Shown here piece by piece: positions 1 to 64,000 of a stretch of 64,000 nt of DNA. The notes below the pieces were generated by a model. That model searched no databases and was not told the DNA's origin. It was given only the letters and a program-made list of their open reading frames with translations. The position numbers were made by a program, and so were the translations under genes. Position 1 is the stretch's first letter. The number at the start of each line of letters is the position of its first letter. Source of the stretch: Hericium rajendrae (Eukaryota > Basidiomycota > Agaricomycetes > Russulales > Hericiaceae); the NCBI GenBank assembly GCA_033439255.1, contig CM065889.1, positions 682,001 through 746,000 of the forward strand. Direction: 5' to 3'.

Positions 1-718
1 CAAGACGCCAGCGGCGCGCGCCTCAACGCCAGCGAGGGAATGTTGCCTGGCTCGACAGAGGTCCGTCTGACTCATTTCTTCTGCCGACTTGCCCCTTATA
101 GCCGCCTCTTCCCTGATGCAGCGTGTGCTCAGCGTCGCGGGAGTCGCTGATGCTATTCACATTGCCACGTACTACATTGGCAATATTCTCATAGAGGCGC
201 AGGAGCGCATGCCGTCGCACGCGAGCGCCAACTCGTCGTACCGGCCATCGAACAGGCGTCCTGCCGGCGCGGCGTACGTCGGCTCGTCGTACGTGCCGGG
301 TTACTCAAACCCGTACGTGCAGGGAGGTGCGCCGGGCCCCGGCGCGCCTGTGGGAAATCCCCCGCAGCAGCTGCAGACGCAGCAGATTTACATCCCGAAC
401 GATCTCGTCGGGTGTATCATTGGCAAGGGCGGCAGCAAGATCAACGAAATCAGGCATATGAGTGCGAGCCAGATCAAGATCATGGAGCCTGGCGCAACCA
501 GCAATAGTGCGAATGGTGCGCCTGCTGGCGGCGAGGGCGAGCGTCTTGTTGTCATCACGGGCCCGCCTGCCAACATTCAGATGGCGGTGCAATTATTGTA
601 TCACGTCAGTCTTTCGTCGCTTTGCCCTGGTTTCAGTTCATTGAATGATCTGTCACAGCGTCTCGAGCAGGAGAAGCAAAAGCAGCTCCGTGCGCAACAG
701 ACCGGGGGATCAGCATGA
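1..718 (+). CDS. Multi-KH RNA-binding protein (PCBP/Rnc1/HEK2-like), 3' end
   Basis: The gene enters from the left edge, so its start is missing. I read exons 1-60, 122-604 and 659-718, with introns of 61 and 54 nt; the second intron is in frame and stop-free, so a naive translation runs through it. The first exon and the start of the second encode the end of one KH domain (ARLNASEGMLPGSTE, then RVLSVAGVADAIHIATYYIG). A Pro/Gly/Ser linker follows, then a complete KH domain with the invariant loop IIGKGGSKINEIR and the closing VVITGPPANIQMAVQLL. The tail is short and Gln/Lys-rich. Fungal members (Rnc1, Pbp2, Hek2) bind single-stranded RNA through three KH domains and control mRNA stability or localisation; the two seen here would be the second and third. 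The family call is secure; which paralogue it is cannot be told from this fragment. Confidence 0.88.
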
Positions 719-1291
719 TCCTGATCCATCAACAAATGCATGCGGACATTCTGCCTCAGGTCTTCAGTTTCATCCCAATGCGAATATTTCTTGTTCTTGC
801 TCTGCTTTTACAGACCTTCTTGCGTTTCTGATCTGCTACCGTCTCATTTACTTATACACCTCCTCTAAGTCACACCACCACGCTCGGCTCGGCTCACATC
901 CCCACCCTGCATCCCCTCCACTCATCACCCTCACGTATCCTTACCCCAACCCTACCATCTGTCCCATGCATACAGTAAGCCCCATTGCCCAAACCCACTG
1001 CTCCGTTTCTGTTGTTTCCGCGAAGTACCTTGCTGCTTGTTACGTCCGTAGCTGTCATTCGTATGTCGTGTATATACGTCCGTACTATCGTCGGTGTGGT
1101 TCTGAATGCGATATCTGAAATAAGAACCGTTTTACTCGGTATTTCCTCTTGCTCTGCCTCGAGACTTGCTGTCAGGCAGTCCCATTTCGGCCATTTACGT
1201 AAGCGAAAAGTCAAGATCAGAGCAGCTTGCACTTGGTCCGCTCTATCCAGTCTTCAGCTCACCCCATATCTTTCTTCCTCTCATTGTTTCA
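719..1291. other. Intergenic: 3' flank of KH gene and BRX1 upstream region
   Basis: This stretch holds pyrimidine-rich sequence that fits a 3' untranslated region followed by the BRX1 promoter. Short open frames here have no recognisable domains. I see no RNA gene or repeat. Confidence 0.5.
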
Positions 1292-2430
1292 ATGGCGTCC
1301 GTTCTGAAGGCACAAAAGGCGAACGCGCTGACGGCAGAGGCAAAGGGCAAAGGCAAGCGCAAGGTAGACGACATGGACGTGGATGAAGAGGAGGGGCCAG
1401 CGCACCCGTGCCGAAAAAGAAGAAAAACAAGCAGCGGGTGCTCCTGCTCTCCTCGCGCGGCGTAACGCACCGCATGCGACACCTCATGAACGATCTCGAG
1501 GCGCTGCTTCCCCACGTGAAGAAAGGTGCGTTTCGATCCCTCTCACAAGAATGACGGAAGGCTCACGGGCCCGCAGACTCGAAGCTGGACTCGAAGAACC
1601 ACCTGCACCTGCTCCCGGAGCTCGCGGACCTGCACAACTGCAACAACGCGCTGTACTTCGAGGCGCGGCGGCACGAGGACCTGTATCTCTGGGCGGCGAA
1701 GACGCCGAACGGGCCGAGCGTGAAGATGCACGTCCAGAACGTGCACACGATGGACGAGCTCAAAATGACGGGCAACTGCCTCAAGGGCAGCCGCGGCATC
1801 CTCAGCTTCGACGCCGCGTTCGACGCGACGGAGTGGGGCCGTCTCGTGAAGGAGCTGTTTACGCATGTGCGTTGAATGTGCGCTGGTGGACGGCTTGGGG
1901 TTGACCATTTTGCAGATATTTGGTGTTCCGCCGCAGGCGCGCAAGGCGAAGCCGTTCATTGATCATGTCCTGACGTTTTCGTTGTTGGACGATAAAATTT
2001 GGTTCCGCAATTTCCAGGTCCGTGATCATTTTTGATGTCCCAGTGCTAATCCCAAATTTCTAATCGTTTGTACATTACTAGATCATCGAAAAGGACCCGC
2101 TACAGCCAAACGGACCTCCGCAGACCTCATTAATCGAGATCGGTCCCCGTTTCGTGCTGACGCCCATCCGTATCTTCGAAGGTGCATTCGGCGGCGCAAC
2201 GGTGTTCTCTAACCCAGGTGCGTTATGCCTCGCGCAACCTTCCACAGGCGATCGTTCGACTGACGTTGCGCGCAGAATTCATCTCGCCTACTGCCGTCCG
2301 CTCTGCAATCCGGCGCGAGAAGGGCACGAAGTACAAGGAGCGCAAGCATGCGGAGCGGGAGCGCACCGGGCGGAAGGATCTGCGCAAGCTGCCCGAGGAC
2401 GAACTGGCGGTGTCAAAAGTATTCTCGTAG
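1292..2430 (+). CDS. BRX1: Ribosome biogenesis protein BRX1 (Brix domain)
   Basis: Brx1 is a nucleolar factor that helps assemble the 60S ribosomal subunit with Ebp2. Exons read as 1292-1525, 1577-1866, 1916-2017, 2082-2217 and 2276-2430, with introns of 51, 49, 64 and 58 nt; the third intron has a good branch-point-like TGCTAAT. After a Lys-rich, acidic N-terminus come RVLLLSSRGVTHRMRHLMND, then SKNHLHLLPELADLHNCN, LKGSRGILSFDAAFD, IFGVPPQARKAKPFIDHV and LIEIGPRFVLTPIRIFEGAF. These blocks in order are diagnostic of Brx1. The C-terminus is basic. The frame slips by one base near the GGGG run at 1393-1396: restoring one G would join the acidic segment to the KKKKNKQR segment. Because the gene is essential and otherwise perfectly conserved, I read this as a consensus error. 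The start ATG at 1292 is the only one giving the expected basic/acidic leader. Confidence 0.93.
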
Positions 2431-3299
2431 TGTCTTGCTGTATACACACTATTGTTGTCCATTCACGGGGTTGTATGGTCTGTTGCATGTTGTGCTGATT
2501 AAGTCTTTGTGGATCGCTATCAGGCCCGATCGACGGCTTTCTGAAGGAAATGATATGCTTTGCGCTGCGCGCCCTGAGCCGGAACTTACGGCCGCGACAG
2601 CATAGGCTTAAGCTTGACTTGAAACGCAGAAGAGTGATGTTTCATGTCTTGCCTTTCACGATTGCAGTTTGGACGATCCGCAGGCTATGAGCGCCATGAA
2701 ATTTCACTACGTTCATTTCAGCCGCAACCTATGCTTGGAATGTTTTGTCACTACATTCACCCTGCCAACGAACATCCTCGGAAAGCTTGGACCGACGGTA
2801 TTCGTCTGCGGCGCAACTGCCCTAAGGGAGCAAACAATGGGTTTGCGGCACGATCTGGTCTCACAGGGCCACATCTGGCTGATCGCAGATGTCAAGCGTG
2901 TAATATCTGAGATACTAGAAGCACGCGAGATGCAGCGTGCTCGATATTCTGAAGATGGCCGTTCCATTGTCTGCAGCCACGAGCGCGTCCGTGACTAAGC
3001 GACGCGAGCCGTTGTTGTGCCCAGAAAGGCAAAGTGAGCGGGACGACGTTGACGAGAAGCGAGAACAAAAGGACGGCCATATTGATGGCGGAAGCCAGGG
3101 CAAATCCGTAGCCGACGAAGCCAAAGAGGCTTTACATCATGCAGATGCTTGCTTGCATGCCCTTGTTTCTTTTGCTTTTGTTCTCCTTTCGATCGCTCGC
3201 TTTGGCCAACCCCTGACAAGATGTATATAACAGCCTCCCGCCGCTATGCATCCTCTTACAACGCCTCCTCTCTTCTGTAGTCCGCGTTAGGTTTCCGCC
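2431..3299. other. Intergenic, no confident gene
   Basis: On the minus strand at about 3008-3122 there is a short hydrophobic stretch (FVGYGFALASAINMAVLLF, then LLVNVVPLTLPFW) that resembles one or two membrane segments. It is preceded in frame by a stop codon and no complete gene can be built. It may be a remnant or a very small membrane protein. The plus-strand open frames of 90-110 codons have no recognisable domain. Confidence 0.35.
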
Positions 3300-4995
3300 A
3301 TGGCCATAACTATTGACATCATTCCTCTATCCACAACTCTAGACATGTACGGTGAACCGGATACGTCGTAAGTCGGCTCTTCCTGTTTCCTTTATCCACA
3401 TCTCATGTGTGAGTCTCGAAAGATCTGCGTATTCGTTGTCGGGCCACGTATCCATTTCCCTGAAATCCTCCTTCTCGCTATTTGAGCGCCGCCGGGCGGT
3501 CCGTCTCCTGTTGCAGTCCCTCCTCATCACGTTCGAGGGCCAGTCTGAACTTGTCACGCCTCACACCGGCTACTCTGCCCTCCGCCTCTGTTCCATCGAC
3601 CAGGAGCTCGCGCCAAACGAGCCCGTTGAGCTCAGCAATGATGGGCTTGAAGATTCAGACAAGCCGTGCACGTGGAACGTCACCTTCAATCTGCCTATAC
3701 CGGGTTGGCTGCCCGCCACGGACACGTTCGGCGACTGCAAGCAGACGCCGCCAGGGACGCGTTATGCGCTCTATGCTACTGCGAAGTTTGCGGATGTGGA
3801 CGGCTCGCAGAGCACGTCGTGGCTCTCGACGTTCTGCGCGCCCTTCCTTCCGAAGATGAAGGAGGCTCACGCGCCTGCATGCGCGATCAGCCTGAATCGC
3901 TTCGCCATCCCGCCGCCTATGCCCGTTTCAACAACCTCTATCTATCCCATGATTAATTATCGCGTCGCCGCCACACCAGAGGAAGCGCAGGCTCCTCGCG
4001 ACCCAGCAATGTCTATTCCTCTCGATGTTTTGTCCAAAATCCAGGTGCTCGCATCCGTGCCACAACACATCGACATGGGCCAAAAGGACTTCGCCTTCTC
4101 TCTCCGCTTACGCGCGCCTGAGCTCGCAGAGTCCGAGTCCGCCAAGGTCCGCATCACCGAGTTTTCGGTTGAAGTAGACCAGCAAGAGAAGTTCCGGTAA
4201 GCATTCCGTCGTCTTCCTGTCTTAAGTACGACACTGAATTTCGTCGAGCAGAAATTCCTCCACAGCCTATGCGACCCGCTTCCCGGTCCCGAAAGAATCC
4301 GCCCAGCCGCCATCCGATCCCCTCCGCAATCCCCACCCTGTGCACGCGCTCTACGACCTCGGCCTCATGGCCTCCAACACACAGCACCCCATCAACATCA
4401 TCCGCACCTTCTCGCTCCTCCCGCCAGACATCAGCGCCTCCTACCGCCTCCTCGGCCGCGGCTGCATCTTCTCGCGCACCTCCGGCATCGAGCCCAACGC
4501 GTGGTATACGATGCAGACCACCGTCCCGTTCGCCGCGCCGCCGCCGGAGCACGACACGAGCGCGTGGGCGGGCGCACAGATGCTACGGCCGAGTGCGCAG
4601 ACGCCGTTCTTCGGCGTGAAGCACAGCCTGACGGTATCCGTGCTGTGCGCGTATGAGGCCGAGGACGGCGCGGCCCGCTATCCGAGCGCCTGCGCTTTAC
4701 GCTGCCGCTCAACTTCGTGCGCACGCGCGTGGTGCCGCCCGCCGCACCAACCGCCACGTTCATCACGGGCACCCATATCCGCTCGGAGAGCGAGGCGACG
4801 GTGTCGTCGGTGCCGTATGGTTCGCCGCAGCTGCCGGCGTATTCGCAGCTGTTCCATGCCAACGGAGATCGGAAGGTGGACGACTCGGTTCAGCTGCCGC
4901 GCTATTCGCCGCCGTCACCAGGGTCGTCGTGCGCACCATTACCAGCGGAAAGCGAGCGCAGTCTGAAGGAGGCAGAGCGATGTTTCGATTCGTAG
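3300..4995 (+). CDS. Arrestin-like domain protein
   Basis: Exons read as 3300-3367, 3423-4196 and 4252-4995, with two 55-nt introns (GTAAGT and GTAAGC donors). The protein starts MAITIDIIPLSTTLDMYGEP and continues with YSLSGHVSISLKSSF and LLQSLLITFEGQSELVTP. These beta-sandwich strands are typical of the arrestin N-domain of fungal alpha-arrestin-like proteins. The second half contains a beta-rich C-domain (LRFTLPLNFVRTRVVPP) and a Pro/Ser-rich tail with LPRYSPPSP, a PY-like stretch. Alpha-arrestins usually act as adaptors that bring Rsp5/Nedd4 ubiquitin ligases to membrane transporters; that role is inferred from family, not shown here. The reading frame slips by one base near the CCC at 4674-4676, where adding one C restores continuity. 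Alternative: a Rgp1/Bul-type relative. Confidence 0.8.
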
Positions 4996-5868
4996 GTGCA
5001 GCCGTCGCTGGCCGTTATTGATTTTTCTCTGCTTCCTCTAGTATCCTATGCGGATTTGACGATAATGGGTTCGCGGATCTCCTTCCTTCATACTGTATAC
5101 TTATTCGACCGGCACATCATTGTATTACTATCTCCACACCTATATATCCTAGGCACATTATCTCCTTCGCTTTTTTCTCTCGATTTGTACGGTCTGCGTT
5201 GACGCCGGGCTCCCTTCGCTCTTTTACTATTGTATCGCACTCTACGCGGCTGTTGTAGCTAAACGTGAATTACAGTCTATGAGCTCTTGGACCGGAATGA
5301 AATGAACTGCCGGTCTGGTTCTTGGACTTCTGGGACCTTTTTGACCATTGGGAAGTAAAAACGTTTCATGGGCTGGCTTGTTCACAAGGAAAAAAAAAAA
5401 AAAAAAGAAGGAAAAAGCAGACGGACATCTATATTCATGGCCTACCATGGGGATTGAACCCAAACGGACACGGCGATCTCTCATAAACTATTATAAATTC
5501 AAACAAGAGTAAGTATCACCATGGTCGACTAGCTCAGTCGGTTAGAGCGTCGTGCTAATTGGGTTCGAACCCCAGGTTGACCATCAGGCCTTTGTCGAAG
5601 CATTTTTTGCCCGTTTCCCTCCAGAGTGAAGCTCAACCGCTGAAGCGGCTACGCACCGACGCGTCGACGCGGCTTGTGATGTGGCGGAGCGAGCACGTGA
5701 CATAGTTCCCAGGAGCGGGCCGCGCGGAGGGGTCGCACGTTCGGGGATGGGACAGGGACTCGGCAGGACGAGAACACCTCCGAGTCCCAAGCTCACCACA
5801 TTTAAGCCGCCACGGATTCGAGATCTCACTCCATCACTGTCGCCATCGCCATCGACGACGAGCCTGAC
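4996..5868. other. Intergenic with A-tract and a tRNA fossil
   Basis: This holds the 3' flank of the arrestin gene, a 16-base A tract near 5391-5406, and the truncated tRNA-Ile described separately. On the minus strand around 5445-5475 there is a TTTGGGTTCAATCCCCA stretch that resembles a tRNA T-arm/B box, followed downstream (on that strand) by the T tract. No matching 5' half exists, so I do not call it a tRNA. Confidence 0.45.
5523..5583 (+). pseudogene. Truncated tRNA-Ile(AAU) pseudogene
   Basis: The sequence has a 7-bp acceptor stem (GGTCGAC pairing with GTTGACC, using one G-T pair), a normal D arm (TAGCTCAGTCGGTTAGAGC) and the 5' half of an isoleucine anticodon arm ending in the anticodon AAT. 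It then jumps directly to the T arm (GGGTTCGAACCCC) and ends in CCA. The 3' half of the anticodon loop and stem and the variable loop, about 13 nt compared with ordinary eukaryotic tRNA-Ile, are missing. It cannot fold a normal anticodon arm, so I call it a pseudogene or processed fragment. Both internal promoter boxes survive. Confidence 0.75.
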
Positions 5869-7728
5869 ATGCCCATCATCGACGGTCTGCAGGATTACTT
5901 CGAGTACGTCGAGGAGCGCGTCTACGCCTCCGTCTCCGCCGTCACAGACGAGATGCCCATGATCCACGAGGCCCTCAACCGTCTGTGGATCGACGTCTCC
6001 CGCTTCGGGCCCTCGCTTCCCGAGATTCACCTGCCTGGTTTGGGCGAGTACGAGGTGCCGCCGCCGCCGCCGCCTCCCCCTCCACCGCTGTCTGCGTGGG
6101 AGAGGGGCGTGGAATGGGCGGGCGCGCATCCGTGGAAGGCGGCCAGTCTCGGCGTCGGCGTCGTCGGCGTCGGGTTGCTGGTAGGCTACAGCCGATCTCG
6201 CACGAGAGCCGGGGGGAGAGCGAGGAAGGCCCAAGCCGGGGGCGACAGGAGGAAAGTAGTCGGTGCGTAGGCAGCTGCAGATGTACGGATCAGTGCTGAC
6301 TTGCAGCGTGCTGCAGTGGTTCTGGGCGGTGATACGCCCCTTGCGCTGCCGTTCATATACGACCTCGAGCAAAGGGATTCATCGTTATAGCGAGTGTGGC
6401 CACACCCGAGGCCGCAGATGAGCTCGAGCACAAGTGCGCGGGCTTCGTCCGTGCGCTCGTCCTCGACCCGACGGAGGTACGCCCCTTTACCTCCCATCGA
6501 TCAGTCTGAATATTCACCCACCTTTCCAGCCCGCTACCGTCCCGTTCTTCCTGCGCTCCCTTGCCTCGACGCTCAATAACCGCTTCCCCGTCAACGCCCC
6601 CGGCGACCCGCACGCCTCGCCGTCCACACACCCCTACATCCACTCTATCGTCTCCCTCCTTTCCCTCTCCGCTCCCGCCCCGCCCCCGCGCCGCTCGAGC
6701 ACCTCGCGCTCCGCGACAGCTACCTCGAACACCTCACCGCAGCGCATACCACGCCCCTACAGGTCATCCAGGCGCTCCTCCCGCTCCTGCGCAGCGCCCG
6801 CGCGCGCGACTTCGAGCAGCGCACAATCGTCGTCTGCGTTCCCGCCGCCGACGCGCGCGTCGGCTTGCCGTTCGCCGCGGCCCGCGCGATGAGCGCAGCA
6901 GCGACCGCGCGCGGCATCGAGGTCCTCCGCCGCGAGATGGCGCTCGTGGACGCGCTGCGCCGGGTCGGCGTCGTGCTCGTCGATGTCGGCGCCGTCGACG
7001 CGCCGCTGCCCACCCGTCGTCGTCTGCTCGGCGGCGCGGAGCACGATGCGACGGCCGCGTGGACGCCGTCCGAGCGTGCGGCGTACGGGCCTGCGTACGC
7101 GACGGCCGCAGAGGTGGGCGCTGGGCGGCGTCGCCCGGCGGATGTGCGCGAGTTTGTGCATGATCTTACGGATGTGGTGTGTAGCGGGCGTATGCGGAGT
7201 GTGTCGCTCTTTGGGGCGAGAATCGGCGTGGGCCCGCTGCGGAGCTGGGTCTATGGGGACCGGTACGCCGTCGGCGCTGGAGGTGTGTTTACTTCGTTTT
7301 GGTCTTCGTGTTCGTTGGTTGACTGGTCTGCGATAGCGACTACGTACACGCTCGCGTCGTGGCTGCCGATTGCACTCCTGGACCTCATCGTCACTTTGCC
7401 GCACCGTCTGCTCACCCTCCGCAGCGCGCTGCACGCGCCTGCCCCCGCGCCCCGCGCTCCTTCGCCGGCCCCTCAGCCCGCTCCCGCTCCCGCTCCCGTT
7501 GCCAAGCCCCCGCCCGCACAGCCCGAGCCCCAGCCGAAGGCCGCCGAGGTTGCTGCCGAGGAGCCAGAGCGCGCGTCATCCGAAACGGAGCACGACGTGT
7601 CGGAGACGGGCTCGGAGGCGGACGTCGAGAGCAATGCAGACGGCGCGGGCGTGGGCGGGAGCTGGGTCAGCCTGAAGAATCGCACGAACACGAGCACGGC
7701 GGCCTCTTCGCAAGCTGGCGAAGCGTAA
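5869..7728 (+). CDS. DUF1776 family protein (fungal, SDR-like)
   Basis: Exons read as 5869-6262, 6317-6476, 6530-7282 and 7337-7728, with introns of 54, 53 and 54 nt. The N-terminus (MPIIDGLQDYFEYVEERVY, WIDVSRFGPSLPEIHLPGLG) leads into a run of ten prolines, then a glycine-rich membrane-spanning stretch (SLGVGVVGVGLLVGYS). After the first intron comes VVVLGGDTPLALPFIYDLE, a Rossmann-like nucleotide-binding start, then IVIASVATPEAADELEHKC and later AMSAAATARGIEVLRREM. This order is characteristic of fungal DUF1776 proteins, which are distant, probably non-enzymatic or uncharacterised relatives of short-chain dehydrogenases. The C-terminus is Pro/Ala-rich and acidic. Two single-base slips are visible: at the GGG of 6374-6376 and in the C runs at 6678-6687, each mended by one added G or C. 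The biochemical function of the family is not known to me. Confidence 0.82.
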
Positions 7729-8267
7729 ATGCGCCTTCTTTGATTATAATATTTTTTCTCTCATTTGATGTTTCGAAGCTGGAACATAGTGGTCGGACGG
7801 TTGTGGCCGTGGGTCGGAATGTGTACCATAACATATACTGCTGCATCGTATAAATTATGCCCTGTGTAGTATTTGATTGGCTTTAAAGGATATATGTATA
7901 CGTTTATCCCTGCTCTATGTCTGCGGGTTCCCCAAGATATGGGATTTGTTGCTTGAGTCCTAGGGACGGATATGGATTATGGAAGGTGATGCATTGATCG
8001 AGTGCTTTCCACAACACGCACGACACCGGAGGCTGGAGTGCTGAGGAACGATTCTTGGTTGTTGCAGGTTGGTTGGATTTGGGTATCCATGGATATATTG
8101 GAGGCTGATGGTCTTCTAACGACGAAAAATTTCTAGAGCAGCTGTTTTAAAAGGTGGGCAACAACGATGTCTGCTCGTAGGGATCATTAGATCTATCCAT
8201 CATCCTGACATCCCAGGTCAATCACACCAAGATCCCAACCACCCAACACCACTCGCACCCCAGCACC
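7729..8267. other. Intergenic, nothing recognised
   Basis: AT-richer than its surroundings; contains the 3' flank of the DUF1776 gene and the upstream region of the CPD1-like gene. No RNA gene or repeat seen. Confidence 0.5.
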
Positions 8268-8992
8268 ATGGGTCAGTCCCACCCATCTTTCCATTCACCC
8301 ACTAACAGTGAACACCCCCAGGCATCTCCCTCTGGCTCGTCCCCACCCCCTCCGAATCGCACCATCTCCTCCGCCTCCTCGCGCACCGCCCCCTCCCCGC
8401 CGCACCCACCTCCCCCGCCTCCTACCCGCCCTTCCACCCGCACATCACTTTGGCCTCCCTCCCGCCCAGCACCGACCCCACCACCCTGCGCGCCGCGCTC
8501 CCCGCCCACCCCGCCCTCCCCGTGCGCTTCGCCGCGCTGTGCGCCGGCGACGCCTACTTCCGCGCCGTGTACGCCGCCGTCGTGCTTTCCGCGGAGTTAG
8601 CAGCACTGCACGCGGCCGTGCACGCGGCGCTGGGCGCGGAGGCGCGCACGCCTGCGTTTCCGCATATGTCGGTGTATTATGTTGCGGATGCGGACGCGGC
8701 CCAGCGTGCGGAGGCTGTGCGCGCGCTCGAGGCGCGGGGCGTCGTGCAGCCGAATGGCGATGGGGATGGCGTGCTGTTCGATTGTGCGTCGCTCGGCGGG
8801 GTCGCGGTGGGCGCGGAGGTGGACGGGGCGGGCGCGGCGATGGCGGGGTTCACGGCGAGCGAAATTTGGGTCGTGCGGTGCGAGGGGCCGGTGGAGGGCT
8901 GGGAGGTCCTGGACAAGATCGCGCTGGCCACATCCGAGTCACAGCCATTGCGGAACGAAGCATGCTTGGATTGTGATACAAATGCAGAATAG
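8268..8992 (+). CDS. CPD1: 2',3'-cyclic-nucleotide 3'-phosphodiesterase (CPD1-like, 2H superfamily)
   Basis: The coding sequence starts with a 4-nt exon (ATG plus one base, 8268-8271), a 50-nt intron and one long exon 8322-8992. The start MGISLWLVPTPSESHHLLRL is typical of fungal Cpd1. The two catalytic HxT/S motifs are present: HITLAS near residue 45 and HMSVYY near residue 130, as expected for 2H phosphoesterases. Cpd1 opens ADP-ribose 1'',2''-cyclic phosphate, a by-product of tRNA splicing, to the 1''-phosphate. Length (about 225 residues) matches the yeast enzyme (239). The last 20 or so residues after EVLDKIAL have no family look and may be a natural extension. The gene converges with the phytase gene on the other strand, 100 bp apart. 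Confidence 0.85.
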
Positions 8993-9092
8993 TACAAAGC
9001 ACATACATACACAGCTGGACGAGTCGGAGTCGTGCATTACTGGTATGGGCGACGCGTGCTAAACCGTCCGTTCCTTCCTGAATACCGAATAA

Positions 9093-10843
9093 TTAAGCTT
9101 CCAACGCCTCCAACGCCTCCAACGCCTCCTCGAAGCACTTCTCCCAGTCGCCCTGCCCGTTCTCCCGCGCGTATCGCTGGCTCTTGACAAAATCGTCCAG
9201 CGTGCACATCCCCTTCTCGCCCGCGCACACCGTCAGCGGCAACACCGCGTCGTTCACAACGACGCGCACATACGGGCCGCCGGCGCCCTCGCCCTCGCAC
9301 GCGACGCGCTCGACGACCATGCGCGCGCTGAACGGCACGAGCCGCGAGAGCACGTACGTGCGCAGCGTGCTCTTCGCGCGCGGGTCGAGCACGCGCCCCG
9401 GCAGCAGCGTCTGCGGGAAGAGCCCGAGCGCGGCGTAGATCGAGTTGAGCTCGTTGTCGTGCGTGAAGTCCGCGTAGAAGGGCCGGCCGAGCGGGAAGGT
9501 CTCGGGGGTGCGGTCTAGGGTGCGGTTCGTCTGTGTGTGGTCGTGCACGGAGGTGTTGGTTAGGCGCGCGAGGAGCTCGTTGACGTAGCCGACGCCTTGG
9601 ACGGGGCCGAGGGGCGCGCCGTATCTGCGGACGCGGGTTAGCAAAGGAGTAGGGAAAGTGGAATGGACTTACCCGTTACCGTAGAACTTGTTCAGATCAT
9701 TGTAGTATTGATAGTCGTCAAACTCGTCTTCCGAGAAAAGAAACAAAACGGGCTTGGTTTCTCGGACACAAGCGTATGGAAAGGGCACATCGACATCAAG
9801 CTGAGCGTGTCGTGGTCGGTTAGGTTCGCGCCTGGAGCAGCGGCGTTCAACCGCTTCGTGATCTTCGGTGCAAATATATCGAGCCATTGGTCACTTTGCT
9901 CATCCCCATCGGTAGGACTTGGAGTTGGGACACATGACGTCGTCGAGTGTGTTGTTGCTATCCATCTGGAGAACGTCGGCAGGGAGATTCAAGCAATGTA
10001 AAAGGAACGTACAGTTTCTGGGATAACTAGGTTTATGGAAGGCTGGATCTTCTTGCCACTTGCATGGTAGAACCCTATTGGCTGGCTGAGATTCGAAAGG
10101 AGGGTAGCAATACAGTAAAAAGGTCTACCTGCGGTCCAGTTCTCCGCAGTATCAACGACCCGTGGTGCGCCCGACGACCGAATGAAAGGAACCAAGTCTT
10201 TGTTGACAAGGTGTGAATAGCGATGGAAGTCGGATCCTGCCGAGTCAAAGGACCTATACTTGAGATCAGCACGGGAGTTTTTACAAACTACAACGAGCAC
10301 ATACTGAGCAGCACCAAAGCGAAGAAGGTCGTCTGTTCCCATGTCATACTTGAACTTGTTCAAGAACTCAAACTCCTCCGCTTTGTACTTGTCCACGGCA
10401 AGCAGCTTGTCAACAGCAGCCTTGTACAGCTTGCCGGAGCCCTCTGTGGGATAGCGGGCACCATGGCGCTGAAGCTAGCCACAACCTTACTTAGCGTGAA
10501 TCTCGCACAGCAGGACGAGGAGATCCACGACTCACGAGATTAACCTATCCGTGACGAGTCGAACACCGTTTAATGACATCTCATCTCATCGAGACATCGA
10601 CAAGATACGCACCTGAGAGACGACACAACCCTCCGGTGGCGCCTTGTATGCCTGGGCAGGTATCCACGGCGCGTACTGCCCCCACCTCCGCATGAGGCTC
10701 TTGGGCAAGTCCAGGTCAGGCGTCTTGCCCTTGCCCAACCCCTCGTCGCGTAATGCGCGATAAGGCCGCATGCACCATACCCTACCGGTCCAAGAGAGCC
10801 AGGTCAAGATGCAGGCGAAGAGGAGGAGCCATCCTGCGGCCAT
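9093..10843 (-). CDS. Phytase / histidine acid phosphatase, secreted
   Basis: Transcribed right to left with seven exons: 10613-10843, 10536-10544, 10305-10474, 10129-10253, 10013-10074, 9673-9965 and 9093-9624. The second exon is only 9 nt and supplies VNL, completing SQVNLLQRHGARYPTEGSG. This holds the catalytic RHGARYPT, whose His is phosphorylated. The acid/base motif is THDN in YADFTHDNELNSIYAALGL. Other phytase blocks are VVDTAENWTAG, SDQWLDIFAP and GPVQGVGYVNELLARLT. The N-terminus (MAAGWLLLFACILTWLSW) is a signal peptide or signal anchor. These enzymes release phosphate from phytate outside the cell. The C-terminus ends in a repeated EALEALEALEA. Two frame slips are seen: near 9915-9930 and near the A/T run at 9731-9748. 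With two slips it could be a decaying allele, but all catalytic residues remain. Confidence 0.87.
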
Positions 10844-12431
10844 CCTGGTGCGGGTCGACCGTGCGCGGCGGGCGTCGGCATGTTCGCGTGTCGCGCATGT
10901 CTTAATATTGGCAGCATAGGGAAGGTCAGAGTTGACGCGCACGTTCGCATCAAAGACGAAGGGCGAATCATGTTTGACTGGGTCCATTCGTGGATGGGCA
11001 GCCTAGCGTCGACGGGAACGGAGAGCGGCGCGCTATGTAGGTGGAATATAGAGGATAGGAGTAACGGAGTGGAGATAGAAGAGAGGCCTGGAGCGCCATA
11101 GTCAGTCTGATAGCTGAACATGGTGATGGTGGGTGTCAGCCAAGTCGATGACGCGCACTATGAGGGGCGCCAGCGGACAAAATTACTAGGCTTCGGAGGA
11201 CAACTTGGGATTTGGAAACAGGATTAGCCTTTGCGAAGGGTGTGGGTTTAGCACTAGAACTACATGACTTTTCGTTTTCGGCGTTCAAAATTCCGCTTTG
11301 GGCGTGCGGATCAGGCTTTCGGCGACGTACTGTACTTTGGCTTTCAACTTCGACTTTAAAGCGCAGAATAGTCTTTGGGACATCGATTTGTATTTGAACT
11401 AGAACTATAGCAAGGAAACATTCCCTCGTACTTATTCTTTGAAAAAAATATCCCGTCTGAGCAACGGCTTCAAACGGCCAGAGCGGCCGGGCTCAGTTGC
11501 CTCAGCCTTAGATAAGCGGCGTCTGCCGGCGATCGGCCACAGTATGTTGCGGGCTCGTACCTCTGATGCAGGAGAGAGGTATTAAAAATGCCACAATACT
11601 CAAGCCTTGTAACTCACTAGGTTACTGAATGTAAGAAACTTTCTGCAGTCATCTACCGTGTCAAACAAGCAATATCAACCGTGGCGCGCTCGGCGCAGAG
11701 CGCCGTGACTTGCCATAACGGGAATCCATCGGGATGTGTCCGGCTATTGCCGAAAGTCAAAGCCAAACGGCGGAAGTCAAGTCACACCCACATAAGTCGA
11801 AATTCCATACGTACTTCCAACGCACCAGGCCATCATACTTTTGTCCGCTCCTGTACGCTATAGCGCACGTTCAACTGCACGTTTCGAGTTGGCGCCCAGC
11901 ATCGCACTTTCTGTTTCTCACCGCATGCCATTGGCTCAGTGGTTACGATAGGTTACGGTCGTACAACGTTAGCGCTGGGCTGGCTCTGATATTCCATTAT
12001 ACTGTAGTATCTGTAAAGTCCGTGGTCCTAGCATACGTACTTTGTCTGCCATGGACGGCAGCGTAGAGATGGTGGATACGTGACATGTTCGGGTTCGGCG
12101 TTCAACGTTCACATCTCATCAGTATAAGTGATATTTCCGACAGACTTACATGGACTACATGTATGCGCCCGAGTCGGAATGTGCAGGGATCATTCACCCT
12201 TGCTCCTCGATATGTACAGTAAGTACTGCACTCGAGTATGCGAAATAGTGGACCGATCATCCCCGTGTCGATTCTTGACGAACGCGTTCGTCAACAGCTT
12301 CATCATTCTTCCATCGTCTCCCTCGATATCTACCTTGCATTCCTCTTTATTCACTCCTCGTTTCTCCACAGTCTCAAGTTTCGTATTCTTTGTCGCTGCC
12401 TTCGTCGCCGCTCATCTCATGATATTCTTCG
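10844..12431. other. 1.6 kb intergenic, no gene recognised
   Basis: Promoter side of the phytase gene, then sequence with only short open frames that have no domain signature on either strand. I see no tRNA, long repeat or transposon end. Confidence 0.5.
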
Positions 12432-14287
12432 TCAATCTTCATCTTCGGAGTTTTCTCTCAGGTGACTCCCAGATATGTCGAGTTTGACCACTCTCCTGAG
12501 GACATTCACCTGCTGTCGTGTGATACTGCTGTCAATGATACGCAGCTGAGGCAAAGGCGCAAAGGCTCGGCGAATACGAAGCCACTTCGCAAGGGAGTGG
12601 TGAAGTTGGTGGCCTGTGTCGTAGTATTGACTGAAGTCAGCCTTGTACAGGCTGAGTGACCGTAGATTTGGGAAGAAGACCTGATCCCGTCTGGGAGCTT
12701 CTTGCAGATCTTCTGGATTCCTTACGGTTCCGGATTCGATTACAGGGGCGAGATTGAAGAACGGTACGCTGAAACGGAGGATGTCGCTGCCTTGAACTAA
12801 TACATCTTCGAGAGCGTTGCAACCGCCCATGACGGCTAGCCATTCATATGCATCGGCCACGTGCGAGCACCAGGCAGTGCTCTTGTGGAACACTCGCAAT
12901 TCATCCAGAGGGAAAATGCTGCATATGTCTTGAAAAGAGTAATAAGCGTCCCTGCGATATTGCACAATTTCAATTGCGGGTGGGTCTGCAGGAATGGATG
13001 AATGCGCGCTTTGATTCCCTTCATGCGTTGGAACGTCACATCTCCATGCCTTGATATGAGCTGGAACCAGAATGTCTAGGATGGAGATGGGGACATGCTG
13101 CCGAGATGCAATGGGTGTCTTGCCGAAAAATGGGCCCGCAGTGCAGGGAGCAAATTGCTCTGAGGCCCTTCATCCTGCTTATTGTCGCAGGCGAGGTCGA
13201 GATGAAATCTGCAAGTTTGGGGGAAGTCGAGGTGGTCCAAGATTCCGGCACATCAGTACCCACCAGCTTTAGCGTCCCCAGATATGGTAGAATGACGGAA
13301 GGCGTCAAGCGTCGGATCGACGACAAGTTCTGCACTGGAGATGAGAATACAATTGTCGAGGGCTAACGTCCGCAGTGTAGGCATTCTTGCAAGTGAACCC
13401 AAGAGATGTTCGATTTGAAAGCTATTCCGAGCCGCATCCAAGAAAGCCGATAAATCTCTGCTTTGATAACGGGACCAACTAAGACTCAAATGAGTGAGAT
13501 TGGCGAACATAGGCGAATTATGTGGCAGATAAACATTGTAGAGCCCGACCCGACGCAGCAAAGGTGCATGATCTCCAAATGTGTGAGCTGGAAGAGAGGT
13601 AAGACCTGAGGCCGACAGGGCTAGCGACTCTAGTAGCGGGGCGGGCACATTCCAATACGCGGCTCCACGAGAAAGCGACTTGTTGGAAACCTGTAGATCG
13701 AGGTGGGACAGGTGGGAAAAATTCTGAGACAAACTTTCGTCCAAGCCTTCGCCACCGGAAATTGACACGGAAATGGGGACAGTCTTCGAACGAGCCAGCA
13801 TCAACTTGCTCCATTCCGATCCTAGATCATCCGTCACATCAGTCCAAAGAGTCGGCTCTTGCAGCGCCGCTTCGCGCCAATAGCGACAAACATGCGTGAC
13901 TCGGATCCATCCAAGGACGGCGCTGATATCTGGCCAATCCTCCAGCTCGGTATCCGGAGGTTCGTCAACAGCATTGAACGAAAAAATCCGACATAGAATC
14001 TCCGGCGGAAAACGACCAATTGGGGAAATAGCATTGTAGCGCATGCGTAAAACAGAGAGTGCTTCTTGCACGGCGTCTGCCTCCCGCCGCAGCACAGCCT
14101 CAAGGCGCCGATGGCCCTTGATTGTATCAATGTGAGCCAGTCGAGGGCGGAGGGCAGCGAGCCAGTGGTCCTTAGCACTGTCGAGGTGAAATGGTATAAC
14201 GTGTGAGCGGTATTGGAGTGAAAAGGGACCCTCGTTACCGACGTACGTGGTGTCCCGCTCGAAGTCGTCTTGTGAGCCTGTCTTCAT
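12432..14287 (-). CDS. F-box protein with leucine-rich C-terminal half
   Basis: Starts at the ATG complementary to 14285-14287. A coiled, charged N-terminus is followed by the F-box core IGRFPPEILCRIFSF and the linked motif GWIRVTHVCRYWREAALQEP with LWTDV, the usual signature of basidiomycete F-box proteins (substrate receptors of SCF ubiquitin ligases). Leucine-rich-repeat-like strands follow (PLLRRVGLYNVYLP, ANLTHLSLSWSRYQ, MPTLRTLALDNCIL). The first 340 residues are one clean frame. Downstream, homologous-looking text (LPYLGTLKLVGTDVPE; LITLFKTYAAFSLW or YYSFQDICSIFPLDELRVFH; FFPNLRSLSLYKADFSQYYD) lies in different frames, so there are at least two frame changes or unrecognised introns between about 13300 and 12960. 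The 3' half may be decaying; this family turns over fast in mushrooms. The target is unknown. Confidence 0.72.
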
Positions 14288-15024
14288 GGTGACAGTGATG
14301 CTGTCGATTCAGCGACTCGGAATAACGATGCGCTAATAAGCATTGAGTGTCAGAACAACAGCTAGGGAAAGAAAACAATCTTGCACTTACAGCTTAGGAT
14401 GCTGCAGAGTGGTTGCGATGGGATAGTCGCTGGAAGGCAAGCATTAAGCACGACGCAAGGATATGCCGAGAGGCAACCATGAGGCCCTCCTCATGGCAGG
14501 CTGGCCTGTCGGCAGGCAACTCCTTAGCGAGTATCTGATAATTCGAAGAGCCTAACGATTCATCCTTTAATTTGAACTTGCATCGCGGAGCAAGAACGAC
14601 AGTTAGAGGTGGCCAGCCTAACGGTATGTGGCGAACTAAAGTGCTAAGTGAGCAAGCACCACGACAACACAACAGGAATCTGGCCCGTTATGAGTGCCGG
14701 TGATCTGCTCGAAGGACCAGGGAGCTTTGTCGTGGAAAGTCATCGTCCGAATCCCTGTACGCTGTAGATCCGGTAGAACCCAGATTCTTGACACTCATTG
14801 TTCGAACGAGGCAAGTCGGGAAGGGTTTGCTCATAACGATCGGGGACTAACCTCTACCAGCATAGTTTCTGCCGCGAACAAGGACCGAGCAGACAATGGA
14901 ATGGACCTGGCTTGAAAAAGTCGTCGGACAGCATAATGTACAAAAGCTAGCAAATACACTGGCTGGAGAGAGTACGCCTACAGTGAAGGCGGTATTGATA
15001 CAAACGGATGCCTTGACATGCGAG
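14288..15024. other. Intergenic, nothing recognised
   Basis: Upstream of the F-box gene and downstream of the MYND gene (both minus strand). A 92-codon minus-strand open frame at 14394-14672 has no recognisable features. Confidence 0.45.
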
Positions 15025-16174
15025 CTAATCAGCTTCAGGTTCCAGAGACCGCTAGGAAAGGTCATCAGCCCGAGTCTCAGATAACAAAAGTCTACCCACC
15101 ATTCGCAACTTGAACTTGTTCTCTTCATCCCCCGCAATGATAAAATTGAAATACCTGAATATATGTTGAGCTTGAAAGTCACAGTCAGCAACAGAGCGGA
15201 AACGTACATGATACACCGCTCCAGCGGCGTCCACTCCAACAGGAGCGCGCTCGGTGGCGCAGTCCCATGCTTCTTCATCGCCGCCAAGTACTTCAAGTCC
15301 AACCCGATCGCAGACGCGACGCCCCGCCCTTTGCCCGGGCGCCCCGGCCCCCGCTCGCAGAGGCAGAAGAAATCCACGCGCACCATATCCGGCGGCGGCG
15401 GCAGGTGGTGCTGCTGCGGCAGCGAGCGGTTCATCTCCTGGCGCTCGAGGGCGGACAGCTCGTCCCACCGCGGCTTGATGACGTGCGAGAGCGTCGGGAT
15501 GAGGCCTGTCTCGGGCAGCGGCTCGCCCAGGAGGATGCCGCGCTCGAGGGGCACCTGGTCGGGCGTGACAAGTTTGAAGTAGAGCGTCGGGATGAACTGC
15601 GATGCGTTCTCGGGGTGGTTGCGCAGGTCGAGGAGGCATTCGAAGAGGAGCGCGAGGGACTCTTTCAGTTCGGAGATATTCACTGCGCGGAAGACAAGCT
15701 GTAGGATCTTGCGGTCCAGCTTCTCCTGTCGGCCGTCCAGCGTTGAGCAATATGTCTTGTGCTCGGGCCAGTGGGTGCGCTGGCACTGTCGGGTTGAGGT
15801 CGAGGATCAGCAAGCACTTCCTGAACGGATCGAAGGTATTTCCGTACCTCAGCATCGCAATATGCAGCTCTATTGCACTGTTGCAGCGATGAGCACCGCT
15901 CGATATAATGATAGCCGCCCAGGGGACACACACACCTTCTTGCAGACGCGAAGCTTGCAGGTCTTTCCACAATTCAGGCAGCTAGCTTTATCGAGTACGG
16001 CTTTCGCGGGTTTCGACGCCTTTTCTTCCTTCCCCTTAGCCTTTGTCTCATTCCATCTGTCTTGTCCATGAGACGAGCTGCTTGCGGACTGAAGAGGCTG
16101 ACCGTATGAGCAGGTCGAGGTGAAGCAATGATAAAGACGGGTATTACCTTCTGATTACGAACGGCCACTTCCAT
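15025..16174 (-). CDS. MYND-type zinc finger protein
   Basis: Six exons read right to left: 16148-16174, 15934-16097, 15848-15869 (22 nt), 15208-15785, 15100-15154 and 15025-15051, totalling 873 nt or 290 residues in one frame. A basic Ser-rich leader precedes the finger, which is spread over three exons: SCLNCGK, CKLRVCKK, AAYCDAECQRTHWPEHKTYC. The Cys/His spacing (CxxC ... C ... YCxxxC ... H ... C) fits a MYND zinc-binding domain, usually a protein-protein interaction module. The rest is mostly helical and well ordered (NISELKESLALLFECLL, RWDELSALERQEMNRSL), ending in an exon that gives FNFIIAGDEENKFKLRM. No SET domain is present. The function is unknown; MYND-only proteins are an expanded family in Agaricomycetes. 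Confidence 0.82.
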
Positions 16175-17206
16175 TGCGAATTCTGGCTGGTAGGAGGGGG
16201 GAGGGGGAGCGGACTGTGGACAATAGGTGGGATCCGGGCTGATTGACGTCGTTTTTATAAGTGTGCGAGGGCGATAACGTCTGCTTTTGGAAGAATGGCC
16301 CCAGCACGCGGATCGATATAGCCATGGGTTTGGGTTACATGGCCATAGCTCTTCGGAAGACGTTTCGTTCGTGACGATTACGACACAATAGCCTGGGACA
16401 TATGGTCTCATAAAATACAAGGGTGATCACAGTTTCATGCGCCTTACCAGTTAAATAAAGTGTTGGTCGTAGCGCGTGCGCCAACTGGTGGGCTTTCACT
16501 TGCGTTTGGTAAAAGCATGATATAAAGTACAGTATTGCTGGTCACGACAAATCACCAGCTGGACACGCGTACGCCCACTGGCGTCCCTTTGTCCTCGTGC
16601 CCTTCGAACTTCGGAACGAGACCCAAAGTCGGAGTAGAACCGTCTCAACCAAAATAACATCCCGGCCTCATCTGTCATGCATGCTGGCAATCGATCGATA
16701 TCGATAACATGCTTTCCATAGTCGTCGCAAGGTATGTCTCGTGTATTCATCTATCCATAACACGCAGGAGTCTCGTCAATAAGAAGGGGATCTTCCTACA
16801 GCATGGACAATGTGCGCGACGTGGGGCAAGCGTGTGGACCACATCAAACGTATCCCAAAATGGTAACTGAACTTGCAAACGCTCTTCCAGTCCTTGCACT
16901 CCTGCACCCCCCAGCAGCTATATTATTTTGAAACTTATGAGCTTTACCCTCATCTCTATCTTTTGTAGTTCTCGGTTCATGCATCAAGCTTCAAAGCTCT
17001 ACAGATCAGGCGTCCGAATCTAGTCTAGAGTAAGCCGAGATATAAAAACTTTTTGATTGCTCCCAGTCGGACTACGGCACCAAACATTCAACGCCATTCA
17101 CAAGGATAACGAAGACCGAACGATACTGCGCCCCCACCGCAGAGCAGCAACAACAGCGTCTATACCGCACTATCCTTCCATGCGACAGTCAAGAGAAAGC
17201 GCGAGT
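16175..17206. other. 1.0 kb intergenic, nothing recognised
   Basis: Upstream of the MYND gene and downstream of ATP2. An 84-codon minus-strand open frame (16496-16750) has no domain signature and I do not call it. Confidence 0.45.
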
Positions 17207-19187
<1,981 letters not shown>

Positions 19188-20950
19188 CGTTGAGGACGGC
19201 GACGACGACAACGGGAGGAAAGGGAAGGAGTTGATGGTGCAGAGAAGGCGCAAACTCCGGCTAGAGCGCCTGCCTTTTAGATTCGCCCTCCGTTCAATCT
19301 CCGACGCCCCCGGCTCGCTCCGACTGCACCATTGCCTCGCATTTTCTGAGGTACACGCTCCGACTTTCTTGCCGTCGTGCTCCCCAGGTGTTTTTTTAGT
19401 CTGAACAGCATCATGCGCTGGCGTCGGCGTTCAGCATGTGACAAATTCCTTATTTTCAATGATTTTTTGCGGGCGAAGCTTGGGTGAAGTGCTTGTATAA
19501 ATGTCAATTTGGCAAAGCATTTTCCTATGCAATACTCCGATTCTACACCGTCTGCATGGATCATGAACTAAGGATGCCATGCGTCGTCGTCGTCCAGGAG
19601 ACCATGTCATCGACCAGCCAGCAGACGAACGGCATGAGGTAGCCAGCGTCTCGTCACCGCGTCACCTCGAGCGCGCGTCGGCCGTTCGGCGTACTCGTGA
19701 CAAGACGCGGTTTGAGACGCGGTGGCGCGTTGACCGGCGCCACAGACGCGTTTGACGCGTCTTGCCTGTAACCATCATCATCAGCAAAAGCGTGAAAAAA
19801 TTGTAAAGGCTTACAAGCGTATGTAAGGGTATGTAAGGGTTCCAATCCCTGCCGTCAGGTAAGGAAGCTGCATTTCGTCACCAAGCAATATACGCACGCC
19901 TTATGGATTTGCCGACCTCACCATCTTGCCCAAAGCTTATCAGTCCGGCCAAGCCTCACCCGCAGACGAAACTTGTCCATCAACATGGCATGCGTGCATT
20001 GCCATATGGCCTTTGGCCGGCATTGCAAATGACGCAAGGGAGCTCTAGGATATTTTACTATTCTTATTTATTTATTGTCCCAGTTGACAGAAATGAAGAA
20101 TTAAAATCAAGTATATTTCTCGTAGCAACGAAGTAATCTAAAATACATGGTAGCTGTCTACGATACGCATCTAAGTATACATGCAAAGCAACCATCGCTA
20201 TGTACGACGATTTACCGTCGCACACTCCATCAGCCGAGAACTAGACCGTCTTGAGACCATCCCGAGGATTTCCAACAGCCGCAAGCAAGCGCCGCCGCCG
20301 TGGCAGGATGGCCAGCAGCTAGAGCGCGAGACCGTCTTCGAGGATTCCCAGACAGTGAAGCTTGGCGAAAATCACACAGCCAAGATGAGAGCCTGGCTAG
20401 TATCATGGAATCGAGGTAAGAGAATACCAGCAGCCAGTTACAAACCGAGATGGCGAGTTGAAGAGAGGAGAGAGGAGAGAGGAATGGGAGGACAGACCGT
20501 GTGCGCGGACACTACTTAATAGACGAGCAGGCAGTTTAGGGCCGGCAGCGATACATCTTCGAGAAGTGTAGCGATGCGTTGCTACGTGGTATCGAGGGTA
20601 TCCAGTGCCTCGGGGCATGGTACGGCGGGCAGGCGATCACTGCAAAGATGTCAGAAGCTCGTTACCATGATTAAAAGCTATTAGAAACCAAACCAGAGAC
20701 TTTTGAAAACTCACCATATATATATCACATTTCCAAGGCTTCGGCAGCCTTTGATGATCTTCACATAGGTATGTATTGCCCCTTGCATACCCTTGTAAGA
20801 GGTTACATTCTGGCGCAACCACGGTGACGCGTGACATTGCTCGCCGGGGAATAACCGACTGAAACGTTTTTGCTGATGCATCTCCCTACCTTGCTTTCAC
20901 TCCTCCGGCTCTCTATCGTTTCTGTCAGATTTCTGCGGACGACACTGAAA
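19188..20950. other. 1.8 kb intergenic between divergent ATP2 and CTF18
   Basis: A divergent promoter region. It contains a stretch around 19600-19760 rich in ACGCG/CGCGT words. A T-arm-like GGGTTCCAATCCC occurs at 19838-19850 without a matching tRNA 5' half. A 112-codon plus frame (20181-20519) shows no domain. No other feature seen. Confidence 0.45.
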
Positions 20951-23900
20951 ATGACTATTCAAGTGGGCGAAGGAGATGCGTTTCGTCCAAACGGCCTATT
21001 GGGTGGGAGTTCCCTGTTCGGTAGCCACACAGTCCTCAGCAAAACGAGTTCTGCGGTCGAGCACAATGCAGGCAAGGATGACGCGTTTCAGCCGAATGGG
21101 TTGCTCGGAGGCAACACTTATCAAGAATCTTCAAATGTTGCTGGTTTCAGCATGGCCTCTGAACCTGCGGGTTCTGAATCATTCGTACCGAATGGATTGC
21201 TTGGGGGACCGGCGAGTCGACCAAATCCTCCTTTGATGGAAGATGAGGCCGGTCCATCTAGAGCTAGGAATCTAGAGAACGGTACTAGTGAGTGCACACC
21301 CTTGTGTGAGTACAATATATATCTGAAGCCGATCTCAAGACGCCCCGACATCGCCCTTCAGGTCGAACGGCCTCCTCGGTACTCAGCAGACCAACAATCC
21401 TGGTGAGCATTTTTGTTACTATATCAGATTATTCGCTTCTCATTTGCATCAAGAGGTCCCCCTAACACAATCCCAAGGTATGTGCGTTGCCAGATTTGAC
21501 CCTAGAATTTATTGGTCTCAATCGTCTTTCGAGCGCTGCAGACGATGAGCTCCCCGACATCGCAGACATTCTTCGTCCATACGCTCGAGACAATAACGAT
21601 ACTTCGGATGGCTTCGGCGTTCCTATCATCCTTCCGCGCTCCTCTATCCGTTCGTCAACATACGACGGAAAGACAGTATTCCTGCGGCGGAAACCCCGAC
21701 GCCGTGATGTGGGTCCCGGTCCATCGTCATCAAACCAGAGCATGGGTAAATTGCTAGACGTCCCCCTTCATCGCCTGATGGATGAGCTCTCCGTGATTGA
21801 AGCCCGCAGACTAGCATCTGAGTACGCGTCACACCCAAGCCATTCTGGAAACATCATTGATTTCTATAATCAGGGATACCCAACAGCCGGATACACAGAC
21901 ACCGGGCGCCAACTTAGACTCTGAACTTTGGATCGATCGTTACCGCCCCAAACGCTTTGTCGACTTACTTGGTGACGAGCGACTGCATCGCGAGGTTACG
22001 ACATGGGTCAAAGAATGGGATCACTGTGTCTTTGGAAAACGGAAGGCGAAGAGGAAGACAAGAGAAGACGAAGGGGGGAACTACTTACCGGAAGACGAGC
22101 ATCATCGCCCTCACGAGAAGGCAAGCACATTTCGCGACGCGAGCAGTGCTGGACACCATTTGTTCTGACGTGATTTTGTTCAGATCTTACTCATGTCGGG
22201 TCCTCCTGGCTTGGGAAAGACAACGCTGGCGCATATAGTCGCTAAACATTCAGGATATAATGTCTTCGAGATCAACGCAAGGTCTGCCCCTTCTGCATTA
22301 TCTCATGCACAGCTGACAGTCTTATTTACATTGAAGTGATGCCCGCTCGGGCTCCATCGTTGATGATCGAATACGTCCTGCATTAGAAGCAGGCTTTACA
22401 ATTGGCAATTCTAAACCAAATCTTATCGTCATAGATGAAATAGACGGCGCGACGGGTGCTGGAGACAATGTAGGTTTCGATGTTGATGACCGTATATCTC
22501 ATAATCGACCCGAATAATTCTTCGCAGTCCTCCAACTTCATCCAAAAGTTGGTGCAACTGACATACGACCGGCCTTTCAAAGATCGTAGGTTTTCTCAGC
22601 CTTCTCAGCACTATTCCAAGTTGACCGCAGATATGAATGCAGGACGGAAGAAGCAAAAGGGTGGAAAGAGGCCGCTCCTACGCCCCATTATCTGCATCTG
22701 CAACGATCTGTATCGCTGCTTCGCTTGCGAAGCTGCGTCCTGTCGCGCGGATCGTCCGCTTCACTCGCCCGGCTGATATTCACATTGTGAAGCGGCTGCG
22801 AGATGTTTGCGAGTGTGAGGACTTGAAGGCGGAGCCGCGCGCTCTGAATACGCTAGTTGCGATAGCGCTTGGGGATCTGAGAGGGTGTCTGAATACCTTG
22901 CAGGTTCGTGGTATCTTCATATATCCGCTCATTCTTCAATTGAAGGCAGAGCGCTAACGCGGTTCTGTGCTGCAGTTCATCAAATCGCGAAATCAGCAGG
23001 TGACGGAGCAGATGATACGCATGGCGACAGCGGGGATGAAGGAGAACGAGTCTTCCTTCCTCAACGTCCTGAACAACCTTTTCCTTCCTATGAGCAAGAA
23101 GCGGATCAAGGAGCTCGGTCTCAACGAGGAAGAAGAAACAAAATACGTCGATCGCCTCAGTCGAGAACTGGATGGCAGCGGTGCTTTGGACCGCATAGCC
23201 ACAGGTAAGAGTGACATGCTTGGTTTGAACGTTCTCTCATCTGGGGTCAAAATAGGTTGTTTTGAACATTATGCGAAGACAAATCAGCACGACGCTACTT
23301 TTTCAAAATACCTCAAAGCGAATGAATGGCTCGTATCCTATGATCTGCTCTCGAACAGGATGCGTTCCGAACAAGAATACGCACTGATGCCATATCTGTC
23401 CTATACGCTTGTGCCATTCTACCCAATATTCCACGAGCGTGGCGGCGAGCGGGTGGAGCGGCCAAAAGCCGACTGGGAGGTACGTCCTTCTGATTCTGAC
23501 TCCCCGACTTACGGCTAAAATATGATAACAGACTTATGTAAAGACAAAGGCGAACGAAGAGATATACAAGTCGCTTGCGCATGCTGTCCGCACAGGAAAC
23601 GGGCGCAGGACAGGACATTACCGCGACCTCGTCAGCGAACAGATTCTTCATTTAGAATTTGCGCCTTATCTCAATAGAATCATATCACCTCCTCTGCGTC
23701 CAGTACGGTTGTTTGTCTGTCCTTATTCTATATCTCTTGCTGATGAGGGCTTCGCAGGTAAATAGTCAGGTTATCCGGCCGGAGGAGAAAGCCATTTTGT
23801 CAAGACTTGTGAATATTATGGTATCGTTGGAACTGCGCTTTGTTCAAGAGAAGGCGGAAGATGGCCAACTCATGTATAGACTCGATCCGTAAGCCCATTC

Positions 23901-24643
23901 ACTTTGTGTGATATTTTGAGTTACCGATATCTTATGCGTCCTCAGACCCATCGACGTGTTTGTCACTTACGATGGCAAGCGAGCTGCGGATATTGCGGTA
24001 TCACGCTATGCTGTCCGGCATCTCGTTGCGGCGGAGGTAAAACTTCTTCGCAATATCACTGCAGACATCATTCTATCTTTACAGTCATTTCTGAAACAAA
24101 TCTTCTATAGATCGATGCTCAATTGATCACACGCCAGGCCGAGGCCGCTGAGCGGAGCAAGGCAAGCAGGCCATCGTTCTTCGGACAAAGGTACGATCTG
24201 AAACGACCCCATTCTGAATTGTTCTGTTTCGCAAGAGTGCATCAACGTGATTAACTGATTCTCCCACAGACCTGCAGAAGACGATGCGGATGTTGTTGAA
24301 GGGGATGGCATCGATCCAGAGGGCGAAGGTACACTGGGGCACGCCGGCCCGGACGAACAGCGACCGCGCAAGAAGGCAAAAAAAGTTGATATTGCGGATA
24401 AGGTACGTGCTCTTATCTGTCATACTCCCGCCGTTGGCTCACACCTTTCGACCGGCATCACAACAGCCCGCTGTGGACTTCTTTGGACGTCTCATTGTCC
24501 CTAAGGCTCCGACGACTGGCACGAAGCCCAATTCTGTCGCGGCCCGCAAGCAGCCGGAGAAGGCATACAAAGTCTCGTACAAATATAATGAGGGTAATTC
24601 GGCGGCTGTGCGGAAACCGGTTAAGGTGTCGTCATTTTTGTAG
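20951..24643 (+). CDS. CTF18: Chromosome transmission fidelity protein 18 (alternative RFC large subunit)
   Basis: Ctf18 replaces Rfc1 in the Ctf18-RFC clamp loader (with Dcc1 and Ctf8), loading PCNA and supporting sister-chromatid cohesion. I read 16 exons with short introns; the one after 22120 uses a GC donor (AAG|GCAAGC). Motifs in order: [19 protein letters not shown], Walker [30 protein letters not shown], Walker [17 protein letters not shown], then [25 protein letters not shown] and the lid/collar ([13 protein letters not shown]). The C-terminal region includes [11 protein letters not shown] and a Lys-rich end. The N-terminal 130 residues carry four repeats of F-x-P/S-N-G-L-L-G. A one-base excess near 22714 (TAT C GCT GCT) breaks the frame between ICICNDLY and AASLAKL, probably a consensus error. 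Exon borders include 20951-21281, 21340-21402, 21494-21821, 21874-22120, 22184-22281, 22337-22469, 22528-22585 and 22631-22903. Confidence 0.93.
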
Positions 24644-24960
24644 TTGTGTATTCTAAAATACTTCGGACGGCTTTCGGGACAGGACCTAGCAATGCCCATA
24701 AGATAGGCGTGTATCATCTATACACTAGGTCATCCTTCTGCTTTTGATGATTGAACGTGCGAAAGGTACTGGCTGTTCAACTTTTCTACTATGAGCATCT
24801 TGGGAACTCTCCCAGGTGGGTAGGTCCCTGAGTGACAATGTGGGTACGTAGATAGAGACACAGGGACTGGAACACCTTCGTCCTGGTTCAGCATCAGAAA
24901 TTCTGATGTTTCTGGGTAAAGCCCTCGAGACACGCCAGCGCCCATCTCCAAACATCCTAA
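24644..24960. other. Convergent intergenic spacer
   Basis: Lies between the 3' ends of CTF18 and the first transporter copy. Nothing recognised. Confidence 0.5.
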
Positions 24961-27330
24961 TCACAGAAGGTACCTGAACTCCTTGTTCTGAACATCCGTC
25001 AGGTCTAAAAATGCCTAGCAGAAACAGCTCAGCCGAATCGTCAAGCGCAGCAAGAAACCCACAGACCCTGTCCACGTGTCGTCGCCGCAGCTTCCCGTCC
25101 GCATCTATGTCCTCCATATATACCTCGTCCCACGAGTCTGTCTCTTGCTCTCGATCTCGCCGAGCGTTCTCACGCGCTAGCATCCAACGTGCGAGGAGCA
25201 GAAGCATAGCGGAAGCGAGGCCTGCACCGGAGAAGATGCCCCAAGGCACGCGGTTCCTGTATGGAGTTCAGCCATGTAATGGGACGCGGTGAGTGAAATG
25301 AAGCGCACCGAGGCTGGTATTGGACTCTCCACATGAAGGGCCCGATGGAGTTACCTAACCCAACGCTGGCGAGAACGATAGCATTTGTTGTAGTTCCTTT
25401 GACAGACATAAGTCCTTGACACGATGGAATAGTATAAAAATGTGTAGCTTACGTTTTGTATACCCAGCAGTGACCATACCAACCCACGACAAAAAGATGG
25501 TAAGGCGGGAATAAGCAGACTATGCATTGTACATATGTTAGACAAATGGTCATATCCTCATTCAATACGTATGAGCACGAACTGGAAAGCCAATACGACA
25601 CCAACAATCCACCCTTGTCATGGAAAGGAAGTGCAGACACGAGGATCGAACCCAGAATTCCTGGAACGAAGCACAAAACGGCGACATATATGCGTCCATT
25701 CGGCCAGATGCTCGCGACAGTGATAGAGGTGAGAAGAGCGCAGACTACGATGTACTAGGTGGGAATCTAGGTTTCAAGCAGTGTATATAACATGCCTTGG
25801 ACGACGCCGTCCACACACCCGATGAGCGTCGTGTCGATCGTGTTGAAACCAAATTGATTTACGATAATTTGGCGTTGATTTGTGAGCTACACATGCAAAA
25901 ACATCAACAGACATCCTCCGATGCGACGTGCATACAGAGACGCACCGAGTTCAACAATTGCGTAACGACTGCAAAAGCGCAAATACCCATGTCTTCGGAT
26001 CTGTGAGAGTCTCCACAAACCTACATCCATTATCAGCGTTAGACCTGGTCACCAGAAGATAGAACAACATTGGTACGCACTGCTCTCGCTTCCACACCTT
26101 GTTCTCCACGCCCGTCTGGTTAGTCCGGATGCGGCGCACCGCCGTGGCACGCTCCGTGGGCGTAAGGAACCATGCAGTAGTTGGTGAGTCGGGAAGTAGA
26201 TCCAGAATGCAAGGGCGACGATGAGAGTGAGCACGCCCGTGATCGTTGTGAGCCTAACGTAACAATGGGGTACTTGTATTTGATCGGAGAAGGGATGAAC
26301 ACACCATTGCCATGGCTTAAAACTGCCGGTGTGGATATGAAGGACACCGAAACCCATTAATCCGAGCAACACAGCTGCGACGCCGTTCATCGAACCTACG
26401 GTCCGTTTCGTCAGCACCGCCTCGCTTGCTCACTGCCGCGATATGGAAGACAAAGCAACGCACACCAATACCCAACCCTCTTCACCTGTTCAGCCCTCGT
26501 GTAGAACATGCCCGTGACAAGCAAAAACCAGGTGCGATTGCACCCTGCAAACACCCATGATGATACGCACAACGAGAAGCGCGCCAAAAGAGCGGCAGGC
26601 AGCATGGCATAAAAGCGAAATCGCCCAGACGACTATGTTCGCACTGGGACCAGGCATACTGTAAACCTTAATCCTCGGAGGAGAGGAGGAGCACGCACCA
26701 CATCCACTTCGCCGCGGGAAAGTGCTGTAGTGCCCAGCCTTGCGGATACTGGAACGCGAGATACGCGATGTAAAAACCGTGCCGAGCCAGTTAAATTGCG
26801 TCTGGTCGAGGTGGGCACTCTGTCTGTATTCTGAATCTGTGTTAAATGAATATGCGTAATGTATTGAGAGGCAGACGCACTGGATGCCGAGGACTGCACT
26901 CTGGCCGAGGGTCGTCTTGTCAGCGAAAGTTCATCCTGTGAATTTCATATCAGAAAATGGACTGCATCAGAGATATATTGACGCCTTACAGGTAGAGAGC
27001 TGTTATTGGACAGGTCAGGACCCTTGCTTCATGAATCATGACCCTTTGAAACAGCAGGACGCACTACACATGAGTGGCATCAAATGCCAATCGATCTTCC
27101 TCCTAATATTCGTAAGATATTAATAATTTCCCTCATAATCACAAATACAGAGCTACGCACCTCAGTTTCTCTGTTTCTTCGACATTTAATTCCACTTCGT
27201 TAGCGCCGTCGAAATCCTGCAGAAACAGCGCGGCAACATCAACGGCATGCTTATCAACTTTCACGACAGATCTAGTGCTAGGAGAGCCATCCGTCTTCTC
27301 GTGCATGTCGTCAAAAGCTGAGGAGGACAT
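24961..27330 (-). pseudogene. MFS allantoate/nicotinate permease-type transporter, copy A (decayed)
   Basis: First of three tandem minus-strand copies of an anion:cation symporter of the Dal5/Tna1 type. The leader (MSSSAFDDMHEKTDGSPST), the RRKIDWHLMPLMC junction, WLGT, LAFQYPQGWALQHFPAAKW, GVENKVWKREQ and the last exon FLDLTDVQNKEFRYLL are all present in order. Compared with copy C, the frame is lost at least five times: an extra base before the DKTTLGQSAVLGI segment, a base lost in the T run of the GTVFYIAYL segment, a base lost in the GACEGAI segment, one near YFPDSPTTAW, and changes in the SVWPNGRIYAAVLCFVP segment. This exceeds the slip rate seen in housekeeping genes nearby, so I call it a pseudogene, though some breaks could be consensus errors. 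Confidence 0.75.
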
Positions 27331-27887
27331 CTTGTTAGTCTTCACCAGGCAGAAAGCTGAGAGTAGAGAAGCGCACCCATATATTCATAACGCACGACAC
27401 ACTCCCATAAACCTACTATCTCCAATGCGAAAAGCCATGCTTCTTCGCCTCAGAACAAGACAAGCAAATGACCATGTGCTGATGAACAACGCACTTTCAT
27501 CTTCCTCGCACTCACGCCTCTCAGATCGAAGGAATCAACCAACCACAAGATGCATCTTGTCTTCTGCCCGAGCGTCAAATCTCCGAGTCGGACAACTTGA
27601 TATAGAATGCATACGAATTTAAGTCTACTCGAGCGGATTAATGAAGGGAGTGATGCCGGTGTCTGCGAGCGCCCTTGAGAACGTGATGCTTACGTGCGAT
27701 CGTGAGAAGTGAAAAGACATTAACGCATGCCGACTTGGTGCGGTCGTGATACTGTTTACTCAACAAGTATGCCCTCGGCTGATCCGTGAACTTGAAAGAT
27801 AAGCGAGAGCGTTATCATGACAGAACGACGGTGCGCGTCCGTTGAACGGTGATTATAAATTGGTTTGGCATCTGGAAGATGGGCCCT
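27331..27887. other. Spacer between transporter copies A and B
   Basis: No gene or repeat recognised. It is the promoter side of copy A and the 3' flank of copy B. Confidence 0.45.
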
Positions 27888-30330
27888 CTAAAGCAGGTAC
27901 CGGAATTCGCGGTTTTGGATATCCGTGAGGTCCAAAAATGCCCGTAACACGAATCAGCTCCAGATCCAAGATGACACCCAGACAGAAACTAAACACGACA
28001 TACTCGATCAACATGCATCTTCATGATCCGCCCCTCCGCGTCGAATCACTCGGCATACACCTCATCGTACGCACCGATCCATTCTGCTCAGCCTTGCGGT
28101 CGCGCCGTGCATTCTCGAGTGCCAACATCCAGCGGCCGAGGGGAAGAGTAGAGCGGAGGTAACGTAAATGCTCGAGAAGATGCCCCAGGGTACATGGTTA
28201 CTGATGAATGAAAAAATTAAATAACGGTTGAAGAAATGCAGAAAGGCTGCGCTCAGATGCGCTCACCGAGGGGAATATTGCGTTTTCCACATGAACGATC
28301 CAACAGCGTTTCTGAAGCCATGTGCTGTAAACACGATCGCACTCCTGATTATGCCTCTAAGCCCATTCGACGTAAGATTATATATTGTAGAGGAGCAAGC
28401 CAGTAGAGTTACCATCTCCATCCACGACAGGAAAATCGCGAACGGAGGGAGTCCAAAGACATTTTGAAAATCATAAAGTGAGTCTCCACGTATCCTGCGC
28501 TGTCGGAGAAATGCGCGCTCGAAAGCCAGTATGAGACCAGCAGTCCGCCCTTGATATGGAACGCGAGCGTGGAAACCAGGATATTGCCTGCCAATGCAGG
28601 CACGTAACAGAGCACTGCCGCATATATGCGGCCGTTGGGCCAGACGGTAGCGAGGGTCACCGAAATGAAAATCGCAGCGACTGCATGGTGCATATGCATT
28701 CAATAATCGGCCCAGAGTGACGGAAGCAGTATGATCTCACTTTTGACGAGCCTGTCGACGCAGCCGATGAACATCATGTTGATCACGCTGAATCCAAATT
28801 CATCGACAATAAGCTGGCGCTGATTCGTGAACTATATATGGGTGTTCATCACCGTGGATGCGGGGCATCCATTTCCGAGTGGAGCACGCACCGAGTTGAT
28901 AAGGTTCGTCACAGCTGCAAAGACAGCGAATACCCAAGTCTTCGGGTCCTTGAGCGTTTCGATGAACTGGTCCCGCTTCCAGACCTTGTTCTCCACGCCC
29001 GTGTGCTTGATTTTGATCCGCTGTACCGCGGCCACGCGATCTTCAGAGAGCGAGGAATCACGTCGTGACGACAGAGTTGGGGAGAAGAAACCAGAAAAGG
29101 ACAAAGAACGGACACGATAAGGCTAATGATGCTCGTGATCGTATTAAGCCTACAGGTAAGGTTATGAATAATTTGTGAGTAATGAAAGGTGAAGGAAGGC
29201 AGAAGCAGGGGACGTGCATACCATTGCCAAGGCATGAATCCTCCGGTGTGGTCACGCAAGACACCAAAGGCGAGGAAATCGAGGATGATCACTGCGACGC
29301 CATTCATGAGGTCTGTCAATAAGGCATAGCATCAGCGACTCATTCTACAGTCAAAACCGTGACACAAAGATTACGTACACCAATATCCGACCCTCCTCAT
29401 CTGCTTTGCTCTCGTATAGAACATCGACTTGACAAGTAAGAACCCGGGCGTTATTGCGCCCTCGCATATGCCCATAATCGTACCGCGAAGAGCGCCCCGA
29501 ATGAATGGCATGCGCCGTGGCAAAGCAGCGCGATCGCCCACATGAGGACATTGATACTATGCGCATATAGTCGCTCAGGCTTTATGGGGAACACGGGTGA
29601 CAGAACATACTTGATCCATTTCCCGATAGGGAGGTGTTGGAGAGCAAGATTCTGTGGATATTGAAAGGCGAGGTAGGAGAGGTAAAAAGTTGTCCCGAAC
29701 CAGTTGATTGGTTCTAATTGATGTTCGCGCCTTGCCTGTGTGATCGTCAGAAATGACAGAACAGTAGAATCGGATCGCGCAATTGATCCCAAGCAGGGCA
29801 GTTTGACCCAGTGTTGTCTTAGGGGCGAAGGTCATTCTGTGCCATAAAAAAAGACCCGTCAGAGCAGTTGCATTATCATTGCCGGGGATATCAGGATGAG
29901 CGGCGGATATCAAAGACAGAGCGACATAAATTTAGGATGTCTAGTCGAATCCCGCGCGTAACACAGGGGTACGAACAAGTAGAGTACTGCATGAGCTCGG
30001 CGAGAACGTAAGTACACGCGCAAAGCGGATGAAGCACAGATGTGACTCACTGCACATGAGCGGCTTCAGGTGCCAGTCGATCTTGCGCCTGTAGTCGAAA
30101 TACCAGTCAGCATATGCAGCGCGGCCATAACAGTGATGGAGAGCGAAGTGCCGATGGAAGAACGTGGCTCACCGAGGTCGTGCAGCTTCCTCTGGCTCAG
30201 TAATCCCTCTGCATCTGCGCCCGTAGTCGTGACGAGCACCGCAGCTGCATCTATTGTGCTCTTGTCGAGCACAGGTACGTGCTGTTCGTCTGAGCGTGAG
30301 CCCAAGTCCTTGGCCTTCTGCGATGCATCG
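27888..30330 (-). pseudogene. MFS allantoate/nicotinate permease-type transporter, copy B (decayed)
   Basis: Second tandem copy. Recognisable parts in order: HVPVLDKSTIDAAAVLVTT, RKIDWHLKPLMC, APKTTLGQTALLGI, NWFGTTFYLSYLAFQYPQNL, INVLMWAIALLCHGACHSF, MNGVAVIILDFLAFGVL, RVAAVQRIKIKHTGVENKVW, VWPNGRIYAAVLCYVPALAG, GGLLVSYWLSSA and FLDLTDIQNREFRYLL. Decay is shown by loss of the GT donor after the TALLGI exon (ATTGCG where copy C has GGTGCG), loss of the AG before the final exon (ACGGG against ATAG), a deletion in the VRFIMGACEGAI segment, and a one-base loss in a GGG near the N-terminus. Lost splice sites cannot be explained by homopolymer error, so this copy is very likely dead. Confidence 0.8.
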
Positions 30331-31327
30331 CTACTATTCCGTGAGGGTAGTCAGATCGCGTTATCCGGCGACGGCGAATCGTTTCTGGGTCATCTCAGGT
30401 TGGGAACGTCTGATTAAAGAGAAGACGGCATGGGATACAGAGTCCCGCCGGTGTTTATGGGACAGGGCTGGGAGCCTGAGAAAGAAAGGCGCGCATGCGT
30501 GGATGTCTGCACCTGATAGAGCGATGACTCGCACATTGCTCTGTGGTTCTTCTCTGCTGATCAATGTATGAGCACTCTGTAATTAACCGCACAGCACTTC
30601 GAAAACGACTTACTCTCACACCGAAGCCTGCGTGCGATCCGCGCCAGGAAAGGTGATCGACGAGCTAGAGCGAGCGTCGTCGCCTCGCGAGGCACATCTT
30701 GCTGTGTGCGATTTTCACATTTGCTGCAGACCTTGACTGTGTGAGAAGTCAGCTAGTCATCAGTACAACATCAGCTTCGCGATGTGCAAGGACGTGCAGT
30801 GCCGACTGTTGGCCGACTGGGATTCCGTTCACGTCATTCGTCGATCATCGCATGCGGCCTGCTACCCGGACTCAAACTGATGCAACAAGCGCGCACCATA
30901 ACAAATAAAACGATCAAAGTTGAATGGGGGCAGGAAGGTGAAGATCTCCTCGTCGCCGGCGGCAAACGAGACGCAGCGACTTGAGCGCTTGATGTCAGGA
31001 ACAAACGTCGGAGGCATTGTTTAAGCGCCGATAGCGGAGGCTTACATCAAGCCGCCGGCAGCAAGCCGGCAGAACACATAACCTCCTCACATCTCGCCCG
31101 AAACATTCAGCAAACTCTACTCACGCTGTATTCTATTCAGCTCTTCGTCTTGTGGATTGATGTGCCAAATATTCTGCATGCGTGTTGCTTCAATGCAGCT
31201 AGCATTATCTCTATGGTTTCTTCGTGAAATATGAAATGCTCAGATGCGTTACCAGCTAGATACATTAATTCAGAGATATGCTTTAAGATACTTCTAAAAC
31301 TTCAATTCTCTTGCGAATGCGACCCAA
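30331..31327. other. 1.0 kb spacer between transporter copies B and C
   Basis: No gene recognised. It contains a GC-rich inverted-looking stretch near 31045-31065 (AAGCCGCCGGCAGCAAGCCGGC) of no clear identity. Confidence 0.4.
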
Positions 31328-33831
31328 CTAAAGTGGGTATCTGTATTCACGATTCTGGATATCCGTAAGGTCCAAAAATGCCTATAGCACAAGTCAGCAT
31401 CGAGCCCAAGCCAGCGCTCATGGAGAAAAAAGAACACATACCCGATCAACGTGTGTCTCCACTTTCCGTCCCTCCGCGTCCAATCCCATAATATATACCT
31501 CGTCGCACGCATCGCCTTTCTCCGAACTCTTCATCGCTGCCTCGCGGTCACGCTGTTTGTTCTCCCGTGCAAGCATCCAGCGCGCGAGAAGCAGCAGGAG
31601 AGCGGAGGCGACGCAGACGCCAGAAAAGATGCCCCAGGGTACGTGGTTACTGGTGAATGAAAAATAAGCCAATGGTTTGAGAAGGCGTGGGAGTGGACTT
31701 ACCGAGGAGAATATTTGGCTTTCCACATGAATGGCCCAACGGCATTCCCGAGGCCATAGGCCGCTAGCACGATCGCGTTCGTAGTCGTTCCTTTATGCCA
31801 ATCTGGATAAGAAACTAAATGTCGCAGACAAATGGGTTAAACTCTCACGTTTTGTATGTCCCGCTGTCACCATTCCCACCCATGACAAGAAAATCGTGAA
31901 CGGAGGGAAACCAAAGACTGCCAAAATATTAGTCTCGACGCATACCAACATATTAAATCGGCGTTACGCACTTGAGAGCCAATATGAGACCAGAAGTCCG
32001 CCCTTGATATGGAATGCGAGCGTGGAAACGAGGATGGTGCCTATAAGCGCGGGAACGAAGCAGAGAACTGCGGCGTATATGCGACCGTTGGGCCAGACCG
32101 AGGCAACGGTTACCGCGATAAAAATCGCGGCGACTAAATAAGGTAAGCGCATGCGTAGTCAGTGGTTGGACCAGGGAAAGCGATAAAAGATTTCGCACTT
32201 TCGACAAGCCCATCGACGCAGCCTATCAGCGTCGTGTTGATTACGTTGAAACCAAACTGGTTTACAATGAGCTGACGCTGGTTCGTGAGCTGCAATATAT
32301 GCATGTTTATCAGCATCCGGCGCATTATATACACTTCTGATTAAAGGTGCTTACCGAGTTGAGGAGGTTCGTCACAGCAGCGAACACGGCAAACACCCAT
32401 GTCTTCGGATCCGTGAGTGTTTCGATGAACTGCTCACGTTTCCAGACTTTGTTCTCCACGCCTGCCTGGTTGACTCTGATCCGCTGTACCGCGGCCACGC
32501 GCTCTTCAGGGGTGAGAAACCACGCAGTGGTGACCGAGTCGGGAAAGAAGAACCAGAATAGAACAGTAACGACGAGGGTTAGGAGGCCCGTAATGGTCGT
32601 GAGCCTGCAGATCAAATTGTGGGAGATGATAAACAAAGACACACGGGGATGCGCACCATTGCCAGGGCATGAAATCCCCGGTGCGGATGTGCAGAACACC
32701 AAAACCAAGAAATCCGAGGAAAATAATTGCGACGCCATTCATGAGATCTGTCAACAGAACATGACATCAATCAATGAGTATAGATGTCAGAATTGAGATA
32801 CGCACACCAATACCCAACTCTCCTCGTCTGTTCCGCTCTCGTGTAAAACATAGACGTCACAAGTAAAAATCCGGGAGTAATCGCGCCCTCACAAGCCCCC
32901 ATGATAAATCGGACCGCGAACAGCGCGCCAAACGAATGACACGCGGCATGGCAAAGCAGCGCGATCGCCCACACGAGAACATTAATACTGCATGCATACC
33001 AACATTTGAAGGTGCAGACAATGTGAGAAGGATAGGACAAACCTAATCCATTTTGCGATGGGAAAACGCTGTAGAGCGAGATTCTGCGGGTACTGAAAGG
33101 CAAGATAGGCTAGATAGAATACGGCTCCGAGCCAATTAAACTGGTTCTGGTTCAGGTGCGCGCCTTGCCTGTTCGATCGTCAATCAGCGCGAAATGACAG
33201 GTACTTCGAGGCGGATCGCGCACCTAATCCCGAGTACGGCACTCTGCCCGAGCGTTGTCTTGTCAGCAAATGTCATTCTGCATCACGCGGTACGTTCCGC
33301 CAAAGCAGATGAGTTTCCATTTACAGGAGCATTAGATGAAGGTGAAGGATAGATATGGATGGAAGATTACGGAGAGAGAACCTGATAATCAGAACGGCTG
33401 CCCGGAGCCCGAGAGTGAGACCGAGGTGTACGCACAAATATAATACTGCATGAGGATGGGGATGACATGAGCGAGCGCGCAAGGTCGACGAAGGGGGAAA
33501 GATACGCACTGCACATAAGTGGCATCAAGTGCCAGTCGATCTTGCGCCTGAAGTCAGGGTCGCAGTCAGCACTAACACATGAGGCCGAGGCCTCGCGCGG
33601 ACGGGATCTGCGCTGGAAAATCTCGACGTACCGAAGCCGAGCAGCCTCCTGCGGGTCAATCATTCCCTCCATCCCGGCACCCGCGGTCGCGACGAACACG
33701 GCTGCGGCGTCCACTGTGTTTTTGTCGAGCACGGGTACATGACGGTGCTTTTCATCAGGTCCCGATGCGACATCTACGCCCGAGCCCTTCGCCTTCTCGG
33801 ACACATCGGTGCTCTTCTGCGAGGGCGGCAT
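31328..33831 (-). CDS. MFS transporter, anion:cation symporter family (Dal5/Tna1-like), copy C
   Basis: The apparently whole member of the array. It starts MPPSQKSTDVSEKAKGSGVD. After a short intron come RRKIDWHLMPLMC, DKTTLGQSAVLGIRQGAHL, NQFNWLGAVFYLAYLAFQYP, NVLVWAIALLCHAACHSFGA, FIMGACEGAITPGFLLVTSM, LMNGVAIIFLGFLGFGVLHI, LTLVVTVLFWFFFPDSVTTA, RIRVNQAGVENKVWKREQF, FGFNVINTTLIGCVDGL, VASVWPNGRIYAAVLCFVPA, FHIKGGLLVSYWLSS, and finally FLDLTDIQNREYRYPL. That is two six-helix bundles with about 12 membrane segments, many small exons and good GT-AG sites. Family members import allantoate, ureidosuccinate, nicotinate, pantothenate or similar small anions with protons; the substrate here cannot be told from sequence. 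All joins I checked keep frame. Confidence 0.82.
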
Positions 33832-35349
33832 GGCAAGTTAACGATGCACACAAATTGGCTACGGCCTGCAAGGGAAGGGCAGAACGTATCCGTGGGTGGA
33901 GGTGTCGATGAGAGGACCACGGAACACGCAGAAGCCCTTCGGTGCTTTATAGCATGGCCGGGAGGCTGAGATGAAAGAGAGAACACCGCTGGATCTGATG
34001 CAATGACGGCCGATAACACCAATGCGGGTATCCCTGTCGCTTCTTCGATCAGGAGATTGATGAACTGGAGAACAAAGGCCTGGTCAGTGTGTCAAGAAGT
34101 CAGCATAGTCATGAATGGGTTCCTGATGAATGGCGCTTCCAATTCGACGAATCGCCCGATTCTGTGCTGTCCGGAGCAAGAAAGGTGACCGGCGAGCGGC
34201 GTATCTCCAGAAGGTCGTTCACGGCACCGGTCTGACCTCAGGGCGCTCGCTGCGACTTCGTGTGATATCTGCTGCAAGTCTTGACTGCGTGTGCAGTCTG
34301 CCATCACAACACCGAGACGTAAACACTGCATGTTGGCTGCGACTGAAATGTTTATACGTCAGTCCTCGATCAAACTTAATCAATTTTTGAGCCCAGCGAG
34401 CGCTCGATCTCGATTTCCGTTTGTCCCCGTCCTCGACGCCAACTCTCGCCAACTCCACGTGCGGTAGGTGTGCAATTGGCTATCAGGGCATGCCCTGATA
34501 TTATGCACATTTATCTCTTTTGGTTGAGTACTTGACGAGCTTATGCAGCGACGTGTCAGCCTGTTTCATGGACACTTCTGATTGCAGGGTCCGTGCCACG
34601 ATGCTACTGCGCGTCAATATGGTTCCTCTGGCGTGTCCCCTTAAGCTTATGGACCATTTCGCGAATCTTGTGCTTCACTTGGGATTTCCATCAAATGTAG
34701 ATCAATTCAAGCTCGCCTTTTCCTGCTGAACCTGCAATCCCCATGCGACTCATTTCCCTGCTCTGATACCTATTTGCAATGCTGACGATGCTGAGAACGG
34801 ATGGAAGGTGAGACGTTGCAAATCTTTGCGTACATGTTTCATGCTCACTTCAGCCTTTCATCCCTTGCTATGTTTGTCCGCAGGTCCGAGAACTTCATTG
34901 GCTGGTCTGCGCCATGGCAGGTGCGCCGCCGGACCGAAACGGTATACATGGTCTTTCCATCGTCCGACCTCGGCGGAGCATTGCTATCCATCCGAACCTC
35001 GCTGCCATTCCTGCGCAGGCCATGATTATCGCACCTACAGTCAGATTAGCTCGAAGGGATTTCCGCTCACCCGCTTGAATGGGAGCATTTGAGATTCGCG
35101 ATCAGAGCTAGTTTGCAATATGGTACCTGACAAGACATACCCTTGCGTCATAAGGAAAAATCATAGCCTACCCTGATTTTTTTGAAGTCAAAAATGTTCT
35201 AGTAGATACCGCTGATCAGGGGACAGGACTTGAATTCAAACCAAGGGGGAATTTGCATCAGCAGGATACAGGACGTTGCAAGGACAGCAAAAGACAGGTC
35301 ACAACCATGTTGTGTACGGTCATTAAAAGATGTTGAGATCTTAGATAAT
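33832..35349. other. 1.5 kb accessory intergenic stretch left of the retroelement
   Basis: Upstream of transporter copy C. No gene is recognised; short frames of 60-95 codons have no domains. It contains the perfect 20-bp palindrome described separately. Confidence 0.45.
34481..34500. repeat. Perfect 20-bp palindrome
   Basis: The sequence TATCAGGGCATGCCCTGATA is its own reverse complement over 20 bp with no spacer. It could be a dimeric regulator site or chance; no gene start lies within about 650 bp on the left, and the retroelement begins 850 bp to the right. Confidence 0.6.
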
Positions 35350-35724
35350 TCGTGTTTAGACATGTGTTTACACGAGGCTAATCGACTCGATCTCTCTCTG
35401 CGACGCTTCGCCGCGCATAGTTCATTTGGCCGCCAGCCATCGTTCGCTCGCCGCGCGAGTTCGCTCGCCGCGCGAGATCAGTCTCGCTGACGACGCGGAA
35501 CCTCTGGCGGGAGTGACGCGCTGACTGCGGCTGCCCGCCGTGGTTGGTCAGCGTTGTCTCGGATCCCCCTGCCATGGCAGGGAGGATATAAGAGTCGTGC
35601 GAGGAGGTTTCATACCCCCCAGACTCTTGTTTGTCCTCCCAGGTTCGTGACCTCTCGCTGAGGCCCTGCGCCGCGCGCCCGCTGACGCTTTGTTCTCACA
35701 GACGCAGTCTTGAGATCGTTTTGT
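35350..35724 (+). repeat. A1 repeat of the retroelement
   Basis: 375 bp, matching A2 apart from a 17-bp tandem duplication (unit TTCGCTCGCCGCGCGAG) present only here. It contains a TATA-like GGATATAAGAG, so it may hold the element's promoter. Confidence 0.85.
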
Positions 35725-36466
35725 CATTAATCCCTCTGCCACAGCGTCCGAAACAGCCTCGCCTCTGCCGGACCCCCCTGCGTCTGAACTTCTCAACGAC
35801 GCAGCAATCAAAACCATCGCCGAAAATCCGGAGCTTTTCAAGATTGTCACGCCTATCGATGTCGACAGCTTTGAAGCGCTCCTCGTAAATCACCCGAATC
35901 GCCCTTTCGTTGATTCTGTCATTCGTGGTCTTCGCTACGGCTTCTGGCCGTGTGCTGATGCCGACGCCGACCTTTACCCTGAGACGCGAGCCTTCCAAGA
36001 GCGGGAACACTCGGACGCGGATCTCGCCTTCCTCAAGGCGCAGTGCGAGGAAGAAGAGAAGTTGGGTCGGTTCTCCGCGCCTTTCGGCAAACCCGGAGAC
36101 CCTCTATTGCCTGGTATGTATGAGGTTCCAGTTCACGCGGTCCCCAAGCCGAACTCGGACAAGTTCCGTATGGTGGTTGACCACTCTGCCGGGGAGTTCT
36201 CCTTGAACTCCATGATCCCTCGCGAGGCCGTGCATGTCGACCTGGACAACATACAACACCTCGGGCACAACCTTCTCCTCCGCCGTCAGCAAAACGGCAA
36301 GTCGTCGCATTGGCTCTTCAAGTCCGATGTATCCATGGCCTATCGTCGCCTGCCGTTACATTTTCTTTGGCAGGTCAAACAGATCATCACAGTTGACGGC
36401 GTTCGCTGAGTCGATCGCTGCAATAATTTCGGCGGACGAGCCTCTGGAAAGCTATGGTGCGCTTTC

Positions 36467-37498
36467 ATGAGTCTCGTCCTTTGGATAGCTATACATGAAA
36501 AGGGTATTGATTTCCTTCTCGCCTACATTGATGACTGTTTCTCCGATGATCCCAGTGACCATCTCGTCTATTATTCTCCATACGACGACTTCCTCCCACC
36601 GAAACAAGTTGCTCTACTGCTTCTTTGGGACGAGATCCACCTGCCGCATGATCGACCTAAGCAAGTTTTCGGACCGGACTGCACGATTATTGGACTGGAC
36701 GTCGACCTTGCTTCCATGACTGTCACGCTCTCCGATGACAGGTGCGCGGCGCTTGTCAAAGGTGTTCGTGATTTCGTCTTCAATGCCAACCGCCGTCGCC
36801 AGCCGCTGATCGAGTGGCAGCGCATCCTCGGCTGGATGAACTGGGGCCTCAATGTCGCGCCTCTCCTCCGTCCTGCACTCCAGAGTGCGTATGACAAGAC
36901 CGCAGGCCGTCAAATTTGCAACGCACCAATCTTCCTCAATGCAACCGTCACGCGCGACTTCCTTTGGTTTGCTGACGTGCTCGAAGCATGGGACGGAGTC
37001 CACATTCTCACGGCACGCACATGGGACAGCTTCCAAGCTGATCTCATCGTGTATTGTGATGCTTCGCTGACAGGTGGACTGGGCTTCTGGTCCCCACAGT
37101 ACCATCAGGGATTCATCTCCGAACGTCCCGCACCACCTCGCGACACCAACACCATTTTTTGGTATGAAGCTTTAACCGTCGTGTCTGCCCTTGATTGGGC
37201 TTGCTCACTGCCGCAGCCCCCACGTCGTTTGGCTATCTTCACTGATAGCCTCAATACCGTCCAGATGTTCGACTCCTTGCGCACGGCACCCTCATACAAC
37301 GAGCTTCTATTATTCGCATGTCGTCTGCTTCTGTTGACAGGCATCGACCTTCAAGTCTTTCACGTTGCGGGCGAGCTCAACATCCTTGCCGATGCACTCT
37401 CACGCAACCTTTTCCACGTCGTTCGCCAATATGAGCCAACGTTGGACATACGCCTTTTCGAACCCCCTCGTGTCACGCTGGGGGCGTCGGAATGTTAG
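36467..37498 (+). CDS. Retroelement part: reverse transcriptase end and RNase H
   Basis: An open frame within the Ngaro-like element. It contains the reverse-transcriptase active-site box AYIDDCFS and the RNase H residues in DLIVYCDASLTGGLGFW (Asp), FWYEALTVVSALDWA (Glu) and LAIFTDSLNTVQMF (Asp), followed by the typical NILADALSR. Earlier reverse-transcriptase sequence (EEKLGRFSAPFGKPG, FKSDVSMAYRRLPLH) lies upstream in 36000-36410. The frame overlaps the recombinase frame by a few bases, an arrangement common in this order. Treated as part of a fossil element. Confidence 0.82.
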   Translation: MSLVLWIAIHEKGIDFLLAYIDDCFSDDPSDHLVYYSPYDDFLPPKQVALLLLWDEIHLPHDRPKQVFGPDCTIIGLDVDLASMTVTLSDDRCAALVKGVRDFVFNANRRRQPLIEWQRILGWMNWGLNVAPLLRPALQSAYDKTAGRQICNAPIFLNATVTRDFLWFADVLEAWDGVHILTARTWDSFQADLIVYCDASLTGGLGFWSPQYHQGFISERPAPPRDTNTIFWYEALTVVSALDWACSLPQPPRRLAIFTDSLNTVQMFDSLRTAPSYNELLLFACRLLLLTGIDLQVFHVAGELNILADALSRNLFHVVRQYEPTLDIRLFEPPRVTLGASEC

Positions 37499-38478
37499 AT
37501 GTTTCGCAGTCGTCCAGGCAGCCTGCCCGGCAGCCCTGGACGACAGAGCGCCTCCTTCGGGAGCGCGCAATCGCGTTAGGGAGCGCGATCGATCCATCCT
37601 CTCACGTTACTTACACGTCGCACCTGCAGTCCTACCTGACTTTCTGCAAAATTCATCGCTTTCCCATCGACCCCAGTGCCGACACCCTCTCATTCTACGT
37701 CGTCTTCATGTGTCACCACATCCAACCCCGCTCTGTCGGTCAATATCTTTCGGGTATCTGCAACCAATTGGAGCACCTCTTCCCCGACATTCGCAAAAAT
37801 CGCGCCAGCTCGCTCGTCACCCGCACGCTCGCCGGTTGCATCAAGCGACTCGGCTCTGCGGTACAACGCAAAGACCCGCTCGGATGTGACCATCTACAGC
37901 TTCTGCTCGACTCCTTGCCATGCCCTTCGCACGACGACCTCCTCTTTCTCAGCCTCGCATTTTGCGGTTTTTTCGCTCTCCACCGCCTGGGCGAGATTAC
38001 GTCGCCCGACCGTCTCCAATCCCGTGATTGGCGCAAGGTCATACTTCGTCACTCAGTCCGACTTAACGAGTCCAGCTTGCAATACTCCCTCCCTTCTCAC
38101 AAAGCTGATCGCTTCTTCGAAGGCAGCACCATTGTCATCGCCAAACGGGAAGGGCCGCTCGATCCTCACGCTGTTTTCTCGCGCTACCTCAACTCGCGCG
38201 ACGAAAAATTTCCCATCCTACCGGCGCTATGGTTGACGGCTGACGGTTCCATGCCTTCGCGTACGTGGTTCCTGAAGCGTCTCCATGCCTTCCTCCCGCT
38301 GTCCTTCACAGGTCACTCCCTCCGATCCGGAGGTGCGACCTTCTTCGCTTCCCAGGGCTGGCCGGACGACCGGATTCAGGCTTTAGGGCGTTGGAGCTCG
38401 GACGCTTTCAGGATGTACATTCGCAAGAACCCCGTCATCCTGCAAGCTCTGCTCCACGCTCGGTCTGCGAACGCGTGA
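37492..38478 (+). CDS. Retroelement part: tyrosine recombinase
   Basis: About 328 residues. An N-terminal helical DNA-binding part (SHVTYTSHLQSYLTFCKIH) precedes the catalytic domain with the expected Arg in FFALHRLGEIT, the H-x-x-R box in TGHSLRSGGATFFASQGW and the nucleophilic Tyr in FRMYIRK. This is the enzyme that would insert a circular DNA copy. The frame looks open throughout. Confidence 0.85.
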   Translation: MLDVSQSSRQPARQPWTTERLLRERAIALGSAIDPSSHVTYTSHLQSYLTFCKIHRFPIDPSADTLSFYVVFMCHHIQPRSVGQYLSGICNQLEHLFPDIRKNRASSLVTRTLAGCIKRLGSAVQRKDPLGCDHLQLLLDSLPCPSHDDLLFLSLAFCGFFALHRLGEITSPDRLQSRDWRKVILRHSVRLNESSLQYSLPSHKADRFFEGSTIVIAKREGPLDPHAVFSRYLNSRDEKFPILPALWLTADGSMPSRTWFLKRLHAFLPLSFTGHSLRSGGATFFASQGWPDDRIQALGRWSSDAFRMYIRKNPVILQALLHARSANA

Positions 38479-38538
38479 ACATCCCCATTTTCCATTCACA
38501 CCACCATCCTTCCCACCTCCGACCTTTCTCTAGCACCT

Positions 38539-38662
38539 TTTACCGGTCTTTGTTCATGCGCTCAAAAATCCAGTTGTCTCCCCGGGCGCTCCCTTCTGGG
38601 GGGCGTCGCTTTGCCCTATTCCACGCTTGGAAGCCACCCATAAAAGTGAGAAAGTCGATTAG
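38539..38662 (+). repeat. B1 repeat of the retroelement
   Basis: 124 bp with one mismatch to B2; abuts A2 directly. Confidence 0.85.
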
Positions 38663-39020
38663 TCGTGTTTAGACATGTGTTTACACGAGGCTAATCGACT
38701 CGATCTCTCTCTGCGACGCTTCGCCGCGCATAGTTCATTTGGCCGCCAGCCATCGTTCGCTCGCCGCGCGAGATCAGTCTCGCTGACGACGCGGAACCTC
38801 TGGCGGGAGTGACGCGCTGACTGCGGCTGCCCGCCGTGGTTGGTCAGCGTTGTCTCGGATCCCCCTGCCATGGCAGGGAGGATATAAGAGTCGTGCGAGG
38901 AGGTTTCATACCCCCCAGACTCTTGTTTGTCCTCCCAGGTTCGTGACCTCTCGCTGAGGCCCTGCGCCGCGCGCCCGCTGACGCTTTGTTCTCACAGACG
39001 CAGTCTTGAGATCGTTTTGT
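38663..39020 (+). repeat. A2 repeat of the retroelement
   Basis: 358 bp. By eye it is identical to A1 outside the 17-bp duplication. Confidence 0.85.
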
Positions 39021-39269
39021 GCACCCACCCTTCCCTCCCTCTTCCGATCACATTCGATTTATTTACTCCAGCTACTCCAGCGAGGACACTTTTTTCTTTT
39101 CTTAAATTCGCTAATTACTCCTCCATTTTCTCGCGCCTGTGCCTCTGCTGTATTCTCCCGTCCCGTTCCGTGCCTCTGCTGTATTCTCGGTTCTCATCTG
39201 TCGCCTCTTTTGTATTCTCGGTCCTCGTTTCTTGCTTCGTCTGTCTTTCGCGCTATCTGTATGGCCTTG

Positions 39270-39393
39270 TTTACCGGTCTTTGTTCACGCGCTCAAAAAT
39301 CCAGTTGTCTCCCCGGGCGCTCCCTTCTGGGGGGCGTCGCTTTGCCCTATTCCACGCTTGGAAGCCACCCATAAAAGTGAGAAAGTCGATTAG
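39270..39393 (+). repeat. B2 repeat of the retroelement (right end)
   Basis: 124 bp; its end GTCGATTAG marks the right boundary. The spacer before it (39021-39269) contains imperfect repeats of a CTCTGCTGTATTCTC word. Confidence 0.82.
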
Positions 39394-39807
39394 GTGTCTG
39401 AGGTCCTACGTCCTATTGATGGTATGTTTTACCCACGCTTCATTAAGCGCTTGGCAGTCTTGGCAGATGTAGTTTCGTCGACTTGCACTTGTCGAGGTTT
39501 GCCTGACATTGACGGAGTACTTCTCCTAGCAAGATTTCGCGAGCTCTACGCCCGTCTTTTCAGTTCGCACATCACGAAACTGATCTCGAGGTAGTCGAGC
39601 AGCTTGATTGCATAAGCCTTGTAATCCACCCATTCTGAAAATTGGTTGTTTTGCCCTCTGCAGCTTGTAGTGCATCGTGCGCATTTCAGACATCCTCCTC
39701 GAGTTTGTCTAGATTTTGGTTTGAAGGTATCCCAGCCTGCAGGAGCCCTCTCACCATACGCAGAGGTTTGCATCAGGCGAAACATCACAATTTGCAGCAC
39801 CAGCATC
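39394..39807. other. Spacer between retroelement and CLP1
   Basis: Upstream region of CLP1; nothing else recognised. Confidence 0.45.
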
Positions 39808-41654
39808 ATGTCAACGTCCAATACCAAGCAGTGGGACTTGGAGCCTGAGACAGAGTACAGATTCGAGCTCGACCCTGGTACTACACTCGCCATCAAGGTG
39901 CGCCTTCATCCAATCCCATATAAATCTCACCCACAACCAACCGCAAACGCGTCTAGCTCGTCCACGGCTACGCAGAGATCTTCGGCGCGGAGCTAGCAGA
40001 AGGCAGAACTTATCTTTTCGGATACGAGTGCAAAGCGGCAGTATACACATGGCAGGGCTGCACCATCGAGATACGTCCCTCCCCCTCTCCCCTGCCCACT
40101 GTGCGTACCGACCGCCCCGCACATCATAGGCCAGCCCTCGACCGAGTACGTCTCGGAAGAGACGCCCATGTCCGCGTACGCGAACGTGCATCTCGCGCTC
40201 GAGACGATGCGCGTGCGCGCGCGCACGGCGCTGGCGGCAAGCCCGCCCGACGAGGACGAGGAGCCGCGCGTGCTCGTGCTCGGCCCAGAAAACTCAGGCA
40301 AAACGACGGTGTGCAAGATCCTGACGAACTACGCCGTCCGCGCCGCGCAGGACTGGGCGCCGATGTACGTGAATGTCGACCCAGGCGAGGTGTGTTGTCG
40401 CGTCTTGTATAGGTACTTGGTGATGTATCTGATACGGTCTTGTATAGGGTGGAAATACGATCCCGGGGACGCTCACTGCGACGCCTATCGCGACGCCGTT
40501 GCCTACCGCCTCGCCGGCATCCCCGCTTGGCACGGCGGCGACGTCCGCGCCCTCGACGCTCGCGTCCAACGCGCTCCTCCCGCTCGTGTACTGGTACGGG
40601 CACGCCGAGACGCGGCGCAATCCACTCCTCATGGACCGTCTGATACGCAATCTGGGCGAGGGTGTCCGGGAGCGCGGCGAGATTGCTGGTGTCGGTGAGT
40701 GGTGATCACCGCCTCGCAGTGTGCATGTGTAAGACTGAGTGAATCAATCTGCTGCTAGGTCGTGCCGCGGGACTCATCGTGGATACGCCTTCAACCTTCG
40801 CGTCGTCGAGTAGCATGACGGCCACCGATCATAGACAGATGCTCATCAAAGCTTGCGTCGATGCATTCCGAAGTCAGTGCCTACGCTTATCCTCTTCTCG
40901 TCGCTGACTTACGGCTCGCCCACCACAGTAAACGTCATCCTCGTCGTTGGTCACGAAAAGCTCAACGTTGAGATGCAGCGCACTTACGGAAACCGCATCA
41001 ACGTCGTCAAAATCCCTAAATCCGGCGGCGTACGCACTCCTTTCATTTCCCATTCCCACAACAAACTGACAGCACCACCACATTATAGGTCGTCGAGCTG
41101 GACACGCCGTACCGCCAGCGCATACACACCTACCAGCTGCACACCTACATGTACGGCCAACCTCTCACGCCCCCGCCCGGCGCGGACCCCGGCGCGACTG
41201 CGGGCGGCGAAGCCGCGATGGACATGCATCTCGCGCCGAGCAGCTCCGTCATCGCCTTCGACGACCTCACGATCTACCGCATCGGCGAGGAGACGATGGC
41301 ACCGTCGAGCGCGCTCCCGATCGGCGCGACGCGCACCGTGTCCGAGATGCAGCCCGTGCAGGTCGACCCCGCCGTGCCGGGCGCGGGCCTGCGCAACGCG
41401 ATGCTCGCGCTCCTCGCGCCGCCTAACCCCGACGAGGCGGAGCGCTACGACGAGGAAGTGCTCGATCTGCAAGTCGTCGGCTTCCTGGCCGTGTGCGTAT
41501 CCTTTCCATACTCATCTGTGTGGTGTGCTGACTAGTGTGCTTAAGAACGAACGTCGACGTGCCAGGGCGCAAGCTGACGGTGCTGTCGCCGAGCCCGGGG
41601 TCGTTTGCGGGGCGGACGGCGATTGTGGGGTCCTTTGAGTGGACGGAGCAATGA
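39808..41654 (+). CDS. CLP1: mRNA cleavage and polyadenylation factor CLP1
   Basis: Clp1 is a subunit of cleavage factor IA (with Pcf11) in pre-mRNA 3'-end processing. Eight exons: 39808-39897, 39957-40074, 40130-40389, 40448-40694, 40759-40872, 40929-41029, 41089-41492 and 41546-41654, with introns of 53-64 nt. The N-terminal domain (LEPETEYRFELDPGTTLAIK, GYAEIFGAELAEG) is followed by GQPSTEYVSEETPMSAYANV and the Walker A loop GPENSGKTTVCKILTNYA. Next come NVDPGEGG, NALLPLVYWYGHAETRRNP, GLIVDTPSTF (Walker B), VNVILVVGHEKLNVEM and the C-terminal beta domain (FLAVTNVDVPGRKLTVLSPS). The protein ends IVGSFEWTEQ. Every join keeps frame, so the gene appears whole. Fungal Clp1 binds ATP but is thought not to act as an RNA kinase. 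Confidence 0.95.
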
Positions 41655-42067
41655 GCGGTACGGGCGGTACGGCAGATGACCATGTTGTAAAAGCGTACAT
41701 AAGGAAATACTACGCGGTGCTAAAGAAGTGGATTCTTGGCAGTAAGCAGTCGCTGGCGTGGCTGAGATTGATACCCCGACAGCACATCTGCCATTATGGT
41801 CGAGTGGATTATATACTCCATGGTAACACTGACAATAGCAAGCAAGCGATGTATATGATTATGAACGTAAGTCCGCTGCTTGGGCATTCCGCCCATACCG
41901 CAGATCCAAGCCGCGGAAAGTGAGATGTGATTTCGTGCATGGGATGCACGGAAGATTCTAACATGAAACAAGAGCCGAATTAGAGCTCGGATAGCTAGTG
42001 ATGCTGTCTCTATGAATAAAGGCGGATATGCCAGCGTTCACGTGCGACTGGACTTGGATTATGCTTA
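41655..42067. other. Convergent spacer
   Basis: Between the 3' ends of CLP1 and the NADH dehydrogenase gene. Nothing recognised. Confidence 0.5.
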
Positions 42068-44797
42068 TCACAGCCTGGAGAGGTCCCTGCCCCACACGCC
42101 CCTACAAGACCAGTCAGCTCCCGTCACTTTCGGGAAAAAAAATTGGCACGCACCGCACAATCCAATCGATCATCAACAGCGCCCGCGTCCGCAGGCTGAC
42201 CTGCTCGCTCCAGTACACGCTGCGCCACGCATACATCGCGACCAGCCCGCCCATGAAGCTCATGCGCCCGAGGTCAAACACTGCCGCGTTGCCGATGTAC
42301 GCGAGCGAGCCGAGGTGCAGATAGCGGAAGGGGCCGGAGACGGCCTCGTCGAGGTCGGGGACCTCGTTTGCTTGGAGCACGGAGCGCTGCGAGGCGAGGC
42401 GCTGCAGCTTCTTGCCGAGGTATTTGCCCTGTTGCGAGGCGACTTGGGCGGTCTGTAGGCGGGAAGTCAGAAGGGGTTTGACGAGAATGAAAAGGGCGTA
42501 CGGCGGGCAAGGCGGTGATCTTATTGCCGATTTCTTGCAGGAGGACGGCGAGCTCGTTCAGCGTGAGGCTATTGTCCGCGTCCGAGTCGTAGAGGTCGAA
42601 GAGGGCGCGGACCTCCTGGAGCTGGGCCTCGGCCATCGGGATCTTTGTCTTGATGCGCTGCACTATAGACCAAGCGTCAGAGCTAGTTTACTCTAAAGGA
42701 TGGGTAGCGTGAGCCAACAACATACCCATGAACTCCCACTCATCGTAATCAATCCTGCCGTCCTTGTTGCGATCTGCTTCTTCGACAAGATCGAGGAGGT
42801 GGGCAACGACGGACGTTTCAATCTAAATGGCATGACCGTCAGTAGTAAGACGCGGAAAGGACGACAAGGGTCATACTGTCGCGCAATCACCAATCGCATA
42901 AACCTCGCCCAGGGGCGCGCCCTTCACGCGAAGCTGCGCGTCCACTTCAATAGCTTTCTTGTGCACTTGGTTAGGGAGTAGGCTCGATACCTAGAATGAC
43001 AATGGTGGTATTCGCGTCAGATTTGCAAATCCGCCAATTCGATAATTTTTTGACTCACACGGGCGGTGAAGGGGTTCATGGCGATACCAGTTGACCAAAG
43101 GACAAAATTCGACGGAATATCATGGGTGATGACTTCACCAGTACTCCGGTCCCTAGTAGTGTACGAGACACGATCCGGATGGACGGAATGTACCCTGGCG
43201 AGTTTTGCAAGTCAGTGACTGACATGAAACTTGAGATAAAGGGATCCGAACCGCGCAGAAGTGATGAGGCAAACTCCGTCACGCCTAAATTTATCTTCGG
43301 CATATCGAGAGATGGCTTCCGAATACTAATAGAATCATCTGTATAATGGTTCTAGTAAAGAACGAAAACAATTACGGTGTTCAATATGTGTTCTCGTGAT
43401 TGGATGACATGGATAGAGACGTCCTCGCGACATAATTTCGGGTACTGAAACCGAACCCACGTCAGTAACAAGATCGCATACAAATGAAATGCTACCAACG
43501 TAGTTAATGATATCTTCCTGGCAAAGGTCATAGATTTCCTGGCACAACAGAGTCAGTTTCAGGTGTGAACTACCATAATATCAAATAAGCTTACAGCAGC
43601 AGTCTCGACACCAGTCGGTCCACCACCACAAACAACAAAGCTGAGTAAACGTTTGCGTTCCTTGGGGTCTGTGGTCGGGAGCGATGCCACCTCGAAATTG
43701 TCTATGCACAAATCATTATTGAGTTCGGAAGTTGATATGCTAGACATACCTAAAATGCGACGACGAATTGCCTGCGCGTCCGCAACGGTCTTTAGCTGAT
43801 AACAGTTTTCAAGGCCAGGTACACCATGTGTGCTGGAGATAGAGCCGACAGCGAGCACGAGCTTGTCATACCTAAACGGCAAGGTGAGGAAACACCAAAC
43901 ACAGTACACGGTTGCACGCACGGAAGATAAAAGCGCGTGGTGCTGCCATCTGCATTGTGGGCCTCGAGCTCGACGAGGTGTTCGGACATGACGATATCGA
44001 TGGCTCTCGCGTTGATAAATTGGCCATGAAGACGTGCTATAATTTTGCGGAGAGGTTCGATTAGGGAGCGGATAGATACCGTGCCTACGGCGGCAGCTGT
44101 TCCGGGACAACCATAAAATTATGAGCAGCTTGACCATTTGGGAACTCGAATGAATTAGCAAAGAAAAACGTACAGGGCAACAGAGGCGTAAAGGTGTTGA
44201 AGGTGTCCGGAGAAACGACGGTCACGTGATAGTCGCCAGCGTGCAATTGTTCGATGACACCAACGGCCTTGACAAGGAAACGCAGGATGGACGCGGTCAA
44301 TATTGCTACATAGATACTGGATATGATGTACGCACTCCCCATCCGCCACCAATGATGACCAGGCGAGGCTTGTCCTTCAATTTCTTCGCTTCCTCATCCT
44401 CCAGATCGCCAACAAGCTCGACAGCTATGGGCAGATTCTTGGGACCACCATGTTCGGGATTAAGGGCTAGCGGTGATACAGGAACACGGTCGATATGAAG
44501 ATCTGTGTATGTGCAGGCATCATGTAAGAATATTCCACCGATGAGAAGTGTGACACCGAAAGCAGAAGAGAGGACAGCGATGGTGGTATACCGGACGACC
44601 GTGCGCAGGACGGATGTTAGCGGACGTCGTGGAGGCGGCGGTGTTGAGAAAAGTCTGTGCGGGGGTTGTCGGTTAAAAGGGATTGGGAATGCGCGAGCGA
44701 GAGTTGGAGAGCGGGTATTGATAGAAAGACGCGCGGATGGGCGTACATGACCTGCGAGGGCGAGTCTGGACATTATAGTCGGTGTCATGGCCACCAA
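42068..44797 (-). CDS. NDE1: Alternative (type II) NADH dehydrogenase with EF-hands, mitochondrial
   Basis: A rotenone-insensitive flavoprotein that passes electrons from NADH to ubiquinone without pumping protons. About 13 short exons on the minus strand. An Arg/Ser/Pro-rich presequence and one membrane segment ([20 protein letters not shown]) precede the FAD-binding [18 protein letters not shown] and the NAD-binding [20 protein letters not shown]. Other blocks are [56 protein letters not shown] and [13 protein letters not shown]. Between these and the C-terminus lie two EF-hand loops, [12 protein letters not shown] and [12 protein letters not shown], as in the calcium-dependent external enzyme of Neurospora. 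The last exon (42068-42101) gives [10 protein letters not shown], the membrane-anchoring end typical of the family. The start could be any of the Met codons at 44797, 44788 or 44773. All joins keep frame. Confidence 0.92.
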
Positions 44798-45741
44798 ACC
44801 AAGTCAAGACGTCGTCGAGTTGGTCGTGCTCGTCGTTGTGGACGGTATCAGAAGGGAAACATGAAGAGGAATCAAGGTTAGCGTGGACTGTGGACCACCG
44901 CCGGCGCACCTATAAGTGATGATGTCATGAATTTCACGTCACTCCCAACTGCAAGTGATGTCAGGAACCTATTTCTGTCCACCACCTCGAACCCAACCGT
45001 TTAACATCCTGAACCTTGTCTTCGCCGTCCGTTTGTTTTCTTCAACATCTACACACGCACAGCGTAATAAGTTATGTCTCAGTATTGCAGGTTTACCTTT
45101 GCATGTGTGCCTCTAGGCTCTAGTCGCGCGGTGCGGTCTTTCTCGCTCATCCAGCGCTACTTAGTAGCTCCACTTGCAGACTAGCGCTGTAGTATATTAT
45201 TAGAACATTTCGAGTCTTCCTGCTGCCTCCGATCCAGCGAACACTTGTCTCTCCTCAGCACACAGTTCGTCACCATAAATGAATGCGCGCAGACAAGACG
45301 TACCACCGTATTTTCAGTCTATCTTCGACGTCTTTGAACGTAAGGCAGGAATTCAGAACTCGGTCGCGAGACTTGAGTCAAGCGTCAACGCCTCGACTGG
45401 CCCTATTTCGCACCGAATTGGTGCTTGCATCATTTCCGATATGCTCCTACATAAGAATTCGACCACGGCCCCGCATAAGACCCATTTCACCTCATCAATT
45501 CATGATCAGACATGCTGGATGCGTATCTGATTCTATCGCAGGGGGGAAGGAAGGCACAGCTAATGGATGGCTGCATGGGCGGTGATTTCCAAGTTTACTT
45601 CAGGTTCCTCTGCTGCATAATCTTGTCAGTCAAGGAGGGTATGTACGTACACTACCAGAAGTATCGACGGATAGCCATCGTATTTGACTATCAATAAATG
45701 TAGTATAATAAGTAAGAGTTGTGAAAAAAAAAAAGAGGGGG

Positions 45742-45747
45742 AAAAAA
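45742..45747 (-). terminator. RNA polymerase III terminator of the initiator tRNA
   Basis: On the minus strand a T6 run lies 23 nt past the tRNA end, backed up by an 11-T run at 45724-45734. Confidence 0.75.
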
Positions 45748-45770
45748 CTCGCGTTTTTTTCTGGAACATT

Positions 45771-45844
45771 AGCAGCACCTGGTTTCGATCCAGGGACCTC
45801 AGGGTTATGGGCCCTGCGCGCTATACCAGCTGCGCCATGCTGCT
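45771..45844 (-). tRNA. Initiator tRNA-Met(CAU)
   Basis: 74 nt, no intron. The acceptor stem is AGCAGCA pairing with TGCTGCT, so position 1:72 is A:U, the mark of eukaryotic initiator tRNAs. The anticodon arm is CAGGG-CCCATAA-CCCTG with anticodon CAT and the three consecutive G:C pairs of initiators. The T loop is ATCGAAA instead of TTCGANN, another initiator trait. All four arms pair fully, so it looks functional. Confidence 0.93.
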
Positions 45845-46386
45845 GTTATTGAGTTACGCCCATGGAAATATATATTCACCTTTGAAGTCAGAGTTCGACA
45901 TCAAAGCACAAGAGTCGTGTGCCATCACGGTAGCCGGCGGATAATATGAACAGACCGGTTACAAGATGAAGAACGTTAACGTTTGCATGCAACTTGAAAA
46001 ACAATAGCAGATTAAAAGCAGTTGCGATTGGCGAGATCTGATGCATGATAGCACGACGCCCGGCGTGCACGGAATACTTGACGTGTGATTCACCGCGCAT
46101 CGAAAATGTTGCAGTAGATTTACTGCTGAAAATTGAACCTGCCGTCCTAGGCCCTTCACAATCTGCATCATCCAATAACTGCAAGACGAGCGGTGTGCGG
46201 TAGCCATGGCTCCAAGAAAACAAGCTAATATTATCCAAATATGCAAAGTAAGTACAATCCAAACACAAGCCCAAGCTATACAACATCGCCCTGGCGGGGC
46301 GACCAGAGCGTCATAATAGTTGCTACCCGATAATTGAATGCGTACGATAATAATACAAATGATATCTTAGAAGCTGCATCCTCCGC

Positions 46387-47267
46387 CTAGAGGCTGCTGA
46401 ACTTCAGCTTCTTGGCAACCTCAGAGAAGTCAAGGTTGAGGGAGCTCGAGCGCGTGCGCTTGCCCAACGATCTCTTCGACTTCGAATTGCGCAATGTTGA
46501 CTCGGAGGGGGGATGGTAGGGCCCGAGGTGCCGGTCGAAAGCATGGGGGGCTACGTTGAAGACGTTGCGGCGAATGATCTCCATGATGAAGAAGGATGCT
46601 ATAATAGAGATCGGTAAATAAATGATCGTTGATGAGAGGCAGGAAATGTACCGATGATCTCGACCTCGGCGAGGACGCTTTGCGATTCGAGAACGAAGAG
46701 GTCGGAACCCAAACCCGGAAGCGGGGAGGGGATGAAGCGGCCGTTAAAACAGATAGAATTGCGGAAGAATGCGCTCTTCAGTATGCCCGTCTCCTTGTCC
46801 TCGAGCTGTTGGAGTGTCAGAAAACCGATGTAGCGAAGCGACAGAAGCGACAGACCTTCAGAGAACCCCGCGTCGCTGTCCAAGCACCTCCGCACCGCGC
46901 CGGAATGCTCACCGTCTTCTGACTAGAGTCCGACGGCAAATATCAGTACGACACGGGAGAGGGAGCGCAGGACTACGAACAGAGCATCGACGCCTCTACA
47001 CCCATCGAACAGGTCCTCGACGTCAGTCAGCTCCTCCGTCCCGATGCGAATGCGGCAGGGCACACGGCCCGCCCATTCGATGACTGCGAGGGCGCGGTCG
47101 TGCTTCTGCGCGTCATAAATGGCAGTGCGCCGCCGGAGGACGGCGCCGCGCGAGTAGCGACTGGTTCCAATGAAGCGAGTCGTGCAGATGGTGTAGATGG
47201 GAGTAAGGGAATCCGCGGTGAGCAGCCGAGAGTTGAGGAGGTCGGAGGAGGAAAACTTCAGAAGCAT
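46387..47267 (-). CDS. Hypothetical protein, possibly DUF6593/tubby-C-like
   Basis: The first part (MLLKFSSSDLLNSRLLTAD, then SRGAVLRRRTAIYDAQ, ALAVIEWAGRVPCRIRIG) has the strand pattern of the basidiomycete DUF6593 family, which resembles tubby C-terminal/scramblase-like beta barrels. A second block in another frame (ETGILKSAFFRNSICFNGRF, VLAEVEIIASFFIMEIIRRN) is joined by a 50-odd nt intron to a C-terminal segment rich in Ser/Lys/Arg (TLRNSKSKRSLGKRTRS) ending DFSEVAKKLKFSSL at 46387. How the first and second blocks join near 46920 is not clear; there may be a missed intron or a frame slip. The function is unknown. Confidence 0.5.
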
Positions 47268-48319
47268 TTTGGTTTAGAATGTGGGACAAAAGAGGATGAT
47301 GGAGGTGATGGAGACGGGCGAGAGTGCAGCTGAAGTATGGGAGGGAGGAAGGGGGGACAAGAGCCTAGTAGCCTAGTAGGAAGAGCGAAGTGGAGAGTTC
47401 AGCGAGAGCTGAAGTACAAGCAACTCAAAGCGCGATGACTTTATACTGGGTTGAAAGGAGCACGTAAAACGGTCCTAACCGAGAGGATTGACCGTTCTAC
47501 CTTGGTAAATTGCCACTTTCGAGGAGCGCATTGAGCCAGAGCGACCGGGAGAGATCACCCGAGAGGCGGGAAGGCGACGATAAGGAACTCCATTGTCCTT
47601 CGGAGTAGCGAGATCCAAGCTCAAACCAATTAGACGCGAGGCAAGGCGGGCCCTGGGTTGTAGTGGCTCCTGGGCGCGGACCCGCTAAGAACAAAGGCAG
47701 GACTATTGATCAAACACGCGTCAACCATTCCAGAAAACAGAGAGAACACGTTAGGGTGAGTGCATCGTGACAGCTTACGCACCGTCAACGATACATTGTC
47801 CATTTCAAGTCCGCGACACGAATCTTGATAGTCTCTCACAACATGAAGATCATGGACCGCAATCTGCGAAAACAAACCTGAGACATCAGTGTTAACGAGT
47901 TACGTACGAATGATTGGGGACTGAGAGCAAATGCGATAGTGCAAAACGAATGCGTTTACGTCTTGTTGGTCTTCGAGGACTGCTCAAACTGTCTCCGAAG
48001 AAAGCTTTCGGCTCCCAGCCAACTCGGCTCGTCGAGTCGTCCTGAATCTTCGACACGAAACGTGACGGTAACCACAATGCACCTGACTAGAGTCACGTCA
48101 CGCCACCAAATATTTGAGCTTGTTTGTTCAATCTTTGTTGGACCCGTGGCGCCAAACAAAGCCCAGAGTCGAACATCTACGACGTCGACGGTGGCGACGA
48201 CGACGACAGCAAGAACGGCAAATACGGCGGCGATAACCTCAACGGCGCTCCTCTCGACGAGCAGACATATCAGTGTTGCGGCCGACGAGCTCCATTGACG
48301 ATCCTACGCGCCTATTGGC
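47268..48319. other. 1.0 kb intergenic, nothing certain
   Basis: Divergent upstream region of the small minus-strand gene and the SAP-kinase gene. The frame SSIDDPTRLLAWLNV at about 48285-48330 lies just before the chosen kinase start and could belong to its true N-terminus, but it has no ATG. Confidence 0.4.
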
Positions 48320-51300
48320 ATGGCTCAACGTCGCCCGCTGCACAGTAGACTCCAAACCGCCGCCTCTCCCTCCATTTCTACGCGACGGCGCTACAAACTT
48401 CGTCATCCACCTTCACTCGCTCGTGGATTTGCGCGCAGCATCGTGCGCAAGCTTCGACAACCATCGAACTCTACGCGTTCTCACACCTCAAACGCGTCGC
48501 TGCCTCCTTCCGACGACGACGCGGACGACGACTCCGAGACGGAAAGCCCTCGCCCCGCCCTTGCGCCCCTCCAGTTCAACCTAAGACGGCTACCGTCGCG
48601 TCTGGCGCTAGTAGATCGCAAGAGCATGCGAGTATCGAGTGATGCTGGAGATCATGGCGCAGTGCAGGTCGGCGCGAAACGGAAACGCGTCGTGAGTGGT
48701 ACGGAGAACGCGCATGGCAGCGCGAACGGTCGCGTGGCGCGCGCATCAAGCCGAGGCAGGTACAAGCGGCGTCGCGGGTCAGCGCGTAGCGTGACCAGTG
48801 AGGAGGATGGAGTGAGCGAGATGGACGTCGACGATCGCGTTAACAACCACTACCATACTAGGAGTTGGGACGATTCGGACGATGACGCGGATGACCTCAA
48901 TTCCTGTGAGTCTCGAGTCTTCAATGGCCTCCTTTTTCTATTGTTTCTGCGGGCATACTGACGTACAATTTAATGCGATAGCGGAAGATCACCTGATCAA
49001 CGAAGCGCCGCCTCGCCAACTCCTTCGCCTTCGCAAGGACGAGCTTATCAACCTATACCAGTCTGCTGGTCTGACAGAGGACGCAGAGACACTCACAAAA
49101 CAGGACCTCGTAGCCGCGATCGTCGCCGCACGCGACGATATCGCGGACTTACCCCCATCTTCGCCTCCCGGACGTGACGGCAACTCCAGCGAATGCTCCT
49201 CCGATGACGGTAACTATGCAGGCGGTGAGGAGACGGATGTTGGGGGTCGTTATGCGACGGCGGAAAATGGACTCAGGCGACGTGTTACCGTGCACGACAT
49301 GGGGAGGCCAAACGGGCGACTGCCGAAAGGTCGCAGTCTATCCTTGGGACAAATGGCTCCTTCATCGCCTACTGCTCTTTGCTGTCCGAAGAGAACAACT
49401 CGCATTGTTGCGCCGGCGCAAGCACCTGTTCGCGACAGCGGCGTTCTTATCACACGGTACGCGGTTGGTCTTGCTCTGTGACTTGGCTTGCCCTGATCAC
49501 CATATAGACGCCGAGCGGGGTCGACGCGGTCATCACCTACAACGTCCGTCGCTGCATCAAGCTCTCTTCCATCACCCCCCGCCACTCGCCTCCGCTCTCG
49601 TCAAGTTTCTGGCGATTCGACTCGTACGACCGGTTCGCCACACACCACGCGGAGCAAAGGCAAGGCAAAACAAGTTGAGTTCAGCGAGGACGTGCAGATT
49701 ACTACCCTTGAAGAGGGTGAAGAAAGTGAATTGACTCAGCTATCGGAATCCGATGAAGGCACAACGGTGTTTTCACCCAGTCCAAGACGGTTGCGGAGCC
49801 AAGGAGAGAAGGAGAACAGGGGGAGGCAACGTGGGCGGTCATCGCACGACGAACACAGCGCCAGTCCACCGTTGCGGTGTACGCCCAGGCGAAAGGCTAA
49901 AGACAGAGTCGGTTCTCTGAGGGAAGACGATGAGGATGAAGAGGAAGAAGTGCAAGAAGTCGCTGATGAGGATGAGGTTGACGAACTCATGTCGACAGCC
50001 TCCGCAACACCTCCACCTCCAGTAAGACGTACTCCGTTGAAACGTCGATTGCGACCAAGGCGCAACCAGTTATCTCCGCCTCCGAGTGATGGGGATGACG
50101 AGCAGGAGGACGAAGAGGAGGAGGTTTGAGGCGTGAGGAAGGCGACGACGACGAAGGCACGGTGGATGGGGAGATGCAAGAGGATGAGGAGGATGACGCG
50201 ACTCTGGTGGAACCAAGAAAACTGAGGAGTGGGAAGGTAGTTGGCGAGGAGGACATAGAGGAAGAAAGTGACGAAGTCGAAGAGGATCAGGATATACCGG
50301 TCGAAGAGGACATCGAACTTACGACAGAAGAAGAGTCCGACGAAAGCGCGGATCACGATTTCATTCCTGAGGCAATGGAAGATGGTCAGCACGGCTTCTA
50401 CCACGGCGAATATGATACTAATTTCTACTCAGTCGACTTGACCATCGCGACTGCCAAAAGTCTGGTCCGTTTACGCCGTGACGATCTCGTCCGTCTGTGT
50501 GAATCTCGAGACCTCGATATTGAAGGCACAAAGCCTCAATTGGCTGACTCCCTGTTACAATGGCGAGATCGCCAGACCGATGCCTCCTCACCATCCTCAA
50601 CTGGCACCGTACGGCCACCGTTGACTGCTAGACCCCGTGCAACACGTCGGAAAGGCAGCAAGAGCAAGAGCCGCACACCGCCGGTACTTATGCGCTCTCA
50701 TCACATCCATCAGGATGAGCCCAGGACACCGCCGATGTCGAATGGTCAGAAAGATGAGGAAGTCGAGCTTGACTTGGAGAGTCTTGGTCTGGAAGATCGT
50801 GAGATCCCTCCAAACAAGCTGACCAAGCTCGAGAAGATTGGGAGTGGCGGTTTCAAGGACGTCTTCACCGGCAAGTTTAAGGGCAGGAAAGTGGCCATTG
50901 CGGAGTTCAGAGGGCAGTTGAGCGAAAGTAAGCACCCTTAGCCCGTGCATTGCGCACGAATGGGGGACACTTCTTCCCACGTTGCATACTCATGCTGTCT
51001 CGCGCGTTAAGTGGACATCAAGGAACTAAAGCTTCTTGGAGGTTTTAACCATCCAAACATTGTCCGTTTCGTGCGTGTTATTTCTATCGTCGTGGCGTTC
51101 TTCCACTTATGTAATGGGACTCTGCAGCTTGGCGTAAGCATACCGGAAGACACACGGGTTACACCCGTCATGATCGTCAGCGAGCTGTGCTCGAACGGCG
51201 ACCTCTTCGATTATGTCCGCAATGTACCACCGCCATCGCTATATCGCGTCGTGCGTCTCTATTTTCTCACCTTACTGATTGTGCCTAATGTATCGTCTGC

Positions 51301-51940
51301 GCTCATCAGCTGTCCATCATGCTCGATATTGCTCGCGGATTGGAATACCTCCATATGCGGAAACCATCTGTCATACACAGGGACTGCAAGTCGTCCAATA
51401 TTCTCATCACCTCAAAGGGCGTTGCAAAGATTGCGGACTTTGGTCTTGCGAAAGTCAAGCAATCCACTCGGTCGATGGTCCGTAGCTTGGTCGGCACGGT
51501 AAACTGGCAGGCTCCAGAGCTGTGGCACGCCCATCCGAAGTATAACCATAAGGTCGACGTCTTCGCGGCTGGCATGGTATACTGGGAGATGCTTCAATGG
51601 CATCTACCAAACAAGAAATATCCTTGGGAGGTACGCATTAACAAAAGATGTCCTGCCTCAATGTTGTATCTGACGAGCTCGATGTAGGGTATGAATGAAC
51701 ATGCCATCTACGAGCTCGTAGGTGCAAAACGCCAACGGTATGTCAACATTTTTGCAATACGGCAAGGATATGGTCTCATTTGCCCCCCTGTCCAGACCTA
51801 GCGTATCCGGACTGCGAAAACAATGGTGTCCAGAGATTGTCGATCTCATGGAGCGAATGTGGGCGCAGGAGCATCAAGACAGACCAACTATGTCCGAGGT
51901 CGTCGCCGAGCTCGAAGTCCTCGTCCGCAAATTCCGCTAA
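48320..51940 (+). CDS. SAP-domain protein kinase with WNK-like lysine placement
   Basis: Exons are joined at 48905/48982, 49456/49508, 50937/51012, 51070/51128, 51250/51310, 51630/51688 and 51737/51796. The long N-terminal half is basic and acidic by turns, with two SAP-like helix-turn-helix motifs (QLLRLRKDELINLYQSAGL; LVRLRRDDLVRLCESRDL) that suggest DNA or chromatin binding. The kinase domain (about the last 330 residues) has glycine loop IGSGGFKDVFTG, HRDCKSSNILI, ADFGLAKV, WQAPELW, VDVFAAGMVYWEML and RPTMSEVVAELE, closest in look to TKL kinases. At the usual VAIK position the protein reads VAIAEF, so the ATP lysine is replaced by Ala; a Lys follows the Phe of the glycine loop instead. 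A one-base slip near 50123-50127 separates the acidic region from the second SAP part. The N-terminus is uncertain: a second frame at 48285-48500 also looks protein-like. Confidence 0.78.
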
Positions 51941-52436
51941 GGTTACCTTTCAATAACAAAATCCATACAGCGATGCCCCATGCATTTAATTCCCATCTTT
52001 ACCTGTACCATTCGACATGCTTCAAGCTTACGTTACCCTCAATCCGTTTATTCCTTCTTAGTCGGTTGAAATAGAGGAAGACGATTCTTCGCTCCGTTCA
52101 AGGACACTATACTCACGGTTGACATCATTCTACTCTTGTGTTCTTCTCTTTTTTTCGTCGTGATTCGTTTGTACCATTTGATTCTTGAGTACTCTGTGCA
52201 TTACATCCGTAAATCTCTCATCCATCATTGTATATTAGCCCAATCCAGCTGTGCATTGTTTTAAATCTGTGATGGCTTGAAGAGGCTGCGAGGGCTCCGC
52301 GATGATCTTCGTATGCATGATGCGTACATATGCGAGCCTGGAAAAGGACATCTATTGTTATCAACGTGGGACAACGCAAAGAGCGATGACAGCAAGACGC
52401 AGAAGCAACCCTAATGGTCATAGAATACAGACCACG
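51941..52436. other. Convergent spacer
   Basis: Between the kinase and the first carboxylesterase. Nothing recognised. Confidence 0.5.
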
Positions 52437-54696
52437 CTATTGGGAGAAAACGAAGTGGTTTTGTCGTTGAACTCCGTCTGTGATATGTGGAACTCGTCCG
52501 CAATCATCGTGAGGTTCGCATGGTTGAACTGCAAGATGCTTTGCAAGTATCGAAATAAGCAAGGGGGAGAATGAAAAGGAAAGGCAGGTAGTGCACCTCT
52601 TTAGATGGGGTGCAGGGTTCCCATTTTGGTCCTGCACAACGAGACGTATATGGATACCGTAGCTCGAATAAGTATATGAGACGGAGGACGCACGTTTCGA
52701 TCCCTTTCCATCGTTTGGGTCCAGCGACGTCGCGAATGAGATCCAATAGTCCATCATCTGCTCGCTCAGCTGGGGTGCGCCAGGGTTGCCAACGGGCGTT
52801 CCTCCAAAGACATACGGGAGTTCGCTGGCGTGCGTAACTGCATGAGGTAAGGTAAATTAGATCCTGATTCAGCTAATCAATGCACGCTCACGCACTCCCA
52901 ATCTGCGGCGGATTCTCAGGTTGCGGGTCCGTGAACATGTAGTTGTACACCAGCGCACCCCTTGCAGCAGCCGCGCGTCCATACCACCGACGCAATGAGA
53001 GGAAACCAAGATCGGTCACTGTGAATGTGAGAAAACGATGGGATGATGTATGAAACCTATCGCGAGACGGACTGACCGAAAGCCGCGGTGCGTTTGTACT
53101 CGGGATCGAGCCCGAAGGTGTTGTTGCCTGTGAAATAAGGACAGCCGTCGGCGGGATCATCTGGATACTGGGCTATTGTGTTCTGGACGGCTTTTGCAGT
53201 GCGCTGGCTCCCGCCGGTGACGGGGAGAAAAGTGAGATGCCAAACGCCTCTGCCCCAGTTACGCCTACCAAAGTCTGTGGCGTGAATGATGTGCCTACAC
53301 AAAGCATATATTCAGGTCAGCAACAGCCTGACAGCCTGATTATAGACAGCATACCCTCGTCGAGAACAGTACCAGACAAGAAGGGGAGCTTGCCACCGGC
53401 ACCGCTGGCAACCCGTTTGGTTGGATAGTCGGAAATAAGCCCACCAGGTCCGTCCAACACTGGGGTAAATGGGAACTCTCGATCAGACACGGCCGATAGT
53501 GCGTTGACAATATCTGTCACGTTCGCGCTACGCAAACAATTTAAGGTATTGCTTGCCGAGAAGGTGGGAGAAGATGCACATGCAGTAGTCGCATTGGCGA
53601 ACTCGAGCCACGTCGACTGAAGACTGGATGCATGGAACAGCGGCAGAGAGCTTCCCCAACCAGATTGAAATATCTACATATAAGAAAATTACAACCAGGA
53701 TTAGCCTGAGTATCATATTATGATGATAACACATTATAGCTTACTGCTGCACGAGCCAAAGAAGACAAGTCATTCAAATAGTGGTGCGAGACCGACATGG
53801 AACCGGCGCTATGTCCAAATACAGTCACCTATCCGCAGAAACGAACAATCAACTCCAGATTCACTGGTCACAAGTGGCACCCACCTTTTTTGGATCTCCA
53901 CCAAATGCATGGATGTTGGCGTGCACCCATTTCAAAGCAAGCAGCTGATCATGCAGGCCGAGATTGAGCAGACAATTTTTCGCTGCTTCATCTCCTAAAG
54001 GAAATCCAAGCGGTCCGAGGCGATAATTCAGCGAGACGAAGACGATAGGCGTGCCCTTTCAATGAATAAGATTCTCAGAATGGAGTAGACAACCGAAAAC
54101 GACACACTCGGGCTATGGATCGTGAAACAAGACCAGTACCATTCATTATCGAGCTTTGGCCAGCTGCAAGAGACGATCAATCAGGTGGGCACGAAGAGAA
54201 GACACTACAAACATACCGACAAATCCGCCTCCGTAGATATAGACCATCACCGGCAGCTCAGATTTGCTGACACACCCGCAGGGCGGAAGACATTCAAGGT
54301 CAAACAGTCTTCTGAGATTTCAGAGAAAGGAAGTCCCTATGCATCATGTGTACGTGGGAGCACAATACATATGCCAGTTCATGAACTCACAGCTTGGACG
54401 CACGACGCGCTGAAATTCGTTGCCGAAAATGACGGACCGTCCAGAGTGAATTTCGCAATGGGCGGCTTGAAACGAAGGTTTTCCACTGGTGGTGATGCAA
54501 ACGGTATTCCTGTCCAGGTTTGTGAATGACCAGCGCCTAGCTCATTTCGTGACAAGTACTTACCTCCAAAGAACTCTTGTTTGAATTGAGGAGAGTCCAG
54601 CCCAATGATCTTAGTCCTCCCTAGCGTCACGTCCGCGGCCAATGCATACAAGAAAGAGGCTGGGAGAAGCGTCCATAGTCCTACCAGGCGCACCAT
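52437..54696 (-). CDS. Type-B carboxylesterase/lipase, tandem copy 1
   Basis: Secreted alpha/beta hydrolase of the cholinesterase family. [20 protein letters not shown] is a signal peptide, followed by the mature start [20 protein letters not shown] and [16 protein letters not shown], the usual entry block. The nucleophile elbow is [17 protein letters not shown] (Ser in GHSAGS). Downstream are [38 protein letters not shown] and the active-site His region, then [18 protein letters not shown]. It ends HFVFSQ. Many small exons. It differs from copy 2 by one missing base near 53189-53191 (AAGCC where copy 2 has AAGGC), which breaks the frame after [10 protein letters not shown]; this may be a consensus error or the start of decay. 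Substrates of such fungal enzymes range from lipids to phenolic esters; nothing here decides. Confidence 0.8.
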
Positions 54697-55527
54697 GCTG
54701 CCTGCGTCAGTGGGGTCGGAGGGATGACGGCGCGGTGATAAAGCATCGTCGTCTTGTATATATAGGCATGCGAGGAACCTGAGTTTTTGATCCGGTTGGA
54801 CATCCAGTGTGCGTCATTAATGACATGGCCTGACGGAATTTAGGGATCCGGATGCAGTGTTGGTCAAAAGAGCTGTAAAATTTGCTTTCTTCCTTGCATA
54901 TGTCAGCCTTCTCGGCGGGTGATGAGTGGAAAAGATGTCCATCAATGAGCATGTATTAACGGCAAATACATACATATAGAACAATGCATGCACAGAGCAC
55001 AGAAAAGTGTTATACACGCACCGATTTCGAAGTGTCGGAATGGCATTCCGATCAATCAGGGAGAAACGACTAGAATTGTTGACGCCAACGTCGCAGATCC
55101 ACGTCTCGAAGCTCGTGCACGAGCTGGTGATGGTACACGTACAAACCGATGAGGTGGAGATAAAGTGTGCCCGAGGCTCGGACAGCAGCAGAGGCATGGG
55201 CACGTGAGGGCAGGTGTAGGCGTCTGTAGGTGCAGGGTGACGTGACGCCTCGCGCCGATGATTAGGTCCTGCTCCGGGCGGCATGCAGAACAAGTTTTCC
55301 TGGAATGACAGGCTGTGCAGAAAGATGGACATGGTGATTTCTTCGATGAAAATCGTAATTATCATAAACAATGGAAGGTGCAGAGAATGAAATACTTGCA
55401 AGGAAGCAGCGATATGAAAGAACGTGGAATCACTTCCTCTGCATGACATGATTCATAAAGAATGCGCAAGATCGATGCGAGGTCTGGAGGAAGCATTAGG
55501 TCCAACACGAAAGTTACAAATCACACG
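54697..55527. other. 0.8 kb spacer between the two esterases
   Basis: Promoter side of copy 1 and 3' flank of copy 2. A stretch near 55050-55140 (GATCAATCAGGGAGAAACGA, CACGTCTCGAAGCTCGTGCA) resembles sequence upstream of copy 2 at 58180-58300, so the duplicated block included 5' flank. Confidence 0.5.
54757..54764 (-). promoter_or_regulatory. TATA-like box of carboxylesterase copy 1
   Basis: TATATATA lies 60-68 bp upstream of the start codon on the minus strand, a plausible distance for a fungal core promoter. Confidence 0.4.
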
Positions 55528-57791
<2,264 letters not shown>

Positions 57792-58615
57792 GGCGTCCGC
57801 GACGGCCTGAGATCAGAAGAAGGGTGACGGTGCAGTGAATTCACATCGTCTTGACTCTTCGAATTATAGGCCTGGAGAGCCGCCGGCAATGTAGCCGCTC
57901 GCAACTTCTGATGAGATTGGGTATATTGTGTGCATGTGTGCATCGCGCCGGCGCGTCACTCATGACATGCCGTGATGGCTGCAATTGTGCCTAAGTGGGT
58001 GCGTGGGGTGCAACAATAAGGTCTTTTCTTCCCTGTGTGGTCATTAGCTTCCCATGCGGATGATCTATGAAGAAAAAGGCCCACTAAGCTCCGCAGAGTG
58101 CATGCATGTAGATGCATAGGGAATCACTGGCACTTGGAGCGGAGGCAGTTGTATACACACCTCGTCGGGAGGTACCGTTTACGATTGATCATGAGGGAGA
58201 AAAGGCAACCGGGCCCCGGGAGTAGTTGGATTGACAGCGCGTTCACAGCGATTCACAGATCTGCATGTCTCGAGACGGCTCGTGCACGAAACAGTGATTG
58301 CAGACCAGTATGGTGGGGATCTCGAGACTCAGACGCACGTGAGAAACAGGCGTGATTGCAGACCAGTGATGGTGGGGATCGAAAAATGTGTCCTTATTCT
58401 AAGAACATCAGACGCCAAGATCTGTGAATGACAGACGCGAACACGAAAGTGAGACCTTTACTCATTTTCTACGTGGGCGCGCCATGAAGAGCTCAAGGCT
58501 ATCTGATGTCTACTGTAGTTCAGTGTAATCAGTACTGAAAGGTAAGATGCGATACAATTATTCTATTCTACAATCGCGTAGAGCTACATTTAACGATGCT
58601 GCCCACATCTCTCAG
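57792..58615. other. 0.8 kb intergenic with a short tandem repeat
   Basis: Upstream of esterase copy 2 and 3' flank of GUS1. It holds the 58-bp-period repeat listed separately; nothing else recognised. Confidence 0.5.
58294..58380 (+). repeat. Two-copy direct repeat upstream of esterase copy 2
   Basis: GTGATTGCAGACCAGT-(G)-ATGGTGGGGATC occurs at 58294-58321 and 58352-58380, with weaker similarity in the bases before each, giving a period of about 58 bp. Confidence 0.65.
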
Positions 58616-61334
58616 TTAGACGTCGTAAACGCTCTTGACCTTGTACATCTTGCTCGCCCCCTCCACGTCGGGGTTCTCAGTCCCGTACACTCTCTCCACC
58701 GCGTACATTTTCGTGTCGACCACAATATCAGCCTCCACCGCGCCCTTCGGCGGGTCCGTCGCCTTCACCGCCTTCGTTTTCTTGCCACCTTTCGCCTTTG
58801 CCGGCTCCTTCTGGTTCTCGGCAGGCGTCGCCGTGCCGCTCACCACGCCAGCCTTGCTCGCGAGGCTCGCAGCGCGCCCGTCGGGGATATGGATGAACTC
58901 CCAGCGCTGCTCGGCACCCTCGCCCGCGATCCCGTCGAAGATATAATACCCCTTGCGCTCGAACTGAATGATATCGCCCTTCTTCAGTTCCCTGACGTTC
59001 GCGTCCGCCCACGCGGGCACGCGGAACTCGCTCTGCGACGTCACGAAGTCCGCGACGTCGTCCGCCTCCTCGAGCTTCTTCTTCGTGATGAGGTAGTCAT
59101 AGTCGAGCAGCGTTGTGGGCACGAGCGGGTGTGCGGGCGTGGGCTGCGCGAGCCAGGTGATCTTCTTCTTTGTTTTGCGGAAGTCGCCGTCGAGGTGCAG
59201 CTCCATCGAGAGGGAAGTGATCGCGCCGGAGGCGTCTGTCGTTTTGGAGCGGACGATGGCGTTTCCCCAGTCCATGAGTGTGATCTGCAAGACTGGTTAG
59301 CAGCGAGTGGCGGACGTTAACACAAGTCGTACCTCCTCGTTGTCTTCGAAGGACAGCGCATCTTCTTGCTCGACCAGGACGGAAGAGCTGTAGACGGTCT
59401 TCTTCTCGCCGACGTCGGGGTTCTTCTTGTGCTTTGGCAGCGTCTTGACCTCAGGGCTCGCCGGTCCTCCCGTGATCGTCACCGGCACCCTGCAAAATAT
59501 ACAGATCAAGATTGGTCTTCCACACATGTTCAAAGCACGTACTGCTTGTCCGATGCAATCGCCCAGAACCGCGGTGCAATGGGATCAATGACCTTCTTGT
59601 TCAGCGCCCAGATCGAGTCCCACTCGAGCCACACGACGGCCTGGCTCGGGCCCTGCGACAGCATGAACTGCGTGAGCGCCTCGACGGTCATCCCGCGCCT
59701 GCGTATCCCGCGCACGGTCGGGAAGCGCGGGTCGTCCCAGCCGCGCACGCGCCCGGTGTCGACGAACCAGCGCAGCTTGCGCTTGCTCAGGAGCGTGTAG
59801 ATGAAGTTCAGGCGGCTGAAGTCCCAGATCTGGACGGGGCGCAGGCCGAGCGCGCTGATCATCCACTGGTACTGCGGGTTGCGGTCGCGGTACTCGTTCG
59901 TGCGCAGCGCGTGCGTGACGCCTTCGAGCGAGTCGACGACGGGGCACGCGAAGTCGTACGTCGGGTAGATCTTCCATTTGTCACTGTACACGGCTGTCAG
60001 TCAGATCCGCTGTAAGAGTAGAAGGATAACGCACCCTGTTCGGTGGTGTGGCAGAACGTTGCAGCGGTAGATGACGGGATCGCGCATCGCTTTGTTCGGG
60101 TTGTCGACGCTGATTTTGGCGCGGATGCACCATCGGAGGCCTTCTTCCGTGCCTTTCTTCATTTCGGCGAAGCGGGCAAGGTTCTGCTCTACAGTCGCGT
60201 CGCGGTTCTTGGACGCAATGCCGTTCATGCGCTCCTCGCGCATCTGTGATAGCGTGAGTTTTCTGTTATCATTGAAAGGAGAATGTGTATCGGACCTGGG
60301 CCTGCTCCGTATCATCTGCATACGCGTTGCCGGACTCGATTATCTTGACGGCAAGATCGTAGAGGTAATCAAAATAGTCGGAGGTATGGGATATTTTGTC
60401 TCCCTTGATATTCAAGAGAGCGAGATCCTCCAAGATCGTGTCTTCGAACTCTGTCTATAAACCAATATATGAGCGAACAACTCAACGTGAAATGCATGGG
60501 CACATACCCGCTCTTTCGAAGGGTTGGTATCATCGAATCTAATCAATAGCTTGCCGTTGTACATCTTGGCGAAGTACTGATTGAGGATTGCAGCTTTTGT
60601 GTGGCCGATGTGGAGGTAACCACTGGGTTCGGGAGGGAAACGCGTCACAACTTCGCCTTCTTTGGCACCGGGAAGACCCAACGCGAATGAGGACGCAGTC
60701 TTCTGACCGGCGCGCGCCTTGGTCGCCTTGGCTTCTGCAAGGCCGGCGATCGCAGCCTGCGTGGACTCGAGCGACTCGAGGAAGTTGTACCATCGCAGCA
60801 GATGCTGATGAAGGTTGTTCTTCAGGAATCCGACGATCTTGAGGTTGCCTATCGCGTGCCCTCGCGGTTGATAAGACCATCCTGCATCATATATGCTCGT
60901 GCGCACCTTTCAGAGCGCCCCAGACGATCCAGTCCGCCGCAGTGATTTCGTGGCCAATGAGGAAAGTTCGCCAAGACAGGTGGATCATCAAGCGAATCGA
61001 GAGCAGATGTGATTTCTGGTTTTCCAGCTGTGGCAATAAGGATTTTGCGAGGGCGAAGTACGCTGGGGTCTACAACTAGACATTTCAGCATTTTACTGAT
61101 GACTGCAATCATGGACACTCCCACCTTCGCGCTGTCCTCAGAAAGGCCACCAGCTTTCGCCAATGCCTTCACAGCATCCTCTTCTGTAGTGATCGTAGAA
61201 CCTTCAAGGTCCAATGTAAGGCCCGTAGCAGACGGGTCGTAATTCACCTCCGCTTTTTGGGTATAGACAGCGGTTGCGATAGCAGAAAAGGGGAACGGGG
61301 AGGCTTTTGGGTTGACGGTGAGAGTGCCCGCCAT
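58616..61334 (-). CDS. GUS1: Cytosolic glutamyl-tRNA synthetase
   Basis: Attaches glutamate to tRNA-Glu in the cytoplasm. Eight exons right to left: 61125-61334, 60907-61027, 60508-60848, 60296-60454, 60035-60243, 59543-59983, 59333-59489 and 58616-59284. The N-terminal GST-like domain ([20 protein letters not shown] ... [19 protein letters not shown]) is the part that binds the Arc1-type cofactor in yeast. The class I catalytic core has HIGH in [56 protein letters not shown] and the KMSKS variant [11 protein letters not shown]. The C-terminal anticodon-binding part begins [18 protein letters not shown] and ends in a Lys-rich loop and [10 protein letters not shown]. All joins keep frame; the 97-nt first intron is the longest. 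Cytosolic GluRS and GlnRS share this layout, but the tail and N-terminus fit GluRS. Confidence 0.94.
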
Positions 61335-63087
61335 GATGTCTAAGTTATTCTGGGCAGGATCTCTTCCAAATCGCAGAAATATTTCTGCGGAACCCTCGGA
61401 AAATTTGGAGTCATAAAAGCATGTGAAAAGTGGTGCTTTTGCGACCCTTTTCGGACCCATGTGAAGACATATGTTCGAGTCTCAAAAGGGCTCGTATTTT
61501 TCACTTATTTGTCTACTTCGAGCATGAAATATAACCTTTTTGGACCGTCTTTTTCCATGCAAGGAGAAGGGATGTCACGACCTTTGGAGATGTCAAAAAG
61601 GACGTGCATTTGACCCTGGTTGAATAGTAAAAGTATACAGAATATATACAGCTGCTCCCGCCCGTTCCGCGCCCGCCCTCGCTATCCATCCCCTCTCCAT
61701 CGCTGTACAATCACGTCCTGCCGTCCCTCGAGCCCCAGATATGGCCAACACATGGCCCAACTTGCATTTGAACCAGCTAGCAGCCCTACCGGGGCCCCAT
61801 GGTACCAGTCGCGAGCAGTCGCATTCAGGCAGCCGATGGTGTGCTGCCCCCGCCCTTGACCAGGATGTCGGTTTGGTGCAGGTCTGATACCCCAACTGTG
61901 GTAGATATGCTATGCTTGAGGAAGAGACTATGCGTGGTCGTGGACATAGTATGTCCATGAGAATCGGAAGCCGCACATAAAGCAAGAGTCCTATAATTAA
62001 TTTGAATCAGCAGGCAAGGAGTGCGAGAGAAAGAGAGGCTCATCTGGCGGTCTATATACCTGGTCATCAAGATCAGCTCATGAGCGGCCTAGTAGTCTGT
62101 CTTCTTGATTTACTACAGCAGCACCGGTCTTTGTGGACTCACCTAAGTCGTACTGCATGGTCTACTGGTAGGCAGCCAATGCTCTCATCGAATACACCAC
62201 ATCAATTGAGCCACTCACTTTGCTTTCACAGACTTACATGGACATGGCACCCGGTGATGAGATGAGGACTCACGAGCTTTCGATACTTGGAAGACTCATC
62301 GCGGCGGGCGCTGCATCAAGCACACGAGGAAAGGCTCAGCATCCGGATGGCGGAGGTGCCCACGCGCACGACACGTCTGTGTACAACACGTTAGGCGAGC
62401 CTCATGGAACGTACCAGTTGCCTGATAAGCTACAGAGAATAGACCGCGATGAGAGTCGATTCAAGCGTGCCGTGAGGAAAGGAGGATGAAAAAGGGCGGG
62501 AGGAGCATGTGGTGGTTCAGGGCAAAGGGGAACGCCGGAGCGTCAAGACGCGACTTAGCGAAAATCTCGTACGATGCCCAGGTCCGTGAGCAAGCTCTGC
62601 GGAAACGTATTCGCAAGTCTGAAAAGGTCTACGGATTGGGTTTGGGGAGCGAAAAAGTGATCGACTTTGAAGATATTTCCCGAGCTCACGAAGGATCGGA
62701 AAAGTCCAGCTATGCCGTCCCGAAAAGGTCATAATCAGGACGCAGTGTTGACGGATATTTCCTCGTCACTTCTTCGATCTCCAAAGGGTCAGAAAAGGCA
62801 CTCGCAAATCATAAAAGGTCAAACAATTCATCTCCTTCAGCCCTTTTCGCCTCGAAGAAATTCGGGGGTTCCGCAGTGAATCTCCTGCAGAGATGACTCG
62901 GGACCCTAACCCTACCACGGGTTTACTCTATTAACAAAGCCGAATTTCCCGAATGAGGATCGGAAGTGAAGCCGAGGCTAATATTCGGGAATGAAGACCT
63001 CCCGTGTCTGCAGTAATTCTAGATTTGACTCGACTGGTCGACCGACAAAACTTCCACCGCTCCTTCACTTCTTTTCTAACGACCGTC
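61335..63087. other. 1.75 kb divergent intergenic with iterated AAAAGG words
   Basis: Lies between GUS1 and the isopropylmalate synthase gene. Words of the type GAAAAGGTC or its complement recur on both sides (about 61440-61610 and 62620-62850), see findings. A 90-codon plus frame at 62220-62489 (containing PHGTYQLPDKLQRIDRDES) is not recognised. A short CCCTAACCCTA lies at 62904-62914. Confidence 0.4.
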
Positions 63088-64000
63088 ATGTCTTGTATGC
63101 TGTATGTCCTCCAATCATGTTACAAGCATTCCAAAACTGAACCATTGCATGCAGTGTTGACCCTTCGCAAAAGTACAAACCGTACACCCCTCTGAAGCTC
63201 GACAACCGGGCATGGCCAACGCGAACATTCGAAAGGCCGCCAATTTGGCTGTCCACGGACTTGCGCGATGGCAACCAGGCCCTCGCGAACCCCATGACCG
63301 TCGAGCAGAAAACGACCTTCTTCCAGCTCCTCATCGAGTGTGGGTTCAAGGAGATCGAGATTGCATATCCCGCTGCTAGCGACACAGACTTCAATTTTGT
63401 GCGGGGCTGATTGAGAAGAAGGCGATACCCGATGATGTCTGGATCCAGGTTGGTTGATTGACGCATGGGAGTGGGCAGGGTACTGATTGTGATTTGAGTT
63501 CAGGTTCTTACTCCTGCCCGGGAAGATCTGATCAAACGCACAATCGACTCAGTTGCAGGATGCAAGCAAGCCATCATCCATATGTACAATGCGACATCGC
63601 CGCTCTTCCGTGGCGTCGTGTTCAAAAAAAGCAAAGAGCAGACCCTGGACCTCTCTGTCAAACATACGAAGATCATCCGGCAGCTGACGGAAGAATGCAC
63701 AGCGAAATTTGGCACTCGATTCAGATATGAGTTCAGTCCAGAAACGTTCTCGCAGACAGAGCCGGAGTTTGCAGTTGAAGTTTGCGATGCCGTTTTTGAT
63801 GCCTGGGGCAAGGCGAGCACGGACACTCTGGATCGGCTCATCTTCAATCTTCCGGCAACTGTAGAGATCGCTCCTCCAAATCATTTCGCAGACCAGGTAT
63901 GGCTCGATGCTCACTTCATGCTCATACGCGGCCTCACGAGTTTCTAGGTTGAGTACTTCCATACACATATCCGGAATCGGGACAAAATTTTAATAAGCTT
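63088..64000 (+). CDS. LEU4: 2-isopropylmalate synthase, 5' part
   Basis: First committed step of leucine synthesis: condenses acetyl-CoA with 2-ketoisovalerate. The gene runs off the right edge. Exons: 63088-63101, 63155-63448, 63504-63896 and 63948 onward, with introns of 53, 55 and 51 nt. The start [20 protein letters not shown] is followed by [20 protein letters not shown], which contains the HMGL-type signature LRDGNQAL with the metal-binding Asp. Then [60 protein letters not shown] and [20 protein letters not shown], all matching Leu4/Leu9. The frame slips by one base in the GGGG at 63403-63406 (between NFVRG and LIEKK); adding one G restores it. No presequence-like extension is seen before the catalytic domain. 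Confidence 0.93.

What the first reader, a model, noticed from the sequence alone, without database searches (positions are those of the whole stretch)
50817..51490. Fungal SAP-domain kinase with the ATP lysine apparently moved to the glycine loop, as in WNK kinases
Seen: the glycine loop reads IGSGGFKDVFTG and the beta-3 strand reads KVAIAEFRG, so the lysine normally in VAIK is Ala. Catalytic HRDCKSSN, DFG and APE are intact. Known: WNK kinases lack the VAIK lysine and use a lysine placed directly after the Phe of the glycine loop (GSFKTVY). Inference: the Lys in GGFKDV occupies the same position, and the residues around the lost lysine (A-E-F here, C-E-L in WNK1) also correspond. I know of no WNK family in fungi, so this could be convergent evolution in a TKL-like branch coupled to two SAP motifs, a combination I cannot place in a named family.
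Basis: partly seen in the sequence, partly recalled or inferred. Interest (0 to 1): 0.78.

Follow-up and report, generated by a model that had tools for sequence, protein, structure and literature searches.

The report
Mushroom kinase with relocated ATP lysine
A protein kinase found in mushrooms, rusts, smuts and their relatives appears to have moved its key ATP-gripping lysine to another loop, the same rare rearrangement known from WNK kinases, probably by an independent route.

Summary
The gene (about 48320-51940, + strand) encodes a kinase with a glycine-loop Lys (codon 50855-50857) and Ala at the VAIK lysine (50900-50902); HRD, DFG, APE and the alpha-C Glu are intact. It is no local mutation: of 251 listed relatives with both sites readable, 249 have the loop Lys (the two others look like gene-model faults) and none has a beta-3 Lys, only Ala, Ser, Cys or Gly. 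The family members that carry an organism name are Basidiomycota; several are named TKL/TKL-ccin kinase. Of 49 other readable kinase stretches (WNK counted apart) none has the loop Lys; 43 keep the beta-3 Lys. Trees without the two trait columns put the family inside TKL, WNK outside; of 26 TKL/WNK-differing positions 18 are TKL-like, 2 WNK-like. An AU test does not exclude common origin with WNK (p 0.34-0.36). Also fixed: the DFG Phe, equal to chloride-insensitive WNK1 L369F, and a short beta3-alphaC loop. Best reading: an active, perhaps nuclear TKL kinase with a convergent WNK-type lysine. Side-chain geometry and activity are untested.

The parts
48320..51940 (+). whole gene of the SAP/TKL kinase (about 1,036 aa in the model): exons 48320-48905, 48982-49456, 49508-50123, 50192-50927, 51012-51070, 51128-51250, 51310-51630, 51688-51737, 51796-51940; the 50124-50191 junction is a guess
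   Evidence: agrees with Hericium alpestre P0121 except near the acidic stretch 50088-50191
49005..49139 (+). first SAP-like motif (SAP1)
   Evidence: no Pfam SAP hit; Rho_N hit below cut-off; recognisable in most of 35 full-length orthologues (by eye); helices at P0121 206-210, 214-223, 235-250, block pLDDT 86-95
50468..50563 (+). second SAP motif (SAP2)
   Evidence: Pfam SAP 17.5 bits, below the 23.9 cut-off; over the cut-off in 2 of 9 relatives scanned, P0024 and P0029; SAP at E<=0.1 in 28 of 35 orthologues; block pLDDT 94-97 in the Stereum model, residues 51-90
50816..51940 (+). kinase domain (with introns), TKL type
   Evidence: Pfam PK_Tyr_Ser-Thr 160 bits; PDB neighbours include CTR1, DLK, ZAK, TNNI3K, BRAF
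50840..50872 (+). glycine loop GSGGFKDVFTG
50855..50857 (+). AAG codon of the loop lysine (PKA position 55, WNK1 K233)
   Evidence: 249 of 251 relatives keep Lys; WNK1 mapping
50900..50902 (+). GCG codon (Ala) at the beta-3 site that is Lys in VAIK (PKA K72, WNK1 C250)
   Evidence: 0 Lys in 262 readable relatives
51023..51025 (+). alpha-C glutamate (PKA E91, WNK1 E268), 13 residues after the beta-3 site
   Evidence: spacing 13 in 247 of 247 matched of 308 tried; Glu in 62 of 62 rows
51376..51384 (+). HRD catalytic motif
   Evidence: R, D, K and N of the catalytic loop in 240 of 240
51436..51444 (+). DFG; its Phe sits where WNK1 has L369 (DLG)
   Evidence: F in 240 of 240
51511..51519 (+). APE motif

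Best explanation
This is an active, probably nuclear, serine/threonine kinase of the TKL group, widespread in Basidiomycota, in which the ATP-positioning lysine has moved from strand beta-3 (PKA position 72) to the residue after the glycine-loop Phe (PKA position 55). The lysine enters the ATP site from beta-2, over a small residue (Ala, Ser, Cys, Gly) left at the old place, and pairs with the alpha-C Glu, as in WNK. Because the DFG Phe is kept, the WNK chloride pocket should be blocked, so the enzyme should not be inhibited by chloride. A beta3-alphaC loop about five residues shorter than in WNK1 and CTR1 may hold helix C in the active position. Two SAP motifs in an acidic, mostly disordered N-terminal part would tether it to DNA or chromatin. 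Shown: sequence, conservation, alignment, TKL affinity, predicted secondary structure. Inferred: ATP contact, activity, chloride insensitivity, effect of the short loop, nuclear role. Independent origin from WNK is favoured, not proven.
For: Loop Lys 249 of 251 and non-Lys beta-3 251 of 251 among listed relatives, named ones Basidiomycota, some unnamed. Catalytic-loop and DFG residues invariant in 240 of 240. The beta-3 site holds only small residues. The loop Lys is kept in diverged paralogues of Favolaschia and Mycena (P0101, P0106, P0059). In the tree set, 21 of 21 rows outside family and WNK have a non-Lys loop residue and beta-3 Lys; in the wider list, 0 of 49 readable non-WNK stretches have the loop Lys and 43 of 49 the beta-3 Lys. 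In the model of Stereum P0001, beta-2 starts at the loop Lys (K195), beta-3 spans the substituted site and helix 218-228 holds E223 (residue numbers). TKL placement. Literature: WNK K55 is required for catalysis and interacts with ATP similarly to PKA K72 (PMC1821047, passages); L369F activates WNK1 and the chloride site may overlap the usual Lys position (PMC7606576, passages).
Against: No biochemical evidence and no side-chain geometry. The AU test does not reject a joint clade with WNK. With the kinase-only profile, WNK1 scores 140 bits, not far below CTR1 (159) and DLK (153), and with the A1 profile 142-147 bits beside BRAF, so the TKL preference is moderate. Six of the 49 other stretches also lack the beta-3 Lys, without a loop Lys (plant or unnamed multi-domain proteins, some perhaps misaligned), so loss alone does occur. 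DLK also has a short beta3-alphaC stretch. The nuclear role rests on weak SAP scores and a screen hit that I could not tie to this gene.
Confidence: 0.8

Rival explanations
1. The family is a highly diverged fungal branch of WNK, so the relocated lysine is inherited, not convergent.
For: AU test does not reject it (p 0.359 and 0.34); the position is identical and the beta-3 residue is Cys in 30 of 262 readable members, as in WNK1; Y213 is shared with WNK and found in 0 of 16 TKL rows.
Against: Both trees put the family inside TKL with WNK outside (97/92 and 98/95); of 26 positions where TKL-typical and WNK residues differ, the family is TKL-like at 18 and WNK-like at 2; DFG not DLG; HRDCKSSN and GTVNWQAPE in the window where WNK1 has HRDLKCDN and GTPEFMAPE.
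Confidence: 0.15
2. The beta-3 lysine was simply lost and the protein is a pseudokinase; the loop lysine is incidental.
For: Absence of the canonical Lys is a usual sign of a pseudokinase; no activity data exist; six other stretches lack it without a loop Lys.
Against: The other catalytic residues are invariant in 240 of 240 relatives, the loop Lys is nearly as constant, and the lost site accepts only small residues.
Confidence: 0.05
3. Another basic residue, such as the invariant Arg three residues after the beta-3 site (VAIAEFR), replaced the lysine, and the loop Lys does something else.
For: That Arg is present in 62 of 62 rows, and WNK1 has Gln there.
Against: Alternation along a strand would turn a residue three positions on to the other side (general knowledge, not measured here); the loop position has a proven precedent in WNK.
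Confidence: 0.06

Closest known systems
WNK (with-no-lysine) kinases
   Same: Lys directly after the glycine-loop Phe, small residue in place of the beta-3 Lys, intact HRD and alpha-C Glu
   Different: DFG instead of DLG; TKL residue at 18 of 26 discriminating positions; beta-3 site to alpha-C Glu 13 residues instead of 18; SAP motifs; named members seen here only in Basidiomycota
TKL kinases (CTR1, DLK/MAP3K12, ZAK/MLT, TNNI3K, RAF)
   Same: among the best sequence, fold and tree neighbours; TKL-typical tryptophans and RP motif conserved
   Different: the TKL rows in the tree keep beta-3 Lys and Gly, Ser or Ala in the loop
TKL/TKL-ccin kinases (database name; Coprinopsis cinerea P0223 and others)
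   Same: the same family: P0223 is a close relative with the same loop and beta-3 state (small residue, Ser there)
   Different: in the passages that I saw the name is used without mention of the lysine; whether every gene so named belongs here was not tested
CAK-chloro kinase-like family (PMC1821047)
   Same: positive charge shifted from position 72 to 55 (there Arg)
   Different: a kinase-like family outside the eukaryotic protein kinases; known to me only from the passages
BRAF beta3-alphaC deletion mutants (PDB 5hi2, 5hid, 5hie)
   Same: shortened beta3-alphaC loop; 5hi2 is the best-scoring BRAF chain
   Different: mutants of a canonical kinase

Membership tests
WNK | Lys at glycine-loop position 55 | tested here: met
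   249 of 251 relatives; window K aligned with WNK1 K233
WNK | no Lys in beta-3 | tested here: met
   0 of 262 readable have Lys; WNK1 and WNK2 have Cys, here mostly Ala or Ser
WNK | DLG in place of DFG | tested here: not met
   DFG in 240 of 240
WNK | groups with WNK in a tree | tested here: inconclusive
   outside WNK in both trees, but AU p 0.359 and 0.34; only two WNKs in the set
WNK | chloride-inhibited autophosphorylation | not testable with these tools
   needs protein; the L369-equivalent is Phe, the chloride-insensitive state
TKL kinases | groups with TKL/TK kinases to the exclusion of STE, CAMK and WNK | tested here: met
   97/92 and 98/95 support; small reference set with long branches, and the AU test leaves a joint clade with WNK open
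TKL kinases | TKL-typical residues | tested here: met
   TKL residue at 18 of the 26 positions where TKL-typical and WNK residues differ
active protein kinase | phosphotransfer that depends on the loop Lys | not testable with these tools
   no assay possible
SAP domain | Pfam SAP over the gathering score | tested here: inconclusive
   SAP2 over the cut-off in 2 of 9 relatives scanned; the window's own copy is below it; SAP1 has no SAP hit
FslK (fungal lineage near tyrosine kinases) | groups with FslK members in a tree | not tested
   no FslK sequence was at hand; the distribution differs: FslK was reported lost in Pucciniomycotina and Ustilaginomycotina (PMC3937382), this family is present in both

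The most novel reading that the evidence does not exclude
A second family of functional eukaryotic protein kinases, spread over the sampled breadth of Basidiomycota, independently invented the WNK-type lysine relocation inside the TKL group, but without the chloride pocket and with a clipped beta3-alphaC loop, on a SAP-tethered chromatin kinase. It separates, in nature, the relocated lysine from chloride sensing.
Probability: 0.65. Interest if true: 0.78.

Novelty: new variant of a known kind. Interest (0 to 1): 0.72.

Why it matters
A 2007 kinome survey called WNK the only functional eukaryotic protein kinase family without the beta-3 lysine (PMC1821047, passages). A second, TKL-based family would show that the move can happen again at the same position, and would make it testable whether relocation by itself allows anion sensing (here the DFG Phe predicts not). 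It also suggests that filters which call any kinase without VAIK lysine a pseudokinase would misfile a kinase found from mushrooms to rusts, smuts and Malassezia.

Tried and rejected
Pseudokinase by decay: judged unlikely, since the other catalytic residues are invariant. Sequencing error or local mutation: rejected by the relatives. WNK membership: a defining feature (DLG) is not met, so it is not filed as WNK, although common ancestry is not excluded. FslK: the reported distribution does not fit, but no tree with FslK was made.

Dead ends. No model coordinates can be read, so the Lys to ATP or Lys to Glu distance was not measured. The full-length model of P0121 has mean pLDDT 46.6 and a poor kinase N-lobe; fold searches with it matched the kinase only in the rows shown, so the SAP motifs were not tested against PDB. 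WNK is not among the rows shown, which excludes nothing. A degenerate pattern search of the own genome for GxGx(F/Y)K loops gave 24 hits, the window among them, against 47 in its control, so no surplus. An exon-by-exon search found no second close copy in the genome; the matches elsewhere in the genome that cover most of the N-lobe and catalytic loop are 26-37% identical, shorter C-lobe pieces up to 48%. Each protein search lists 120 hits only, so absence outside Basidiomycota is not shown; only does the list run past the family. Paper searches that could have shown this trait in fungi turned up no paper that states it in what I saw: most hits were seen as listings only. (WNK, Basidiomycota, protein kinase) held 0 papers. 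Only open-licence full texts are searched.

Whether Laccaria 299583 (listed among activators with nuclear localization in a yeast screen, PMC5604158, passages) or Coprinopsis CC1G_05652 (PMC4082614, passage), both labelled TKL-ccin, are this gene was not established.

Full report
What is there. The window lies in an unnamed 46.8-Mb genome of 19 contigs. The best listed relative of the gene is a Hericium alpestre protein, P0121, 98% identical over the searched region, so the organism is most likely a Hericium (Russulales; lineage). The gene runs on the + strand from about 48320 to 51940. The five introns inside the kinase and the two clear ones upstream follow GT-AG. One junction (50124-50191) is a guess: the reading frame changes in an acidic repeat that P0121 reads straight through.

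The claimed features are all present: glycine loop GSGGFKDVFTG, beta-3 KVAIAEFR, alpha-C Glu, HRDCKSSN, DFG and APE. Pfam gives PK_Tyr_Ser-Thr at 160 bits.

Conservation. One search (kinase as query) found 3094 proteins, 120 listed. One search (full model, region 640-1036) found 2987, 120 listed. One search found 459, 120 listed, among them 68 new family members (P0241-P0308). Of the 240 proteins listed have both sites readable and 181 of these have the loop Lys; the other 57 mostly lack the N-lobe. The two exceptions are P0097, which shows the Lys before what looks like a read-through intron, and P0049, whose start looks misplaced. All 68 have it. That makes 249 of 251. Beta-3 alone is readable in 262: Ala 160, Ser 69, Cys 30, Gly 3, Lys 0. 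A regular expression over P0001-P0308 matched 247 of 308; it read Lys in 245 and misread two rows (P0026, P0028) whose printed loops show the Lys; the distance from the beta-3 site to the alpha-C Glu was 13 in all 247. By the alignment it is 18 in WNK1 and CTR1, 17-23 in the other kinases compared apart from DLK (9, with Asp at the Glu column) and an own-genome kinase with a large insert (38). The 240 proteins all keep catalytic-loop R, D, K and N and the DFG.

Breadth. In one search the list drops from family members (54% identity or more) to plant, amoeba, algal, oomycete, animal and unnamed kinases at 37% or less, with no other named fungus. That call covers only proteins of 1103 to 3508 residues, so absence elsewhere is not shown.

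Controls. In the tree set, 21 of 21 rows outside family and WNK have Gly, Ser or Ala in the loop and Lys in beta-3; WNK1 and mouse WNK2 have Lys and Cys. Among 49 other readable kinase stretches, none has the loop Lys, 43 have the beta-3 Lys and six do not. In the window's own genome, one search shows 17 other kinase N-lobes that I recognise by eye: none has a loop Lys, 16 have the beta-3 Lys, and one (L026) is cut by what looks like an intron.

Mechanism. In the model of P0001, block pLDDT is 90-96 at the loop and beta-3 and 75-80 around helix C; beta-2 begins at K195, the loop Lys. WNK1 K55 is required for catalysis (PMC1821047, passages). WNK1 binds chloride at the backbone of G370 and L371 with F283, L299, L369 and L371 around it, and L369F activates it (PMC7606576, passages). 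Here the four side-chain positions are Phe (202 of 204 readable), mostly Ile (192 of 217), Phe (240 of 240) and Leu (240 of 240): the L369 site carries exactly the chloride-insensitive residue. The short beta3-alphaC loop recalls activating BRAF deletions, which usually lack five residues there (PMC11804575, abstract start in the listing); the BRAF deletion mutant 5hi2 (so titled) is the best BRAF chain. That the short loop fixes helix C is inference.

N-terminal part. SAP2 is below the Pfam cut-off in the window but above it in two of nine relatives scanned, and a SAP hit at E<=0.1 occurs in 28 of 35 orthologues. SAP1 is recognisable in most of the 35 (hardly in P0264 and P0299). Both motifs are among the confident parts of the full-length model. 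A nuclear, chromatin-bound role is inferred. A Laccaria TKL-ccin kinase was recovered as an activator with nuclear localization in a yeast screen (PMC5604158, passages), whose authors expect false positives; I could not show that it is this gene.

Surroundings. Exons with Pfam hits to CLP1 (near 40.2 kb), Pyr_redox_2 (43.6-44.2 kb, minus), carboxylesterase (52.4-53.7 kb, minus) and glutamyl/glutaminyl-tRNA synthetase (58.6-60.0 kb, minus) lie around it; nothing there bears on the kinase.

Novelty. The family is in databases, in part under TKL/TKL-ccin. I found no paper that describes its missing lysine (searches named in Tried and rejected). I therefore call it a new variant of a known kind: WNK-like chemistry on a TKL kinase.

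Noticed in passing
window 50088-50191: The reading frame changes inside an acidic low-complexity repeat (stop at 50127-50129) that Hericium alpestre P0121 reads through; an unusual intron, an indel or an assembly error.
   Followed up: partly
window 43559-44221 (-): Pyr_redox_2 exon (NADH dehydrogenase-like) upstream of the kinase; the Astraeus odoratus prediction P0143 carries the kinase together with Pyr_redox and EF-hand domains, so the linkage may be old.
   Followed up: no
window 52437-53673 and 55645-56445 (-): Carboxylesterase-type exons downstream, and a second stretch (55645-56445) that resembles the first by eye but has no Pfam hit; possibly a duplicated and decayed copy.
   Followed up: no
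kinase beta3-alphaC loop, window 50903-51022 (with intron): Loop length the same in 247 of 247 matched relatives, about five residues less than WNK1 and CTR1, like activating BRAF deletions.
   Followed up: partly
P0101, P0106 (Favolaschia), P0059 (Mycena): Diverged paralogues (52-60% identity) that keep the loop Lys and a small beta-3 residue.
   Followed up: partly
kinase Tyr213 (GMNEHAIYELVG): A Tyr shared by the family and WNK and found in 0 of 16 TKL rows; unexplained.
   Followed up: no
P0314, P0315, P0318, P0320, P0333: Kinase stretches in plant or unnamed proteins that lack the beta-3 Lys without a loop Lys; pseudokinase domains or misalignment.
   Followed up: no
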